Source: Caldithrix sp.
GTDB taxonomy: Bacteria; Calditrichota; Calditrichia; Calditrichales; Calditrichaceae
NCBI GenBank assembly: GCA_020720405.1
Contig: DYOS01000006.1
Location: 14,794 to 57,369 of the forward strand
Direction of reading: 5' to 3'
DNA: 42,576 bases
Below are positions 1-42,576 of the stretch, piece after piece. The notes below the pieces were generated by a model. The model made no database searches. It saw only the letters and a list, made by a program, of their open reading frames with translations, and was not told where the DNA came from. Each line of letters starts with the position of its first letter. The stretch's first letter is position 1. The position numbers and the translations under genes were made by a program.

Positions 1-118
1 TTTTTCACTCTACTAATGGGGTCGTAGGCGGTAACCGGTTCTTAAATGGATTTAGAAAAAAAATTGTAAAAAAATTAAAACAAAGATATAAAACAATAAT
101 AATTAACAACTTAAAATT
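1..118. other. A/T-rich intergenic edge, no gene seen
   Basis: This is the window edge downstream of the kinase-like gene on the minus strand. It is strongly A/T-rich after about base 45 and I see no ORF, RNA gene or convincing terminator hairpin in it. Confidence 0.5.
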
Positions 119-1765
119 TTAGTTCGAGCGAAGAGAGCGGTAATCGGCACCCATAACCAGTACGATCCGGGCTACAGCCCGTTCATTTTCCTGAAGCTGA
201 CCAGGGTTCAGACCAAGCCTTACGGCCAGTTCCTGTGCGGTGTTTTTCAGCCCCGGCTGATACTGCATAAACGATTTTTCAACATTCCAGACAATCCGGC
301 CGTTGACCCGGTAATTTTCGGTTTCAACTTTCTCAAATCCGATTTCTCCAAGTGACCCGGCCAGTTCTGCTGCAACTCCTTTGGTTCCACTGCCATTCAA
401 AATAAGAATTAGCGGCAGGTCGGTCTCCTGCCGGATCAGATCCGACATTTCCAGTAAAAAAGGTTCCTCCGGAAAATAAATCAGACCCTGCCGGCAAAGA
501 CCGGCGGCAGCGCTATTCTGTCCAAGGCTTAAATTCTGCCTGATCTCAAGCCGCAGACGCTCCTGAATTTCCTTCAACCGGGATAAAGCCCGGCGATTGA
601 TGGAATCTGTTTTTAGAACGGACAGGTAGAATTCTGCTGCATTCCGCCCGGAGGGCAAAACAAGTGCGCCCTGATCGAAGAGACGGTCAGCCCGCTCCAG
701 CAGAGCCTGGCTGACAGGTACCGTTCCGCCTGGCAGCTCAGTCTGCTCTTTCTGATTGTAGAGCGGCAAAATTTTTATCAACCTGGGAACTCCCTGCCAG
801 AGGATAAGAAGCAAAACTAAAATCAGACTGCTCTGACCGGCCAAACGCCAGGGAATTTTATAAAACCCCTCATTAAACGGCTTCTCTTCTTCAACCGGTG
901 CATTTACAACCGGCTCATCCGGCGGCACCATAATTACTTCGGACGGGATATTTTGTAGCGGCCGGATAACCGGCAGCCGTTTCCATTGCCGCTGTACATC
1001 TTCGAAGGTTGTAAATCGGGTGGCGGCATCCTTTTCCAGGGATTGTTCAATAATCGCTCTCAGAACAGGTGAAGCGAGAAGCAGGGGAGCCGGTGGCTCG
1101 GACAGAATCTGGTGATAAATCTCTCCCCGCCGGAAAGGCGGATGGCCAGCCAGAAGACTGTAAATAACTGCACCAAAGGAATAAATATCAGAGCGGACGG
1201 TAAGGCTTCTACCGGAAATCTGCTCCGGCGACATAAAGACAATCGAGGTGCGGGCTGTCTGTTCACGGCACAGATGCCAGGCCTGGCGCAAAGCTTCAGC
1301 CACACCGAAATCCTGCAGTACAACATTTTCATCAGGCAGCAAAATCATATTTTCCGGGCGCAGGTCGCGGTGCAGCAAATTCTGATCGTGGGCTGCAATC
1401 AGCGCTTCAATCGGCAGGCGCATCCAGCGGATGACCTCCTGCTCCTCAAGCCGGCTGCCGCTCCGGCCTTCCGCCAAGGCGGCCAGACTTATCCCTTCAG
1501 GAAAATCTGTTTCCAGAAAATGGCGGTTCTGAAATTCGTGAATCCGCTGCAGGGCGATAATTCCCGGATGGCGCAGATCGGTCAGGGTGTTTAATTCATC
1601 CAGCAGAAAATCTCTGGTCTGCAGATTTCGGCTTAAAAGTGGTGGAATAGCGATCAGCCGGCGGGCCTGACCGGTCTCCGGATTAAAAGCCTTATAAACA
1701 TTGGCAAACAGTGATGACTGAATCCGGCCGCTAATGCGGAACCCGGGAATTTGCATAAAACCCAT
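119..1765 (-). CDS. Membrane-anchored Ser/Thr kinase-like protein with LytR C-terminal domain
   Basis: About 548 residues. An N-terminal Hanks-type kinase fold (roughly 1-265) has the catalytic-loop HRDLRPEN near 132, DFG near 152, an SPE (APE-like) motif near 180 and the alpha-C Glu in DELNTL. The glycine loop is degenerate, and the beta-3 position that should read VAxK reads IAIPP, so the ATP-anchoring Lys appears to be Pro. A Pro/Glu-rich linker, one membrane segment (about 311-331) and a helical TPR-like stretch follow. The last ~95 residues (ILILNGSGTKGVAAEL onward) match the LytR_C family. The kinase domain should be cytoplasmic and LytR_C extracytoplasmic. ATG 1765 is chosen; an in-frame TTG at 1783 would overlap the upstream DUF1761 gene, and neither start has a strong RBS. 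It could be a pseudokinase sensor rather than an active kinase. Confidence 0.82.
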   Translation of the reverse strand: MGFMQIPGFRISGRIQSSLFANVYKAFNPETGQARRLIAIPPLLSRNLQTRDFLLDELNTLTDLRHPGIIALQRIHEFQNRHFLETDFPEGISLAALAEGRSGSRLEEQEVIRWMRLPIEALIAAHDQNLLHRDLRPENMILLPDENVVLQDFGVAEALRQAWHLCREQTARTSIVFMSPEQISGRSLTVRSDIYSFGAVIYSLLAGHPPFRRGEIYHQILSEPPAPLLLASPVLRAIIEQSLEKDAATRFTTFEDVQRQWKRLPVIRPLQNIPSEVIMVPPDEPVVNAPVEEEKPFNEGFYKIPWRLAGQSSLILVLLLILWQGVPRLIKILPLYNQKEQTELPGGTVPVSQALLERADRLFDQGALVLPSGRNAAEFYLSVLKTDSINRRALSRLKEIQERLRLEIRQNLSLGQNSAAAGLCRQGLIYFPEEPFLLEMSDLIRQETDLPLILILNGSGTKGVAAELAGSLGEIGFEKVETENYRVNGRIVWNVEKSFMQYQPGLKNTAQELAVRLGLNPGQLQENERAVARIVLVMGADYRSLRSN

Positions 1766-1773
1766 AGTGCTTT

Positions 1774-2184
1774 TTATACCCAAACGGACTGGATAATTCC
1801 AGCAGCATGAAAACCGTAAAAATGATAGCCACCATCAATCAGAACCAGTTTTACCGGGCGTCCGGCAAAAATGCTGTTGGTGAACGAAGTGGTCATGACA
1901 AAACACAACCAGCTCCAGAAGGCGATGTGGATTCCTCCGGCCAGAGTGGTAACCTGAACATAATCGATGACCCGACCGATGGCGTAACTGATCAAAAGGG
2001 CTGAAATTACCGATGTCAAAAACGCCGGCCAGGCCTTATTTTTTTCGGTTTCCAGTTTTTCCTTGGACAAGCCGACCAGATCCATCCAAACCAGTCCGAA
2101 CATAGCCTTAGAATACCAAAGTGCACCGCCGGCAAAGTAAACCAGTGCTGAGACCAGTACCGCCGGAATATTAACATCTGTCAT
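1774..2184 (-). CDS. DUF1761 family membrane protein
   Basis: 136 residues with about four hydrophobic segments. The N-terminal pattern (VYFAGGALWYSKAMFG...W) and the later W-x-C-F...T-x-S-F-x-N segment resemble the DUF1761 family of small integral membrane proteins, whose function is unknown. A clear Shine-Dalgarno (GGAGA) lies upstream of ATG 2184. It sits 15 bp after the EamA transporter gene and just before the kinase-like gene, so the genes are probably co-transcribed. Confidence 0.8.
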   Translation of the reverse strand: MTDVNIPAVLVSALVYFAGGALWYSKAMFGLVWMDLVGLSKEKLETEKNKAWPAFLTSVISALLISYAIGRVIDYVQVTTLAGGIHIAFWSWLCFVMTTSFTNSIFAGRPVKLVLIDGGYHFYGFHAAGIIQSVWV

Positions 2185-2199
2185 CCTGATTCTCCTTTT

Positions 2200-3147
2200 T
2201 TAATCCGCCTGCGTGGTTTTCGAATCACTGCGCAGGATAATTCTGATCATTTTATCAGACATATTGCCCAGGAGCAAGCCGGACAAAACTATGGCTGTCC
2301 CAAGCAGCAACGGTATTGTGACTGCTGTTTTAAAGAAAAACAGTTCCAGAAGAGCGGCGAAACTCGGCACCAGGTAGATATAGGTTACTGCCCAGCCCGG
2401 GCCTTTCTTCTGCACACCGATATAAAATAAAGTGTAGCCAATGGCTGTCGGAAAGATCGCCATGTAGATGATGCCCGCCCAGCTCACGCCGGAAATATAC
2501 TGCCAATTCTGCAATCCCGGAAACCCCGGCACAAAGGGCAGAAGAATTATACCGGTCAACAGGTAATTATAAGCATTGAGCCAAAGGCTGTCCCAGTGCG
2601 GCCGCTTCGTCTTCCGGGCATAAAGGGTATACACAGACCATAATAGTGCCGCTGCCAGAAGATATAATTCACCTTTGAAGGAATGATTAAAACGCAGTGT
2701 GCCGCCCCGGCTGAGATTTACCCAGGCAGCCCCGCCAAAGGCAAGAACAAAACCGATGTAAAAACGGATCGGGCGCCGGTGTTTAAAGAGAAAAACCTCG
2801 GCCAGAGCTGTAAAAAATGGGTTTAAGGCGATGATCAGAGCGGCATTGGTCGGACTCGTCGAGGCCAGACCCCGGAAAAAAAGTACATGGTAGCCGATGC
2901 CGGCAGTAAGTACTACAACCAGGAGGTGACGCAGATAACCCGGATCTCTGAAGCGCGGATGAAGACGGAATTTGGTCAGTAAAAGCCAGGGCAGCATGAA
3001 AAGACCGGATAACAGGAAACGCAAGGCAACACTGGTAATTGGAGTCAGCTCGGCCAATACAAATTTTCCGGCAATAAAAGACCCGGCCCAGGTGACCGGG
3101 ATCAGTAGAAATATCCAGGGGAAAAAACGTTCGAACCGGCTCATCAC
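2200..3147 (-). CDS. EamA/DMT-family transporter
   Basis: 315 residues with about ten hydrophobic segments arranged as two EamA-type repeats. The first begins with PVTWAGSFIAGKFVL and contains AALIIALNPFFTALAEVFLF. The second contains ALLWSVYTLYARK and a C-terminal PSFAALLELFFF segment. This is the usual architecture of drug/metabolite exporters in the inner membrane; the substrate cannot be read from sequence. Start codons ATG 3147 and ATG 3144 are tandem, with an AAAGG-like RBS upstream. It lies 30 bp downstream of the ICMT-like gene and 15 bp upstream of the DUF1761 gene on the same strand. Confidence 0.88.
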   Translation of the reverse strand: MMSRFERFFPWIFLLIPVTWAGSFIAGKFVLAELTPITSVALRFLLSGLFMLPWLLLTKFRLHPRFRDPGYLRHLLVVVLTAGIGYHVLFFRGLASTSPTNAALIIALNPFFTALAEVFLFKHRRPIRFYIGFVLAFGGAAWVNLSRGGTLRFNHSFKGELYLLAAALLWSVYTLYARKTKRPHWDSLWLNAYNYLLTGIILLPFVPGFPGLQNWQYISGVSWAGIIYMAIFPTAIGYTLFYIGVQKKGPGWAVTYIYLVPSFAALLELFFFKTAVTIPLLLGTAIVLSGLLLGNMSDKMIRIILRSDSKTTQAD

Positions 3148-3177
3148 AAGGCCTTTATAAAATCAGGTCAGATCATT

Positions 3178-3855
3178 TCAGCGTCCGGGAGAAGAATACG
3201 TTAACTTTTTAAACAACCATTCTAGCGGGAAAAGCCTGTCCACCCGCCGCTGATAATCCATGTACTGTTGCCCGAAGATGCGCACCAGCCGCCTTTCTTC
3301 AAAAACAGAACCGACATAAAAATAAAGAATCAGCCAGAAAACCAGGTACAACTGAAAAAGCCGCATGACCGGATCGGACAGAAACAGGATGATTGTAAAC
3401 AGATAAATAGGATGGCGAACCAGGCTGTAAAAGCCGGTCTGATTGAGTTCGTACACCTCATCGCCGGTTTCATCTATTGAAACTCTTATGTTCAGTTTTC
3501 TGGCCATGAGCCACTTTTTGGCCAGGCCAAGTCCAAGAAATTCACCGCTATTAAAATGCCGGAAACTCCCGGCCAAAAGAATCAGCATGGTAAACTGGAC
3601 TAACCGCAGAAGGTAAAACCAAAAACCGGCGGTCTGCCAAATAATTTGCATTGGCTTTGGTACCAAGACCAACATGATGAAAAATAACAGGGTTTGTGCT
3701 ACATTGAAAATAAGCCGGTACAAGGGCGCAATTCCCGGAAATTTTGAAATAAACCATTTCTTAAGAAAGAGGGCGGAAAAAAGGCTGTGGATCATCGAAA
3801 AACTAATAAAGCCAAAACTGATCCAGGCGAACTCAGTCAACATTGTTAAATCCAA
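3178..3855 (-). CDS. Isoprenylcysteine carboxyl methyltransferase-like / NnrU-type membrane protein
   Basis: About 221-225 residues with five or so hydrophobic segments. The C-terminal half has GFYSLVRHPIY and then EERRLVRIFGQQYMDYQRRV, the paired motifs of the ICMT/PEMT-like integral-membrane methyltransferase superfamily: the RHP motif, and the E...L...FG..Y..Y signature used for SAM binding. Bacterial members act on varied or unknown substrates. TTG 3855 is preceded by an AGGT element; ATG 3843 is an alternative with a weak RBS. The start is divergent from pdxA with only about 20-32 bp between start codons. It is probably first gene of the minus-strand operon ending in the kinase-like gene. 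Confidence 0.75.
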   Translation of the reverse strand: MDLTMLTEFAWISFGFISFSMIHSLFSALFLKKWFISKFPGIAPLYRLIFNVAQTLLFFIMLVLVPKPMQIIWQTAGFWFYLLRLVQFTMLILLAGSFRHFNSGEFLGLGLAKKWLMARKLNIRVSIDETGDEVYELNQTGFYSLVRHPIYLFTIILFLSDPVMRLFQLYLVFWLILYFYVGSVFEERRLVRIFGQQYMDYQRRVDRLFPLEWLFKKLTYSSPGR

Positions 3856-3875
3856 AACTACCTGCCGGAGTGAAA

Positions 3876-4862
3876 ATGAAAATTGGCATTACCATGGGCG
3901 ATCCAAACGGTATCGGCCCGGAAATTATTCTGAAAAGTCTGAACAATCTAATAACAATACTTCCCGATCAGCAATTTATTGTCTTCGGCCAGGAATCTGT
4001 CTTTCGTTTTTACAGTACCTGCTGTGGTCTGTCCTGGCCGGATTTTACAATTCCCGGACGGCAGCAAAAAATTCCCGCAGGGCATCAACTCTGTTTAATA
4101 AACTGTGGTGAAACCACTTTTATGCCTCATCCCGGGCAGATCGAAGCCGCCGCCGGACAAGTGGCCTTTGAAGCAGTGGAACAAAGCATATCGGCCGCAC
4201 TGGCCGGGCAGATCGATGTGCTGGTTACCGCTCCGATTCAGAAAGAGGCATTCCGCCTGGCCCAGGTTCCCTACCTCGATCACACAGCCGCATTAGCCGG
4301 CCTATGCCGGTCAGACCAGGCCCAGACTTTATTTGTCACCGGAAATTTAAGAATTCTCTTCTTAACCAGGCACCTGCCATTCAGAGAAATTGCCGCCCAT
4401 ATTAATAGACAGGACATCATAGCCTTTGTTCAAACAGCGATAAAAGAATTGTCCCGGATCGGTTTGAAAGAACCATCGCTGGCTCTGGCTGCACTTAATC
4501 CGCATGGCGGTGATCATGGCCTGATGGGCGATGAGGAAGAGCAGATTTTGCGTCCTGCTGTAGATGACTTGCAGTCGAAAGGAATCCGGATCAGCGGCCC
4601 GGTTCCGGCAGATTCGGTTTTCCATCAGGCAGCAACCGGGAAGTATGATGCCGTCATTTCTTTGTATCACGATCAGGGTCACATTGCTGCCAAAACCCTG
4701 GATTTTTACGGAACCATAAGTCTGACCCTGGGTCTGCCTTTTCTGCGCACATCGGTTGATCACGGAACGGCTTTTGATATCGCCGGGAAAAATATGGCCA
4801 ACGAAAAAAGTATGGTCGGCGCTATCCGCGCTGCCATTGATTACCGTCCGGGAGGAAAATAA
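3876..4862 (+). CDS. pdxA: 4-hydroxythreonine-4-phosphate dehydrogenase
   Basis: PdxA oxidises 4-phosphohydroxy-L-threonine in DXP-dependent pyridoxal 5'-phosphate synthesis. The protein is 328 residues, typical for the family. It begins MKIGITMGDPNGIGPEI and carries the metal- and substrate-binding patterns YLDHTAALA, NPHGGDHGLMG, YHDQGHIAAK and TSVDHGTAFDIAG. ATG 3876 is chosen because GGAG sits 5 bp upstream and the protein then starts at the conserved family N-terminus; an earlier in-frame ATG at 3843 would add 11 unconserved residues. No other pdx gene is in the window. Confidence 0.95.
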   Translation: MKIGITMGDPNGIGPEIILKSLNNLITILPDQQFIVFGQESVFRFYSTCCGLSWPDFTIPGRQQKIPAGHQLCLINCGETTFMPHPGQIEAAAGQVAFEAVEQSISAALAGQIDVLVTAPIQKEAFRLAQVPYLDHTAALAGLCRSDQAQTLFVTGNLRILFLTRHLPFREIAAHINRQDIIAFVQTAIKELSRIGLKEPSLALAALNPHGGDHGLMGDEEEQILRPAVDDLQSKGIRISGPVPADSVFHQAATGKYDAVISLYHDQGHIAAKTLDFYGTISLTLGLPFLRTSVDHGTAFDIAGKNMANEKSMVGAIRAAIDYRPGGK

Positions 4863-4885
4863 AAAAGCCGGACAAAGCCGGCTTA
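4863..4885 (-). terminator. Intrinsic terminator of the ferredoxin gene
   Basis: A 7-bp stem (AAGCCGG at 4865-4871, CCGGCTT at 4878-4884) with a 6-nt loop is followed on the minus strand by a run of T (bases 4861-4866 are A on the plus strand). The T-tract is on the minus side, so it best fits termination of the ferredoxin transcript. It may also act weakly at the end of pdxA. Confidence 0.75.
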
Positions 4886-4915
4886 TCAGAACTAAAAATC
4901 TATTGCAAGGCAAGA

Positions 4916-5086
4916 TTATTTTTCGATGATGGCACCGGTCGGGCAAACTTCAACGCAATCTCCGCACGACTCACATTTATCCTGAACGATAAAAGCAATA
5001 TCATTACGCATTTCAATGGCGCCGGTCGGGCATTCGCTTTCGCAAGCCATACAGCTGATGCATTCATCTTCTTGTACTACAAACAT
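4916..5086 (-). CDS. Small 2[4Fe-4S] ferredoxin
   Basis: A 56-residue protein. It has two cluster motifs in tandem, CISCMACESECP and CESCGDCVEVCP, each CxxCxxCxxxCP, so it should bind two [4Fe-4S] clusters and act as a soluble one-electron carrier. ATG 5086 is preceded by AAGGA at good spacing, and the stop is followed by a strong minus-strand terminator. The protein is complete and of normal size for the bacterial (clostridial-type) ferredoxin family. The redox partner is not evident from neighbours. Confidence 0.95.
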   Translation of the reverse strand: MFVVQEDECISCMACESECPTGAIEMRNDIAFIVQDKCESCGDCVEVCPTGAIIEK

Positions 5087-5311
5087 AACTCGTTCCTTCT
5101 CTTTTTATTAACAATTTTCTGACACCTTTCACAAATACCATGCCATGACAGGCTTGTATAGGAAATTGTGAATTTATTCAATAAATCGGTTTTAAGGAAA
5201 AGAAATATTAGAAAAATCAGCACCAATGACAGAAAAAATTCCTATTCCTGGGAAAGTAATGGCCGGTAAGATGAGCTGAAGGGATTATGCACTGGAAAAT
5301 TATTTTGAAAG

Positions 5312-5393
5312 TACGAGGAGGGAGACTTGAACTCCCACGCCCGAAGGCACCAGATCCTAAGTCTGGCGCGTCTGCCAATTCCGCCATCCTCGC
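5312..5393 (-). tRNA. tRNA-Leu(UAG)
   Basis: On the minus strand a class II tRNA folds. The acceptor arm is GCGAGGA/TCCTCGT with discriminator A. The anticodon stem CCAGA/TCTGG carries loop CTTAGGA (anticodon TAG). A long variable arm (GCC TTCG GGC) and a T-arm GGGAG-TTCAAGT-CTCCC follow. CCA is not encoded. The anticodon reads CUN leucine codons. It starts 41 bp after the thioesterase stop codon on the same strand and may be transcribed with it. Confidence 0.95.
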
Positions 5394-5434
5394 AACAGGG
5401 CGCTAAATATAAACCCGGACTGTATTTGAAGCAA

Positions 5435-6175
5435 TTATCGATTGACCCAAAATGAACGAAGCCTGGCCAGCTCCCGTCCGTCGCTCTGCCGATGCAGAAC
5501 ATGCAGCGCCATTTTCGAACCGACTGTTTCCACCTCCTGGCTTGAGACATCAACTTTATCGCCAAAATTACTTTCGGCCCGGAAATTTATTTCAAATGCC
5601 GACAAGCGATGGCTGTTCAGCCAGCTTTCCGGCATACTTTCCAGCGCCCATTCCAGGTAATTCACCGAGTAAACGTGCTGATTGACATCAAGGTCACTAA
5701 GCCGGATATAAAAATGCCGGGTAAACTCAGCCTTCTCCGGCAGAGGCAGTTTTTCAAAAGGATCATCAATCGCCCGCTCCCGATTACTGACGTGAACCTC
5801 TTTCAGGAAATCAGGCAGTGGCACCGCTCTACGGGTATCAAAATTCATCAGCATCCACGAGGTTGTGGCCCGGCCGATTTCTTGATTCCGGTCGTTCCGG
5901 ATACGGTAATCGCGGATAGCAAAAGGATCGCTGATCAATGCCGGCCAGGTTTCAATGTTTATTTCCTGCCGCCACAGCGGATAACGATCAATTTGAACAT
6001 GAGCCCGGGAAAGAACCCAGGTTAAGCGGTGTTTGATCATTTCAAAAGCGCCAAATTTCAGCTCGGCAGCATGATTGGCCGCCACCTCAATCAGAAAATT
6101 AAACAGATGCTGGACTTTAAGATGAAAAGCCGTATCAAGTTCATACGCTCTGATTTTAAATTTCTCGGTAAACAT
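5435..6175 (-). CDS. Acyl-ACP thioesterase
   Basis: 246 residues in a double hot-dog arrangement typical of the FatA/FatB-like acyl-ACP thioesterase family, which releases free fatty acids from acyl carrier protein. The N-terminal half has the family pattern FKIRAYELDTAFHLKVQHL and RHRLTWVLSRAHVQI-like elements. The second half carries SDLDVNQHVYSVNYLEW, matching the DxNxHVxNxxYxxW catalytic region. The C-terminal stretch has FRAESNFGDKVDV. It is divergent from the Nudix gene with about 78 bp between starts and is followed by tRNA-Leu. Chain-length preference cannot be read from sequence. Confidence 0.9.
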   Translation of the reverse strand: MFTEKFKIRAYELDTAFHLKVQHLFNFLIEVAANHAAELKFGAFEMIKHRLTWVLSRAHVQIDRYPLWRQEINIETWPALISDPFAIRDYRIRNDRNQEIGRATTSWMLMNFDTRRAVPLPDFLKEVHVSNRERAIDDPFEKLPLPEKAEFTRHFYIRLSDLDVNQHVYSVNYLEWALESMPESWLNSHRLSAFEINFRAESNFGDKVDVSSQEVETVGSKMALHVLHRQSDGRELARLRSFWVNR

Positions 6176-6252
6176 ATAAGTATCCTTCCCGGCTATGCAT
6201 TGAAAAAATTACACCTTTCACCTAATTTGAGCAAGCAAAGGAAAGGACAGCC

Positions 6253-6825
6253 ATGAAGGTTGAATTGCTTAAATCCGAACATCTGTTGGATGGCTTTTTT
6301 AAAGTGGAAAAAGCCATATTAAAGCATGAAAAATATAACGGCTCGATGAGCGAAATCGTGGTTCGTTATAACCTGATCCGGGGTGAAGCTGTTGAGATAT
6401 TGATCTATCTTGAGGATACAGGTCAACTGGTTTTAGTGCGTCAGTTCCGCTACGCCGTGCACTCAAAGGGTGAAAATGGCTGGATTATTGAAGCCGTAGC
6501 CGGTGTCATGGATTCCGATTCGCCGGTAGATTGCGCCCGCCGGGAAATACTGGAAGAAACCGGGTTCAATATTGACCGGCTGCAGTATGTTAATTCAGTT
6601 TATTCGACGCCTGGAATTACCACTGAAAAGACCCATCTGTTTATTGCCACAACCCGCTCGGAAAATCGTGCCCACGATGGCGGCGGTCTGGAACATGAAC
6701 ATGAAGACATTGAAGTTGTGTTTGTCACCCCGCAGCAGGCTAAGGAAATGATTGAACGCCGGGAGATTATTGATGCTAAAACCATTGTCCTGATTCAGCA
6801 TTTTTTACTGCATACAAGAGAATAG
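6253..6825 (+). CDS. Nudix hydrolase, ADP-ribose / GDP-mannose pyrophosphatase type
   Basis: 190 residues. The order of elements, with RGEAVEILIYLEDTGQLVLVRQFRY, then IIEAVAGVMD and the Nudix helix REILEETGF, resembles NudF/NudK-type NDP-sugar pyrophosphatases that cleave ADP-ribose or GDP-mannose. The catalytic RExxEExG core is intact. The loop between AGVMD and REILEETG is one residue shorter than in typical NudF-like members, and the first Glu of the Nudix signature appears to be Asp. ATG 6253 follows AAAGGA. It is monocistronic; the following 180 bp before mreB contain no recognisable feature. Confidence 0.85.
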   Translation: MKVELLKSEHLLDGFFKVEKAILKHEKYNGSMSEIVVRYNLIRGEAVEILIYLEDTGQLVLVRQFRYAVHSKGENGWIIEAVAGVMDSDSPVDCARREILEETGFNIDRLQYVNSVYSTPGITTEKTHLFIATTRSENRAHDGGGLEHEHEDIEVVFVTPQQAKEMIERREIIDAKTIVLIQHFLLHTRE

Positions 6826-7006
6826 TAAATTATCAGTCTCCGTAAATTCTTTTATATATAGAAATTAAAGACCCGAAAATGAGGTGGCAGCAGAAACCGG
6901 CCTGATTCCATCATCCGCTGAACCGGGCTGAGCAGACTTATATTTTAACTCAATAAATTCAGTTGCCGGATAATTTCCGCGTTCACTGTACCCGGCTGAA
7001 CAGAGT

Positions 7007-8032
7007 TTAATTGTATAAAACCGAGCGGTAATAATCGAAATTGTCCAGAATTTTGCGGGTTCCTTCGGCTACGCATAACAATGCATTTTGCGGCCGGCTG
7101 ACCGGAATCTGGATGCGCTGGCGGAGATATTCATCAAATCCCGTGAGCAGCGCCCCGCCACCGGTCAGTATCACTCCACGGTCGATAATATCGCTGGCCA
7201 GTTCCGGGGGCAACTGATCGAGAGTCTGTAAAACGGCATTGACAATGGCATTCATGACATCAGCCAGGGCATCAGCAAAGGCATGGTTACTGATTTCCAC
7301 CTGGTGCGGAATACCTTCCTGGTTGTGGATACCCTTGATGATCAGCCTTCGTTCAGGCATTTGTTTATGAGCAATACCATACTGGATTTTCAGATTTTCA
7401 GCAGTTGTTTCACCGATCTTCAGTTTCAGGTCGTTGCGCACAAAATGAATGATGGCCTCGTTCATCTCATCACCGGCGATACGCAATGTATTATCCACAA
7501 CAATACCGCCATAATTAATCACGGCGATATCGGTAGTGCCTCCGCCAATATCAATAATCATCGAGGTATCTGAGGACATTACATCCAGTTCAACGCCAAT
7601 AGCCGCCGCCATTGGTTCGCTGACCAGGTAAACGGCACGGGCTCCGGCAGCCTGGGCGCTCTCAATAACAGCTCGTTTTTCAACTGAGGTAATTCCGGTT
7701 GGAACACCAATAATAGTTTTGTTTATCAGCAGAGACGGGGTGCCTGATTTCCGGATAAAACCCTTAATCATTTCCTCGCCGGCAATAAAATCGGAAATCA
7801 CACCATCCGCCAAAGGCCGGATAACCTTGATGCCGGGATGAACCTTGCCCAGCATTTCCTTGGCCGCCAGGCCGATTTCCAGCACCTGATTGCGGTCTTT
7901 GTATGCAATCACCGAGGGTTCATTGATGACAAAACCTTTTTTATGGGTATAAACAATAGTGTTTGCCGTGCCGAGGTCAATCCCGACATCAATAAAAATT
8001 TTCCGTCTTAAATCGTTGAGCCATTTCATCAT
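7007..8032 (-). CDS. mreB: MreB-family actin-like protein, orphan paralogue
   Basis: 341 residues with all MreB/actin-fold landmarks: phosphate-1 motif GIDLGTANT, phosphate-2 region IDIGGGTTDIAV, the connecting segments RAVIESAQAAGA and IAGDEMNEAI, and the adenosine motif ILTGGGALL. The N-terminal stretch before the first motif (KWLNDLRRKIF) could form a membrane-binding amphipathic helix. It is clearly diverged from the operon-linked MreB at 15.06 kb and is not accompanied by mreC or mreD. ATG 8032 and ATG 8029 are tandem; AAGGA lies upstream. It probably polymerises at the inner membrane to guide wall synthesis, perhaps with a specialised role. Confidence 0.93.
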   Translation of the reverse strand: MMKWLNDLRRKIFIDVGIDLGTANTIVYTHKKGFVINEPSVIAYKDRNQVLEIGLAAKEMLGKVHPGIKVIRPLADGVISDFIAGEEMIKGFIRKSGTPSLLINKTIIGVPTGITSVEKRAVIESAQAAGARAVYLVSEPMAAAIGVELDVMSSDTSMIIDIGGGTTDIAVINYGGIVVDNTLRIAGDEMNEAIIHFVRNDLKLKIGETTAENLKIQYGIAHKQMPERRLIIKGIHNQEGIPHQVEISNHAFADALADVMNAIVNAVLQTLDQLPPELASDIIDRGVILTGGGALLTGFDEYLRQRIQIPVSRPQNALLCVAEGTRKILDNFDYYRSVLYN

Positions 8033-8310
8033 TAAATCCTTTTAAGTCCTGTCGTCACTTTTCCTGTAAACTCAATGTTCAGTTCAGACTCAGGCACCAC
8101 TCTAAATCTAATAATTTACAGGGCTTAATAACCATTATAAATTTACTGACGCTGCCCGCTTGGGCCTGTGTTCCGATCAACCGGAGGAATGATCAATCAA
8201 ACCTTCAGATGAACTTCGATGGCTAAAAGTTGTAACGAACCAGTGCCCCTCCGATTGGCCGGATATGGAATTAAATATAGACCACCACCTGCTCCACCCG
8301 GCGATCTGAT
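8033..8310. other. Intergenic region between mreB paralogue and rpsA terminator
   Basis: About 280 bp upstream of the orphan mreB. It must hold that gene's promoter, but I cannot pick one convincingly. On the minus strand, bases 8231-8269 read as a short peptide tail (HIRPIGGALVRYNF then stop) that looks like the C-terminus of an outer-membrane protein without the rest of a gene. See findings. Confidence 0.4.
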
Positions 8311-8343
8311 AAAAAAAAAGGCTGTCCCGCAAGAGACAGCCTT
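8311..8343 (-). terminator. Intrinsic terminator of rpsA
   Basis: A 9-bp perfect stem (AAGGCTGTC at 8318-8326, GACAGCCTT at 8335-8343) with an 8-nt loop is followed on the minus strand by nine consecutive T. It lies 22 bp past the rpsA stop codon. A T-run also follows on the plus strand, so it could work in both directions. Confidence 0.92.
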
Positions 8344-8364
8344 AATTTTTTTAGGTCGGGCAGA

Positions 8365-10212
8365 TTAATTTTCTGTTGATTCTTCTGCACCTGAGGCAGA
8401 GGATGCTGAAGTTGCATCTTCAATAGTGTTCTTAACCACACCCTGTTTAGCCATGTATTCTTCCCATTCGGCCCGTTCTTTATCCTTAAAATAACCCGAA
8501 ACCGAAAGAATGATCTTTTTATTTTCCTTATCAAACTCGATAACCTTAGCCGGAACTTCCTGACCATCCTGGTAAACTTCACCCGGTTTTTTGCCTTTCG
8601 GCAGGCCGAGATGCTGATTCGGAATAAAGGCTTCGACACCCAGAGGCAGATCGACTACTACACCTTTTTCAGTAATCCGCATGACTTTACCTTTGGTTTC
8701 AGTATCCATCCCATAATTAGCTTCAAAGGCATCCCAGGGATTATCCTCAACCTGTTTATGGCCAAGGGCAATTCGTCTTTCCTCACGGTTGATACCCAGA
8801 ACCATAACTCTGATTTTATCACCTTTTTTAACAATTTCGCTCGGGTGGCGAACTTTCTTGGTCCAGGACAGATCGGAAATATGAACCAGCCCGTCAATAC
8901 CTTCTTCCAGTTCAACAAAGGCACCGAACTGGGTCAGATTGCGCACCGTACCTTCATAAATTGAATCCAGCGGGTAGCGGGCTTCGATACCATCCCACGG
9001 ATCCGGCTCAAGCTGTTTCAGACCAAGTGAAATCTTCTTATCAACGGCTTCGATATTGAGTACAATTGCTTCGATTTCTTCACCAACCTGCAGCATCTGA
9101 CTGGGATGTTTAATATGTTGTGACCAGGACATTTCGGAGATGTGGATCAGGCCTTCGATGCCTTTTTCAAGTTCAATAAAAGCACCGTAATCGGTCAGGC
9201 TGACCACTTTGCCCTTGATAACGGAATTGACCGGATATTTTTTGTCCACATTTTCCCAGGGGTGCGGCTGAAGCTGTTTCAGACCGAGGGAAATGCGGTC
9301 TTTTTTCTCGTTGTAGTCCAGAATCATCACTTCCAGTTCCTGATCGAGTTTTACCAGTTCGGAAGGATGGTTGACCCGGCCCCAGCTCAGATCGGTAATA
9401 TGGAGCAGACCATCAACACCGCCGAGATCGATAAACACACCAAAGTCGGTGATATTCTTAACTGTACCGACCCGTTTCTGACCTTTTTCCAGCCCGTCGA
9501 GAACGCGCTCACGTTTGCCGGCCATCTGTTTCTCAACCAGTACCCGTGAAGAAACAACGATATTTTTACGGGCATGATTTACTTTAACAATCTTAAATTC
9601 TTTTTCCCTGCCAATCAGCGAATCAAAATCACGGATCGGTTTAACATCAATCTGTGAACCGGGCAGGAAGGCATCAATGCCCTGCAGGCTGACCACCATA
9701 CCACCTTTAATGCGGCGGGCAATAACCCCGGTGATCGTTTCATCATTATTAAATTTATTAACCAGATTTTCCCAGACCCGGATAAAATCGGCCCGTTTAC
9801 GGGAAAGAACCAGCTGACCATCACGGTCTTCCATGGTTTCCAGAAATACTTCGATTTCGGTACCAGGCTTCAGTTGCTCATCCGGACTAAATTCATCCCG
9901 GGGAATAATACCTTCGGATTTGAAACCGATATCAACAATGACATCTCCGTTGTTGGTCCGGCTCAAAACCCGTCCGGTGACAATTTCGCCTTCGGTAATC
10001 TGGTTCATGGTTCTGTTGTAAAGATTCATTAAAACATCTGTCTCAGCATTGCTGTATTCAGCTTCGTCTTCAAGGTCTTCCAACCGGATTACAACTTCCT
10101 GAAAAGAATCCACAGCTGCATCCTGGGCTTTTTTTACCTGAGATTCAGATGGGTTAGGGGTTGAACTTTCGGCAACCGGTTCAGGATTGGTTACCATAAC
10201 TTCTTCTGACAT
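8365..10212 (-). CDS. rpsA: 30S ribosomal protein S1
   Basis: 615 residues, somewhat longer than the 557-residue E. coli S1 because of an acidic N-terminal extension of about 75 residues. Six S1/OB-fold repeats follow in order: GEIVTGRVLS, ETITGVIARR, GQKRVGTVKNITDFGVFIDL, GKVVSLTDYGAFIEL, GTVRNLTQFGAFVEL and KGKVMRITEKGVVVDL. Repeats 3-5 have the classic HISD/EMSW segment. S1 binds mRNA at the 30S platform and helps initiation. ATG 10212 has a strong AGGAGG RBS, a sigma-70-like promoter upstream and a strong terminator downstream, so it forms a single-gene transcript. Confidence 0.96.
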   Translation of the reverse strand: MSEEVMVTNPEPVAESSTPNPSESQVKKAQDAAVDSFQEVVIRLEDLEDEAEYSNAETDVLMNLYNRTMNQITEGEIVTGRVLSRTNNGDVIVDIGFKSEGIIPRDEFSPDEQLKPGTEIEVFLETMEDRDGQLVLSRKRADFIRVWENLVNKFNNDETITGVIARRIKGGMVVSLQGIDAFLPGSQIDVKPIRDFDSLIGREKEFKIVKVNHARKNIVVSSRVLVEKQMAGKRERVLDGLEKGQKRVGTVKNITDFGVFIDLGGVDGLLHITDLSWGRVNHPSELVKLDQELEVMILDYNEKKDRISLGLKQLQPHPWENVDKKYPVNSVIKGKVVSLTDYGAFIELEKGIEGLIHISEMSWSQHIKHPSQMLQVGEEIEAIVLNIEAVDKKISLGLKQLEPDPWDGIEARYPLDSIYEGTVRNLTQFGAFVELEEGIDGLVHISDLSWTKKVRHPSEIVKKGDKIRVMVLGINREERRIALGHKQVEDNPWDAFEANYGMDTETKGKVMRITEKGVVVDLPLGVEAFIPNQHLGLPKGKKPGEVYQDGQEVPAKVIEFDKENKKIILSVSGYFKDKERAEWEEYMAKQGVVKNTIEDATSASSASGAEESTEN

Positions 10213-10269
10213 AAAAGATTGATCCTCCTGTTAATTAGTTCCGCCGGAGCGGGTTTGATAAAGCCTGAC

Positions 10270-10298
10270 AATATAAATCTTCAATTTTAAAAATCCAA
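10270..10298 (-). promoter_or_regulatory. Putative sigma-70-type promoter of rpsA
   Basis: On the minus strand TTGGAT (10298-10293) and TATATT (10275-10270) are separated by exactly 17 bp, about 60 bp upstream of the rpsA start codon. The -10 is identical to that of the cpoB promoter candidate. Assigned by consensus only. Confidence 0.5.
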
Positions 10299-10496
10299 CC
10301 CTTCACCCTTGATAGCCGGATTTTTTTGCTGCTTTCTGTTTTCTGCTTTTTTGCCTGCTGACGATCCACCGGGATGGTTCTGCCAATCCGCTTTTCTTCT
10401 TCCAGAATCTATCAACTTTTTGTTTTCTCATTTTATTTTTCCTCCACCCCTATTCAAAAAATTTTATCTTTGGCTTATTCTTCAGCAGGGATTATT

Positions 10497-11222
10497 ATGA
10501 AAAAAGATCAGATTTACAACCAACCGGTTGATCCGCTTAGCAGGTTCACCTTTGATTCGTATGTAGCCGATGTATTTCCGGATATGATTGCCCGCTCCGT
10601 TCCCGGCTATGCCACTACCCTGGCCCTGACCGGTGTGCTGGCCAATAAGTATGCTAAAGCCGGTACAAATTGTTATGATTTGGGCTGTTCACTGGGCGCG
10701 GCCACCCTTGCCATGCGCCACCATATTCAGGCGGAGCCGGTAAAATTTATTGCCATAGATAATTCCCCGGCCATGATCGAACGAGCCGGAAAAATTCTCG
10801 ACCGCGATACCGGACGGAATAAAGTTGAATTGTTGTGCCAGGATATCCGGAAAATGCGTATTGAAAATGCTTCCGTGGTGGTGCTGAATTTTACCCTTCA
10901 GTTTATAAATCCAACCGACCGGAAGACGCTGATTTCTGAAATTTACCGCGGACTCATATCGGGCGGCTTGTTGATTTTATCGGAAAAGGTCCTTTTTACG
11001 GATCCTGTTGAGCAAGAACTTCAGACAGCCTGGCATCTGGCCTTTAAAAAAGCCAACGGCTATTCCGAGTTAGAGATTGCCGGGAAAAGAAACGCCCTCG
11101 AAGATGTGCTTATACCAGAGAGTGAAACAGATCATCATCTCCGGTTGAAGGAATGTGGTTTCTCCCGGGTTTACACCTGGTCCCGGAATTTTAATTTCCT
11201 TTCCATGGCGGCGGTAAAATAA
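10497..11222 (+). CDS. cmoA: Carboxy-S-adenosyl-L-methionine synthase
   Basis: 241 residues (E. coli CmoA is 247). CmoA converts SAM plus prephenate to carboxy-SAM, the donor for wobble uridine modification in tRNA. The SAM-fold motif NCYDLGCSLGAATLAM, the early FTFDSYVADVFPDMIARSVPGY and VVVLNFTLQFINP are characteristic of the family. ATG 10497 is selected because AGGGA lies upstream and the protein begins at the conserved KKDQIY region; the open frame extends further upstream without conservation. Its stop codon overlaps the cmoB start (TAATG), implying translational coupling. Confidence 0.95.
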   Translation: MKKDQIYNQPVDPLSRFTFDSYVADVFPDMIARSVPGYATTLALTGVLANKYAKAGTNCYDLGCSLGAATLAMRHHIQAEPVKFIAIDNSPAMIERAGKILDRDTGRNKVELLCQDIRKMRIENASVVVLNFTLQFINPTDRKTLISEIYRGLISGGLLILSEKVLFTDPVEQELQTAWHLAFKKANGYSELEIAGKRNALEDVLIPESETDHHLRLKECGFSRVYTWSRNFNFLSMAAVK

Positions 11223-12202
11223 TGCAGCTGCACCCCGAATCATTTTTGCAACAGGTGGACTCGCCCCGTCTTGCAGACTTTCTTCAGAATTTGCCATGGC
11301 CAGAATTATTATCTGAGAAACTGAATCAAAATATTAGTGTGTGGCAAAAAGCCATTGAAGATGTTCTGCAAATGATCCCGCCCGGAACGGATATTATCTC
11401 TCAGTGTGATGCGGAAACGGTGCGTCTGAGTAACAGCAGGGTTTTAAGTGCGGAAATGCGAAACGCTCTACGCCACAGTCTGCGCACCCTGATGCCCTGG
11501 CGCAAAGGTCCATTCGATTTTTTTGGTATCCGGATCGATACCGAGTGGCGTTCGGATTTAAAATGGGCCCGCCTGGAACAAGCCATTCAGCCGTTGCCGG
11601 GCCGACAGGTTCTCGATATCGGCTGCGGCAGCGGTTATCACCTTTGGCGGATGCTGGGCGGCGGAGCAAAATCGGCGCTTGGTCTCGAGCCATATTTCCT
11701 GTCGGTTATGCAATTCCTGTTATTCAAAAAATACCAGATAGAAGCCCCGAATCTGATTCTCCCGCTGCGGCTCGAAGATTTTCCGCAAAACCTGGCCTGC
11801 TTTGACACGGTATTTTCGATGGGTTTGTTCTACCACCAGCGCTCGCCTTTTGATCACCTGTTTCATCTGCGCAGTTTGTTAAGACCCGGTGCTGAACTGG
11901 TCCTGGAAACCCTGGTCATTGAAGGCGCAGACGGGCAGGTTCTGGTGCCGGACGATCGTTATGCAAAGATGCGTAATGTCTGGTTTATCCCGACCACTTT
12001 GACGCTGGAGAGCTGGCTGAAACGCAGCGGTTTTAAAAATATCAATCTGATTGATGTTTCCCGCACCACTTCCGCCGAACAGCGCCGCACCGAATGGATG
12101 GAATATGAATCACTCGCAGATTTTCTGGATCCAATCCATCCTGAAAAGACAGTGGAAGGCTACCCGGCACCAGTTCGGGCAATTTTTACGGCAAGCTTAT
12201 AG
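11222..12202 (+). CDS. cmoB: tRNA U34 carboxymethyltransferase
   Basis: 326 residues (E. coli CmoB is 323). CmoB uses carboxy-SAM from CmoA to carboxymethylate 5-hydroxyuridine at position 34, giving cmo5U in tRNAs that read four-codon boxes. Visible motifs include the family-specific RKGPFDFFGIRIDTEWRSD-like segment followed by KW, the methyltransferase motif VLDIGCGSGYHLWRMLG and GLFYHQRSPFDHL. The C-terminus has NVWFIPTTLTLESWLKRSGF. It overlaps cmoA by one base, an arrangement shared with many Proteobacteria. Confidence 0.95.
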   Translation: MQLHPESFLQQVDSPRLADFLQNLPWPELLSEKLNQNISVWQKAIEDVLQMIPPGTDIISQCDAETVRLSNSRVLSAEMRNALRHSLRTLMPWRKGPFDFFGIRIDTEWRSDLKWARLEQAIQPLPGRQVLDIGCGSGYHLWRMLGGGAKSALGLEPYFLSVMQFLLFKKYQIEAPNLILPLRLEDFPQNLACFDTVFSMGLFYHQRSPFDHLFHLRSLLRPGAELVLETLVIEGADGQVLVPDDRYAKMRNVWFIPTTLTLESWLKRSGFKNINLIDVSRTTSAEQRRTEWMEYESLADFLDPIHPEKTVEGYPAPVRAIFTASL

Positions 12203-12262
12203 CAGCCCTTTACTAAAAACCACAAAATCCATCAAGGCATTTTTATTGGACAGGATACTTTG

Positions 12263-12280
12263 TCTCCGATAAATCGGAGA
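12263..12280. repeat. Perfect short palindrome next to CAGGAT repeats
   Basis: TCTCCGAT-AA-ATCGGAGA is a perfect 8-bp inverted repeat. It is followed at once by ACAGGATAAACAGGAT, in which CAGGAT occurs twice, with another CAGGAT at 12251. The core CCGATAAATCGG recurs in inverse orientation (CCGATTTATCGG) near 12493 inside the 12457-12590 element, tying the two stretches together. Confidence 0.6.
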
Positions 12281-12356
12281 ACAGGATAAACAGGATGGAA
12301 AGAACTTCTTTTCTGCCATTATTAAGGATTCCCGCCCTTCGGCTATTACCGATTCA

Positions 12357-12392
12357 AAGATTTCTCAGTCGCTGCGCTCCTTCGAAATGACA
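12357..12392. repeat. Dispersed-type repeat ending in AATGACA
   Basis: The stretch begins AGATTTCTCAGTCGC and ends CTTCGAAATGACA. It resembles short intergenic repeats I know from FCB-group and other genomes that pair an AGATTTCTC-like end with a TCGAAATGACA-like end. Only one copy is in the window, so dispersal is assumed from general knowledge, not shown. Confidence 0.4.
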
Positions 12393-12456
12393 GGTTTTAT
12401 TTTTTATCCGGCTCATCCTGTTCACACCCGGCAAGCTGTTGCAGATGCCCTAAAAA

Positions 12457-12590
12457 CTGTCATCCCGTCTGCACGGGACAGGTTTTCGATCCCCGATTTA
12501 TCGGTGATTGAAATCTATAAGTCTTATAAAAACATAAATTCATTGGCGCAGGCTTCTTCGGAACTTGTCCCGCTCTGGCGGGAATGACAG
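12457..12590. repeat. Intergenic element with imperfect terminal inverted repeats
   Basis: The left arm (12457-12480) starts CTGTCATCCCG and ends CGGGACA. The right arm (12566-12590) is its near reverse complement, starting TGTCCCG and ending CGGGAATGACAG. Each arm also contains its own small CCCG/CGGG hairpin, and the interior carries CCGATTTATCGG. No coding capacity. The arms resemble those at 13820-13909, so both probably belong to one family of short non-autonomous or REP-like palindromic elements. Confidence 0.65.
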
Positions 12591-12784
12591 GTAAAAAAAC
12601 CTTTCTGCAACTACCTTCCGGGCGGAATCGGCATCCCTGCGATTCCAATCCTGACCGGGTGGGAAAATCTGCATTCAGGTTCTTCAATCCAGTTTCCAGA
12701 GACCTGTGGATTGTTTGTCCCCTTATGTCTAAAAATTATTCGGCTAATGCCAAAACAAATTTCCCTGCTCAATCCGTTATTAAA

Positions 12785-13708
12785 CTATTTATTGACCTGG
12801 AAAGTGCGGTCACCGGTTTGGAGAAAGCGGACAATCTGCTCGGCCGCCGCCACACCGGCATTGATATTGGCTTCTTCGGTCTGGGCGCCCATCTTTTTCG
12901 GGGTAAAGAAAAATCGTCCGGCATATTTCGATTCAAACTCCACTGCACAATCCGGTGCGATATCGGAGAGATAGGCAATATCCGGGCGCCCGGCGAAAGC
13001 TTTGAGCAAACCGGCTTCGTCTATAATTTCCTTGCGTGCCGTGTTAACTACTACACCGTTCTTTGGCAATTTTGAAAGCAGGTCATAATTAACTGAAGCA
13101 CGGGTTTTTTCGGTCAGCGGTACATTCAGCGAAACGTAGTCATTTTCGGCAAAAAGTCCAGCCTCGGTCTTGTGCTGAATCAGACCTTCCCCGGCAAAAA
13201 CATCTTCCGGCAGAAAAGGGTCAAAAGCAGAAACCTGCATGGCAAAACCGCGGGCAATCTGAGCGATATAACGTCCGACATTGCCATAGGCCATGATGCC
13301 CAGTCTTTTGCCGCGCAGTTCTGTGCCGGATTTACCGCTGAACATTTTCCGGGCCTGATAAACCATCAGGCCAAAAGCCAGCTCGGCCACGGCATTGGAA
13401 TTCTGTCCCGGTGTATTCATGACTACCACATTCTTTGATGTGGCTGCATTCAGATCGACATTATCATAACCAGCGCCGGCCCGGACTATAATTTTCAACT
13501 GTCCGGCAGCATCGAGAACCCGGGCATCAACAATATCGCTGCGGATAATCAAGGCATGTTTATCCACAACGGCTTCAAGCAACTGGCTTTTATCCGTGTA
13601 CTTTTCCAGCAAATGCAGTTCATAGCCTGCTTTCCCAACCACATTTCTGATTTTTGTAACCGCCTCAGCGGCGAAGGGTTTATCTGTAGCGACTAAAACC
13701 TTATACAT
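12785..13708 (-). CDS. serA: D-3-phosphoglycerate dehydrogenase, Bacteroidota type
   Basis: 307 residues, a short form without a C-terminal ACT domain. It catalyses NAD-dependent oxidation of 3-phosphoglycerate, the first step of serine synthesis. The NAD-binding segment is GKRLGIMAYGNVGRYIAQIA, and VRAGAGYDNVDL and NTPGQNSNAVAEL are conserved family stretches. The substrate Arg is in VNTARKEIID. Where most D-isomer 2-hydroxyacid dehydrogenases have the catalytic His (TPHxGA), this protein has TPKKMGAQTEEANINAG, a form I recall from Bacteroidota SerA. ATG 13708 is chosen for its GGAG RBS; an in-frame ATG at 13723 lies upstream of that RBS. No other serine-pathway gene is adjacent. Confidence 0.9.
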   Translation of the reverse strand: MYKVLVATDKPFAAEAVTKIRNVVGKAGYELHLLEKYTDKSQLLEAVVDKHALIIRSDIVDARVLDAAGQLKIIVRAGAGYDNVDLNAATSKNVVVMNTPGQNSNAVAELAFGLMVYQARKMFSGKSGTELRGKRLGIMAYGNVGRYIAQIARGFAMQVSAFDPFLPEDVFAGEGLIQHKTEAGLFAENDYVSLNVPLTEKTRASVNYDLLSKLPKNGVVVNTARKEIIDEAGLLKAFAGRPDIAYLSDIAPDCAVEFESKYAGRFFFTPKKMGAQTEEANINAGVAAAEQIVRFLQTGDRTFQVNK

Positions 13709-14022
13709 ATTTTCTCCTATCATTTTGAAAGACTGAGCTTCAGATTAAGGAAAAATTTACATTGCTTTGCTGAGGACACAAAACAATTTCTTATAGAAAC
13801 CTTTGAATATCCCTGGGTCTGTCAAAATGATCCCGTCCTTGCGGGAGAAATATCCCGTATTTACGGGCTTAACAGATTCTTCTCCCGCAGGGGCGGGATC
13901 AGAATGACAAATCAGGGGGTTCTGCAAAGATTTCTTATATTTTCTTTGTCACTGCTTTGAACTGTTGCGGATAAAAATTACATTGCAGACACAAATCTAC
14001 CGCCAAGGGACAGGAGTTTTTT
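13709..14022. other. Intergenic region between divergent serA and LD-carboxypeptidase
   Basis: 314 bp containing the palindromic element at 13820-13909 and presumably both divergent promoters. I cannot identify these with confidence. No ORF is credible here. Confidence 0.5.
13820..13909. repeat. Nested palindromic element with 30-bp inverted arms
   Basis: Left arm 13820-13849 and right arm 13880-13909 are reverse complements at about 25 of 30 positions (outer end TGTCA, inner end GCGGGAGAA). Each arm contains a smaller CCCG/CGGG inverted repeat. The 30-bp centre holds a perfect CCCGTA-TT-TACGGG palindrome at 13854-13867. The whole could fold as a cruciform or long RNA hairpin. The arms resemble those at 12457-12590. 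It lies in a divergent promoter region, which argues against a terminator role. Confidence 0.75.
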
Positions 14023-14955
14023 TTGAAACCACTACCTTTAAAAAAGGGCGATACTATCGGGGTGATTGCCCCGGCCTACCGCGCAGCCGATGAAAAACTG
14101 GATCAGGGCATCCGATATCTTGAAAATCTGGGTTTCCAAATCCGTAAGGGCTCAGCATTGCATAAGTCTTATGGTCTTTTTGCCGGAAACGATGAAGAAC
14201 GGGTTAATGATCTCCATGCCATGTTCGCTGATCCCGAAGTAAAGGCAATTTTTTCCGCCCGCGGCGGCTGGGGCGGATTAAGGCTGGTTGACCGGGTTGA
14301 CTTTGACCTGATCCGCAAAAATCCGAAAATATTTGTCGGCTATTCCGATATCACCACCCTCCAGTTGGCCATATATCATAAAACCGGACTGGTCACTTTC
14401 TCCGGGCCGATGGTTGCCGTGGAAATGGCCTCGGCCATGCCGGAATTCACAGCCGCAAATTTCTGGCCGCTGCTGTTCAATGAGCAGGATGTATTTCATT
14501 TTGATTTTGAAACCAATCAGATTGAAACCATCAATCCGGGAAGCGTATCCGGAAAACTGCTCGGCGGTTGCCTTTCGCTGATTACAGCCCAGCTGGGAAC
14601 ACCTTTTTTTCCGGATTTTACAGACGCCATTCTGTTTATTGAGGATATTGGTGAACGGCCGTACAAAATTGACCGTTATTTAGCCCAGCTCAAACAAGCC
14701 GGAGTGCTCGACCAGATCTGCGGGGTGATCATCGGTGAATTCATCGATTGCCAGAATCCGGAGGAGGAGACTAATTCGCTCTCCCTTGAGGAGATATTAC
14801 ATCATTATTTTACACGATATAATTACCCGGTAATCAACGGCTTTCCATACGGGCACAAAATGCGCAAAGCCACCCTGCCACTTGGTGCTGTTACCCATAT
14901 CGATACTGATACCAGGCTGGTTTCCATCGAGAACCCTTTTTCTGATTTTTTTTAG
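14023..14955 (+). CDS. LD-carboxypeptidase (peptidase family S66)
   Basis: 310 residues. S66 enzymes remove the terminal D-Ala from murein tetrapeptides during peptidoglycan recycling in the cytoplasm, or act on related peptides such as microcin C. The N-terminal GDTIGVIAPAYR, the ARGGWGGLRLVD segment, the nucleophile Ser in VGYSDIT, the Glu region FIEDIGERPYKIDR and the C-terminal His in FPYGHKMRKATLPLGA are all present, so the Ser-Glu-His triad looks intact. The start is TTG 14023, preceded by CAGGAG; no ATG is available nearby. It lies about 100 bp upstream of the mreB operon in the same direction. Confidence 0.9.
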   Translation: MKPLPLKKGDTIGVIAPAYRAADEKLDQGIRYLENLGFQIRKGSALHKSYGLFAGNDEERVNDLHAMFADPEVKAIFSARGGWGGLRLVDRVDFDLIRKNPKIFVGYSDITTLQLAIYHKTGLVTFSGPMVAVEMASAMPEFTAANFWPLLFNEQDVFHFDFETNQIETINPGSVSGKLLGGCLSLITAQLGTPFFPDFTDAILFIEDIGERPYKIDRYLAQLKQAGVLDQICGVIIGEFIDCQNPEEETNSLSLEEILHHYFTRYNYPVINGFPYGHKMRKATLPLGAVTHIDTDTRLVSIENPFSDFF

Positions 14956-14977
14956 TTGTAAGTGGCCGGCAGAAGCA

Positions 14978-15006
14978 TTGCTTTAACAATAGATAAGTTT
15001 TAGATT
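14978..15006 (+). promoter_or_regulatory. Weak candidate promoter of the mreB operon
   Basis: TTGCTT (14978-14983) and TAGATT (15001-15006) are 17 bp apart and lie 54 bp upstream of the first mreB ATG. Matches to consensus are only 3/6 and 4/6, so this is tentative. Confidence 0.3.
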
Positions 15007-15059
15007 CGGCCTTTAATTTCTGGGCAGATCACCGGCGGTTTCCGCACCATTTCGGGGGC

Positions 15060-16097
15060 ATGATGAGTTTCTCTTTTTTGAATTTTCTTTCAACTGACAT
15101 CGGTATAGATTTAGGCACTGCCAATTCATTGATTTATGTAAAAGGTAAAGGTATAACTGTAAACGAACCATCGATCATTGCCCTGGAAGATTCCAGCGAC
15201 CGGGTTATTGCCGTTGGCAATGCCGCCCGCCAGATGATGGGCCGGACGCACCAGGAAATCCATACCATCCGTCCGTTAAAGGACGGTGTCATCGCCGATT
15301 TCGAAGCCACCGAGATCATGATCCGGGAGATGATAAAAAAAGCAAACATTAACCGTATGATGATCGGCCGGATTGTAGTCTGTGTTCCGTCGGGTGTAAC
15401 CGAAGTAGAAAAACGGGCCGTGCGTGATGCTGCTGAGCGTTCCGGCGCCCGCGAAACAATGCTTGTTGCCGAAGCCATGGCTGCCGCCATCGGTGTCGGT
15501 CTGGATATCCATGAACCGGTCGGCAATATGGTTGTCGATATCGGCGGCGGCACCTCGGAAATTGCGGTCATCTCCCTCAGCGGCATTGTTCACCACAACT
15601 CAATCCGCATCGCCGGTGATGAAATGAATCAGTCCATTATTCAGTATTTCAAGAAAAATTACAATTTACTGATCGGCGAGAAAACTGCCGAAGAAATCAA
15701 ATGCGAGGTCGGTTCCGCCTTCGCCCTCGAAGAAGAACTTGAAACCACGGTCAAAGGCCGCGACCTGATCGACGGCATTCCAAAAACCATTACCATCGGC
15801 TCTTCCGAAATCCGGGATGCCCTGGATGAAGCCATTATGGCCATTGTCGATGCGGTAAAACTTTCGCTGGAACGGACACCACCGGAACTGGCTTCCGATA
15901 TACTCGACCGCGGCATTATTTTAACCGGCGGCGGGGCGTTGCTGCGGCGGCTCGATGAACGTCTGCGACATGAAACATCAATGGCTGTTCATGTTGCCGA
16001 GGACCCTCTGACCTGTGTTGTTCGTGGTTGCGGGCGCATTTTAGACGAACCCGAACGATTCGAAAAGGTGTTGCTTAAACAAAGACGCGGCGTTTAA
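15060..16097 (+). CDS. mreB: Rod shape-determining protein MreB
   Basis: 345 residues, a canonical MreB. It shows DIGIDLGTANSLIYVKGKG, VVDIGGGTSEIAVISL, RIAGDEMNQSI, RTPPELASDILDRGI and ILTGGGALLRRLDE. It forms membrane-associated antiparallel filaments that direct the elongasome. Tandem ATGs at 15060 and 15063 follow a GGGGG RBS. It is the first gene of the mreB-mreC-mreD-mrdA-rodA cluster, all on the plus strand with tiny gaps or overlaps. It is the more conventional of the two MreBs in the window. Confidence 0.97.
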   Translation: MMSFSFLNFLSTDIGIDLGTANSLIYVKGKGITVNEPSIIALEDSSDRVIAVGNAARQMMGRTHQEIHTIRPLKDGVIADFEATEIMIREMIKKANINRMMIGRIVVCVPSGVTEVEKRAVRDAAERSGARETMLVAEAMAAAIGVGLDIHEPVGNMVVDIGGGTSEIAVISLSGIVHHNSIRIAGDEMNQSIIQYFKKNYNLLIGEKTAEEIKCEVGSAFALEEELETTVKGRDLIDGIPKTITIGSSEIRDALDEAIMAIVDAVKLSLERTPPELASDILDRGIILTGGGALLRRLDERLRHETSMAVHVAEDPLTCVVRGCGRILDEPERFEKVLLKQRRGV

Positions 16098-16114
16098 TCA
16101 AAGTCTGAACAGCT

Positions 16115-16915
16115 GTGAACAACCTATTAAAACTGGCCTCCCGCTTCCGGGAATCTTTAATTTTACTGCTGTACATTTTCCTTTCCGTCACCCTGATGTT
16201 GTCCAGCCGCAGCCCGGTAGTTGAGGGTCTGCGTTCTGTAGCCATGGTTTTTTTGGGCGGACTGGAAAGCCGGTTTGAAGTTATAAATAATTATTTTAAT
16301 CTTCATCAGAAAAATCTTCGGCTTCACAAAACGAATACCGAACTGGCCCTGAAAAATTTTCAGCTTCAGGATGCCCTTCTTGAAAATATCCGCCTGCGGA
16401 AATTACTGCAATTCAAATACGAAGTGAATTACGAGCTGATCCCGGCCAAAGTGGTCGGCTACAGCCCGCAGTCTTTTGTCAGCGGATTTCTCTTATCTAC
16501 CGAAGACCTGACCCGGATAAAAAAGAATTCAGCCGTAATCACAGCCGATGGTTTGGTCGGCCGGATTGTTAAAGTCGCCGGTGATTATGCCATCTGCCAG
16601 AGCTGCTTCGACCCCAACAGCCGGATCAGCGCCCTTATTCAGCGCAACCGGGTTCTGGGAATTATTTCCTGGGACGGCGGTATCGGGCTGCGATTGGAAA
16701 ACATTCCGAACACCATTCCGGTCCAACCCGGCGATGTCATTTTCACCTCCGGATTCAGTCAGATTTTTCCCCCGAACCTGAAAATTGGTGTTGTGTACCA
16801 GGCCGAATTAAATGAGAGCGAGCTTTTCCAGAATATCAAGGTCAAACCTGCGGCCGATCTGAACAGTGTGGAAGAGGTTTTTATCGTCAACATGGATACA
16901 CAAAATGAACAGTGA
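16115..16915 (+). CDS. mreC: Rod shape-determining protein MreC
   Basis: 266 residues: a short cytoplasmic N-terminus, one membrane segment (about 14-33), a periplasmic coiled coil (about 50-95) and the MreC beta-barrel domain with AKVVGYSPQSF, ADGLVGRIVKV, DPNSRISALI and GDVIFTSGFSQIFPPNLKIGVV. It bridges MreB/MreD to PBP2 and activates it. The start is GTG 16115, 17 bp after mreB, with no strong RBS, which suggests coupling to mreB. The end overlaps mreD by 11 bp. Confidence 0.95.
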   Translation: MNNLLKLASRFRESLILLLYIFLSVTLMLSSRSPVVEGLRSVAMVFLGGLESRFEVINNYFNLHQKNLRLHKTNTELALKNFQLQDALLENIRLRKLLQFKYEVNYELIPAKVVGYSPQSFVSGFLLSTEDLTRIKKNSAVITADGLVGRIVKVAGDYAICQSCFDPNSRISALIQRNRVLGIISWDGGIGLRLENIPNTIPVQPGDVIFTSGFSQIFPPNLKIGVVYQAELNESELFQNIKVKPAADLNSVEEVFIVNMDTQNEQ

Positions 16916-17402
16916 AATTAAAGGCCTGCTTTTTTTGACGCTGATCTTTGGTATTGGAGCAATCATCGCCCAAAGTATGTTTGTACCCTTTATCACCCTG
17001 AATCACTGGCGCCCCGAACTGGTTCTGGTAATGGTGATCCTGATTTCCGGCAAATACGGTGCAATCGCCGGCAGTTCGGTTGGCTTTGTACTTGGCCTGT
17101 TACAAGACGCTGTTTCGCCCCTGCCTCTGGGTATTACCGCCCTGCCCAAAACAATCGCCGGATATATTGCCGGAAAGACCATGCCGGTAAAAACCGATCC
17201 GGCCATCACCTATCTTTTGTATACCGGTTTAATTTTCATGCACGAGGTGGTTTATTTTTTCCTGATCAAGTTTATCAGCAATACAGAATTTATAGAGCTT
17301 TTTTATTCACGCATCTTCCCCAATACGGTTTACACCATTTTTATGATGGTCATAATCCAGATGCTTGGGAAAAGGTATTTCCAGAACAATGGCCTACATT
17401 GA
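16905..17402 (+). CDS. mreD: Rod shape-determining protein MreD
   Basis: 165 residues with about five hydrophobic segments and no extramembrane domain, matching MreD. The segment HWRPELVLVMVILISGKYG followed by GSSVGFVLGLLQDAVSP is the usual conserved part (PDL-like and G-x-LxGLxxD). ATG 16905 is preferred over earlier in-frame codons because it gives the family N-terminus (NSEIKGLLF) and overlaps the mreC stop by 11 bp, typical of coupling. It is an inner-membrane component of the elongasome. Confidence 0.93.
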   Translation: MNSEIKGLLFLTLIFGIGAIIAQSMFVPFITLNHWRPELVLVMVILISGKYGAIAGSSVGFVLGLLQDAVSPLPLGITALPKTIAGYIAGKTMPVKTDPAITYLLYTGLIFMHEVVYFFLIKFISNTEFIELFYSRIFPNTVYTIFMMVIIQMLGKRYFQNNGLH

Positions 17403-19260
17403 ACGAAACCAACGCAGCGGTCGCCGGGCACTTCTGGCTATAATAACCGGACTGCTTTTCCTGTTCCTGATTTATGGTTTTATCCGCCTGCAGATTCTGG
17501 AACGGGATAAATACACTGAGCGCTCGCTGAACAACAGCGTCCGCAAAATTGAAAAGCTGCCCGTGCGCGGCCTTATTCTCGACCGCGATGGCGACATCCT
17601 GGTCGATAACCGTCCGGCTTTTGTAATAGCCGTCGTGCCAAGGGAAATTACACCCGAGGCCATTGAATTTGCTGCCAGGGTCAGTGCTGTCAGTGTAGCT
17701 GAAATCAAAGCAAAGATGAAGGCTGAATTCGGATTCCATCCCATTGTCATTGCCCGGGATGTGACCTACGAGCAGGTTGTTGCCATCGAAGAAAACAGTC
17801 TCGATTATCCCGGGCTTCTGGTTCGGGTCGAAAGCAAACGCTATTACCCGGAAGAAATTTTTTCTCCGCACATTTTCGGTACCATCGGCGAAGTGACCGA
17901 GGCCGAAATTAAAGAAAACTCCTTTTACCAAAGCGGTGACCTGATCGGCAAAAACGGTCTTGAAAAAGTTTACGATACTGAACTGCGCGGTGAACAGGGC
18001 ATTCAATTTAAGCGGGTTAACGCCTCCGGTAAAATTTTAGGAGATTTTGATTCACCGCTGAATACCAGTGGCAAACACGGCAGCGATCTTTTCCTGGCTT
18101 TGGATTACGATCTCCAGGCCTTTGCCGAATCATTATTTGTTGACAGGCTTGGTTCGCTTGTGGCCATTGATCCGCGGGATGGAAGCGTTCTGGCTATGGT
18201 GACTAAACCCGATTATGATCCGCGGCTGTTGGCCGGCCAAATCCGGCCGGAAATCTGGCAATCGCTGCTGAACGATAAAACCCACCCGCTTTATAACCGC
18301 TCTATTCAAAACGGTTATCCGCCCGGTTCAACCTATAAAATTGTCGCCGCCATCGCCGCTCTGCAGGAAAAACTAATCACCCCGGCCTGGTCTGCCACCT
18401 GTCCCGGTTATTTTCAGCTTGGTCGGAGAACCATCCATTGCTGGAATCTTAAGGGACATGGTACACTCGATCTGCAAGGGGCAATTAAAAACAGCTGCAA
18501 TGTTTATTTTTTTAAACTTGGCCTTAAAATCGGTTTGGACACCTGGGCTAAATACAGCCAGCTATTTGGGTTTGGCAGCCGCACCGGTATTGATCTGCCC
18601 AATGAAAGCAAAGGCCTCGTGCCGACCCGCGAATACTATAACCGCCGCTATGGAGTTAATGGCTGGACCAGCGGACACCTGGCCAACCTGGCTATTGGGC
18701 AGGGTGAATTACTGACTACACCGCTACAAATTGCCCAGTTCGTGACCATTTTGGCCAACCGCGGTTTTTATTATTCACCGCATCTGACCGATCATTTTTA
18801 TGAATACGATCCGCCGCAGATTATCGATTACCAGACCGAGCGGATGGAAGTTCCGGGAATTGATGCCGATGTTTATGAAGTTGTGTTGGAAGGTATGCGT
18901 CAGGTCATGGCCGGTGGTACGGGCCGGCAGGGTAAAGTTGAGGGTATTGAAATGGCCGGTAAAACCGGAACGGCACAGAATCCTCACGGTAAATCTCATG
19001 CCTGGTTTATGGCTTTCGCCCCTTTTGTAAATCCCGAAATTGCCATCGCGGTTATTCTTGAAAACAGCGGTGGCGGAGGAGCCAATGCTGCTCCGTTGGC
19101 CCGAAAAGTTCTCGAGAAACATTTTTTTGGACATGAAATCATAAAACCTGTTTTTATAAAAAGCGGTTTGGATTCGCTTATTGATCAGGCCGAGCCAGAG
19201 GCATTTCCATTCCCGGAAATACAACCCATTCAGATTGTACCAAATATAGGAGACAACTGA
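17389..19260 (+). CDS. mrdA: Penicillin-binding protein 2 (elongasome transpeptidase)
   Basis: About 623 residues. One N-terminal membrane segment (about 16-36) is followed by the dimerisation/pedestal domain (RGLILDRDGDILVDN) and the transpeptidase domain. Catalytic motifs are SxxK in PPGSTYKIVAA (Ser near 314), SxN in KNSCNVYF and KTG in MAGKTGTAQNP. It crosslinks lateral-wall peptidoglycan with RodA. ATG 17389 overlaps the end of mreD by 14 bp; an in-frame TTG at 17365 is less likely. Confidence 0.96.
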   Translation: MAYIERNQRSGRRALLAIITGLLFLFLIYGFIRLQILERDKYTERSLNNSVRKIEKLPVRGLILDRDGDILVDNRPAFVIAVVPREITPEAIEFAARVSAVSVAEIKAKMKAEFGFHPIVIARDVTYEQVVAIEENSLDYPGLLVRVESKRYYPEEIFSPHIFGTIGEVTEAEIKENSFYQSGDLIGKNGLEKVYDTELRGEQGIQFKRVNASGKILGDFDSPLNTSGKHGSDLFLALDYDLQAFAESLFVDRLGSLVAIDPRDGSVLAMVTKPDYDPRLLAGQIRPEIWQSLLNDKTHPLYNRSIQNGYPPGSTYKIVAAIAALQEKLITPAWSATCPGYFQLGRRTIHCWNLKGHGTLDLQGAIKNSCNVYFFKLGLKIGLDTWAKYSQLFGFGSRTGIDLPNESKGLVPTREYYNRRYGVNGWTSGHLANLAIGQGELLTTPLQIAQFVTILANRGFYYSPHLTDHFYEYDPPQIIDYQTERMEVPGIDADVYEVVLEGMRQVMAGGTGRQGKVEGIEMAGKTGTAQNPHGKSHAWFMAFAPFVNPEIAIAVILENSGGGGANAAPLARKVLEKHFFGHEIIKPVFIKSGLDSLIDQAEPEAFPFPEIQPIQIVPNIGDN

Positions 19261-19261
19261 G

Positions 19262-20485
19262 ATGGCCTCATGGACACGCCTGCTTAAAATCGACTGGCTT
19301 CTGCTGAGCCTGGTCACCGCTCTGCTCAGCTTCGGATTGATTGCTGTTTACAGCGCGACCCATACGGGTGAAGGAGATTTCAGCTCGCATTTCAGCAAAC
19401 AAATGTCCGCTGCCCTACTTGGTCTGCTCCTGATGTTGCTTACCGCCCGTGTTCCTTTCCGCTTTTTGAGCGGGTTGAGCTGGATAGCCTACGCCTTGTC
19501 CATTCTTCTGCTCATACTAGTCGATCTGTTTGGCGTCCGTGGTTTTGGCGCCGAACGCTGGCTCGCCCTGGGGCCAATAAAAATTCAGCCTTCCGAATTT
19601 GCTAAAATTTCCACCGTCATGGCCGTTGCCCAATACCTTTCACAACGCGGCAGCGATATTAAAAAATGGAAAAGTGTAGCCATTGCCGGGGCCATTTTAT
19701 TTGTGCCCTTTGCTCTGGTCATTAAGCAACCCGATCTCGGCACAGCCCTGGTCTTTATTGCGGTTTCTATCCCCATGCTGATCTGGGCCGGAGCTTCCTG
19801 GTTTTTTATGTTTGTGCTGCTTAGCCCGGCCATTACCATGCTCATCTCATTTAAACTGGTGTTATTTGTTCTCTGGATCAGCCTGATTTTGCTTTTAACT
19901 ATCTTTTCCACCCGGCGGACCTGGCTGGTTGTGGCCATGCTTTTACTCCACATCGGTGTCGGTTCGGTTACCCCGATGGCCTGGAATAAACTTCATCCGT
20001 ACCAGCAAAAACGCATCACCACATTTCTCAATCCCGAACAGGATCCGCGCGGTTCAGGGTATCAGATCATCCAAAGCCAGGTTGCCATTGGCAGCGGCGG
20101 ATTCTGGGGCAAGGGATTTATGAACGGGACTCAAAGCCAGCTTAAATTTCTACCAGCCCAGCATACCGATTTTATTTTCTCCGTCGTGGCTGAAGAGTGG
20201 GGACTGTTCGGGGTTACCCTTGCTCTGATTCTCTTTTTCGGGCTGATCTTGTACCTGCTCGATCTGGCCACCGATGTGCGCTCCAGTTTTTCCAGCTTTG
20301 CCCTGATTGGTCTGACCTCGATCCTGATTTTCCATGTGTTTATTAATATTGCCATGACCATCGGATTTGCCCCGGTAACCGGCTTGCCATTACCTTTCTT
20401 CAGCTATGGACGATCTTTTTTAATTTCCATCATGCTGATGATGGGACTGGTTATGAATTTTTCGGCCAATCAATTCGAGTTATAA
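19262..20485 (+). CDS. rodA: Rod shape-determining protein RodA (SEDS glycosyltransferase)
   Basis: 407 residues with about ten membrane segments of the SEDS fold. It polymerises lipid II during elongation as the partner of PBP2 encoded just upstream. Conserved stretches include GAERWLALGPIKIQPSEFAK, KQPDLGTALV, DPRGSGYQIIQSQVAIGSGG, LPAQHTDFIFSVVAEEWG and TGLPLPFFSYGRS. The family Asp residues in KQPDLGT and in the HTDFIF segment are present. The RBS AGGAGA precedes ATG 19262, and the mrdA stop codon abuts the start. Confidence 0.96.
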   Translation: MASWTRLLKIDWLLLSLVTALLSFGLIAVYSATHTGEGDFSSHFSKQMSAALLGLLLMLLTARVPFRFLSGLSWIAYALSILLLILVDLFGVRGFGAERWLALGPIKIQPSEFAKISTVMAVAQYLSQRGSDIKKWKSVAIAGAILFVPFALVIKQPDLGTALVFIAVSIPMLIWAGASWFFMFVLLSPAITMLISFKLVLFVLWISLILLLTIFSTRRTWLVVAMLLLHIGVGSVTPMAWNKLHPYQQKRITTFLNPEQDPRGSGYQIIQSQVAIGSGGFWGKGFMNGTQSQLKFLPAQHTDFIFSVVAEEWGLFGVTLALILFFGLILYLLDLATDVRSSFSSFALIGLTSILIFHVFINIAMTIGFAPVTGLPLPFFSYGRSFLISIMLMMGLVMNFSANQFEL

Positions 20486-20515
20486 GAGCTAAGTTTATTG
20501 CAAATAATAATTTAG

Positions 20516-20544
20516 TTGACAATTTTCGGAGTGAACTCTATATT
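20516..20544 (+). promoter_or_regulatory. Sigma-70-type promoter of cpoB
   Basis: TTGACA (perfect -35, 20516-20521) and TATATT (20539-20544) are separated by exactly 17 bp, 35 bp upstream of the cpoB start codon. This suggests cpoB can be expressed apart from the mre operon. Confidence 0.75.
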
Positions 20545-20578
20545 TTTATACCTGTAGTTTTTCGTAATGGGAGGTGAC

Positions 20579-21424
20579 ATGAAATTTTGGAAATCCTTGA
20601 TCTTTTTTTTATCGATTATGGTTCTTCTCTCACTCACCATCAACTGTGCCGGTTCAAAAAATGAATTTGCGGATGATGAGTTTGCCCCGGCCAAAGATGA
20701 CCAGAAAGAAATGGATGATATTGAAGCCTTGCTTGGCATCAAATCCGACAATCCGCCGGCTCAACCTGCCAAAACGAAAAAGGCTAAAGCGGAAGAGGAC
20801 ACTGAAAAACTTAATTTGCTTGATACCCAGGAATTAGCGCCGCAGCAGGAAAATTCGATGATTGCCGCCCGGCCGGTTGAACCGCAGCAGGAAACAGTTG
20901 CTCCTGCTAAATTGAAAGAGCTTGAAGAACAGGTTAAACAAAAAGACCGCCAGATCAGCAATCTGCAGAATACCATTCAGTCCCAGCAGGATGAGATCAA
21001 CCAATTGCAGAAAAGCTCCCCGAAAACCACCTTTGCTACAGGCAGCCTCTCCCCGGTGGAATATGAGCAGAATTACCAAACCGCCCGCTCGGCTTTTCAG
21101 AATCGTGAATTTGACAGCGCTATTCAGATGTTTGAAAGCCTGATTGCCGCAGATGCTTCCAACAAACTGGCTGAAAATGCCCAGTACTGGATTGGTGAAT
21201 CCTACTTTGCCAAAAGAAAATACGATGCGGCCATTCTGAGTTTTGAAAAAGTAACCACCTTTAATGGCTCAAATAAAAAAGATGATGCCCAGTTTATGCT
21301 TGGGCGGTGTTATGTACTAAAAGGCAATAAACAACAGGGCGTGGAAGAACTTAACCGGCTGATTACCGATTACCCGGATAGTGAATATGTTCCGAGAGCA
21401 CAAAAGCTGATCAGCGGACTTTAA
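20579..21424 (+). CDS. cpoB: CpoB/YbgF-like TPR protein of the Tol-Pal / wall-synthesis interface
   Basis: 281 residues. A hydrophobic signal sequence (about 4-22) ends in INCAGS; the Cys could be lipidated but Asn at -1 makes the lipobox atypical. A low-complexity acidic/Lys-rich stretch and a coiled coil (LKELEEQVKQKDRQISNLQN onward) follow. The C-terminal ~125 residues form about three TPR repeats (YQTARSAFQNREFDSAIQMF, AQYWIGESYFAKRKYDAAIL, AQFMLGRCYVLKGNKQQGVEEL), as in CpoB/YbgF. CpoB coordinates outer-membrane constriction with peptidoglycan synthesis in E. coli. ATG 20579 follows GGAGGTGAC; an ATG at 20567 is upstream of that RBS. Its stop shares a TTAA with the convergent HTH gene. 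No tolQRAB or pal is adjacent. Confidence 0.82.
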   Translation: MKFWKSLIFFLSIMVLLSLTINCAGSKNEFADDEFAPAKDDQKEMDDIEALLGIKSDNPPAQPAKTKKAKAEEDTEKLNLLDTQELAPQQENSMIAARPVEPQQETVAPAKLKELEEQVKQKDRQISNLQNTIQSQQDEINQLQKSSPKTTFATGSLSPVEYEQNYQTARSAFQNREFDSAIQMFESLIAADASNKLAENAQYWIGESYFAKRKYDAAILSFEKVTTFNGSNKKDDAQFMLGRCYVLKGNKQQGVEELNRLITDYPDSEYVPRAQKLISGL

Positions 21425-21636
21425 CTGTTCAGAAACCGGCTCAAATCTTCCGGAGTACAGCCGCTCTCATATAGCCGGACCAATTCCCGCAAGCGGCGTA
21501 AATTATATGGTGTTAACCCCGGGGCTGTTCCTGTAATAGGGATCAGCCCTTTTTTTATAAATTTTCCAATCATTGCTTCACTGACCTCAAGATTAGCTGC
21601 CGCTTCCTGTAAAGAAATTAGCTGTGATGACATCAT
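21421..21636 (-). CDS. Small MerR-like helix-turn-helix protein
   Basis: 71 residues. The N-terminal part (LISLQEAAANLEVSEAMIGKF onward, about 6-35) looks like a MerR/excisionase-type winged helix-turn-helix: an initial LxEAA helix, a turn, a recognition helix, then KKGLIP and YNLRRLRELVRLYE. There is no effector domain and no Cys ligand, so it is either a stand-alone DNA-binding protein or an adaptor (CbpM-like proteins share this fold). ATG 21636 is chosen for its AGGAGG RBS at 5-bp spacing. A 19-bp inverted repeat lies just upstream. It sits between the ftsZ terminator and cpoB. The target is unknown. Confidence 0.75.
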   Translation of the reverse strand: MMSSQLISLQEAAANLEVSEAMIGKFIKKGLIPITGTAPGLTPYNLRRLRELVRLYESGCTPEDLSRFLNS

Positions 21637-21653
21637 ATACACCTCCTGTTGTG

Positions 21654-21672
21654 TGGAACAGAGTCTATTCCA
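21654..21672. promoter_or_regulatory. Inverted repeat upstream of HTH gene, candidate operator
   Basis: TGGAACAGAGTCTATTCCA is an imperfect 19-bp palindrome: eight of nine base pairs either match perfectly or are G/T type, with two transitions and an unpaired centre. It lies immediately 5' of the ribosome binding site of the MerR-like gene, where an autoregulatory operator would be expected. No function is shown. Confidence 0.5.
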
Positions 21673-21721
21673 TTTATTTTATGATTTGGTTTTTATCGGA
21701 AAAAAGTCGGGCAGGTTTAAT

Positions 21722-21759
21722 AAAAAATTTGAGAAAACCCGCGGGAGAGTTGCGGGTTT
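21722..21759 (-). terminator. Intrinsic terminator of the dcw cluster
   Basis: An 8-bp stem (AAACCCGC at 21735-21742, GCGGGTTT at 21752-21759) with a 9-nt loop is followed on the minus strand by TTTTCTCAAATTTTTT. It begins 18 bp past the ftsZ stop codon and is the only strong terminator seen in the 16-kb cluster. Confidence 0.85.
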
Positions 21760-21777
21760 CCCCAATCCAATGGAGTA

Positions 21778-23025
21778 TTAATCCATTTGTTTTCTCAGGA
21801 AAGCCGGAATATCAAGGTCATCCGGGCTTTGGGGTACCTCATGGTTGTACGACGGCATATTGTAAATATTTCGCTTCGGGCTGATCGGCAAAATCATTTC
21901 ATCGATATTCTTGTTCTGCCGGCTGAAAGCCGGTCTATCCAGTTCCCTGAAATCAGTCGCATCAAAGGCGCTGGTCCGGATGGGTGAATCCTGAGTAATC
22001 GGAGTTGCCGGTGTCGGTAGCGGCGCTGAGGACGGGGCCGGTTTTCTGACCGCTTCGGCAGGTCTATTTTCCCGGCTAAAACCAGTAGCGATAACGGTAA
22101 CCCGGATTTCCTCATCCAGATCTTCATCGATAACCATACCCCAGATCACATTGGCTCCATCGCCGGCCGATTCCTGAATCATAGCCGCCGCTTCACTAAT
22201 TTCCATCATGGTCATATTGTTACCACCGGTGATATTGATCAGCACACCGCGGGCTCCCGCAATATCGAGTCCATCAAGCAGCGGACTTGTAATGGCCTGC
22301 TCGGCTGCGGCCAGAGCCCGGTTTTCACCTACTCCGACACCGCTGCCCATCATGGCATCACCCATACCGGACATTATTGTCCGGATATCAGCAAAATCGA
22401 GATTGATGTAACCATGAACGGTGATCAGTTCCGAAATGCTGCGGGTTGCTTCGAGCAGAATAGAATCGACCACTTTGAATGCGGCTATGACCGGTGTATT
22501 CCTTTCAATAATGGACAGAATCCGGTCGTTGGGAATAACCAGCAAGGTATCCACCCGTTCCCGGAGTTCATCTGCGCCCAGCTTTGCATTGCGCTGGCGG
22601 ATCGTACCTTCAAAGGAAAATGGCAGGGTGGTAATACCGACGGTCAGAGCGCCAAGATCTTTGGCAATTTCGGCCACAATCGGCGCCGCACCGGTGCCTG
22701 TTCCACCACCTAATCCGCAGGTTACAAAAACCATATCGGCCCCGCTTAGGGCCTGAACTACAATTTCTTTATCCTCTTCAACTGCTTTAAGACCAATTTC
22801 GGGATTTGCCCCGGCGCCAAGCCCCTTGGTCAGGCTGCGCCCGATTTGGATGCGGTGCTGGGCGCGGCTTTTTTCCAGATCCTGGGCATCCGTATTGATC
22901 GCAATAAATTCTACTCCGGTTAACCCGGCTGCAATCATGCCATTGATGGCATTGCCACCGGCGCCGCCAACGCCGACAACTTTAATTTTGGCAGCCTGTT
23001 CAGCCGCACTGTCAAATTGAATCAT
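21778..23025 (-). CDS. ftsZ: Cell division GTPase FtsZ
   Basis: 415 residues. It has the tubulin-like GTPase domain with GVGGAGGNAIN, the signature loop GLGGGTGTGAAP (about 105-116), the NTDAQ region and the T7-loop region NLDFADI. A variable linker (about 315-400) follows, and the conserved C-terminal peptide DIPAFLRKQMD, which binds FtsA. It polymerises into the Z-ring at midcell. ATG 23025 is chosen for GGGAGA at proper spacing; GTG 23031 would sit on the RBS. It is the last gene of the cluster. Confidence 0.98.
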   Translation of the reverse strand: MIQFDSAAEQAAKIKVVGVGGAGGNAINGMIAAGLTGVEFIAINTDAQDLEKSRAQHRIQIGRSLTKGLGAGANPEIGLKAVEEDKEIVVQALSGADMVFVTCGLGGGTGTGAAPIVAEIAKDLGALTVGITTLPFSFEGTIRQRNAKLGADELRERVDTLLVIPNDRILSIIERNTPVIAAFKVVDSILLEATRSISELITVHGYINLDFADIRTIMSGMGDAMMGSGVGVGENRALAAAEQAITSPLLDGLDIAGARGVLINITGGNNMTMMEISEAAAMIQESAGDGANVIWGMVIDEDLDEEIRVTVIATGFSRENRPAEAVRKPAPSSAPLPTPATPITQDSPIRTSAFDATDFRELDRPAFSRQNKNIDEMILPISPKRNIYNMPSYNHEVPQSPDDLDIPAFLRKQMD

Positions 23026-23039
23026 GTTCACTCTCCCTT

Positions 23040-24269
23040 TTATCTGAACAAATTTTCAAAGATATTTTTTACCCGGTCCAGCCAATTCTGGATATTGCCG
23101 GTATCCTGGCTCAGGTTGGTTGCGCCATGCTTCAGGGCATAATAAATCAACCCGACACCGGTCGCATAAATCGGACTTTCCACAGCTTTGGAGACCCCGC
23201 CCGAAACCTTTGGTTTGCCGATTTTGACCGGCAGGCCAAGAATTTTTTCGGCCAGTATATCTGCACCTTCGAGCAGAGAGGCACCACCGGTTAAAACAAC
23301 ACCGGCACCCATCGAATCGAGCACCCCTGATTTTTCCATAGACTGCATAGCCAGGGTAAATATTTCTTCCATGCGTGGTTCAATCACCCCGCAAACCACA
23401 CTGCGGGCAATTTCGCGCGCCGCCCGGCCGCCAACACCGGGTACGGAAATCAGGACATCCTCCCTTAATAGTTTATGCATAGCGATACCGTGTTTTTTCT
23501 TTATTTCTTCGGCCTGTTCCATGGTGGTCCGCAAACCATGCGACAGATCGGAGGTAACATGCTGCCCGCCCAGACCGATAACCGATGTATAGCGGATGCT
23601 GCCATCAAAAAACATGGCAATGTCCGTTGTTCCACCACCGATATCGATCAGACTGATACCCATATCGAGTTCATCCGGGTGCAGTACAGAAAGACTTGAA
23701 GCATAGGGTTCAAGCACCAGGTCGGCCACCTCGTACCCGGCCTGATGAATACAGTTGATAATATTCTGGGCGCTGGCAATGGCCGCCGTAACGATGTGCA
23801 TTTCTGCTTCGAGGCGGGTTCCGGCCATACCCACCGGATAGCGAATGCCATCCTGGTCGTCAACAATATATTCCTGGGGCAGGCAATGCAGAATTTCGCG
23901 ATCCATGGGTAATGCTATGGCCCGGGCTGCACTGATCACCCGATCCACATCATCCTGCGTGATGATCCGGTCTTTGCTGCCGACGGCAATAACACCTTTA
24001 CTGTTCATGGAGCGGATATGGTCACCGGCAATACCGGTGTAAACCGTAGTTACTTTCTGCCCGGACATCATTTCCGCTTCGCTGATGGCCTGACGGATAG
24101 AATCCACCGTTTCCTGTATATTGATAACCACGCCGCGTCTTAATCCTTTGGACGGATGTGTGCCAAGACCAATAATACTTACTTTACCGTACTCATCAGT
24201 ACGGCCGACCACGGCCGCAATTTTGGTTGTGCCGATGTCGATACCGACAATAATTTCATCTGGTGCCAT
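23040..24269 (-). CDS. ftsA: Cell division protein FtsA
   Basis: 409 residues. It is an actin-like ATPase that tethers FtsZ to the membrane. ATP-binding motifs GIDIGTTKIAAVVG, SLIDIGGGTTDIAMF and GAGVVLTGGASLL are visible, along with the SHS2 (1C) subdomain region (STVYTGIAGDHIRSMNSKGV-like, about 75-100). The extreme C-terminus WLDRVKNIFENLFR has the pattern of the amphipathic membrane-targeting helix. It sits 14 bp upstream of ftsZ and 15 bp downstream of ftsQ. Confidence 0.97.
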   Translation of the reverse strand: MAPDEIIVGIDIGTTKIAAVVGRTDEYGKVSIIGLGTHPSKGLRRGVVINIQETVDSIRQAISEAEMMSGQKVTTVYTGIAGDHIRSMNSKGVIAVGSKDRIITQDDVDRVISAARAIALPMDREILHCLPQEYIVDDQDGIRYPVGMAGTRLEAEMHIVTAAIASAQNIINCIHQAGYEVADLVLEPYASSLSVLHPDELDMGISLIDIGGGTTDIAMFFDGSIRYTSVIGLGGQHVTSDLSHGLRTTMEQAEEIKKKHGIAMHKLLREDVLISVPGVGGRAAREIARSVVCGVIEPRMEEIFTLAMQSMEKSGVLDSMGAGVVLTGGASLLEGADILAEKILGLPVKIGKPKVSGGVSKAVESPIYATGVGLIYYALKHGATNLSQDTGNIQNWLDRVKNIFENLFR

Positions 24270-24284
24270 ACATTTCTTCCATGT

Positions 24285-25064
24285 TTATCCGCGCTGATGT
24301 CTGACGATCAGCTGGTTTTTAAATCTTAAATCTATATAATCAATTTTATTCAACCCGGTCCAATCCAGGTAATTAATCGAATAATCCGAAAACAGCACAC
24401 ACTGCCCGGCTAAGTCTTCATAATTCAGGCGGGCTACGGCGCGGCCCTTTTTCAGATGTAGCTGAACAAAATGAGGACTGCTGAAATCGATACCGGAAAT
24501 GAGCTGCCGGGCCGGACTTTCAGTGGCTGACAACATTTCCAGTATGGCCAGAGCAGTCTTTATTTTTGGCGAGGTGGCCACTTTGCCCCGACGCCCGATA
24601 TTTTTACCAATACCGCTGATCAATGGTAAATCCCAGCGCAGATTACTGGCTGGTATGGGCAGAATCACACCGTCTTCATCAATCAGGTTCAGACCGTGAC
24701 CCATGACGAAGGCCACCGGGCGACGTTCCTCAACCGAAATGCGCAAGGTGGACGGTAATGTCCGTACAGCAAAAGCATTTTTAACATAGGGCGATGTCCG
24801 GAGGCGCCGGGCTAAATCATCGGCGCGTACGGTTAATAATTGTTCACCGGCTTTAACACCGATTAGTTGCAGCACTTCAGCGCGGGATAAAATGTGATTG
24901 CCCTGAATCTGAATATTAACCAGGCGGAACGTGGTCAGCCGGCTCTGCAATTTCGCCTCCAGCGAATGATAAACATACATTCCGGCAATCAGCAAAAGGA
25001 TCAGACCGGCATAGTATAGACCGGTTTTAAAACCCTGTCCGGTGGGCTGATTCACATTTTTCAC
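24285..25064 (-). CDS. ftsQ: Cell division protein FtsQ
   Basis: 259 residues: a short cytoplasmic tail, one membrane segment (about 14-30), a POTRA domain (VNIQIQGNHILSRAEVLQLIGV through VEERRPVAFVM) and an FtsQ beta domain. In the divisome it forms a periplasmic complex with FtsL/FtsB. The start is GTG 25064, overlapping the murC stop as GTGA, a strong sign of translational coupling. In many genomes ddl and murB lie between murC and ftsQ; here the genes are directly fused in order. Confidence 0.9.
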   Translation of the reverse strand: MKNVNQPTGQGFKTGLYYAGLILLLIAGMYVYHSLEAKLQSRLTTFRLVNIQIQGNHILSRAEVLQLIGVKAGEQLLTVRADDLARRLRTSPYVKNAFAVRTLPSTLRISVEERRPVAFVMGHGLNLIDEDGVILPIPASNLRWDLPLISGIGKNIGRRGKVATSPKIKTALAILEMLSATESPARQLISGIDFSSPHFVQLHLKKGRAVARLNYEDLAGQCVLFSDYSINYLDWTGLNKIDYIDLRFKNQLIVRHQRG

Positions 25065-26440
25065 TTTGTTTCCTCTGCAGCCAGTTTTCTGGAAATTTGC
25101 CAGACATCACCGGCGCCCATGGTCAACAACAAGCCGTCCTCTGACCGGCTTCGGGCTATCGCCTCCGCATCGGTAAGACTTTTGGCCAGATAGGTATGGT
25201 TGTGACCTTTAGCCTGCAGCACGTCTGCAATAAGGGCGCTGGTTACACCCGGCAGCGGCTTTTCCCTGGCCGGGTAAACAGGACAAAGTATTACAACATC
25301 CGCGGCGGCCAGGGCTTCAGCGAATTCAGCAAAAAAATCTGCCGTACGCGAGAACAGATGCGGTTGAAAAATAACAGTGATCCGACCTGCAGTCATGGTT
25401 CGGGCAGCCTGCAGGGTGGCCGCAACTTCGGTTGGATGATGGGCATAATCATCAAATACCATACAATTTTTAAAGGTACCTATTTTTTCCAGGCGTCTTT
25501 CCACCCCGCTGAAAGTAGCCAGCGCTTCGGCAATTATTGGCTCACCCAGCCCGGCCTGCAGACTGACGGCAATCGCTGCCAGACAGTTATACAAATTGTG
25601 TTTTCCATATAAAGAAACACTGAACTGCCCAGCTTCACGCCCCCGGATCAACAAATCAAAAGTCTGGAAACCATCGCCAGTCCGGGCATTTACCGCCCGG
25701 ACATCGGCGGCCGGACTAAGACCGAAACTTATTTTATCCTGCACCAGAGTTGAAGCCATATCCATAACCCGCGGGTCATCGGCATTGAGCACCAGCAGGC
25801 CGTCAAAGCGGGTCTGGCTCATAAAACTGCGGAACGTCTGCTGGACATCGTCGATATCGCGGTAGATGTCGAGATGATCCGCTTCGATATTGTTAACCAC
25901 CGTAATGTCCGGTTGTAAGGTTAAAAATGAGCGGTCGTATTCATCCGCCTCGGCAATCAGCCAGGAGCCGGAACCAAGGTAGGCATTGGTTTGCAGGTCT
26001 TTTAAACGTCCGCCGATAACAACCGTCGGGTCCAGACCGGCCCGCATAAAAATGTGGCTGATCAGCGAGGTGGTTGTTGTTTTGCCATGAGTTCCGGAAA
26101 CGGCAATACCGTTTCTGCGGTTGAAAAACCAGCCCAAAAGCTCAGCCCGGCGCACTTCGGGAATACTTTTTGCCCTGGCTGCCCTGCGCTCCGGGTTGTC
26201 TTCCGGAACTGCCGAACTATAAATAACAAAACTGCAATCCGCCGGAACATTTTCCGCCCGGTGTCCTTCAGAAATGACCGCACCCCGGCCTTTTAGCCAG
26301 GTCGTTAATTCGCTCATACTGCGATCCGAACCGCTGACCAAATAACCTTCGCGCAGCAGAATTTCAGCCAGACCGCTCATGCCAATCCCGCCGATGCCAA
26401 TAAAATGAAAATGTTTTTTCTGAGAAAAGCGGCCGATCAT
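25061..26440 (-). CDS. murC: UDP-N-acetylmuramate-L-alanine ligase
   Basis: 459 residues. It adds L-Ala to UDP-MurNAc. The N-terminal Rossmann motif is FIGIGGIGMSGLAEILL. The ATP P-loop GTHGKTTTTS lies near residue 110. The central-domain VVNNIEADHLDIY and the C-terminal VFDDYAHHPTEVAATL, diagnostic for MurC, are present. Its start overlaps the murG stop by 4 bp (ATGA) and its stop overlaps ftsQ. Confidence 0.97.
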   Translation of the reverse strand: MIGRFSQKKHFHFIGIGGIGMSGLAEILLREGYLVSGSDRSMSELTTWLKGRGAVISEGHRAENVPADCSFVIYSSAVPEDNPERRAARAKSIPEVRRAELLGWFFNRRNGIAVSGTHGKTTTTSLISHIFMRAGLDPTVVIGGRLKDLQTNAYLGSGSWLIAEADEYDRSFLTLQPDITVVNNIEADHLDIYRDIDDVQQTFRSFMSQTRFDGLLVLNADDPRVMDMASTLVQDKISFGLSPAADVRAVNARTGDGFQTFDLLIRGREAGQFSVSLYGKHNLYNCLAAIAVSLQAGLGEPIIAEALATFSGVERRLEKIGTFKNCMVFDDYAHHPTEVAATLQAARTMTAGRITVIFQPHLFSRTADFFAEFAEALAAADVVILCPVYPAREKPLPGVTSALIADVLQAKGHNHTYLAKSLTDAEAIARSRSEDGLLLTMGAGDVWQISRKLAAEETK

Positions 26441-27543
26441 ATTCTGCTTTCCATTATTTCATCAAGGGTTTCCATAATTCTTTCCATCGTGTCCGGCACA
26501 TCCAGCGCCGCCATTGCTGCGGCCATGCTTTTTCTTCTGTCCGGATTCTCAATAAGCAGACCAAGAGCTGCGCTGACATTATCAAACACACCGTCATTAT
26601 CACGAATAACCAGGGCTGCCTTCTGCTCAGCCAGATTTTTGGCATTTTTAAACTGGTGATTATCCGCGGCAAACGGATACGGTATCAGGATAGCCGGCAG
26701 GCCGGCAGCAATCAATTCGGAAATGGTCATCGCCCCGGAGCGGCACATGGCCAGATCGGCCACAGCATAAGCCTGATTCATCCTGGAAATAAACGGCACC
26801 ACATGGATGCGTTCGTCAGCGGCAAAGCGCTGTTTGTAAAATTCGGCATCCTTAAATCCGGTTTGCCATAATAACTGGATATCTTCGGGCAGGTAATTTT
26901 CTTCAATCAGCCGGGCTGTGGTTTTATTGATACTTTGTGCGCCCTGACTGCCGCCGAAAACAAGCAGTATAAAGCGATTCGGTTTTAAACCGAAAGCCGT
27001 GCATATTTCCGGTTTTAGTTCCGGCTGAACCTTAACCCTGTTGATCGGGTTTCCGGTGCGCAGCACTTTGGCCTGATGCGGTAAATAGCGGCGGATTTCG
27101 CTGAAAGCGGCAAAAACCACTTTGGCTTTTCCGGCCAGCAGTCTGGTGGTCAACCCCGGATAACTGTTCTGTTCCTGAATCACGGTTGGTATGCCCATGC
27201 GCTGGGCGGCCCATAAAACCGGCCCCATAACAAAACCTCCGGTACCGATAACCAGATCGGGTTTAAAACTTTTTAAAACCTGCCGGCCCTGCTCCAGACT
27301 GAGCATCAGGTTCCAGATCGTTTTCAAGTTTTTTAGTGTATAGCGGCGGTCAAAACCCTGCACCGGCAGATAGTCTATTTCAAAACCGTGATCCGGAACC
27401 AGCCGCGCTTCCATGCCGCGCCTGGTGCCCAGAAAAAGAATCTCAGCCGACCAGCGGCGGCGTAATTCTTCGGCAATATTAAGCGCCGGATAAACATGAC
27501 CGCCGGTACCACCACCGGCGATAATTACTCTTCGTTCTTTCAT
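26437..27543 (-). CDS. murG: UDP-GlcNAc:undecaprenyl-PP-MurNAc-pentapeptide GlcNAc transferase
   Basis: 368 residues of the GT28 glycosyltransferase fold that makes lipid II from lipid I at the inner face of the membrane. Conserved loops are AGGGTGGHVYPAL at the N-terminus, PDLVIGTGGFVMGP, TVIQEQNSYPGLT, VFGGSQGAQSIN and CRSGAMTISELIAAGLPAIL with PYPFAADNHQ. It lies 4 bp after ftsW and overlaps murC by 4 bp. Confidence 0.97.
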   Translation of the reverse strand: MKERRVIIAGGGTGGHVYPALNIAEELRRRWSAEILFLGTRRGMEARLVPDHGFEIDYLPVQGFDRRYTLKNLKTIWNLMLSLEQGRQVLKSFKPDLVIGTGGFVMGPVLWAAQRMGIPTVIQEQNSYPGLTTRLLAGKAKVVFAAFSEIRRYLPHQAKVLRTGNPINRVKVQPELKPEICTAFGLKPNRFILLVFGGSQGAQSINKTTARLIEENYLPEDIQLLWQTGFKDAEFYKQRFAADERIHVVPFISRMNQAYAVADLAMCRSGAMTISELIAAGLPAILIPYPFAADNHQFKNAKNLAEQKAALVIRDNDGVFDNVSAALGLLIENPDRRKSMAAAMAALDVPDTMERIMETLDEIMESRI

Positions 27544-27547
27544 AATT

Positions 27548-28705
27548 TCACCATTTTATGCCCGGTGCCTCTTGCCTTCCGGGTGCCGTCCAATTTGCTG
27601 CCGGTGCTGTAGACCCGGTCTGGCTGGAAATATTGAGCAATAAACCGGTGGCAAGACCCAGAAAAACCATATTGGTACCGCCGTAGCTGATAAACGGCAT
27701 GGGCAGACCGGTGGTCGGCAGCAGCATAGTTACCACGCCGGCATTAACCAGAGCATATAAAACAATGTTCAGTGTTAAGCCAAGGGCCAGAAATTTACCA
27801 AAAGCATCCGGAATACGGTGCACAACGCGCAGACCACGGATCAGGATGATCATAAAAAGAATCAGGATCAGGCTGACGCCGATAAAACCAAATTCTTCCC
27901 CGGTAATGGAAAAAATAAAATCGGTATGTGAATCCGGCAGGAACATGAATTTCTGCCGGCTCTGCCCAAGTCCCTGCCCGAATAATCCGCCCCGCCCGAA
28001 ACCAATCAGCGACTGACGAATCTGGTAATCAGCGGGCAGAACTTTAGTTATATTACCCATCCAACCGGTAACCCGGCTGACCTGGTAGGGATTGATAATC
28101 ATAACCGCAATAACCAGCGGAACCACGGCCAGCACGATGATGAACAGATGATGAAGACGGGCTTTGCTGGTAAAAAGCATTGTGCCGCAGATGATAAGTA
28201 TCATTAAGGCTGTACTCAGGTTTGGCTGCAGTAAAATAAGAACAACCGGTACGGCCGAAAATGCCAGCAATGGTATGAAACCTTCCTGGAAATTGGTAAT
28301 CACATCACTTTTCACCGAAAGAAAATGAGCGTAGTACACAATCATCGCCAATTTGGCCATTTCCGAGGGCTGAAAATGGATCGGCCCAAGCACATACCAG
28401 CGGGTCGCCCCGTTTATCGGCCGGGCAATAATCTCCAAACCGATCAGCAAAATAATGGAGACGATCAGGGCGGTTACTGCAATACGACCTTTGAGCAGAT
28501 TTTTGTAATCATATTTTTTGGCCACCGCAATCATAATGCTCAAAGAAATTCCGGCCCAGACAAGCTGTTTAAGGAACATGGCCGCTACCGATTTATGATT
28601 GGCAGCGGAACGCATGGCGCTGGCACTAAACACCATCAGCGTGCCAACCATCATAAGCAGAATAATGGGAATGATAAGCCCGATATCTATTTTGCGTTCG
28701 TTCAT
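27548..28705 (-). CDS. ftsW: Cell division SEDS protein FtsW
   Basis: 385 residues with about ten membrane segments. It is the septal lipid II polymerase paired with FtsI. Characteristic stretches are GLIIPIILLMMVGTLMVFSAS, GATRWYVLGPIHFQPSEMAK, LQPNLSTALMIL, QIRQSLIGFGRGGLFGQGLG, LPDSHTDFIFSITGEEFG and LPTTGLPMPFISYGGTNM. It is distinguished from RodA by its place in the dcw order between murD and murG. Gaps to neighbours are 2-4 bp. Confidence 0.96.
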   Translation of the reverse strand: MNERKIDIGLIIPIILLMMVGTLMVFSASAMRSAANHKSVAAMFLKQLVWAGISLSIMIAVAKKYDYKNLLKGRIAVTALIVSIILLIGLEIIARPINGATRWYVLGPIHFQPSEMAKLAMIVYYAHFLSVKSDVITNFQEGFIPLLAFSAVPVVLILLQPNLSTALMILIICGTMLFTSKARLHHLFIIVLAVVPLVIAVMIINPYQVSRVTGWMGNITKVLPADYQIRQSLIGFGRGGLFGQGLGQSRQKFMFLPDSHTDFIFSITGEEFGFIGVSLILILFMIILIRGLRVVHRIPDAFGKFLALGLTLNIVLYALVNAGVVTMLLPTTGLPMPFISYGGTNMVFLGLATGLLLNISSQTGSTAPAANWTAPGRQEAPGIKW

Positions 28706-28707
28706 GT

Positions 28708-30036
28708 TTACAAATTCTCCACAATTTTTTTGAACTGACGGCCGCGGTCTTCATAATCCTGAAACATATCAAAACTGGCGCAGGCCGGTGAGAGCAGAAC
28801 GGTATCGCCCTTTGCGGCAACTTCCGCGGCCCGGTTTACCGCTTCCGGAAGGGAACCGGCTTTTGATAATTTAACCTTATCCTGCCAGGCGGCAGCGATC
28901 TTTTCCGTGGCTGAGCCTATCAGAACAAGGTGTTTAACCTGTTTCCCGACCAGATCACCCAGCCTGAAAAAATCACTGCCCTTATCCTTGCCGCCGGCAA
29001 TCAGCACCACCGGTTTATCAAAACTTTTTAAGGCAACTTCCAGCGATTCAAGGGTTGTGGCTTTGGAATCATTTACAAAACGGACCCCGTTTTTCTCGGC
29101 GACAAATTCAAGGCGGTGTTCAACCCCTTCAAATTCACGCAAAACCAGGGTGATATTAGCCTGGGGCACACCGGCATAATTGGCGGCCAGGGCAGCGGCC
29201 AGAGCGTTGTTGTAATTATGCTCGCCGCGCAGTTTCATATCCGCCCGGTCAATTATTTTTTTACCGTGGATATATAGGGCGGTTTCGTCAAAATAGGCTG
29301 CTTTCATCGAGCGGCCGCGTTTGCCGAAGGCCATTTTGCGGCAGTGCAGAGCCGCCGCCCGGGTTGACAGAAGCGGGTCATCGGCGTTAAAAATAAACCT
29401 GTCTTCTTCGTTCAGATTTTTCGTAACCCGCCATTTGGCCGTGATATAATCTTCGTAAGAATCGTAACGGTCGAGGTGGTTCGGTGCGAAATTCAAAACC
29501 ACCGCCGCCTGCGGATGAAAATCGCGGATCGTTTCCAACTGAAAACTGGACACCTCAATGGCCAGCCATTCACCATCGTGAACGGTGTCGGCCAGGTCCG
29601 AGAAGGGCTGACCGATATTACCAGCGGCGCGCAAACCGGGGTAAACCGTTTCCAGCATGTGGCCAATCAGTGTAGCGGTTGTCGTTTTGCCGTTTGACCC
29701 GGTTACAGCAATAATATTAGCCGGACAAAACTGCCAGGCCACTTCAATTTCGGAGAGCACCGGAATCCCGGCCTGATAGAACTGCTGTACAATGGCCGAG
29801 CGCACCGGAATACCCGGACTCAGGATCATCAGCCCGGTTTTTAAAGCCCGGCTGCTATGTCCGCCAAACTCGGACTCAATCCCCGCCTCTTCCAGAGCGG
29901 CCAAAACTTCCGGCCGGGCCGGGGCCTGATCGCTGACAAAAACCCGGACTCCATGTCGCCGCAGCAAATGGGCTGCGGCCAGTCCGCTGCGGGCTGCACC
30001 AAGAATGGTCACATTTGTATAATCAAAATTCTTCAT
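28708..30036 (-). CDS. murD: UDP-N-acetylmuramoylalanine-D-glutamate ligase
   Basis: 442 residues. It adds D-Glu to UDP-MurNAc-L-Ala. It has the N-terminal VTILGAARSGLAAAHLL, the P-loop VTGSNGKTTTATL, NFAPNHLDRYDSYEDYITAK and the C-terminal FVNDSKATTLESLEVALK with VLIAGGKDKGSDF, the usual MurD signature. ATG 30036 is selected because it gives the family N-terminus and lies 5 bp after the mraY stop. The open frame extends 21 codons further into mraY without conservation. Confidence 0.96.
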   Translation of the reverse strand: MKNFDYTNVTILGAARSGLAAAHLLRRHGVRVFVSDQAPARPEVLAALEEAGIESEFGGHSSRALKTGLMILSPGIPVRSAIVQQFYQAGIPVLSEIEVAWQFCPANIIAVTGSNGKTTTATLIGHMLETVYPGLRAAGNIGQPFSDLADTVHDGEWLAIEVSSFQLETIRDFHPQAAVVLNFAPNHLDRYDSYEDYITAKWRVTKNLNEEDRFIFNADDPLLSTRAAALHCRKMAFGKRGRSMKAAYFDETALYIHGKKIIDRADMKLRGEHNYNNALAAALAANYAGVPQANITLVLREFEGVEHRLEFVAEKNGVRFVNDSKATTLESLEVALKSFDKPVVLIAGGKDKGSDFFRLGDLVGKQVKHLVLIGSATEKIAAAWQDKVKLSKAGSLPEAVNRAAEVAAKGDTVLLSPACASFDMFQDYEDRGRQFKKIVENL

Positions 30037-30041
30037 AATTA

Positions 30042-31145
30042 TTACTGCGTTTTGAATGTGCTTAAACTGAGCAGTGCCAATAGAATACCGATAATCCAAA
30101 AACGGACCACCACTTTGGTTTCAGGCCAGCCTTTCAGTTCAAAATGATGATGGAAAGGTGCCATGCGGAAGACCCGCCGGCCTTCACCATAGCGTTTTTT
30201 AGTGTACTTAAACCAGGTCGTCTGAATGATTACCGAAACCACTTCGGCAATAAAAATTCCACCGATCAGCAACAACAGGAATTCTTTTTTGAGCAGAATT
30301 GCTGCTGTGCCAAGGGCGCTGCCCAAAGCGAGTGAACCGGTATCACCCATAAAAACTTCCGCCGGGTACGAATTGTACCAGAGAAAACCGATTGAAGCGC
30401 CAAAAAGGGCCAGGCAGAACACCGTGATTTCCTGGCTGCCTGGCAGGTAAATAATATTCAGGTAATCGCTCATGTTAACATTGCTGCTGACATAGGCAAT
30501 AGCTCCAAAAGCCATAAAAGCGACCGCCGAAAGCCCCGCCGCCAAACCATCCAGCCCGTCGGTCAGATTGACCGCATTCGAGGCGCCGGTCAGAACAAAG
30601 ATGACCAGCGGTATATAAAAAACCTGAAAATCTATCTCCAGGTTTTTGAAAAACGGTACACTTGTGTTTGAGTGCAGCCCGGTGAAAACAGGGTGGAAGT
30701 AGATAACCGAGGCAATCAGCGCCCCAACGGAAATTTGCCCGATCAGCTTGTACCGGCCGATCAGACCTTTTTTCATTTTCTGCACGGCTTTCAGATAATC
30801 ATCCACAAAACCAACCAAGCCCATGGTCAGGGTGGCAAAGAAGATCAGCAGCAGGTACATATTGGTCAGGTTTCCCCAGAGCAGGGTAGCCACCACCACC
30901 GAAAGAAGAATGATCAGCCCGCCCATGGTCGGTGTGCCTTTTTTGGAAAGATGACTCTGCGGCCCCTCGATCCGTATTTCCTCGCCGATCTGGTAGCGGC
31001 GCAGCAAACGGATGATCATCGGTCCGAAAAACATGGCGATGAACAGAGCGGTAATCGCACCCAGTGAAGCCCGGACCGTAATATAGCGGAAGACATTAAA
31101 GCCGAAGAAGTAATCCTTGAATTCGTACAGAAAATCAGCCAGCAT
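30042..31145 (-). CDS. mraY: Phospho-N-acetylmuramoyl-pentapeptide transferase
   Basis: 367 residues, about ten membrane segments. It transfers phospho-MurNAc-pentapeptide to undecaprenyl phosphate, forming lipid I. Key patterns are KKGTPTMGGLIIL, GFVDDYLKAVQK with the catalytic DD, NAVNLTDGLDGLAAG, FMGDTGSLALG and the C-terminal MAPFHHHFELKGWPETKVVVRFWI, which carries the HHH motif. The start overlaps the end of murF by 11 bp. Confidence 0.97.
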   Translation of the reverse strand: MLADFLYEFKDYFFGFNVFRYITVRASLGAITALFIAMFFGPMIIRLLRRYQIGEEIRIEGPQSHLSKKGTPTMGGLIILLSVVVATLLWGNLTNMYLLLIFFATLTMGLVGFVDDYLKAVQKMKKGLIGRYKLIGQISVGALIASVIYFHPVFTGLHSNTSVPFFKNLEIDFQVFYIPLVIFVLTGASNAVNLTDGLDGLAAGLSAVAFMAFGAIAYVSSNVNMSDYLNIIYLPGSQEITVFCLALFGASIGFLWYNSYPAEVFMGDTGSLALGSALGTAAILLKKEFLLLLIGGIFIAEVVSVIIQTTWFKYTKKRYGEGRRVFRMAPFHHHFELKGWPETKVVVRFWIIGILLALLSLSTFKTQ

Positions 31146-32496
31146 ATTTTATTTGCTCTATAATTTTTTCCATTTGTAAACCCCGTGAACCTTTAACCAA
31201 AATCAGGTCACCGGGATGAAGCCGTTCATTCAGATAAGCGGCCAATGTCTCATGGCTGGCAAACCAGGTAAGGCCCCCGGGCTGAGCCGGCCCTTCATCC
31301 AGACACGATTTAAAAATTGAGCCGCGTAGTAAAATTTCGGTTCGACCATTAACAGCATTTGCCAGCAATTTGCGGTGCGCCTCTTGTGCTGTGGCACCCA
31401 ATTCCAGCATATCCCCTAAAAGCAGCCAGGTTTTACCGGGGTGACTGACCGATTTGGCCAGGTCGATGGCGGCCTGCATCGAAGCCGGGTTGGCATTGTA
31501 GCTGTCGTTCAGCACGAGTACGCCATTGATTTCTTTCAACTGTGAGCGTTGTTTGGGTGCGCAGAAAGTTTCCAGACCGTCGGCAATCTGATTCAGGGTC
31601 AGCCCCATATTTATGGCCACTGCCGCGGCGGCCAGAGCATTTCCGGCATTATGCCGCCCCGGAACCTGCAGCCGGATCACCCGGCTGTTATTGATGGTTA
31701 ACGCTGCATTGCCGTGCTCATCCAGTCCGCTGATCTTTCCGGTGACGGCCGGCTGACCGTGAAAGCCGAAAGTAATCCGCTCAGGTCCTGTTTTCTGCCA
31801 GCCGGCGAGCCAGGGATCATCCACATTGATATAAACTTTCCCGGCCGGGGCCAGGGATTCAAAAAGCCTTGTCTTCTCACTGAAAACGCCCTGTTCGTTA
31901 CCAAAAAATTCGAGATGTGCCGGTCCGATATTGGTCACCAGGGCATGATCCGGTCGGACCATATCAGCCAAAACAGCAATTTCGCCGGGATGATTGGTAC
32001 CCAGTTCGATCACCGCCGCCCGGTCATCCCGGCCGGTTTCGAGCAGGCTGAGCGGGCAGCCGATATGATTATTCAGGTTGCCTTTGGTTTTATACACCGG
32101 GTAAAGCTGCCCCAGCAGATGAGCCAGCATTTCTTTGGTTGTGGTTTTACCATTTGACCCGGTCAGGGCAATCAGCGGTATTTTAAAAGTATCACGGTAC
32201 AATGCGGCCAATTCCTGAAGGGCGGCCAGTGAATTGCGGACAAAAAATAAATTCTGCCCGGGCCGGGCCGGGAAGCCTTTTTCAACCACGGCGAAGGCGG
32301 CACTATTCTGCAGGGCGTTGGCGACAAATTCGTGGCCGTCAAAATGCTCACCGCGCAGCGCCCAGAAAACCTGTCCGGCTCTGAGTGTGCGCGTATCCGT
32401 AGAAATGGAAAGAGGCGCCTGAGCAGCGGGAACGCTGATCAGCGCCGGTTCAGAACGGCTTAGTTTTCTAAAAAGAGCGTAATTCAGTTCAGGCAT
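31135..32496 (-). CDS. murF: UDP-MurNAc-tripeptide:D-Ala-D-Ala ligase
   Basis: 453 residues. It attaches the D-Ala-D-Ala dipeptide to the UDP-MurNAc-tripeptide. The N-terminal DTRTLRAGQVFWALRGEHFDGHEFV, the P-loop LTGSNGKTTTKEM, TNIGPAHLEFFG and LNDSYNANPASMQAAIDLA are the MurF landmarks. ATG 32496 is preferred; it overlaps the murE stop by 8 bp and has GAGG upstream. GTG 32511 is an alternative. The supplier of D-Ala-D-Ala (Ddl) is not in this window. Confidence 0.96.
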   Translation of the reverse strand: MPELNYALFRKLSRSEPALISVPAAQAPLSISTDTRTLRAGQVFWALRGEHFDGHEFVANALQNSAAFAVVEKGFPARPGQNLFFVRNSLAALQELAALYRDTFKIPLIALTGSNGKTTTKEMLAHLLGQLYPVYKTKGNLNNHIGCPLSLLETGRDDRAAVIELGTNHPGEIAVLADMVRPDHALVTNIGPAHLEFFGNEQGVFSEKTRLFESLAPAGKVYINVDDPWLAGWQKTGPERITFGFHGQPAVTGKISGLDEHGNAALTINNSRVIRLQVPGRHNAGNALAAAAVAINMGLTLNQIADGLETFCAPKQRSQLKEINGVLVLNDSYNANPASMQAAIDLAKSVSHPGKTWLLLGDMLELGATAQEAHRKLLANAVNGRTEILLRGSIFKSCLDEGPAQPGGLTWFASHETLAAYLNERLHPGDLILVKGSRGLQMEKIIEQIKYAG

Positions 32497-33940
32497 TACT
32501 GGACGCCTCACGGATAATATCCGCCTCGTTGAAGGGGAATTTTACACCTTTAATTTCCTGGTATTGTTCATGGCCTTTGCCGGCCAGCAGAATCAGATCA
32601 TTGGGCTGGGCCAGACGCACGGCCTGAAAGATGGCGGTGCGCCGGTTGGAAATAATTTTCCGCTTTTCGGGCTGACTCATCCCGGCCACGATATCGTTGA
32701 TGATGGCCTGACTGTCTTCGGTGCGCGGATTGTCGTCGGTAACGATAATCAGATCGGCATTTTCTTCAGCGATACGGCCCATCTGGGGACGTTTGCCTTT
32801 GTCGCGGTCACCGCCGCAGCCGAAAACACATATCAGCCGGCCTGAAGTAATTTCGCGCAGGGCGCCCAGGGCTTTTTCCAGGGCATCGGGTGTGTGGGCA
32901 TAGTCGATCACCGCCCGCCGTTCCCGGCCGCAGTCAAAAACTTCAAGGCGCCCGGGAATCCGCTTGACCGATTCAATGCCGGCTACCAACATTTCCGGAG
33001 CAATGTTAAGGGCCATTCCGGCGCCAAGCGCGGCTAATATATTTTCCATGTTAAAGCGGCTGATCAACCGGGTCTGTATTACCACTTCCTGCCCGCCAAG
33101 TGAGACGGTCAACTGTGTTCCGCTCTGGCTACTTGACCAATCCAGTAAACGGACGGCAGCAGATTCGGAAAATCCAAAGGTCAGCGGCTCACCGCCAATT
33201 TCTTCGATCAGACGGCGGCCGAAAGGATCATCACAGTTGATCACCGCCCGGCCATCTCCTTTTAATTGAGCAAACAGACTGCGTTTGGCCTGGAAATACG
33301 CTTCTTCAGTCTGGTGATAATCGAGATGATCCCGGGTCAGATTGGTAAAAACAGCAACATCGTACTGCAAACCGGCGACCCGTTTCAGATCCAGGGCATG
33401 TGAGGAAACCTCCATCACCACAGCTTTCAAACCGGAGTCATGCGATTCGGTCAGAATTGCCCCGAGATCGGCGGCTTCCGGCGTTGTATTCCAGGCTTCG
33501 ATTCTTTTTTTACCAGTGTCGTAAGCGATGGTGCCGATCAGACCGCTGGCTAGTCCGGCATGGTTAAGCAGTGACTGGATCAGGTATGTGGTGGTGGTTT
33601 TACCATTGGTTCCGGTTACACCAACCAGTTTCAACTTTTCAATTTTTTCGGCATGGAAACCGTATGCAGCCATGGAAAGTGCGGCCCGGGTGTCGGCGCA
33701 GACTAATTGCGGCAGGTCCAGCAGCGGCATCGTTTGATTGACGAGTGCGGCTACGGCGCCTTTCTCAGCGGCGGCTTTCAGAAACAGATGGCCATCCACT
33801 TTAAAACCGGGTATGGCCACAAACAGATCACCGGGCTTTACCTTGCGCGAGTCAAACTGCACCCCGCTGATCCTGATTTCTGCGTATTCCTTCGGCACCC
33901 GAATCGGGCTGTTTCTGAATATTTCAGTCAGTGTTTTCAT
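32489..33940 (-). CDS. murE: UDP-MurNAc-L-Ala-D-Glu:meso-DAP ligase
   Basis: 483 residues. It adds the third stem-peptide residue. P-loop VTGTNGKTTTTYL, NLTRDHLDYH and VIDYAHTPDALEKAL are conserved. The C-terminal DNPRTED contains the DNPR motif that selects meso-diaminopimelate over lysine, so the wall is predicted to be mDAP type. ATG 33940 lies one base after the ftsI stop; GTG 33949 is an alternative that would overlap ftsI. Confidence 0.96.
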   Translation of the reverse strand: MKTLTEIFRNSPIRVPKEYAEIRISGVQFDSRKVKPGDLFVAIPGFKVDGHLFLKAAAEKGAVAALVNQTMPLLDLPQLVCADTRAALSMAAYGFHAEKIEKLKLVGVTGTNGKTTTTYLIQSLLNHAGLASGLIGTIAYDTGKKRIEAWNTTPEAADLGAILTESHDSGLKAVVMEVSSHALDLKRVAGLQYDVAVFTNLTRDHLDYHQTEEAYFQAKRSLFAQLKGDGRAVINCDDPFGRRLIEEIGGEPLTFGFSESAAVRLLDWSSSQSGTQLTVSLGGQEVVIQTRLISRFNMENILAALGAGMALNIAPEMLVAGIESVKRIPGRLEVFDCGRERRAVIDYAHTPDALEKALGALREITSGRLICVFGCGGDRDKGKRPQMGRIAEENADLIIVTDDNPRTEDSQAIINDIVAGMSQPEKRKIISNRRTAIFQAVRLAQPNDLILLAGKGHEQYQEIKGVKFPFNEADIIREASSNA

Positions 33941-33941
33941 A

Positions 33942-36011
33942 TTATTCACAGGTAAGAATCAGTTTTTGTTTTTTCTGCAGCCGCCGGCCGGCCGGAATGC
34001 TTTGCAGGCGCACCAGCCCGGTGCCCTTCAGTTCAACATCGGTCAATTGAAAATTGACCCGGGACAAAGCTTCGCGTACCGATAAACCGGTCAGGATGGG
34101 CATTACCGCTGCCGCCGGTGCCGGTTGACCAAGCTCAAGAACCAGCTTCTTCGGGTTCTGATCAACGGCAACCACCGTTTCCCCTGCTCCGGAAAATTTC
34201 CAGCTGACATCACGGTCATCCATAAAGCGTTCAACTTCATCCTTCGACCAGCCGTTAAAATCGGCAATATCATTATTTTTAGGTACAATCAGACCGGCTT
34301 TTTTTAACTCTTTAATCGGTTTTTCCACGCTGTTTGGTTTCAGGTGAATAATGCCGCTGATAATATCACTGAAGACCGGGCCGGCCACATCCCCGCCATA
34401 ATAACCATTGCGCGGCTCGTTGATAAAAACGGCGCAGACAAAACGCGGTTTATCATAGGGTGCAAAACCGATAAAGGATGAAAAATAAGCGCCCTTGCGG
34501 TAGCTACCGTTTTGAATATCAAATTTCTGGGCCGTACCGGTTTTCCCGCCGACTTCAAAGTCCGGCACTTTAGCCCGGGTTCCGGTGCCCTCATCGACCA
34601 CCTGTTTCAGAAAGCCGCGCAGGATATCGCTCACTTCCGTAGATATCACCGCCCGTTTTTCCTGCTGTTTATTCTGCAGCTTCATATAACCATTCATATC
34701 GCTGATCCGTGAAATTGCATAGGGTTTATACAGGTATCCACCATTGACTACTGCTGAATAGGCCGCAGCCATCTGCAGAGCGGTTACTCCAATTTCCTGT
34801 CCAATGGCAATGGAAGCCTTGCTCAAACCAGACCATTTTTCAGGCCGGTTAAGCGAGCCGGGTATTTCGCCAATCAGACCGGCATCCGTTTCGGAACCAA
34901 AACCAAAATCCCGCAAATAGCGGAAGAAAAGTCCGGCATCAAGTTTTTCAGACAATTTGATCATACCGATATTGGATGATTTGGCAACAACCTTATCCAT
35001 GCTTAGCCAGCCCAGCGGTTTTGTATCATGAAAGGTGTGGCGGTGAATGCGGTACTTGCCATTTTCACAGAAAACCGCATCCTGCGGCTTTTTCAGGTTT
35101 TCCTGAAGCAAAACCGCCGCGGTAAAAATTTTAAAAGTGGAACCGGGTTCGTACTGATCGGTGACCACCCGGTTGCGTTTGGCTTCCATGCTAAAATCCT
35201 TCTGCCGGTTGGGATTGAAACCCGGTATGGATGTCATGGCCAGTATTTCTCCGGTATTCGGATCGAGCACAACGGCCATGCCATCGGCGGCATTGGCCTT
35301 TTTTACACCGGCGCGCAGTGCGGTTTCAGTCACTGTTTGAATATCCTTGTCAATCGTCAGATACAAGTTGTCGCCGTCTTTCGCTTTCTGCATCGGGTAG
35401 TCGGCGTTGTAAAACGATTCGTCGCGCGGCCCGTTGTGCAGCATCAGCGCCTGCCCATCCTGCCCGGCCAGCAGAGAATCATTCTGTTTTTCCAGTCCGC
35501 CCAGACCGTGATCATCCGGGTCGGTAAAACCGATAAGCTGGGAGGCGAAATCACCATAGGGGTAATAGCGGCGGAAACTTTTTTCCTTGCGGAAAACGCC
35601 CGGAAATTCTTTCTCCAGCCGGGTTGTATTCTCCTCGGAAACACGGCGCGCCAGGTAGATAAATCCCTTGCCGGTTTTCAATTTTTTTAGGTACTCCGCC
35701 TGGCCACCGCCCACGATTCCGGCAAAGCGTCCGGCCATTTTCTCTTTATTTTTAACCCGCCGGGCATCTACCCCGATATCGTAGAGGATCAGACTGCTGG
35801 CCAGCACCTCACCGTTGCGGTCGTAGATAAATCCGCGCCGGGCTTCCAGTTTGTAATCTTCGTAATACTGGTTTTCCGCCACCTGCGCATAATAACCATG
35901 ATGCCAGAGTTGAATCCTGGCCAGATTCACCTCCAGCGCCACAAAAAACAGAAAAATACCACCGACAACCAGGTACAGTCTGGTTGTATTCATTGGTTCG
36001 GATCGGGCCAA
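33942..36011 (-). CDS. ftsI: Septal transpeptidase FtsI (PBP3) with C-terminal PASTA domain
   Basis: About 689 residues. One N-terminal membrane segment (about 12-28) is followed by the pedestal domain (ARRGFIYDRNGEVLASS) and the transpeptidase domain with SxxK in EPGSTFKIFTA (Ser near 290), SxN in AKSSNIGMI and KTG in VGGKTGTAQK. The last ~50 residues (ILTGLSVREALSRVNF through QSIPAGRRLQKKQKLIL) match a PASTA repeat, with a possible degenerate one before it. It crosslinks septal wall with FtsW. The TTG 36011 start has AGGAG 10 bp upstream and lies 2 bp after ftsL; ATG 35993 is an alternative without a clear RBS. Confidence 0.95.
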   Translation of the reverse strand: MARSEPMNTTRLYLVVGGIFLFFVALEVNLARIQLWHHGYYAQVAENQYYEDYKLEARRGFIYDRNGEVLASSLILYDIGVDARRVKNKEKMAGRFAGIVGGGQAEYLKKLKTGKGFIYLARRVSEENTTRLEKEFPGVFRKEKSFRRYYPYGDFASQLIGFTDPDDHGLGGLEKQNDSLLAGQDGQALMLHNGPRDESFYNADYPMQKAKDGDNLYLTIDKDIQTVTETALRAGVKKANAADGMAVVLDPNTGEILAMTSIPGFNPNRQKDFSMEAKRNRVVTDQYEPGSTFKIFTAAVLLQENLKKPQDAVFCENGKYRIHRHTFHDTKPLGWLSMDKVVAKSSNIGMIKLSEKLDAGLFFRYLRDFGFGSETDAGLIGEIPGSLNRPEKWSGLSKASIAIGQEIGVTALQMAAAYSAVVNGGYLYKPYAISRISDMNGYMKLQNKQQEKRAVISTEVSDILRGFLKQVVDEGTGTRAKVPDFEVGGKTGTAQKFDIQNGSYRKGAYFSSFIGFAPYDKPRFVCAVFINEPRNGYYGGDVAGPVFSDIISGIIHLKPNSVEKPIKELKKAGLIVPKNNDIADFNGWSKDEVERFMDDRDVSWKFSGAGETVVAVDQNPKKLVLELGQPAPAAAVMPILTGLSVREALSRVNFQLTDVELKGTGLVRLQSIPAGRRLQKKQKLILTCE

Positions 36012-36013
36012 GG

Positions 36014-36388
36014 CTATCGTACTCCTGCTATTTCAAGCCGTTCACGCCGTCTTTCCATAATTTCACTTTGACGGTAGGTTTTCGACTCCGGACTATTTTC
36101 AAACTGCATAACCAGAGGTTGCTCATTATTCGGAACCATGTGCAGTTGTTCACCGGCAAGGCGGGTAATCCGGTCGATATTGGCCAGCCGGTTGACCGCG
36201 GCCTGCCGGCTCTCGGCCTTACTTTTTAAATCATTCACCTTTTGCTCCAGCTTAGGGATATCGCTGAGCAGCAGATCTATTTTAAAAATCATATACTGGC
36301 GGGAAGCCAGAGCCAGTACAATACCGATCAGAATCAAGGCGCTGAGCACCTTTGGCAAAACCTGCCCTGTTTTTGTTGTTTTCTTCAT
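36014..36388 (-). CDS. ftsL: FtsL-like divisome protein
   Basis: 124 residues: a basic N-terminus, one membrane segment (about 13-28), then a periplasmic coiled coil (IDLLLSDIPKLEQKVNDLKS onward) and the IDRITRLAGEQLHMVP stretch typical of FtsL/septum formation initiators. Sequence identity in this family is low, so the call rests largely on topology plus its position between rsmH and ftsI. It overlaps rsmH as ATGA (4 bp). A Glu/Arg-rich tail of about 30 residues follows the conserved part. Confidence 0.88.
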   Translation of the reverse strand: MKKTTKTGQVLPKVLSALILIGIVLALASRQYMIFKIDLLLSDIPKLEQKVNDLKSKAESRQAAVNRLANIDRITRLAGEQLHMVPNNEQPLVMQFENSPESKTYRQSEIMERRRERLEIAGVR

Positions 36389-37326
36389 AATTTTTCTACT
36401 ACCCTCATAATGGCGCTTCTGGCCCGGGCGTTCCGGGCTGTTTCCCCGGCATCCGGTTTGATCGGATACGGTTTAATTACCTTGATTTCGGGCTGTCGGC
36501 CGCAGACGCAGACCGGCAACTCCGGCGGACAGGTGCAGGGATTTAACCTCTGCTGAAAAAAGGTCTTAACACGGCGATCCTCCAGCGAGTGGTACGAAAT
36601 TACGACCAGCCGTCCACCAGGCCGCAGAACTCTGAACGATTCAACCAAAGCCCGGTCCAGAATATCGAGCTCTTCATTTACGGCAATACGTAAGGCCTGA
36701 AAGATCCGGGCCAGGGTTTTAACCATAAACTTCGGATGGGCAAAGGGGCGGATAATTTCTTTAAGTTCACCGGTTGTCCGCACCGCTTTCTGGCTGCGTT
36801 TCTGCACCAGTGCCCGGGCAATTGCCCCGGAACGACGCTCCTCTCCATATTCATAGAAAATCCTGCTCAATTCTTCCCCGCTCCACTCATTGACAATTTT
36901 TTCGGCAGTCAGTAGTTGCCGATCATCCATACGCATATCCAGCGGCGCTTCCTGACTATATGAAAAACCGCGTCCGGCCGAGTCGATCTGATGCGATGAA
37001 ACACCCAGATCGAGCAAAATTCCATCGGCCTGTTCCCTGCCGTTTTCCTGCAAAGCCTGCTGCATCTCACTAAACACACCGTCGAATAGCCGGAAATTGG
37101 CAAACCCGGCCAGGCGATCCATACTGTGTTTTCTGGCCTGTGGGTCGCGGTCAATTCCTATCAATAAGCCCTGCCCGGCAAGCCGGGAAAGGATATGCCA
37201 GGCATGTCCCCCGCCACCCAATGTGCCATCGATGTAAACACCATCCGGGCGGGTGATCAGGTTTACGCAAACCGCCTCAGCCAGAACCGGAATATGGTAA
37301 CTGTCCGCCGGCTTTGGATTATTCAT
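36385..37326 (-). CDS. rsmH: 16S rRNA (cytosine-1402-N4)-methyltransferase
   Basis: 313 residues. It methylates N4 of C1402 in the ribosomal P site. SAM-binding YIDGTLGGGGHAWHIL, GIDRDPQA, GILLDLGVSSHQIDSAGRGFSY, LRIAVNEELDIL and VVISYHSLEDRRVKTFF are diagnostic. Four C-terminal Cys in CTCPPELPVCVC are seen in many family members. ATG 37326 overlaps the mraZ stop by 8 bp; the TTG just before it is less likely. Confidence 0.97.
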   Translation of the reverse strand: MNNPKPADSYHIPVLAEAVCVNLITRPDGVYIDGTLGGGGHAWHILSRLAGQGLLIGIDRDPQARKHSMDRLAGFANFRLFDGVFSEMQQALQENGREQADGILLDLGVSSHQIDSAGRGFSYSQEAPLDMRMDDRQLLTAEKIVNEWSGEELSRIFYEYGEERRSGAIARALVQKRSQKAVRTTGELKEIIRPFAHPKFMVKTLARIFQALRIAVNEELDILDRALVESFRVLRPGGRLVVISYHSLEDRRVKTFFQQRLNPCTCPPELPVCVCGRQPEIKVIKPYPIKPDAGETARNARARSAIMRVVEKL

Positions 37327-37789
37327 CAAAGAACATGTCTTTAAAACTGATTTCCTGAGCCAGATCGGAAAGGGTCATGTTCATATTATTCATATACTCC
37401 TGGTAGACCTGTGGATTCCAGATTTCCAGCTTGGTCAATGAACCGACGATCAGCATATCCTTTTCAATCTTGGCCATTTTCAGGGTTTCCGGCATAATCA
37501 GCACACGTCCCTGATTATCCATAACAGCGTGCTGGGCCGGACCCACAAATAAACGGATAAAATCACGCGTTTTCGGGTCGAACGGATCGAGCATTTTGAC
37601 CTTTTTCATCAGCCGCTGCCATTCGTTCAGCGGATAGGCGTAGAGATTGATTCCTTCAAATCCACGGGTAAAGACGATGGTGCTCTCTGCATCGGGAGTG
37701 ATGATCTTGCGGATAAAAGAGGGGATGTTGACCCGGTTTTTCGGATCCAGTGTACAACTGAATTCACCGGCGAAATCTGTTATAGCCAT
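37319..37789 (-). CDS. mraZ: Transcriptional regulator MraZ
   Basis: 156 residues with two SpoVT/AbrB-like halves. The first starts FAGEFSCTLDPKNRVNIPSFIRK. The second has AVMDNQGRVLIMPETLKMAKIEKDMLIVGSLTKLEIWNP, carrying the DxxGRVxIP-type motif. MraZ represses the dcw promoter in E. coli by binding repeats upstream of itself and sits on the nucleoid. It is the first gene of the minus-strand cluster. ATG 37789 has only a weak RBS. Candidate binding repeats lie upstream. Confidence 0.96.
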   Translation of the reverse strand: MAITDFAGEFSCTLDPKNRVNIPSFIRKIITPDAESTIVFTRGFEGINLYAYPLNEWQRLMKKVKMLDPFDPKTRDFIRLFVGPAQHAVMDNQGRVLIMPETLKMAKIEKDMLIVGSLTKLEIWNPQVYQEYMNNMNMTLSDLAQEISFKDMFFDE

Positions 37790-37801
37790 ACTATCTCAGG
37801 G

Positions 37802-37844
37802 ATTTCACACCATTTTTAGTAATTTTCAGGATAATTTCACCACA
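37802..37844 (-). promoter_or_regulatory. Candidate MraZ operator repeats
   Basis: On the minus strand TGTGGTGAAAT (37844-37834) and TGGTGTGAAAT (37812-37802) form two direct repeats exactly 32 bp apart, about three helical turns, in the mraZ leader. MraZ proteins bind short G-rich direct repeats (TGGG- or GTGG-like) at this place in other bacteria. Assignment by position and similarity only. Confidence 0.45.
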
Positions 37845-37873
37845 ATGATAAGCGATATTCTCGGGGAATGCAA
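37845..37873 (-). promoter_or_regulatory. Candidate promoter of the dcw cluster
   Basis: On the minus strand TTGCAT (37873-37868) and TATCAT (37850-37845) are 17 bp apart. The -10 matches consensus at 5/6 and the -35 at 3/6. The first candidate MraZ repeat abuts the -10, so a bound repressor would cover the start site. Confidence 0.45.
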
Positions 37874-38202
37874 GGTATTCTTAAGGAAATTCTCAACCTT
37901 TTTGATGAATATTTTTTACTCATTAATATCAGCTCCGGGCCTGTCATAACAAGCCTGGGCAGGATTTCAGCTTCATTTTCTTTTGATAAGCGGATCAAAG
38001 TTTTTTACGGAAAAAAGGGAGGCTGAGAGAAAAGAAAATAAATATGACCGAAAAAGCCAATTCCAGCCGGATAATAAAAAAATAACAGCCCAAAATCTTA
38101 TCCTGAGTTAAATCAGGTCTTTTTAAAAACAAGGTTCCGAAATTTGACTTTCATACTTATCTTTACCCTCTTAAAACCAAGTTCTACTCTGGCCAGTCAC
38201 AC

Positions 38203-39651
38203 ATGCTGTTCAATTCAATAGATTTTGCCATTTTTTTGCCGGTCGTATTTTTTATTTACTGGTTTCTCCTGCACAAGCAGCATAACTGGCAGAATCTTTT
38301 TATGGTCGCTGCCAGCTATGTTTTTTACGGCTGGTGGGACTGGCGCTTTTTATCTCTGATTCTGTTCAGTACACTGATCGATTACCTCTGCGGGCGTGGC
38401 TTAGCCAGTGAAGAAAATCCGCTCAGAAGAAAACTATATCTGCTGGCCAGTATTGTCATAAACCTCGGGTTTCTGGGATTTTTCAAATATTATAACTTCT
38501 TCCTGGATAATTTCCGGACGGCATTTACGTTTTTCGGTCAGGACATTTCCCTGCGCGGTCTGAATATTATTCTTCCGGTGGGAATTAGTTTTTACACCTT
38601 TCAGACGCTGAGCTATACGATAGATGTCTACCGCCGGAAACTCGAACCAACCAGCGATTTTATAGCATTTGCCGCTTATGTCAGTTTTTTCCCGCAACTG
38701 GTGGCCGGGCCGATTGAGAGAGCAACCAATCTCCTGCCGCAGTTTTATCACAACCGCATATTTGATTATAATCAGGCCGTCGATGGCATGCGGCAGATCT
38801 TATGGGGTCTTTTTAAAAAAATTGTTATCGCTGATAATTGTGCCCGCTATGCCAATCTGATTTTTAATAACTCCGGTGATTATGGCGGAAGTACGCTGTT
38901 GCTCGGTGTTCTGTTTTTCACCTTTCAGATATACGGAGATTTTTCAGGTTATTCGGATATTGCTATCGGGACATCCCGGCTATTCGGTTTCAACCTGATG
39001 CGCAATTTCGCCTTTCCCTATTTTTCCCGGGATATCGCCGAATTCTGGCGGCGCTGGCACATTTCTCTTTCCACCTGGTTCCGCGATTACCTGTATATTC
39101 CGCTGGGCGGCAGCCGGAACGGCAAAGCTGCCGGCATCCGTAATACTTTTATAATCTTTGCGATCAGTGGTTTTTGGCACGGGGCAAACTGGACCTTTAT
39201 CGTCTGGGGTCTTCTAAATGCCTTGTACTTTTTGCCGCTGCTTTTACTAAACCGCAACCGCCAAAACCTGGACACGATCGCAGCCGGGAAATTATGGCCC
39301 TCGCTCAGAGAGTTTGGCAACATGGCGCTGACCTTTGGTCTGACCGTTTTTGCCTGGATTTTTTTCCGGGCGGCAAATTTAACCCAGGCCGGTCAGATCA
39401 TCTCGGAAATATTTTCAGCCTCGTTCTTTACAGCCCCTGCTCTGCTCAGCGATGGGAAAGTGCTGATCACTATTATCCTGGTTATCGCTTTTGTGATTAT
39501 GGAATGGCTGGGCCGGGAAGAGGAATACGCCATGGCCCGGATCGGCTTCGGCTGGCCGCGTTACCGGCGTTGGGCTATGTATTATGCCGTGATTCTGGTT
39601 TCCCTGTATTTTGCGGGAGAGCCGCAGCAATTTATTTACTTTCAGTTTTAA
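38203..39651 (+). CDS. MBOAT-family O-acyltransferase (AlgI/PatA/DltB-like)
   Basis: 482 residues with ten or more membrane segments. These enzymes move acyl groups, usually acetyl, across the inner membrane toward extracellular polymers such as alginate, peptidoglycan or teichoic acid. Family hallmarks are YVFYGWWDWRF, LPVGISFYTFQTLSYTIDVYR, FPQLVAGPIERA, GYSDIAIGTSRLFGF, FWRRWHISLSTWFRDYLYIPLGGSRNG and the catalytic His in FWHGANWTFIVWG (His near 326). ATG 38203 lacks a clear RBS. The next gene, an SGNH-hydrolase-like protein, begins 5 bp later, the usual two-gene arrangement for extracytoplasmic O-acylation. Confidence 0.94.
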   Translation: MLFNSIDFAIFLPVVFFIYWFLLHKQHNWQNLFMVAASYVFYGWWDWRFLSLILFSTLIDYLCGRGLASEENPLRRKLYLLASIVINLGFLGFFKYYNFFLDNFRTAFTFFGQDISLRGLNIILPVGISFYTFQTLSYTIDVYRRKLEPTSDFIAFAAYVSFFPQLVAGPIERATNLLPQFYHNRIFDYNQAVDGMRQILWGLFKKIVIADNCARYANLIFNNSGDYGGSTLLLGVLFFTFQIYGDFSGYSDIAIGTSRLFGFNLMRNFAFPYFSRDIAEFWRRWHISLSTWFRDYLYIPLGGSRNGKAAGIRNTFIIFAISGFWHGANWTFIVWGLLNALYFLPLLLLNRNRQNLDTIAAGKLWPSLREFGNMALTFGLTVFAWIFFRAANLTQAGQIISEIFSASFFTAPALLSDGKVLITIILVIAFVIMEWLGREEEYAMARIGFGWPRYRRWAMYYAVILVSLYFAGEPQQFIYFQF

Positions 39652-39656
39652 AAAAT

Positions 39657-40589
39657 ATGAACCGTTTTATTATTAAAATTCTGGCCTTCTGTGCCCTGCT
39701 TCTGCTCTATTTCGGGATCACCGGAACGGTCAATCTGCTGATCATCCGTTTTTCCAACCTACCGATTGGTGAAACGCATATTCTGATTATGGGCGATTCT
39801 CATCCCGAAAAGGCATTTGATCCGGCTCTGCTGCGGTCAGCCTCCAATCTGGCACAGTCTACAGAGCCATTCCCGGTGACCTATTGGAAACTGCGCCGGG
39901 TGCTGGAAGAAAGACAGGTCGATACGGTTTTTATCGGTTTTGCCCAACATAACCTGACGGTCTATCAGGATACAAAATTTATGGACCAGAAAACCGCTCC
40001 GGAGATGTTCCGGCGCATTTATCCGATTGCCCGTTTTGATAAAATGCCATTTCTGCAAGTGGATTACCAAACTTTTTTCACGGTCTGGTTACGGCATATG
40101 GCTATTATCCCGCGAAGCGATCATTTCAATTACCTGCCAGAATACAGTAATAGTAAGTTAAGCAATGTGGGAGATTATAAAATTGCCGCTGACCGTCATT
40201 TCACCAATAACGCTCAGCCGGTGGAATTTTCGGTGACGGCTATGACCTGTCTGGATTCGATTATTTCACTGTGCCGGGAGAAACAGGTTGAACCCGTACT
40301 GGTCGCCTGCCCGGTGCATCCACTCTATTTTGAACAGATTCCGGAATATATTCAAAGCCGCTATGAGGCAGAAAAACTACGCTACAGGCAGATCGGCGTT
40401 ACGGTTATTGACCTGACCTGCCTTGTTCTGCCCGATTCCTGCTATTTAAACGCTGATCACCTGAATCAAACCGGGGCTGAGAAATTTTCACGGGAACTTT
40501 TATTTTACCTGCAGCCGGAGAATCAAGGCCAATCTGAATATTCCACAGCGCGCCAGGTCAGCTTACCGGGTTTAGCCAAAACCTGGTAA
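39657..40589 (+). CDS. SGNH-hydrolase-like partner of the MBOAT acyltransferase
   Basis: 310 residues. A single N-terminal membrane anchor or signal segment (about 5-30) precedes an extracytoplasmic domain with a block-I motif ILIMGDSHPEKAFDP (Ser near 48) and a C-terminal NADHLNQTGAEKF that supplies the Asp and His of a Ser-Asp-His triad. This layout resembles AlgJ/AlgX, PatB and DltD-like proteins that finish acyl transfer to a polymer after the MBOAT step. ATG 39657 begins just after the MBOAT stop; the open frame continuing upstream inside the MBOAT gene is a shadow. The acceptor polymer is not known. Confidence 0.82.
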   Translation: MNRFIIKILAFCALLLLYFGITGTVNLLIIRFSNLPIGETHILIMGDSHPEKAFDPALLRSASNLAQSTEPFPVTYWKLRRVLEERQVDTVFIGFAQHNLTVYQDTKFMDQKTAPEMFRRIYPIARFDKMPFLQVDYQTFFTVWLRHMAIIPRSDHFNYLPEYSNSKLSNVGDYKIAADRHFTNNAQPVEFSVTAMTCLDSIISLCREKQVEPVLVACPVHPLYFEQIPEYIQSRYEAEKLRYRQIGVTVIDLTCLVLPDSCYLNADHLNQTGAEKFSRELLFYLQPENQGQSEYSTARQVSLPGLAKTW

Positions 40590-40828
40590 GCTGGCTGGCA
40601 GATTCCGGATATTCCTATAAACTTTGCTACATAACTTAATCTGATTATTTCTAACCTGATTAATTCATAAATTTGGGCTAAAGCCCCGGAATATTGTTTT
40701 CTCTTAAACCCCTGTCCCGCAGGTGCGGGATGGGGCTATTTCGAACTCCTTGATTTTTATGGACTTTAGTCCACGAAAATATTTTTATGGATAATTTGCG
40801 CTAAAAAGAACCGCATTTCAGGCACTAA
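40590..40828. repeat. Intergenic palindrome cluster
   Basis: 239 bp between convergent genes. It holds a perfect GGGCT-AA-AGCCC palindrome (40675-40686), a CCCGC-AGGT-GCGGG hairpin flanked by CCCC and GGGG (about 40711-40735) and a perfect GGACT-TT-AGTCC palindrome (40761-40772). The middle hairpin resembles the arms of the elements at 12.5 and 13.8 kb. None has a good T-tract for a standard terminator, though they may stop transcription from both sides. Confidence 0.6.
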
Positions 40829-41740
40829 TCAGCGCCGGCGCGGCCGGTCAATGCCCTGGTTCAGATTTTTCTGCTGTAATTCCTGGCGCTGCGTTTTGAG
40901 TACTTCCCGGTAAGCCGGGGCATTTTTGACAATAAAACTCAGGTTTTCGCGCAGCCGCTGAACCTCAGGTTCTTCTTTGATTTTATCACCGGCCCGGCGA
41001 CCTTGCTGCGGTTTTTCCGGGCTGGTTACAAGCAGGAAAAGCCTGGGATTTTCGCGGCGCAGTTTTTCAACAATACCAAGGGTTCTTAAAACTTCCTGGT
41101 ATCTTTGCTGATTTTTATTCTTCAGGGAAAGCAGCTCTTCTTTGTAATTGCGGAGTGCTTTAAAGCCGTCCGGATTACTTTTCCGAAAAGCCTCGCGGCG
41201 GTCAAATTCGGCCAGCAACCGCCCTTTTTGCGGATCATTCCCGGCGGCAATCTCACTTCGTCTTTTCTGCAGATTCGGCGAATAGCTAAAAGCACCAATA
41301 ATTTCTCCGGATTCTGCGTCCGTTAACTTTATATATACTTCTTCCAGATCATCAAGATGGGTGATATTACCCGTGATCAGGGTCCGGGCATTAAGAAGTT
41401 TGCCAACCTGCAGCTCCTCATCGGTCAAGCCGGTCATCGATAATTTTTGCTCTTCAATAACGGCGCGAATGTTTTGCCTTTCCACAATACCCACACCGGC
41501 ACCGGTCAGTTGGGCTGTGACCTGTTGGGCCAAAATCTGACCTTCGGCCAGCGTATCACCACTGATGTCGGTAAAATCGAAAATTGCCGCCGGTTGCCGC
41601 GTACTGTCGGGTATTTCCGAGTGCAGATCGGCCGTTATTTGCTCGGCCAGGGTTGGGCTCTGGGCGTAAATTGAAGCGCTGAAGACTTGTAGAAATAGCA
41701 GCAATATCAAAAAGGCGGAAAAATTTGGCCTTATATTCAT
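40829..41740 (-). CDS. Secreted CsgG/FlgO-like protein with charged coiled C-terminus
   Basis: 303 residues. A signal peptide (about 1-26, ending IYAQS) is followed by a domain (about 45-165) with AAIFDFTDISGD, LAQQVTAQLTGAGVGIVERQNIRAVIEEQKLSMTGLTDEE and LLNARTLITGNITHL. It resembles the CsgG-N/FlgO-type fold found in periplasmic and outer-membrane lipoproteins of curli secretion and flagellar outer membrane. There is no lipobox Cys. The C-terminal ~130 residues are highly charged, predicted helical/coiled, and end in RPRRR. AAGGA precedes ATG 41740. No curli or flagellar gene is nearby, so the role is unknown. Confidence 0.7.
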   Translation of the reverse strand: MNIRPNFSAFLILLLFLQVFSASIYAQSPTLAEQITADLHSEIPDSTRQPAAIFDFTDISGDTLAEGQILAQQVTAQLTGAGVGIVERQNIRAVIEEQKLSMTGLTDEELQVGKLLNARTLITGNITHLDDLEEVYIKLTDAESGEIIGAFSYSPNLQKRRSEIAAGNDPQKGRLLAEFDRREAFRKSNPDGFKALRNYKEELLSLKNKNQQRYQEVLRTLGIVEKLRRENPRLFLLVTSPEKPQQGRRAGDKIKEEPEVQRLRENLSFIVKNAPAYREVLKTQRQELQQKNLNQGIDRPRRR

Positions 41741-41820
41741 TTAAAATTCCTTTCTTTTTATAAAACTGACCACTCTTTATAAGAAAAGATGTAAATATTC
41801 AAATATATCTATGAAAAAAA

Positions 41821-42576
41821 TTAAAAAAAGCTACGGATTCCGGCAAACGTATTGATAAGCTTTTCATCGCTGTCTGCTTCACCGCTGACCATGCTGTTGA
41901 TGCGTACAAAGCCGCGGGCATGGAGGAGCCGCCCCTGACCAAGACAAAGTCCAACGTGACTGATCCGACCCTGACCTTCATCAAAAAAAGCCAGGTCACC
42001 GGGTTTAGCCGTTCGCGCTGTGCGTCCGCATTCGCCGGCATCTTCGAACTGCATCCAGGCATCGCGGCGCATAATAATACCGGCCGTCTGTAGAACCAGT
42101 TGGGTCAGCCCGGAACAGTCCAACCCGAAATAACTGCGTCCGCCCCAGATATAGGGTACACCGAGGAAAAGCCGGGCGTAACCAATCCAATCCGCCGGGC
42201 GGCCCAGCAGCTGACTGTTTTCAATCATCCCGGCCGCACCGCCGGGCAGAAGAAAACGCCGCCAGCCATCAGCCTCCGGTGATAAAAACGGCAACCGGAG
42301 CGGACCCGGTATAAACATCGGGACGTTCTCCACGGCGTGAAGGGCCGGAATCAATGGGTTAAAAACTTCTTCCCAGAAATAATCTGCTGGCTGATCCAGA
42401 CGGTAAAGCTGATTTTTTGCCAGCCATCCGGAATAACCGTCGGGCAGGGTAACCCGGACAAAATCCGCCTCAGCCGAAATAACCTGAACCGGTTCCCACA
42501 TTCTGCCCTGCGAAACAACGGCCGAGCGGAAGGCTGGTTCCTGGTAAATATTGGCCAGAGCGGCGCCGATAAAGGT
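41821..42576 (-). CDS. NlpC/P60 (C40) peptidase with SH3-type domain, 5' end outside window
   Basis: 252 residues visible; the frame stays open to the window edge, so the start lies beyond it. An internal ATG at 42501 would cut an SH3b domain in half, since residues before it (ANIYQEPAFRSAVVSQG) belong to that fold. After SH3b (through DGYSGWLAKNQLYRL) comes a second linker/SH3-like part, then the NlpC/P60 domain with LFLGVPYIWGG, the nucleophile Cys in DCSGLTQLV, GDLAFFDEG and His in ISHVGLCLG. Such enzymes cut the D-Glu-mDAP bond of stem peptides. The N-terminal signal cannot be assessed. Confidence 0.9.
   Translation of the reverse strand, partial: TFIGAALANIYQEPAFRSAVVSQGRMWEPVQVISAEADFVRVTLPDGYSGWLAKNQLYRLDQPADYFWEEVFNPLIPALHAVENVPMFIPGPLRLPFLSPEADGWRRFLLPGGAAGMIENSQLLGRPADWIGYARLFLGVPYIWGGRSYFGLDCSGLTQLVLQTAGIIMRRDAWMQFEDAGECGRTARTAKPGDLAFFDEGQGRISHVGLCLGQGRLLHARGFVRINSMVSGEADSDEKLINTFAGIRSFF

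Follow-up and report, generated by a model that had tools for sequence, protein, structure and literature searches.

The 42,576-nucleotide stretch of Caldithrix sp. DNA that was analysed (hereafter the window) encodes, close to its start, a member of a bacterial pseudokinase family which combines an unusual pattern of kinase motifs with a LytR_C domain, and which is confined to one taxonomic family among the genomes searched. A kinase fold, a membrane helix, TPR-like helices and the LytR_C domain follow one another in this order in the 548-amino acid protein. The protein is probably best explained as a conserved transmembrane pseudokinase, in which a non-phosphorylating cytoplasmic platform would be tied to a periplasmic LytR_C part with a sensing or anchoring role at the envelope. 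The features of the gene and its product are given below in window coordinates.

119..1765, reverse strand: whole gene, from the ATG at 1765 to the TAA at 119-121, coding for the 548-amino acid pseudokinase-TM-TPR-like-LytR_C protein

968..1744, reverse strand: protein-kinase-fold domain, approximately residues 8-266 (Pfam Pkinase; model against PknB 2fum_B)

1703..1720, reverse strand: degenerate glycine loop Q16-A21, the three glycine columns of which read Q, S and A (alignment)

1661..1663, reverse strand: R35, in a column that is Lys or Arg in all nine orthologues and mostly Val in other kinases

1652..1654, reverse strand: I38, site of the missing β3 lysine (alignment and independent profile)

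1595..1597, reverse strand: αC glutamate E57, in a column with Glu in five, Gln in three and Ala in one of the nine orthologues

1364..1372, reverse strand: HRD motif, H132-R133-D134 (alignment)

1304..1312, reverse strand: DFG motif, D152-F153-G154 (alignment)

1223..1231, reverse strand: APE-like motif SPE, residues 179-181, with the Glu at E181 (alignment)

767..823, reverse strand: single predicted membrane helix, residues 315-333 (hydropathy scan; long helix in the model)

422..718, reverse strand: TPR-like helical stretch, residues 350-448 (profile and model matches; TPR_2 in one of the nine orthologues)

140..409, reverse strand: LytR_C domain, residues 453-542 (Pfam PF13399; fold match 6q10, weaker match 2m5y)

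The open reading frame opens at a TTG at 1783, six codons before the ATG. The Pfam profile PF00069 (Pkinase) matches residues 20-261 (E = 1.6e-31; 110.1 bits against a cut-off of 31.7) and scores above its curated cut-off in all nine orthologues. A structural model built from the nine-row alignment (mean pLDDT 75.2, with the kinase domain, taken in ten-residue blocks, mostly at 79-94) is closest to active bacterial kinases, the best Foldseek match being PknB of S. aureus, and it superimposes on M. tuberculosis PknB (2fum_B) with a Z score of 29.5 and an rmsd of 1.9 over 248 residues, other structures being tied with the latter. The original prediction of a membrane crossing is supported by hydropathy, which places one helix in the protein. 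Lys and Arg residues are more numerous before this helix than after it in seven of the nine orthologues, with a tie in the remaining two, and hydropathy and charge bias together suggest that the kinase domain lies in the cytoplasm and the LytR_C part in the periplasm. The C-terminal LytR_C domain was likewise correctly anticipated: the profile scores 37.2 bits (E = 5.9e-9; cut-off 22.2) in the window protein and is matched in all nine members, while a second model, of the post-helix part (mean pLDDT 87.2), has the soluble domain of the Rv2700 (Cei) orthologue 6q10 as its best match (E = 1.3e-4) and sole hit below 0.001. The match of this model to VirR (2m5y) is weaker (0.04) and stands amid TPR domains, and the post-helix profile also matches designed TPR proteins. 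The LCP catalytic domain (PF03816) is not among the Pfam matches of the window protein, which falls below the cut-offs of both the NCBIfam PASTA kinase model NF033483 (118.4 bits, cut-off 450) and the Cei family model (18, cut-off 150). A literature search on architectures combining LytR_C with a protein kinase domain found no paper, and one on Calditrichota with kinase or LytR returned nothing relevant by title.

The nine orthologue kinase domains were aligned with 137 other bacterial kinase ORFs (loci L012-L132 minus L037 and L040) of at least 200 residues that match the nine-member profile at E 1e-12; ordinary kinases retrieved with generic kinase motifs served as controls. The β3 lysine column (38) contains K in 135 of the 137 other kinases and a gap in two, as opposed to I, L, L, I, L, L, L, F and L in the nine orthologues. 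An independent profile, for which only the 137 other kinases were used, sets its lysine over I38 in a register that is gap-free in this stretch, confirming that the kinase domain lacks this residue, as had been claimed. The VAxK site had been described as reading IAIPP. The lysine is missing as stated, but its position in the stretch RRL-I-AIPP is that of I38 and not of the prolines, which are found three to four residues further on and the first of which, P41, is invariant across the nine orthologues. The Ala of VAxK is present in 120 of the 137 other kinases and in two of the nine orthologues, the window protein having R36 at this site, two residues before the lost lysine. All three loop glycines (columns 16, 18 and 21) are replaced in the window protein, by Q16, S18 and A21, in agreement with the degenerate glycine loop noted earlier. 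Lys or Arg occurs at the former glycine-loop columns 17-18 in seven of the nine orthologues, the exceptions being the window protein and L006, which has Y and N in these columns and A in column 36. A VAxK lysine displaced by a few positions within the strand occurs in none of the nine orthologues. The original prediction had also raised a relocated lysine as in the WNK kinases, but the third-glycine/β2 position, which we take to be the WNK site and which is column 21 here, reads A, G, G, C, C, S, C, G and C, with Lys in none of the nine. The loss of the lysine in all nine orthologues, with no shifted replacement in the strand, upholds the pseudokinase reading over the WNK-like one, and because the loss is common to all members it characterises a small pseudokinase family rather than a mutation. 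The available text of PMC12599244 defines a pseudokinase by the loss of at least one of the β3 Lys, HRD Asp and DFG Asp, and by this definition the family qualifies through the β3 lysine.

The HRD, DFG, αC Glu and APE-like motifs, all reported in the original prediction, are present in the window protein, which also keeps the catalytic-loop Asn and the αF Asp. Across the family, the DFG Asp, APE Glu and αF Asp are each found in nine of nine orthologues, the catalytic-loop Asn in eight and the HRD Asp in seven. In the other two, L006 (genome G006) and L011 (genome G002), the motif takes the forms HRN/HKN, and this replacement of Asp by Asn is a second step of decay. Non-consensus residues at the αC Glu (4/9), HRD Asp (2/9) and HRD-loop Asn (1/9) compare with two, one and one, respectively, of the 137 other kinases. 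With its N-lobe motifs lost and its catalytic motifs mostly kept, the family shows an ATP-gripping N-lobe that has decayed in all nine members and a catalytic loop that has decayed in part.

The retained HRD Asp, DFG Asp, catalytic-loop Asn and αF Asp amount to more than a scaffold needs and count against a pure scaffold, and the kept catalytic loop, together with the basic glycine-loop residues of seven of the nine orthologues, is the result that speaks most strongly against a dead kinase. These Lys and Arg residues at columns 17-18 could bind phosphate, and the proteins may be atypical kinases that are active or bind ATP, with a glycine-loop Arg or Lys, or R36 in the window protein, replacing the β3 lysine. 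The substitute residue, however, differs across the family and L006 has neither, the WNK site is without Lys throughout, and the αC Glu and HRD Asp are themselves lost in four and two members. POMK offers a precedent for ATP binding without the β3 lysine through a glycine-loop Lys, as outlined in the available text of PMC12599244, but in POMK this Lys comes with a DLD motif, whereas DFG is found here. We regard an atypical kinase as rather unlikely, roughly a one-in-several prospect, and favour a pseudokinase whose phosphate transfer has most likely been lost along with the parts that hold ATP, namely the glycine loop, the β3 lysine and, in many members, the VAxK Ala and αC Glu.

Full-length orthologues are encoded in nine of the 15 genomes of the window's taxonomic family, the window genome included, and the eight others are 28-32% identical to the window protein. 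Among 40 genomes of the phylum, the pseudokinase family is found in those nine only; a profile of the post-helix part matches 36 of the 40 at 1e-10, yet the complete module is confined to the nine. Across 385 genomes of relatives, in each of which at most eight candidates were scored, so that a distant copy could escape, the full C-terminal module was not found beyond the same nine, and no genome outside the phylum is among the matches listed at 1e-18. No full-length orthologue was found in genome G013 (95% complete, 680 contigs), which belongs to the same genus (g6) as G005, although its three genus mates have one; this absence is either a real loss or an assembly gap.

LytR_C domains have mostly been described in actinobacterial and LCP proteins. 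The original prediction had connected the domain with LCP wall proteins, a link that does not hold in this phylum, as an LCP domain was matched in none of the 40 genomes by a search that was positive in seven of 14 control genomes. Given that LytR_C is present and no LCP domain was found in the phylum, LytR_C should be able to function there without an LCP partner encoded in the same genome. Aside from the fusion, a separate membrane LytR_C protein (open frame of 143-266 amino acids) is encoded in 35 of the 40 genomes. Its wide occurrence suggests that the LytR_C domain of the fusion may derive from duplication of this separate protein; a LytR_C tree of the nine family members and 17 other rows did not resolve the branching order. 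At four loci (L167:5859-9168 in G005, L168, L169 and L170), a LytR_C protein of ~210 amino acids is encoded directly before genes that are RsfS-like and ArgS-like by eye, RsfS being confirmed by Pfam in the one locus scanned. A small gene of about 155-173 codons precedes the separate LytR_C gene, and the G005 copy of its product is without a Pfam match. A second LytR_C architecture is found in the phylum family f5 (L164:1123-2055, L165:1101-2045 and L166:549-1442), where proteins of ~300 amino acids comprise a long coiled-coil-like N-terminal part, a membrane helix and LytR_C. A further frame, cut by a contig end (L163:644-2146), codes for a membrane helix, TPR-like repeats similar to those of the pseudokinase and a TonB C-terminal domain.

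The family could also be pictured as lineage-specific, envelope-spanning kinases that, lacking the β3 lysine, still bind nucleotide, and perhaps phosphorylate, by means of shifting basic residues and that are gated by LytR_C, in bacteria where no LCP enzyme was found. This is a speculative proposal with a small chance of being correct.

Around 110 bp downstream of the pseudokinase gene, on the same strand (window 1-119; L133:7146-9902), a partly masked gene occupies the flagellin position and is followed by fliS, fliD and flaG, as identified with Pfam. Related ORFs occur in the same order up to fliS and fliD in G007 and G011, while other clades differ. Neighbours inside the window are DUF1761, EamA and one methyltransferase-like gene; a selB-type gene neighbours the pseudokinase in G007, G009 and G011 (one cluster, Pfam on the G011 copy only) and an NHL-repeat protein does so in the G005/G012/G014 clade (Pfam on the G005 copy only). 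A conserved operon or partner gene was rejected, since the neighbourhood changes between clades. FliD is encoded in eight of the 15 family genomes, and the pseudokinase is present in seven of the eight with FliD and two of the seven without (Fisher p = 0.04), as against eight of the ten with and one of the five without when FlhA is the marker (p = 0.09), both p-values being optimistic as the genomes are related. The weaker value with FlhA makes the flagellar link a lead only. A membrane regulator with a part in controlling how flagellin is expressed or exported in this lineage would be compatible with the downstream genes and the FliD co-occurrence, but the G005 gene is located far from fliD (3.2 Mb versus 1.7 Mb), and FliD is encoded in 22 of the 40 phylum genomes when the pseudokinase is found in nine; we consider such a role improbable. 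A connection between the HRD Asn of L006 and L011 and missing flagella was also rejected: FliD has no match there, but FlhA is present in G006.

A quick kinase tree of 89 rows (the nine family members and 80 of the 137 others) places the nine kinase domains on one side of a branch with an SH-aLRT support of 100; the stem is long (1.12 changes per column), and the window protein itself has a long branch (1.97). Comparison within genera shows the kinase domain to be better conserved than the rest of the protein, with 93% identity and a dN of 0.042 between L004 and L005, compared with 68% and 0.212 for LytR_C, and 80% identity between L007 and L009, compared with 62% for LytR_C. The kinase dN/dS is 0.018 and 0.043 in these two pairs, respectively, values which are rough as dS is near saturation; dS of the kinase domain is saturated in the two other pairs. 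Strong purifying selection, acting on a kinase domain that is the best conserved part of the protein, indicates that the domain is not a decaying relic. The same contrast between kinase and sensor conservation is usual in receptor kinases, so the conservation supports a function but no particular one. A non-functional fusion or an assembly artefact, for which the degenerate motifs and the long branch of the window protein might be cited, is refuted in substance by the same full-length, stop-free frame in nine separate genomes, and by a kinase dN/dS of ~0.02-0.04 in the two computable pairs (dS near saturation), leaving it hardly any probability.

In the conserved pseudokinase that we favour, the kinase fold would probably offer a cytoplasmic partner a docking or allosteric platform, and would be connected to the periplasmic LytR_C domain by the one membrane helix and the TPR-like stretch. 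The periplasmic TPR-like and LytR_C part may sense, or anchor at, an envelope component, in a manner comparable to the VirR scaffold and MviN. The wall- or polymer-sensing role suggested in the original prediction would fit this analogy.

PknB and StkP (Stk1) are the closest solved proteins to the kinase domain in both sequence and fold, sharing with the window family a kinase domain, a membrane helix and an envelope-facing part. They are active kinases, with a β3 lysine and PASTA repeats. Little work has been devoted to bacterial pseudokinases. The available text of PMC12599244 sets out seven annotated families, divided into two groups by the loss of either all three motifs or the ATP- and metal-binding motifs, and also mentions some CP1 members with one degraded motif only. 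The loss of the N-lobe ATP grip with HRD and DFG mostly kept does not fit cleanly into either group as described there. The MviN (MurJ) pseudokinase domain of Mycobacterium tuberculosis, of the ActPs3 family, is membrane-bound, structurally solved and involved in wall control, with bulky residues filling the ATP site (available text of PMC12599244), and the window family may resemble it as a membrane-bound pseudokinase tied to envelope control. ActPs3/MviN, however, has fully degraded catalytic motifs and activation-loop deletions, where HRD and DFG are kept in the window protein and mostly in its family, and MviN carries a flippase and a carbohydrate-binding domain where the window family has LytR_C. 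The GLW pseudokinases share with the window family the replacement of the β3 lysine within a hydrophobic run and a kinase domain followed by a membrane helix (PMC12599244, in the available text), but their HRD has become GLW, whereas HRD is found in seven of the nine members here, including the window protein. EssB/YukC of type VII secretion spans the membrane once and has a degraded kinase fold that serves as a scaffold, according to the same text, a layout resembling that of the window family, for which a scaffold role is proposed here; all three motifs are degraded in EssB/YukC and LytR_C is not mentioned for it in that text, whereas the window family mostly keeps HRD and DFG. On the envelope side, VirR (Rv0431) and Cei (Rv2700) each combine a single membrane helix with a LytR_C domain (available text of PMC7831098), and these LytR_C-only proteins act in mycobacterial envelope integrity, with VirR proposed as an envelope scaffold (available text of PMC11832169). 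Neither has a kinase domain, but both share the membrane helix and the LytR_C fold with the window protein.
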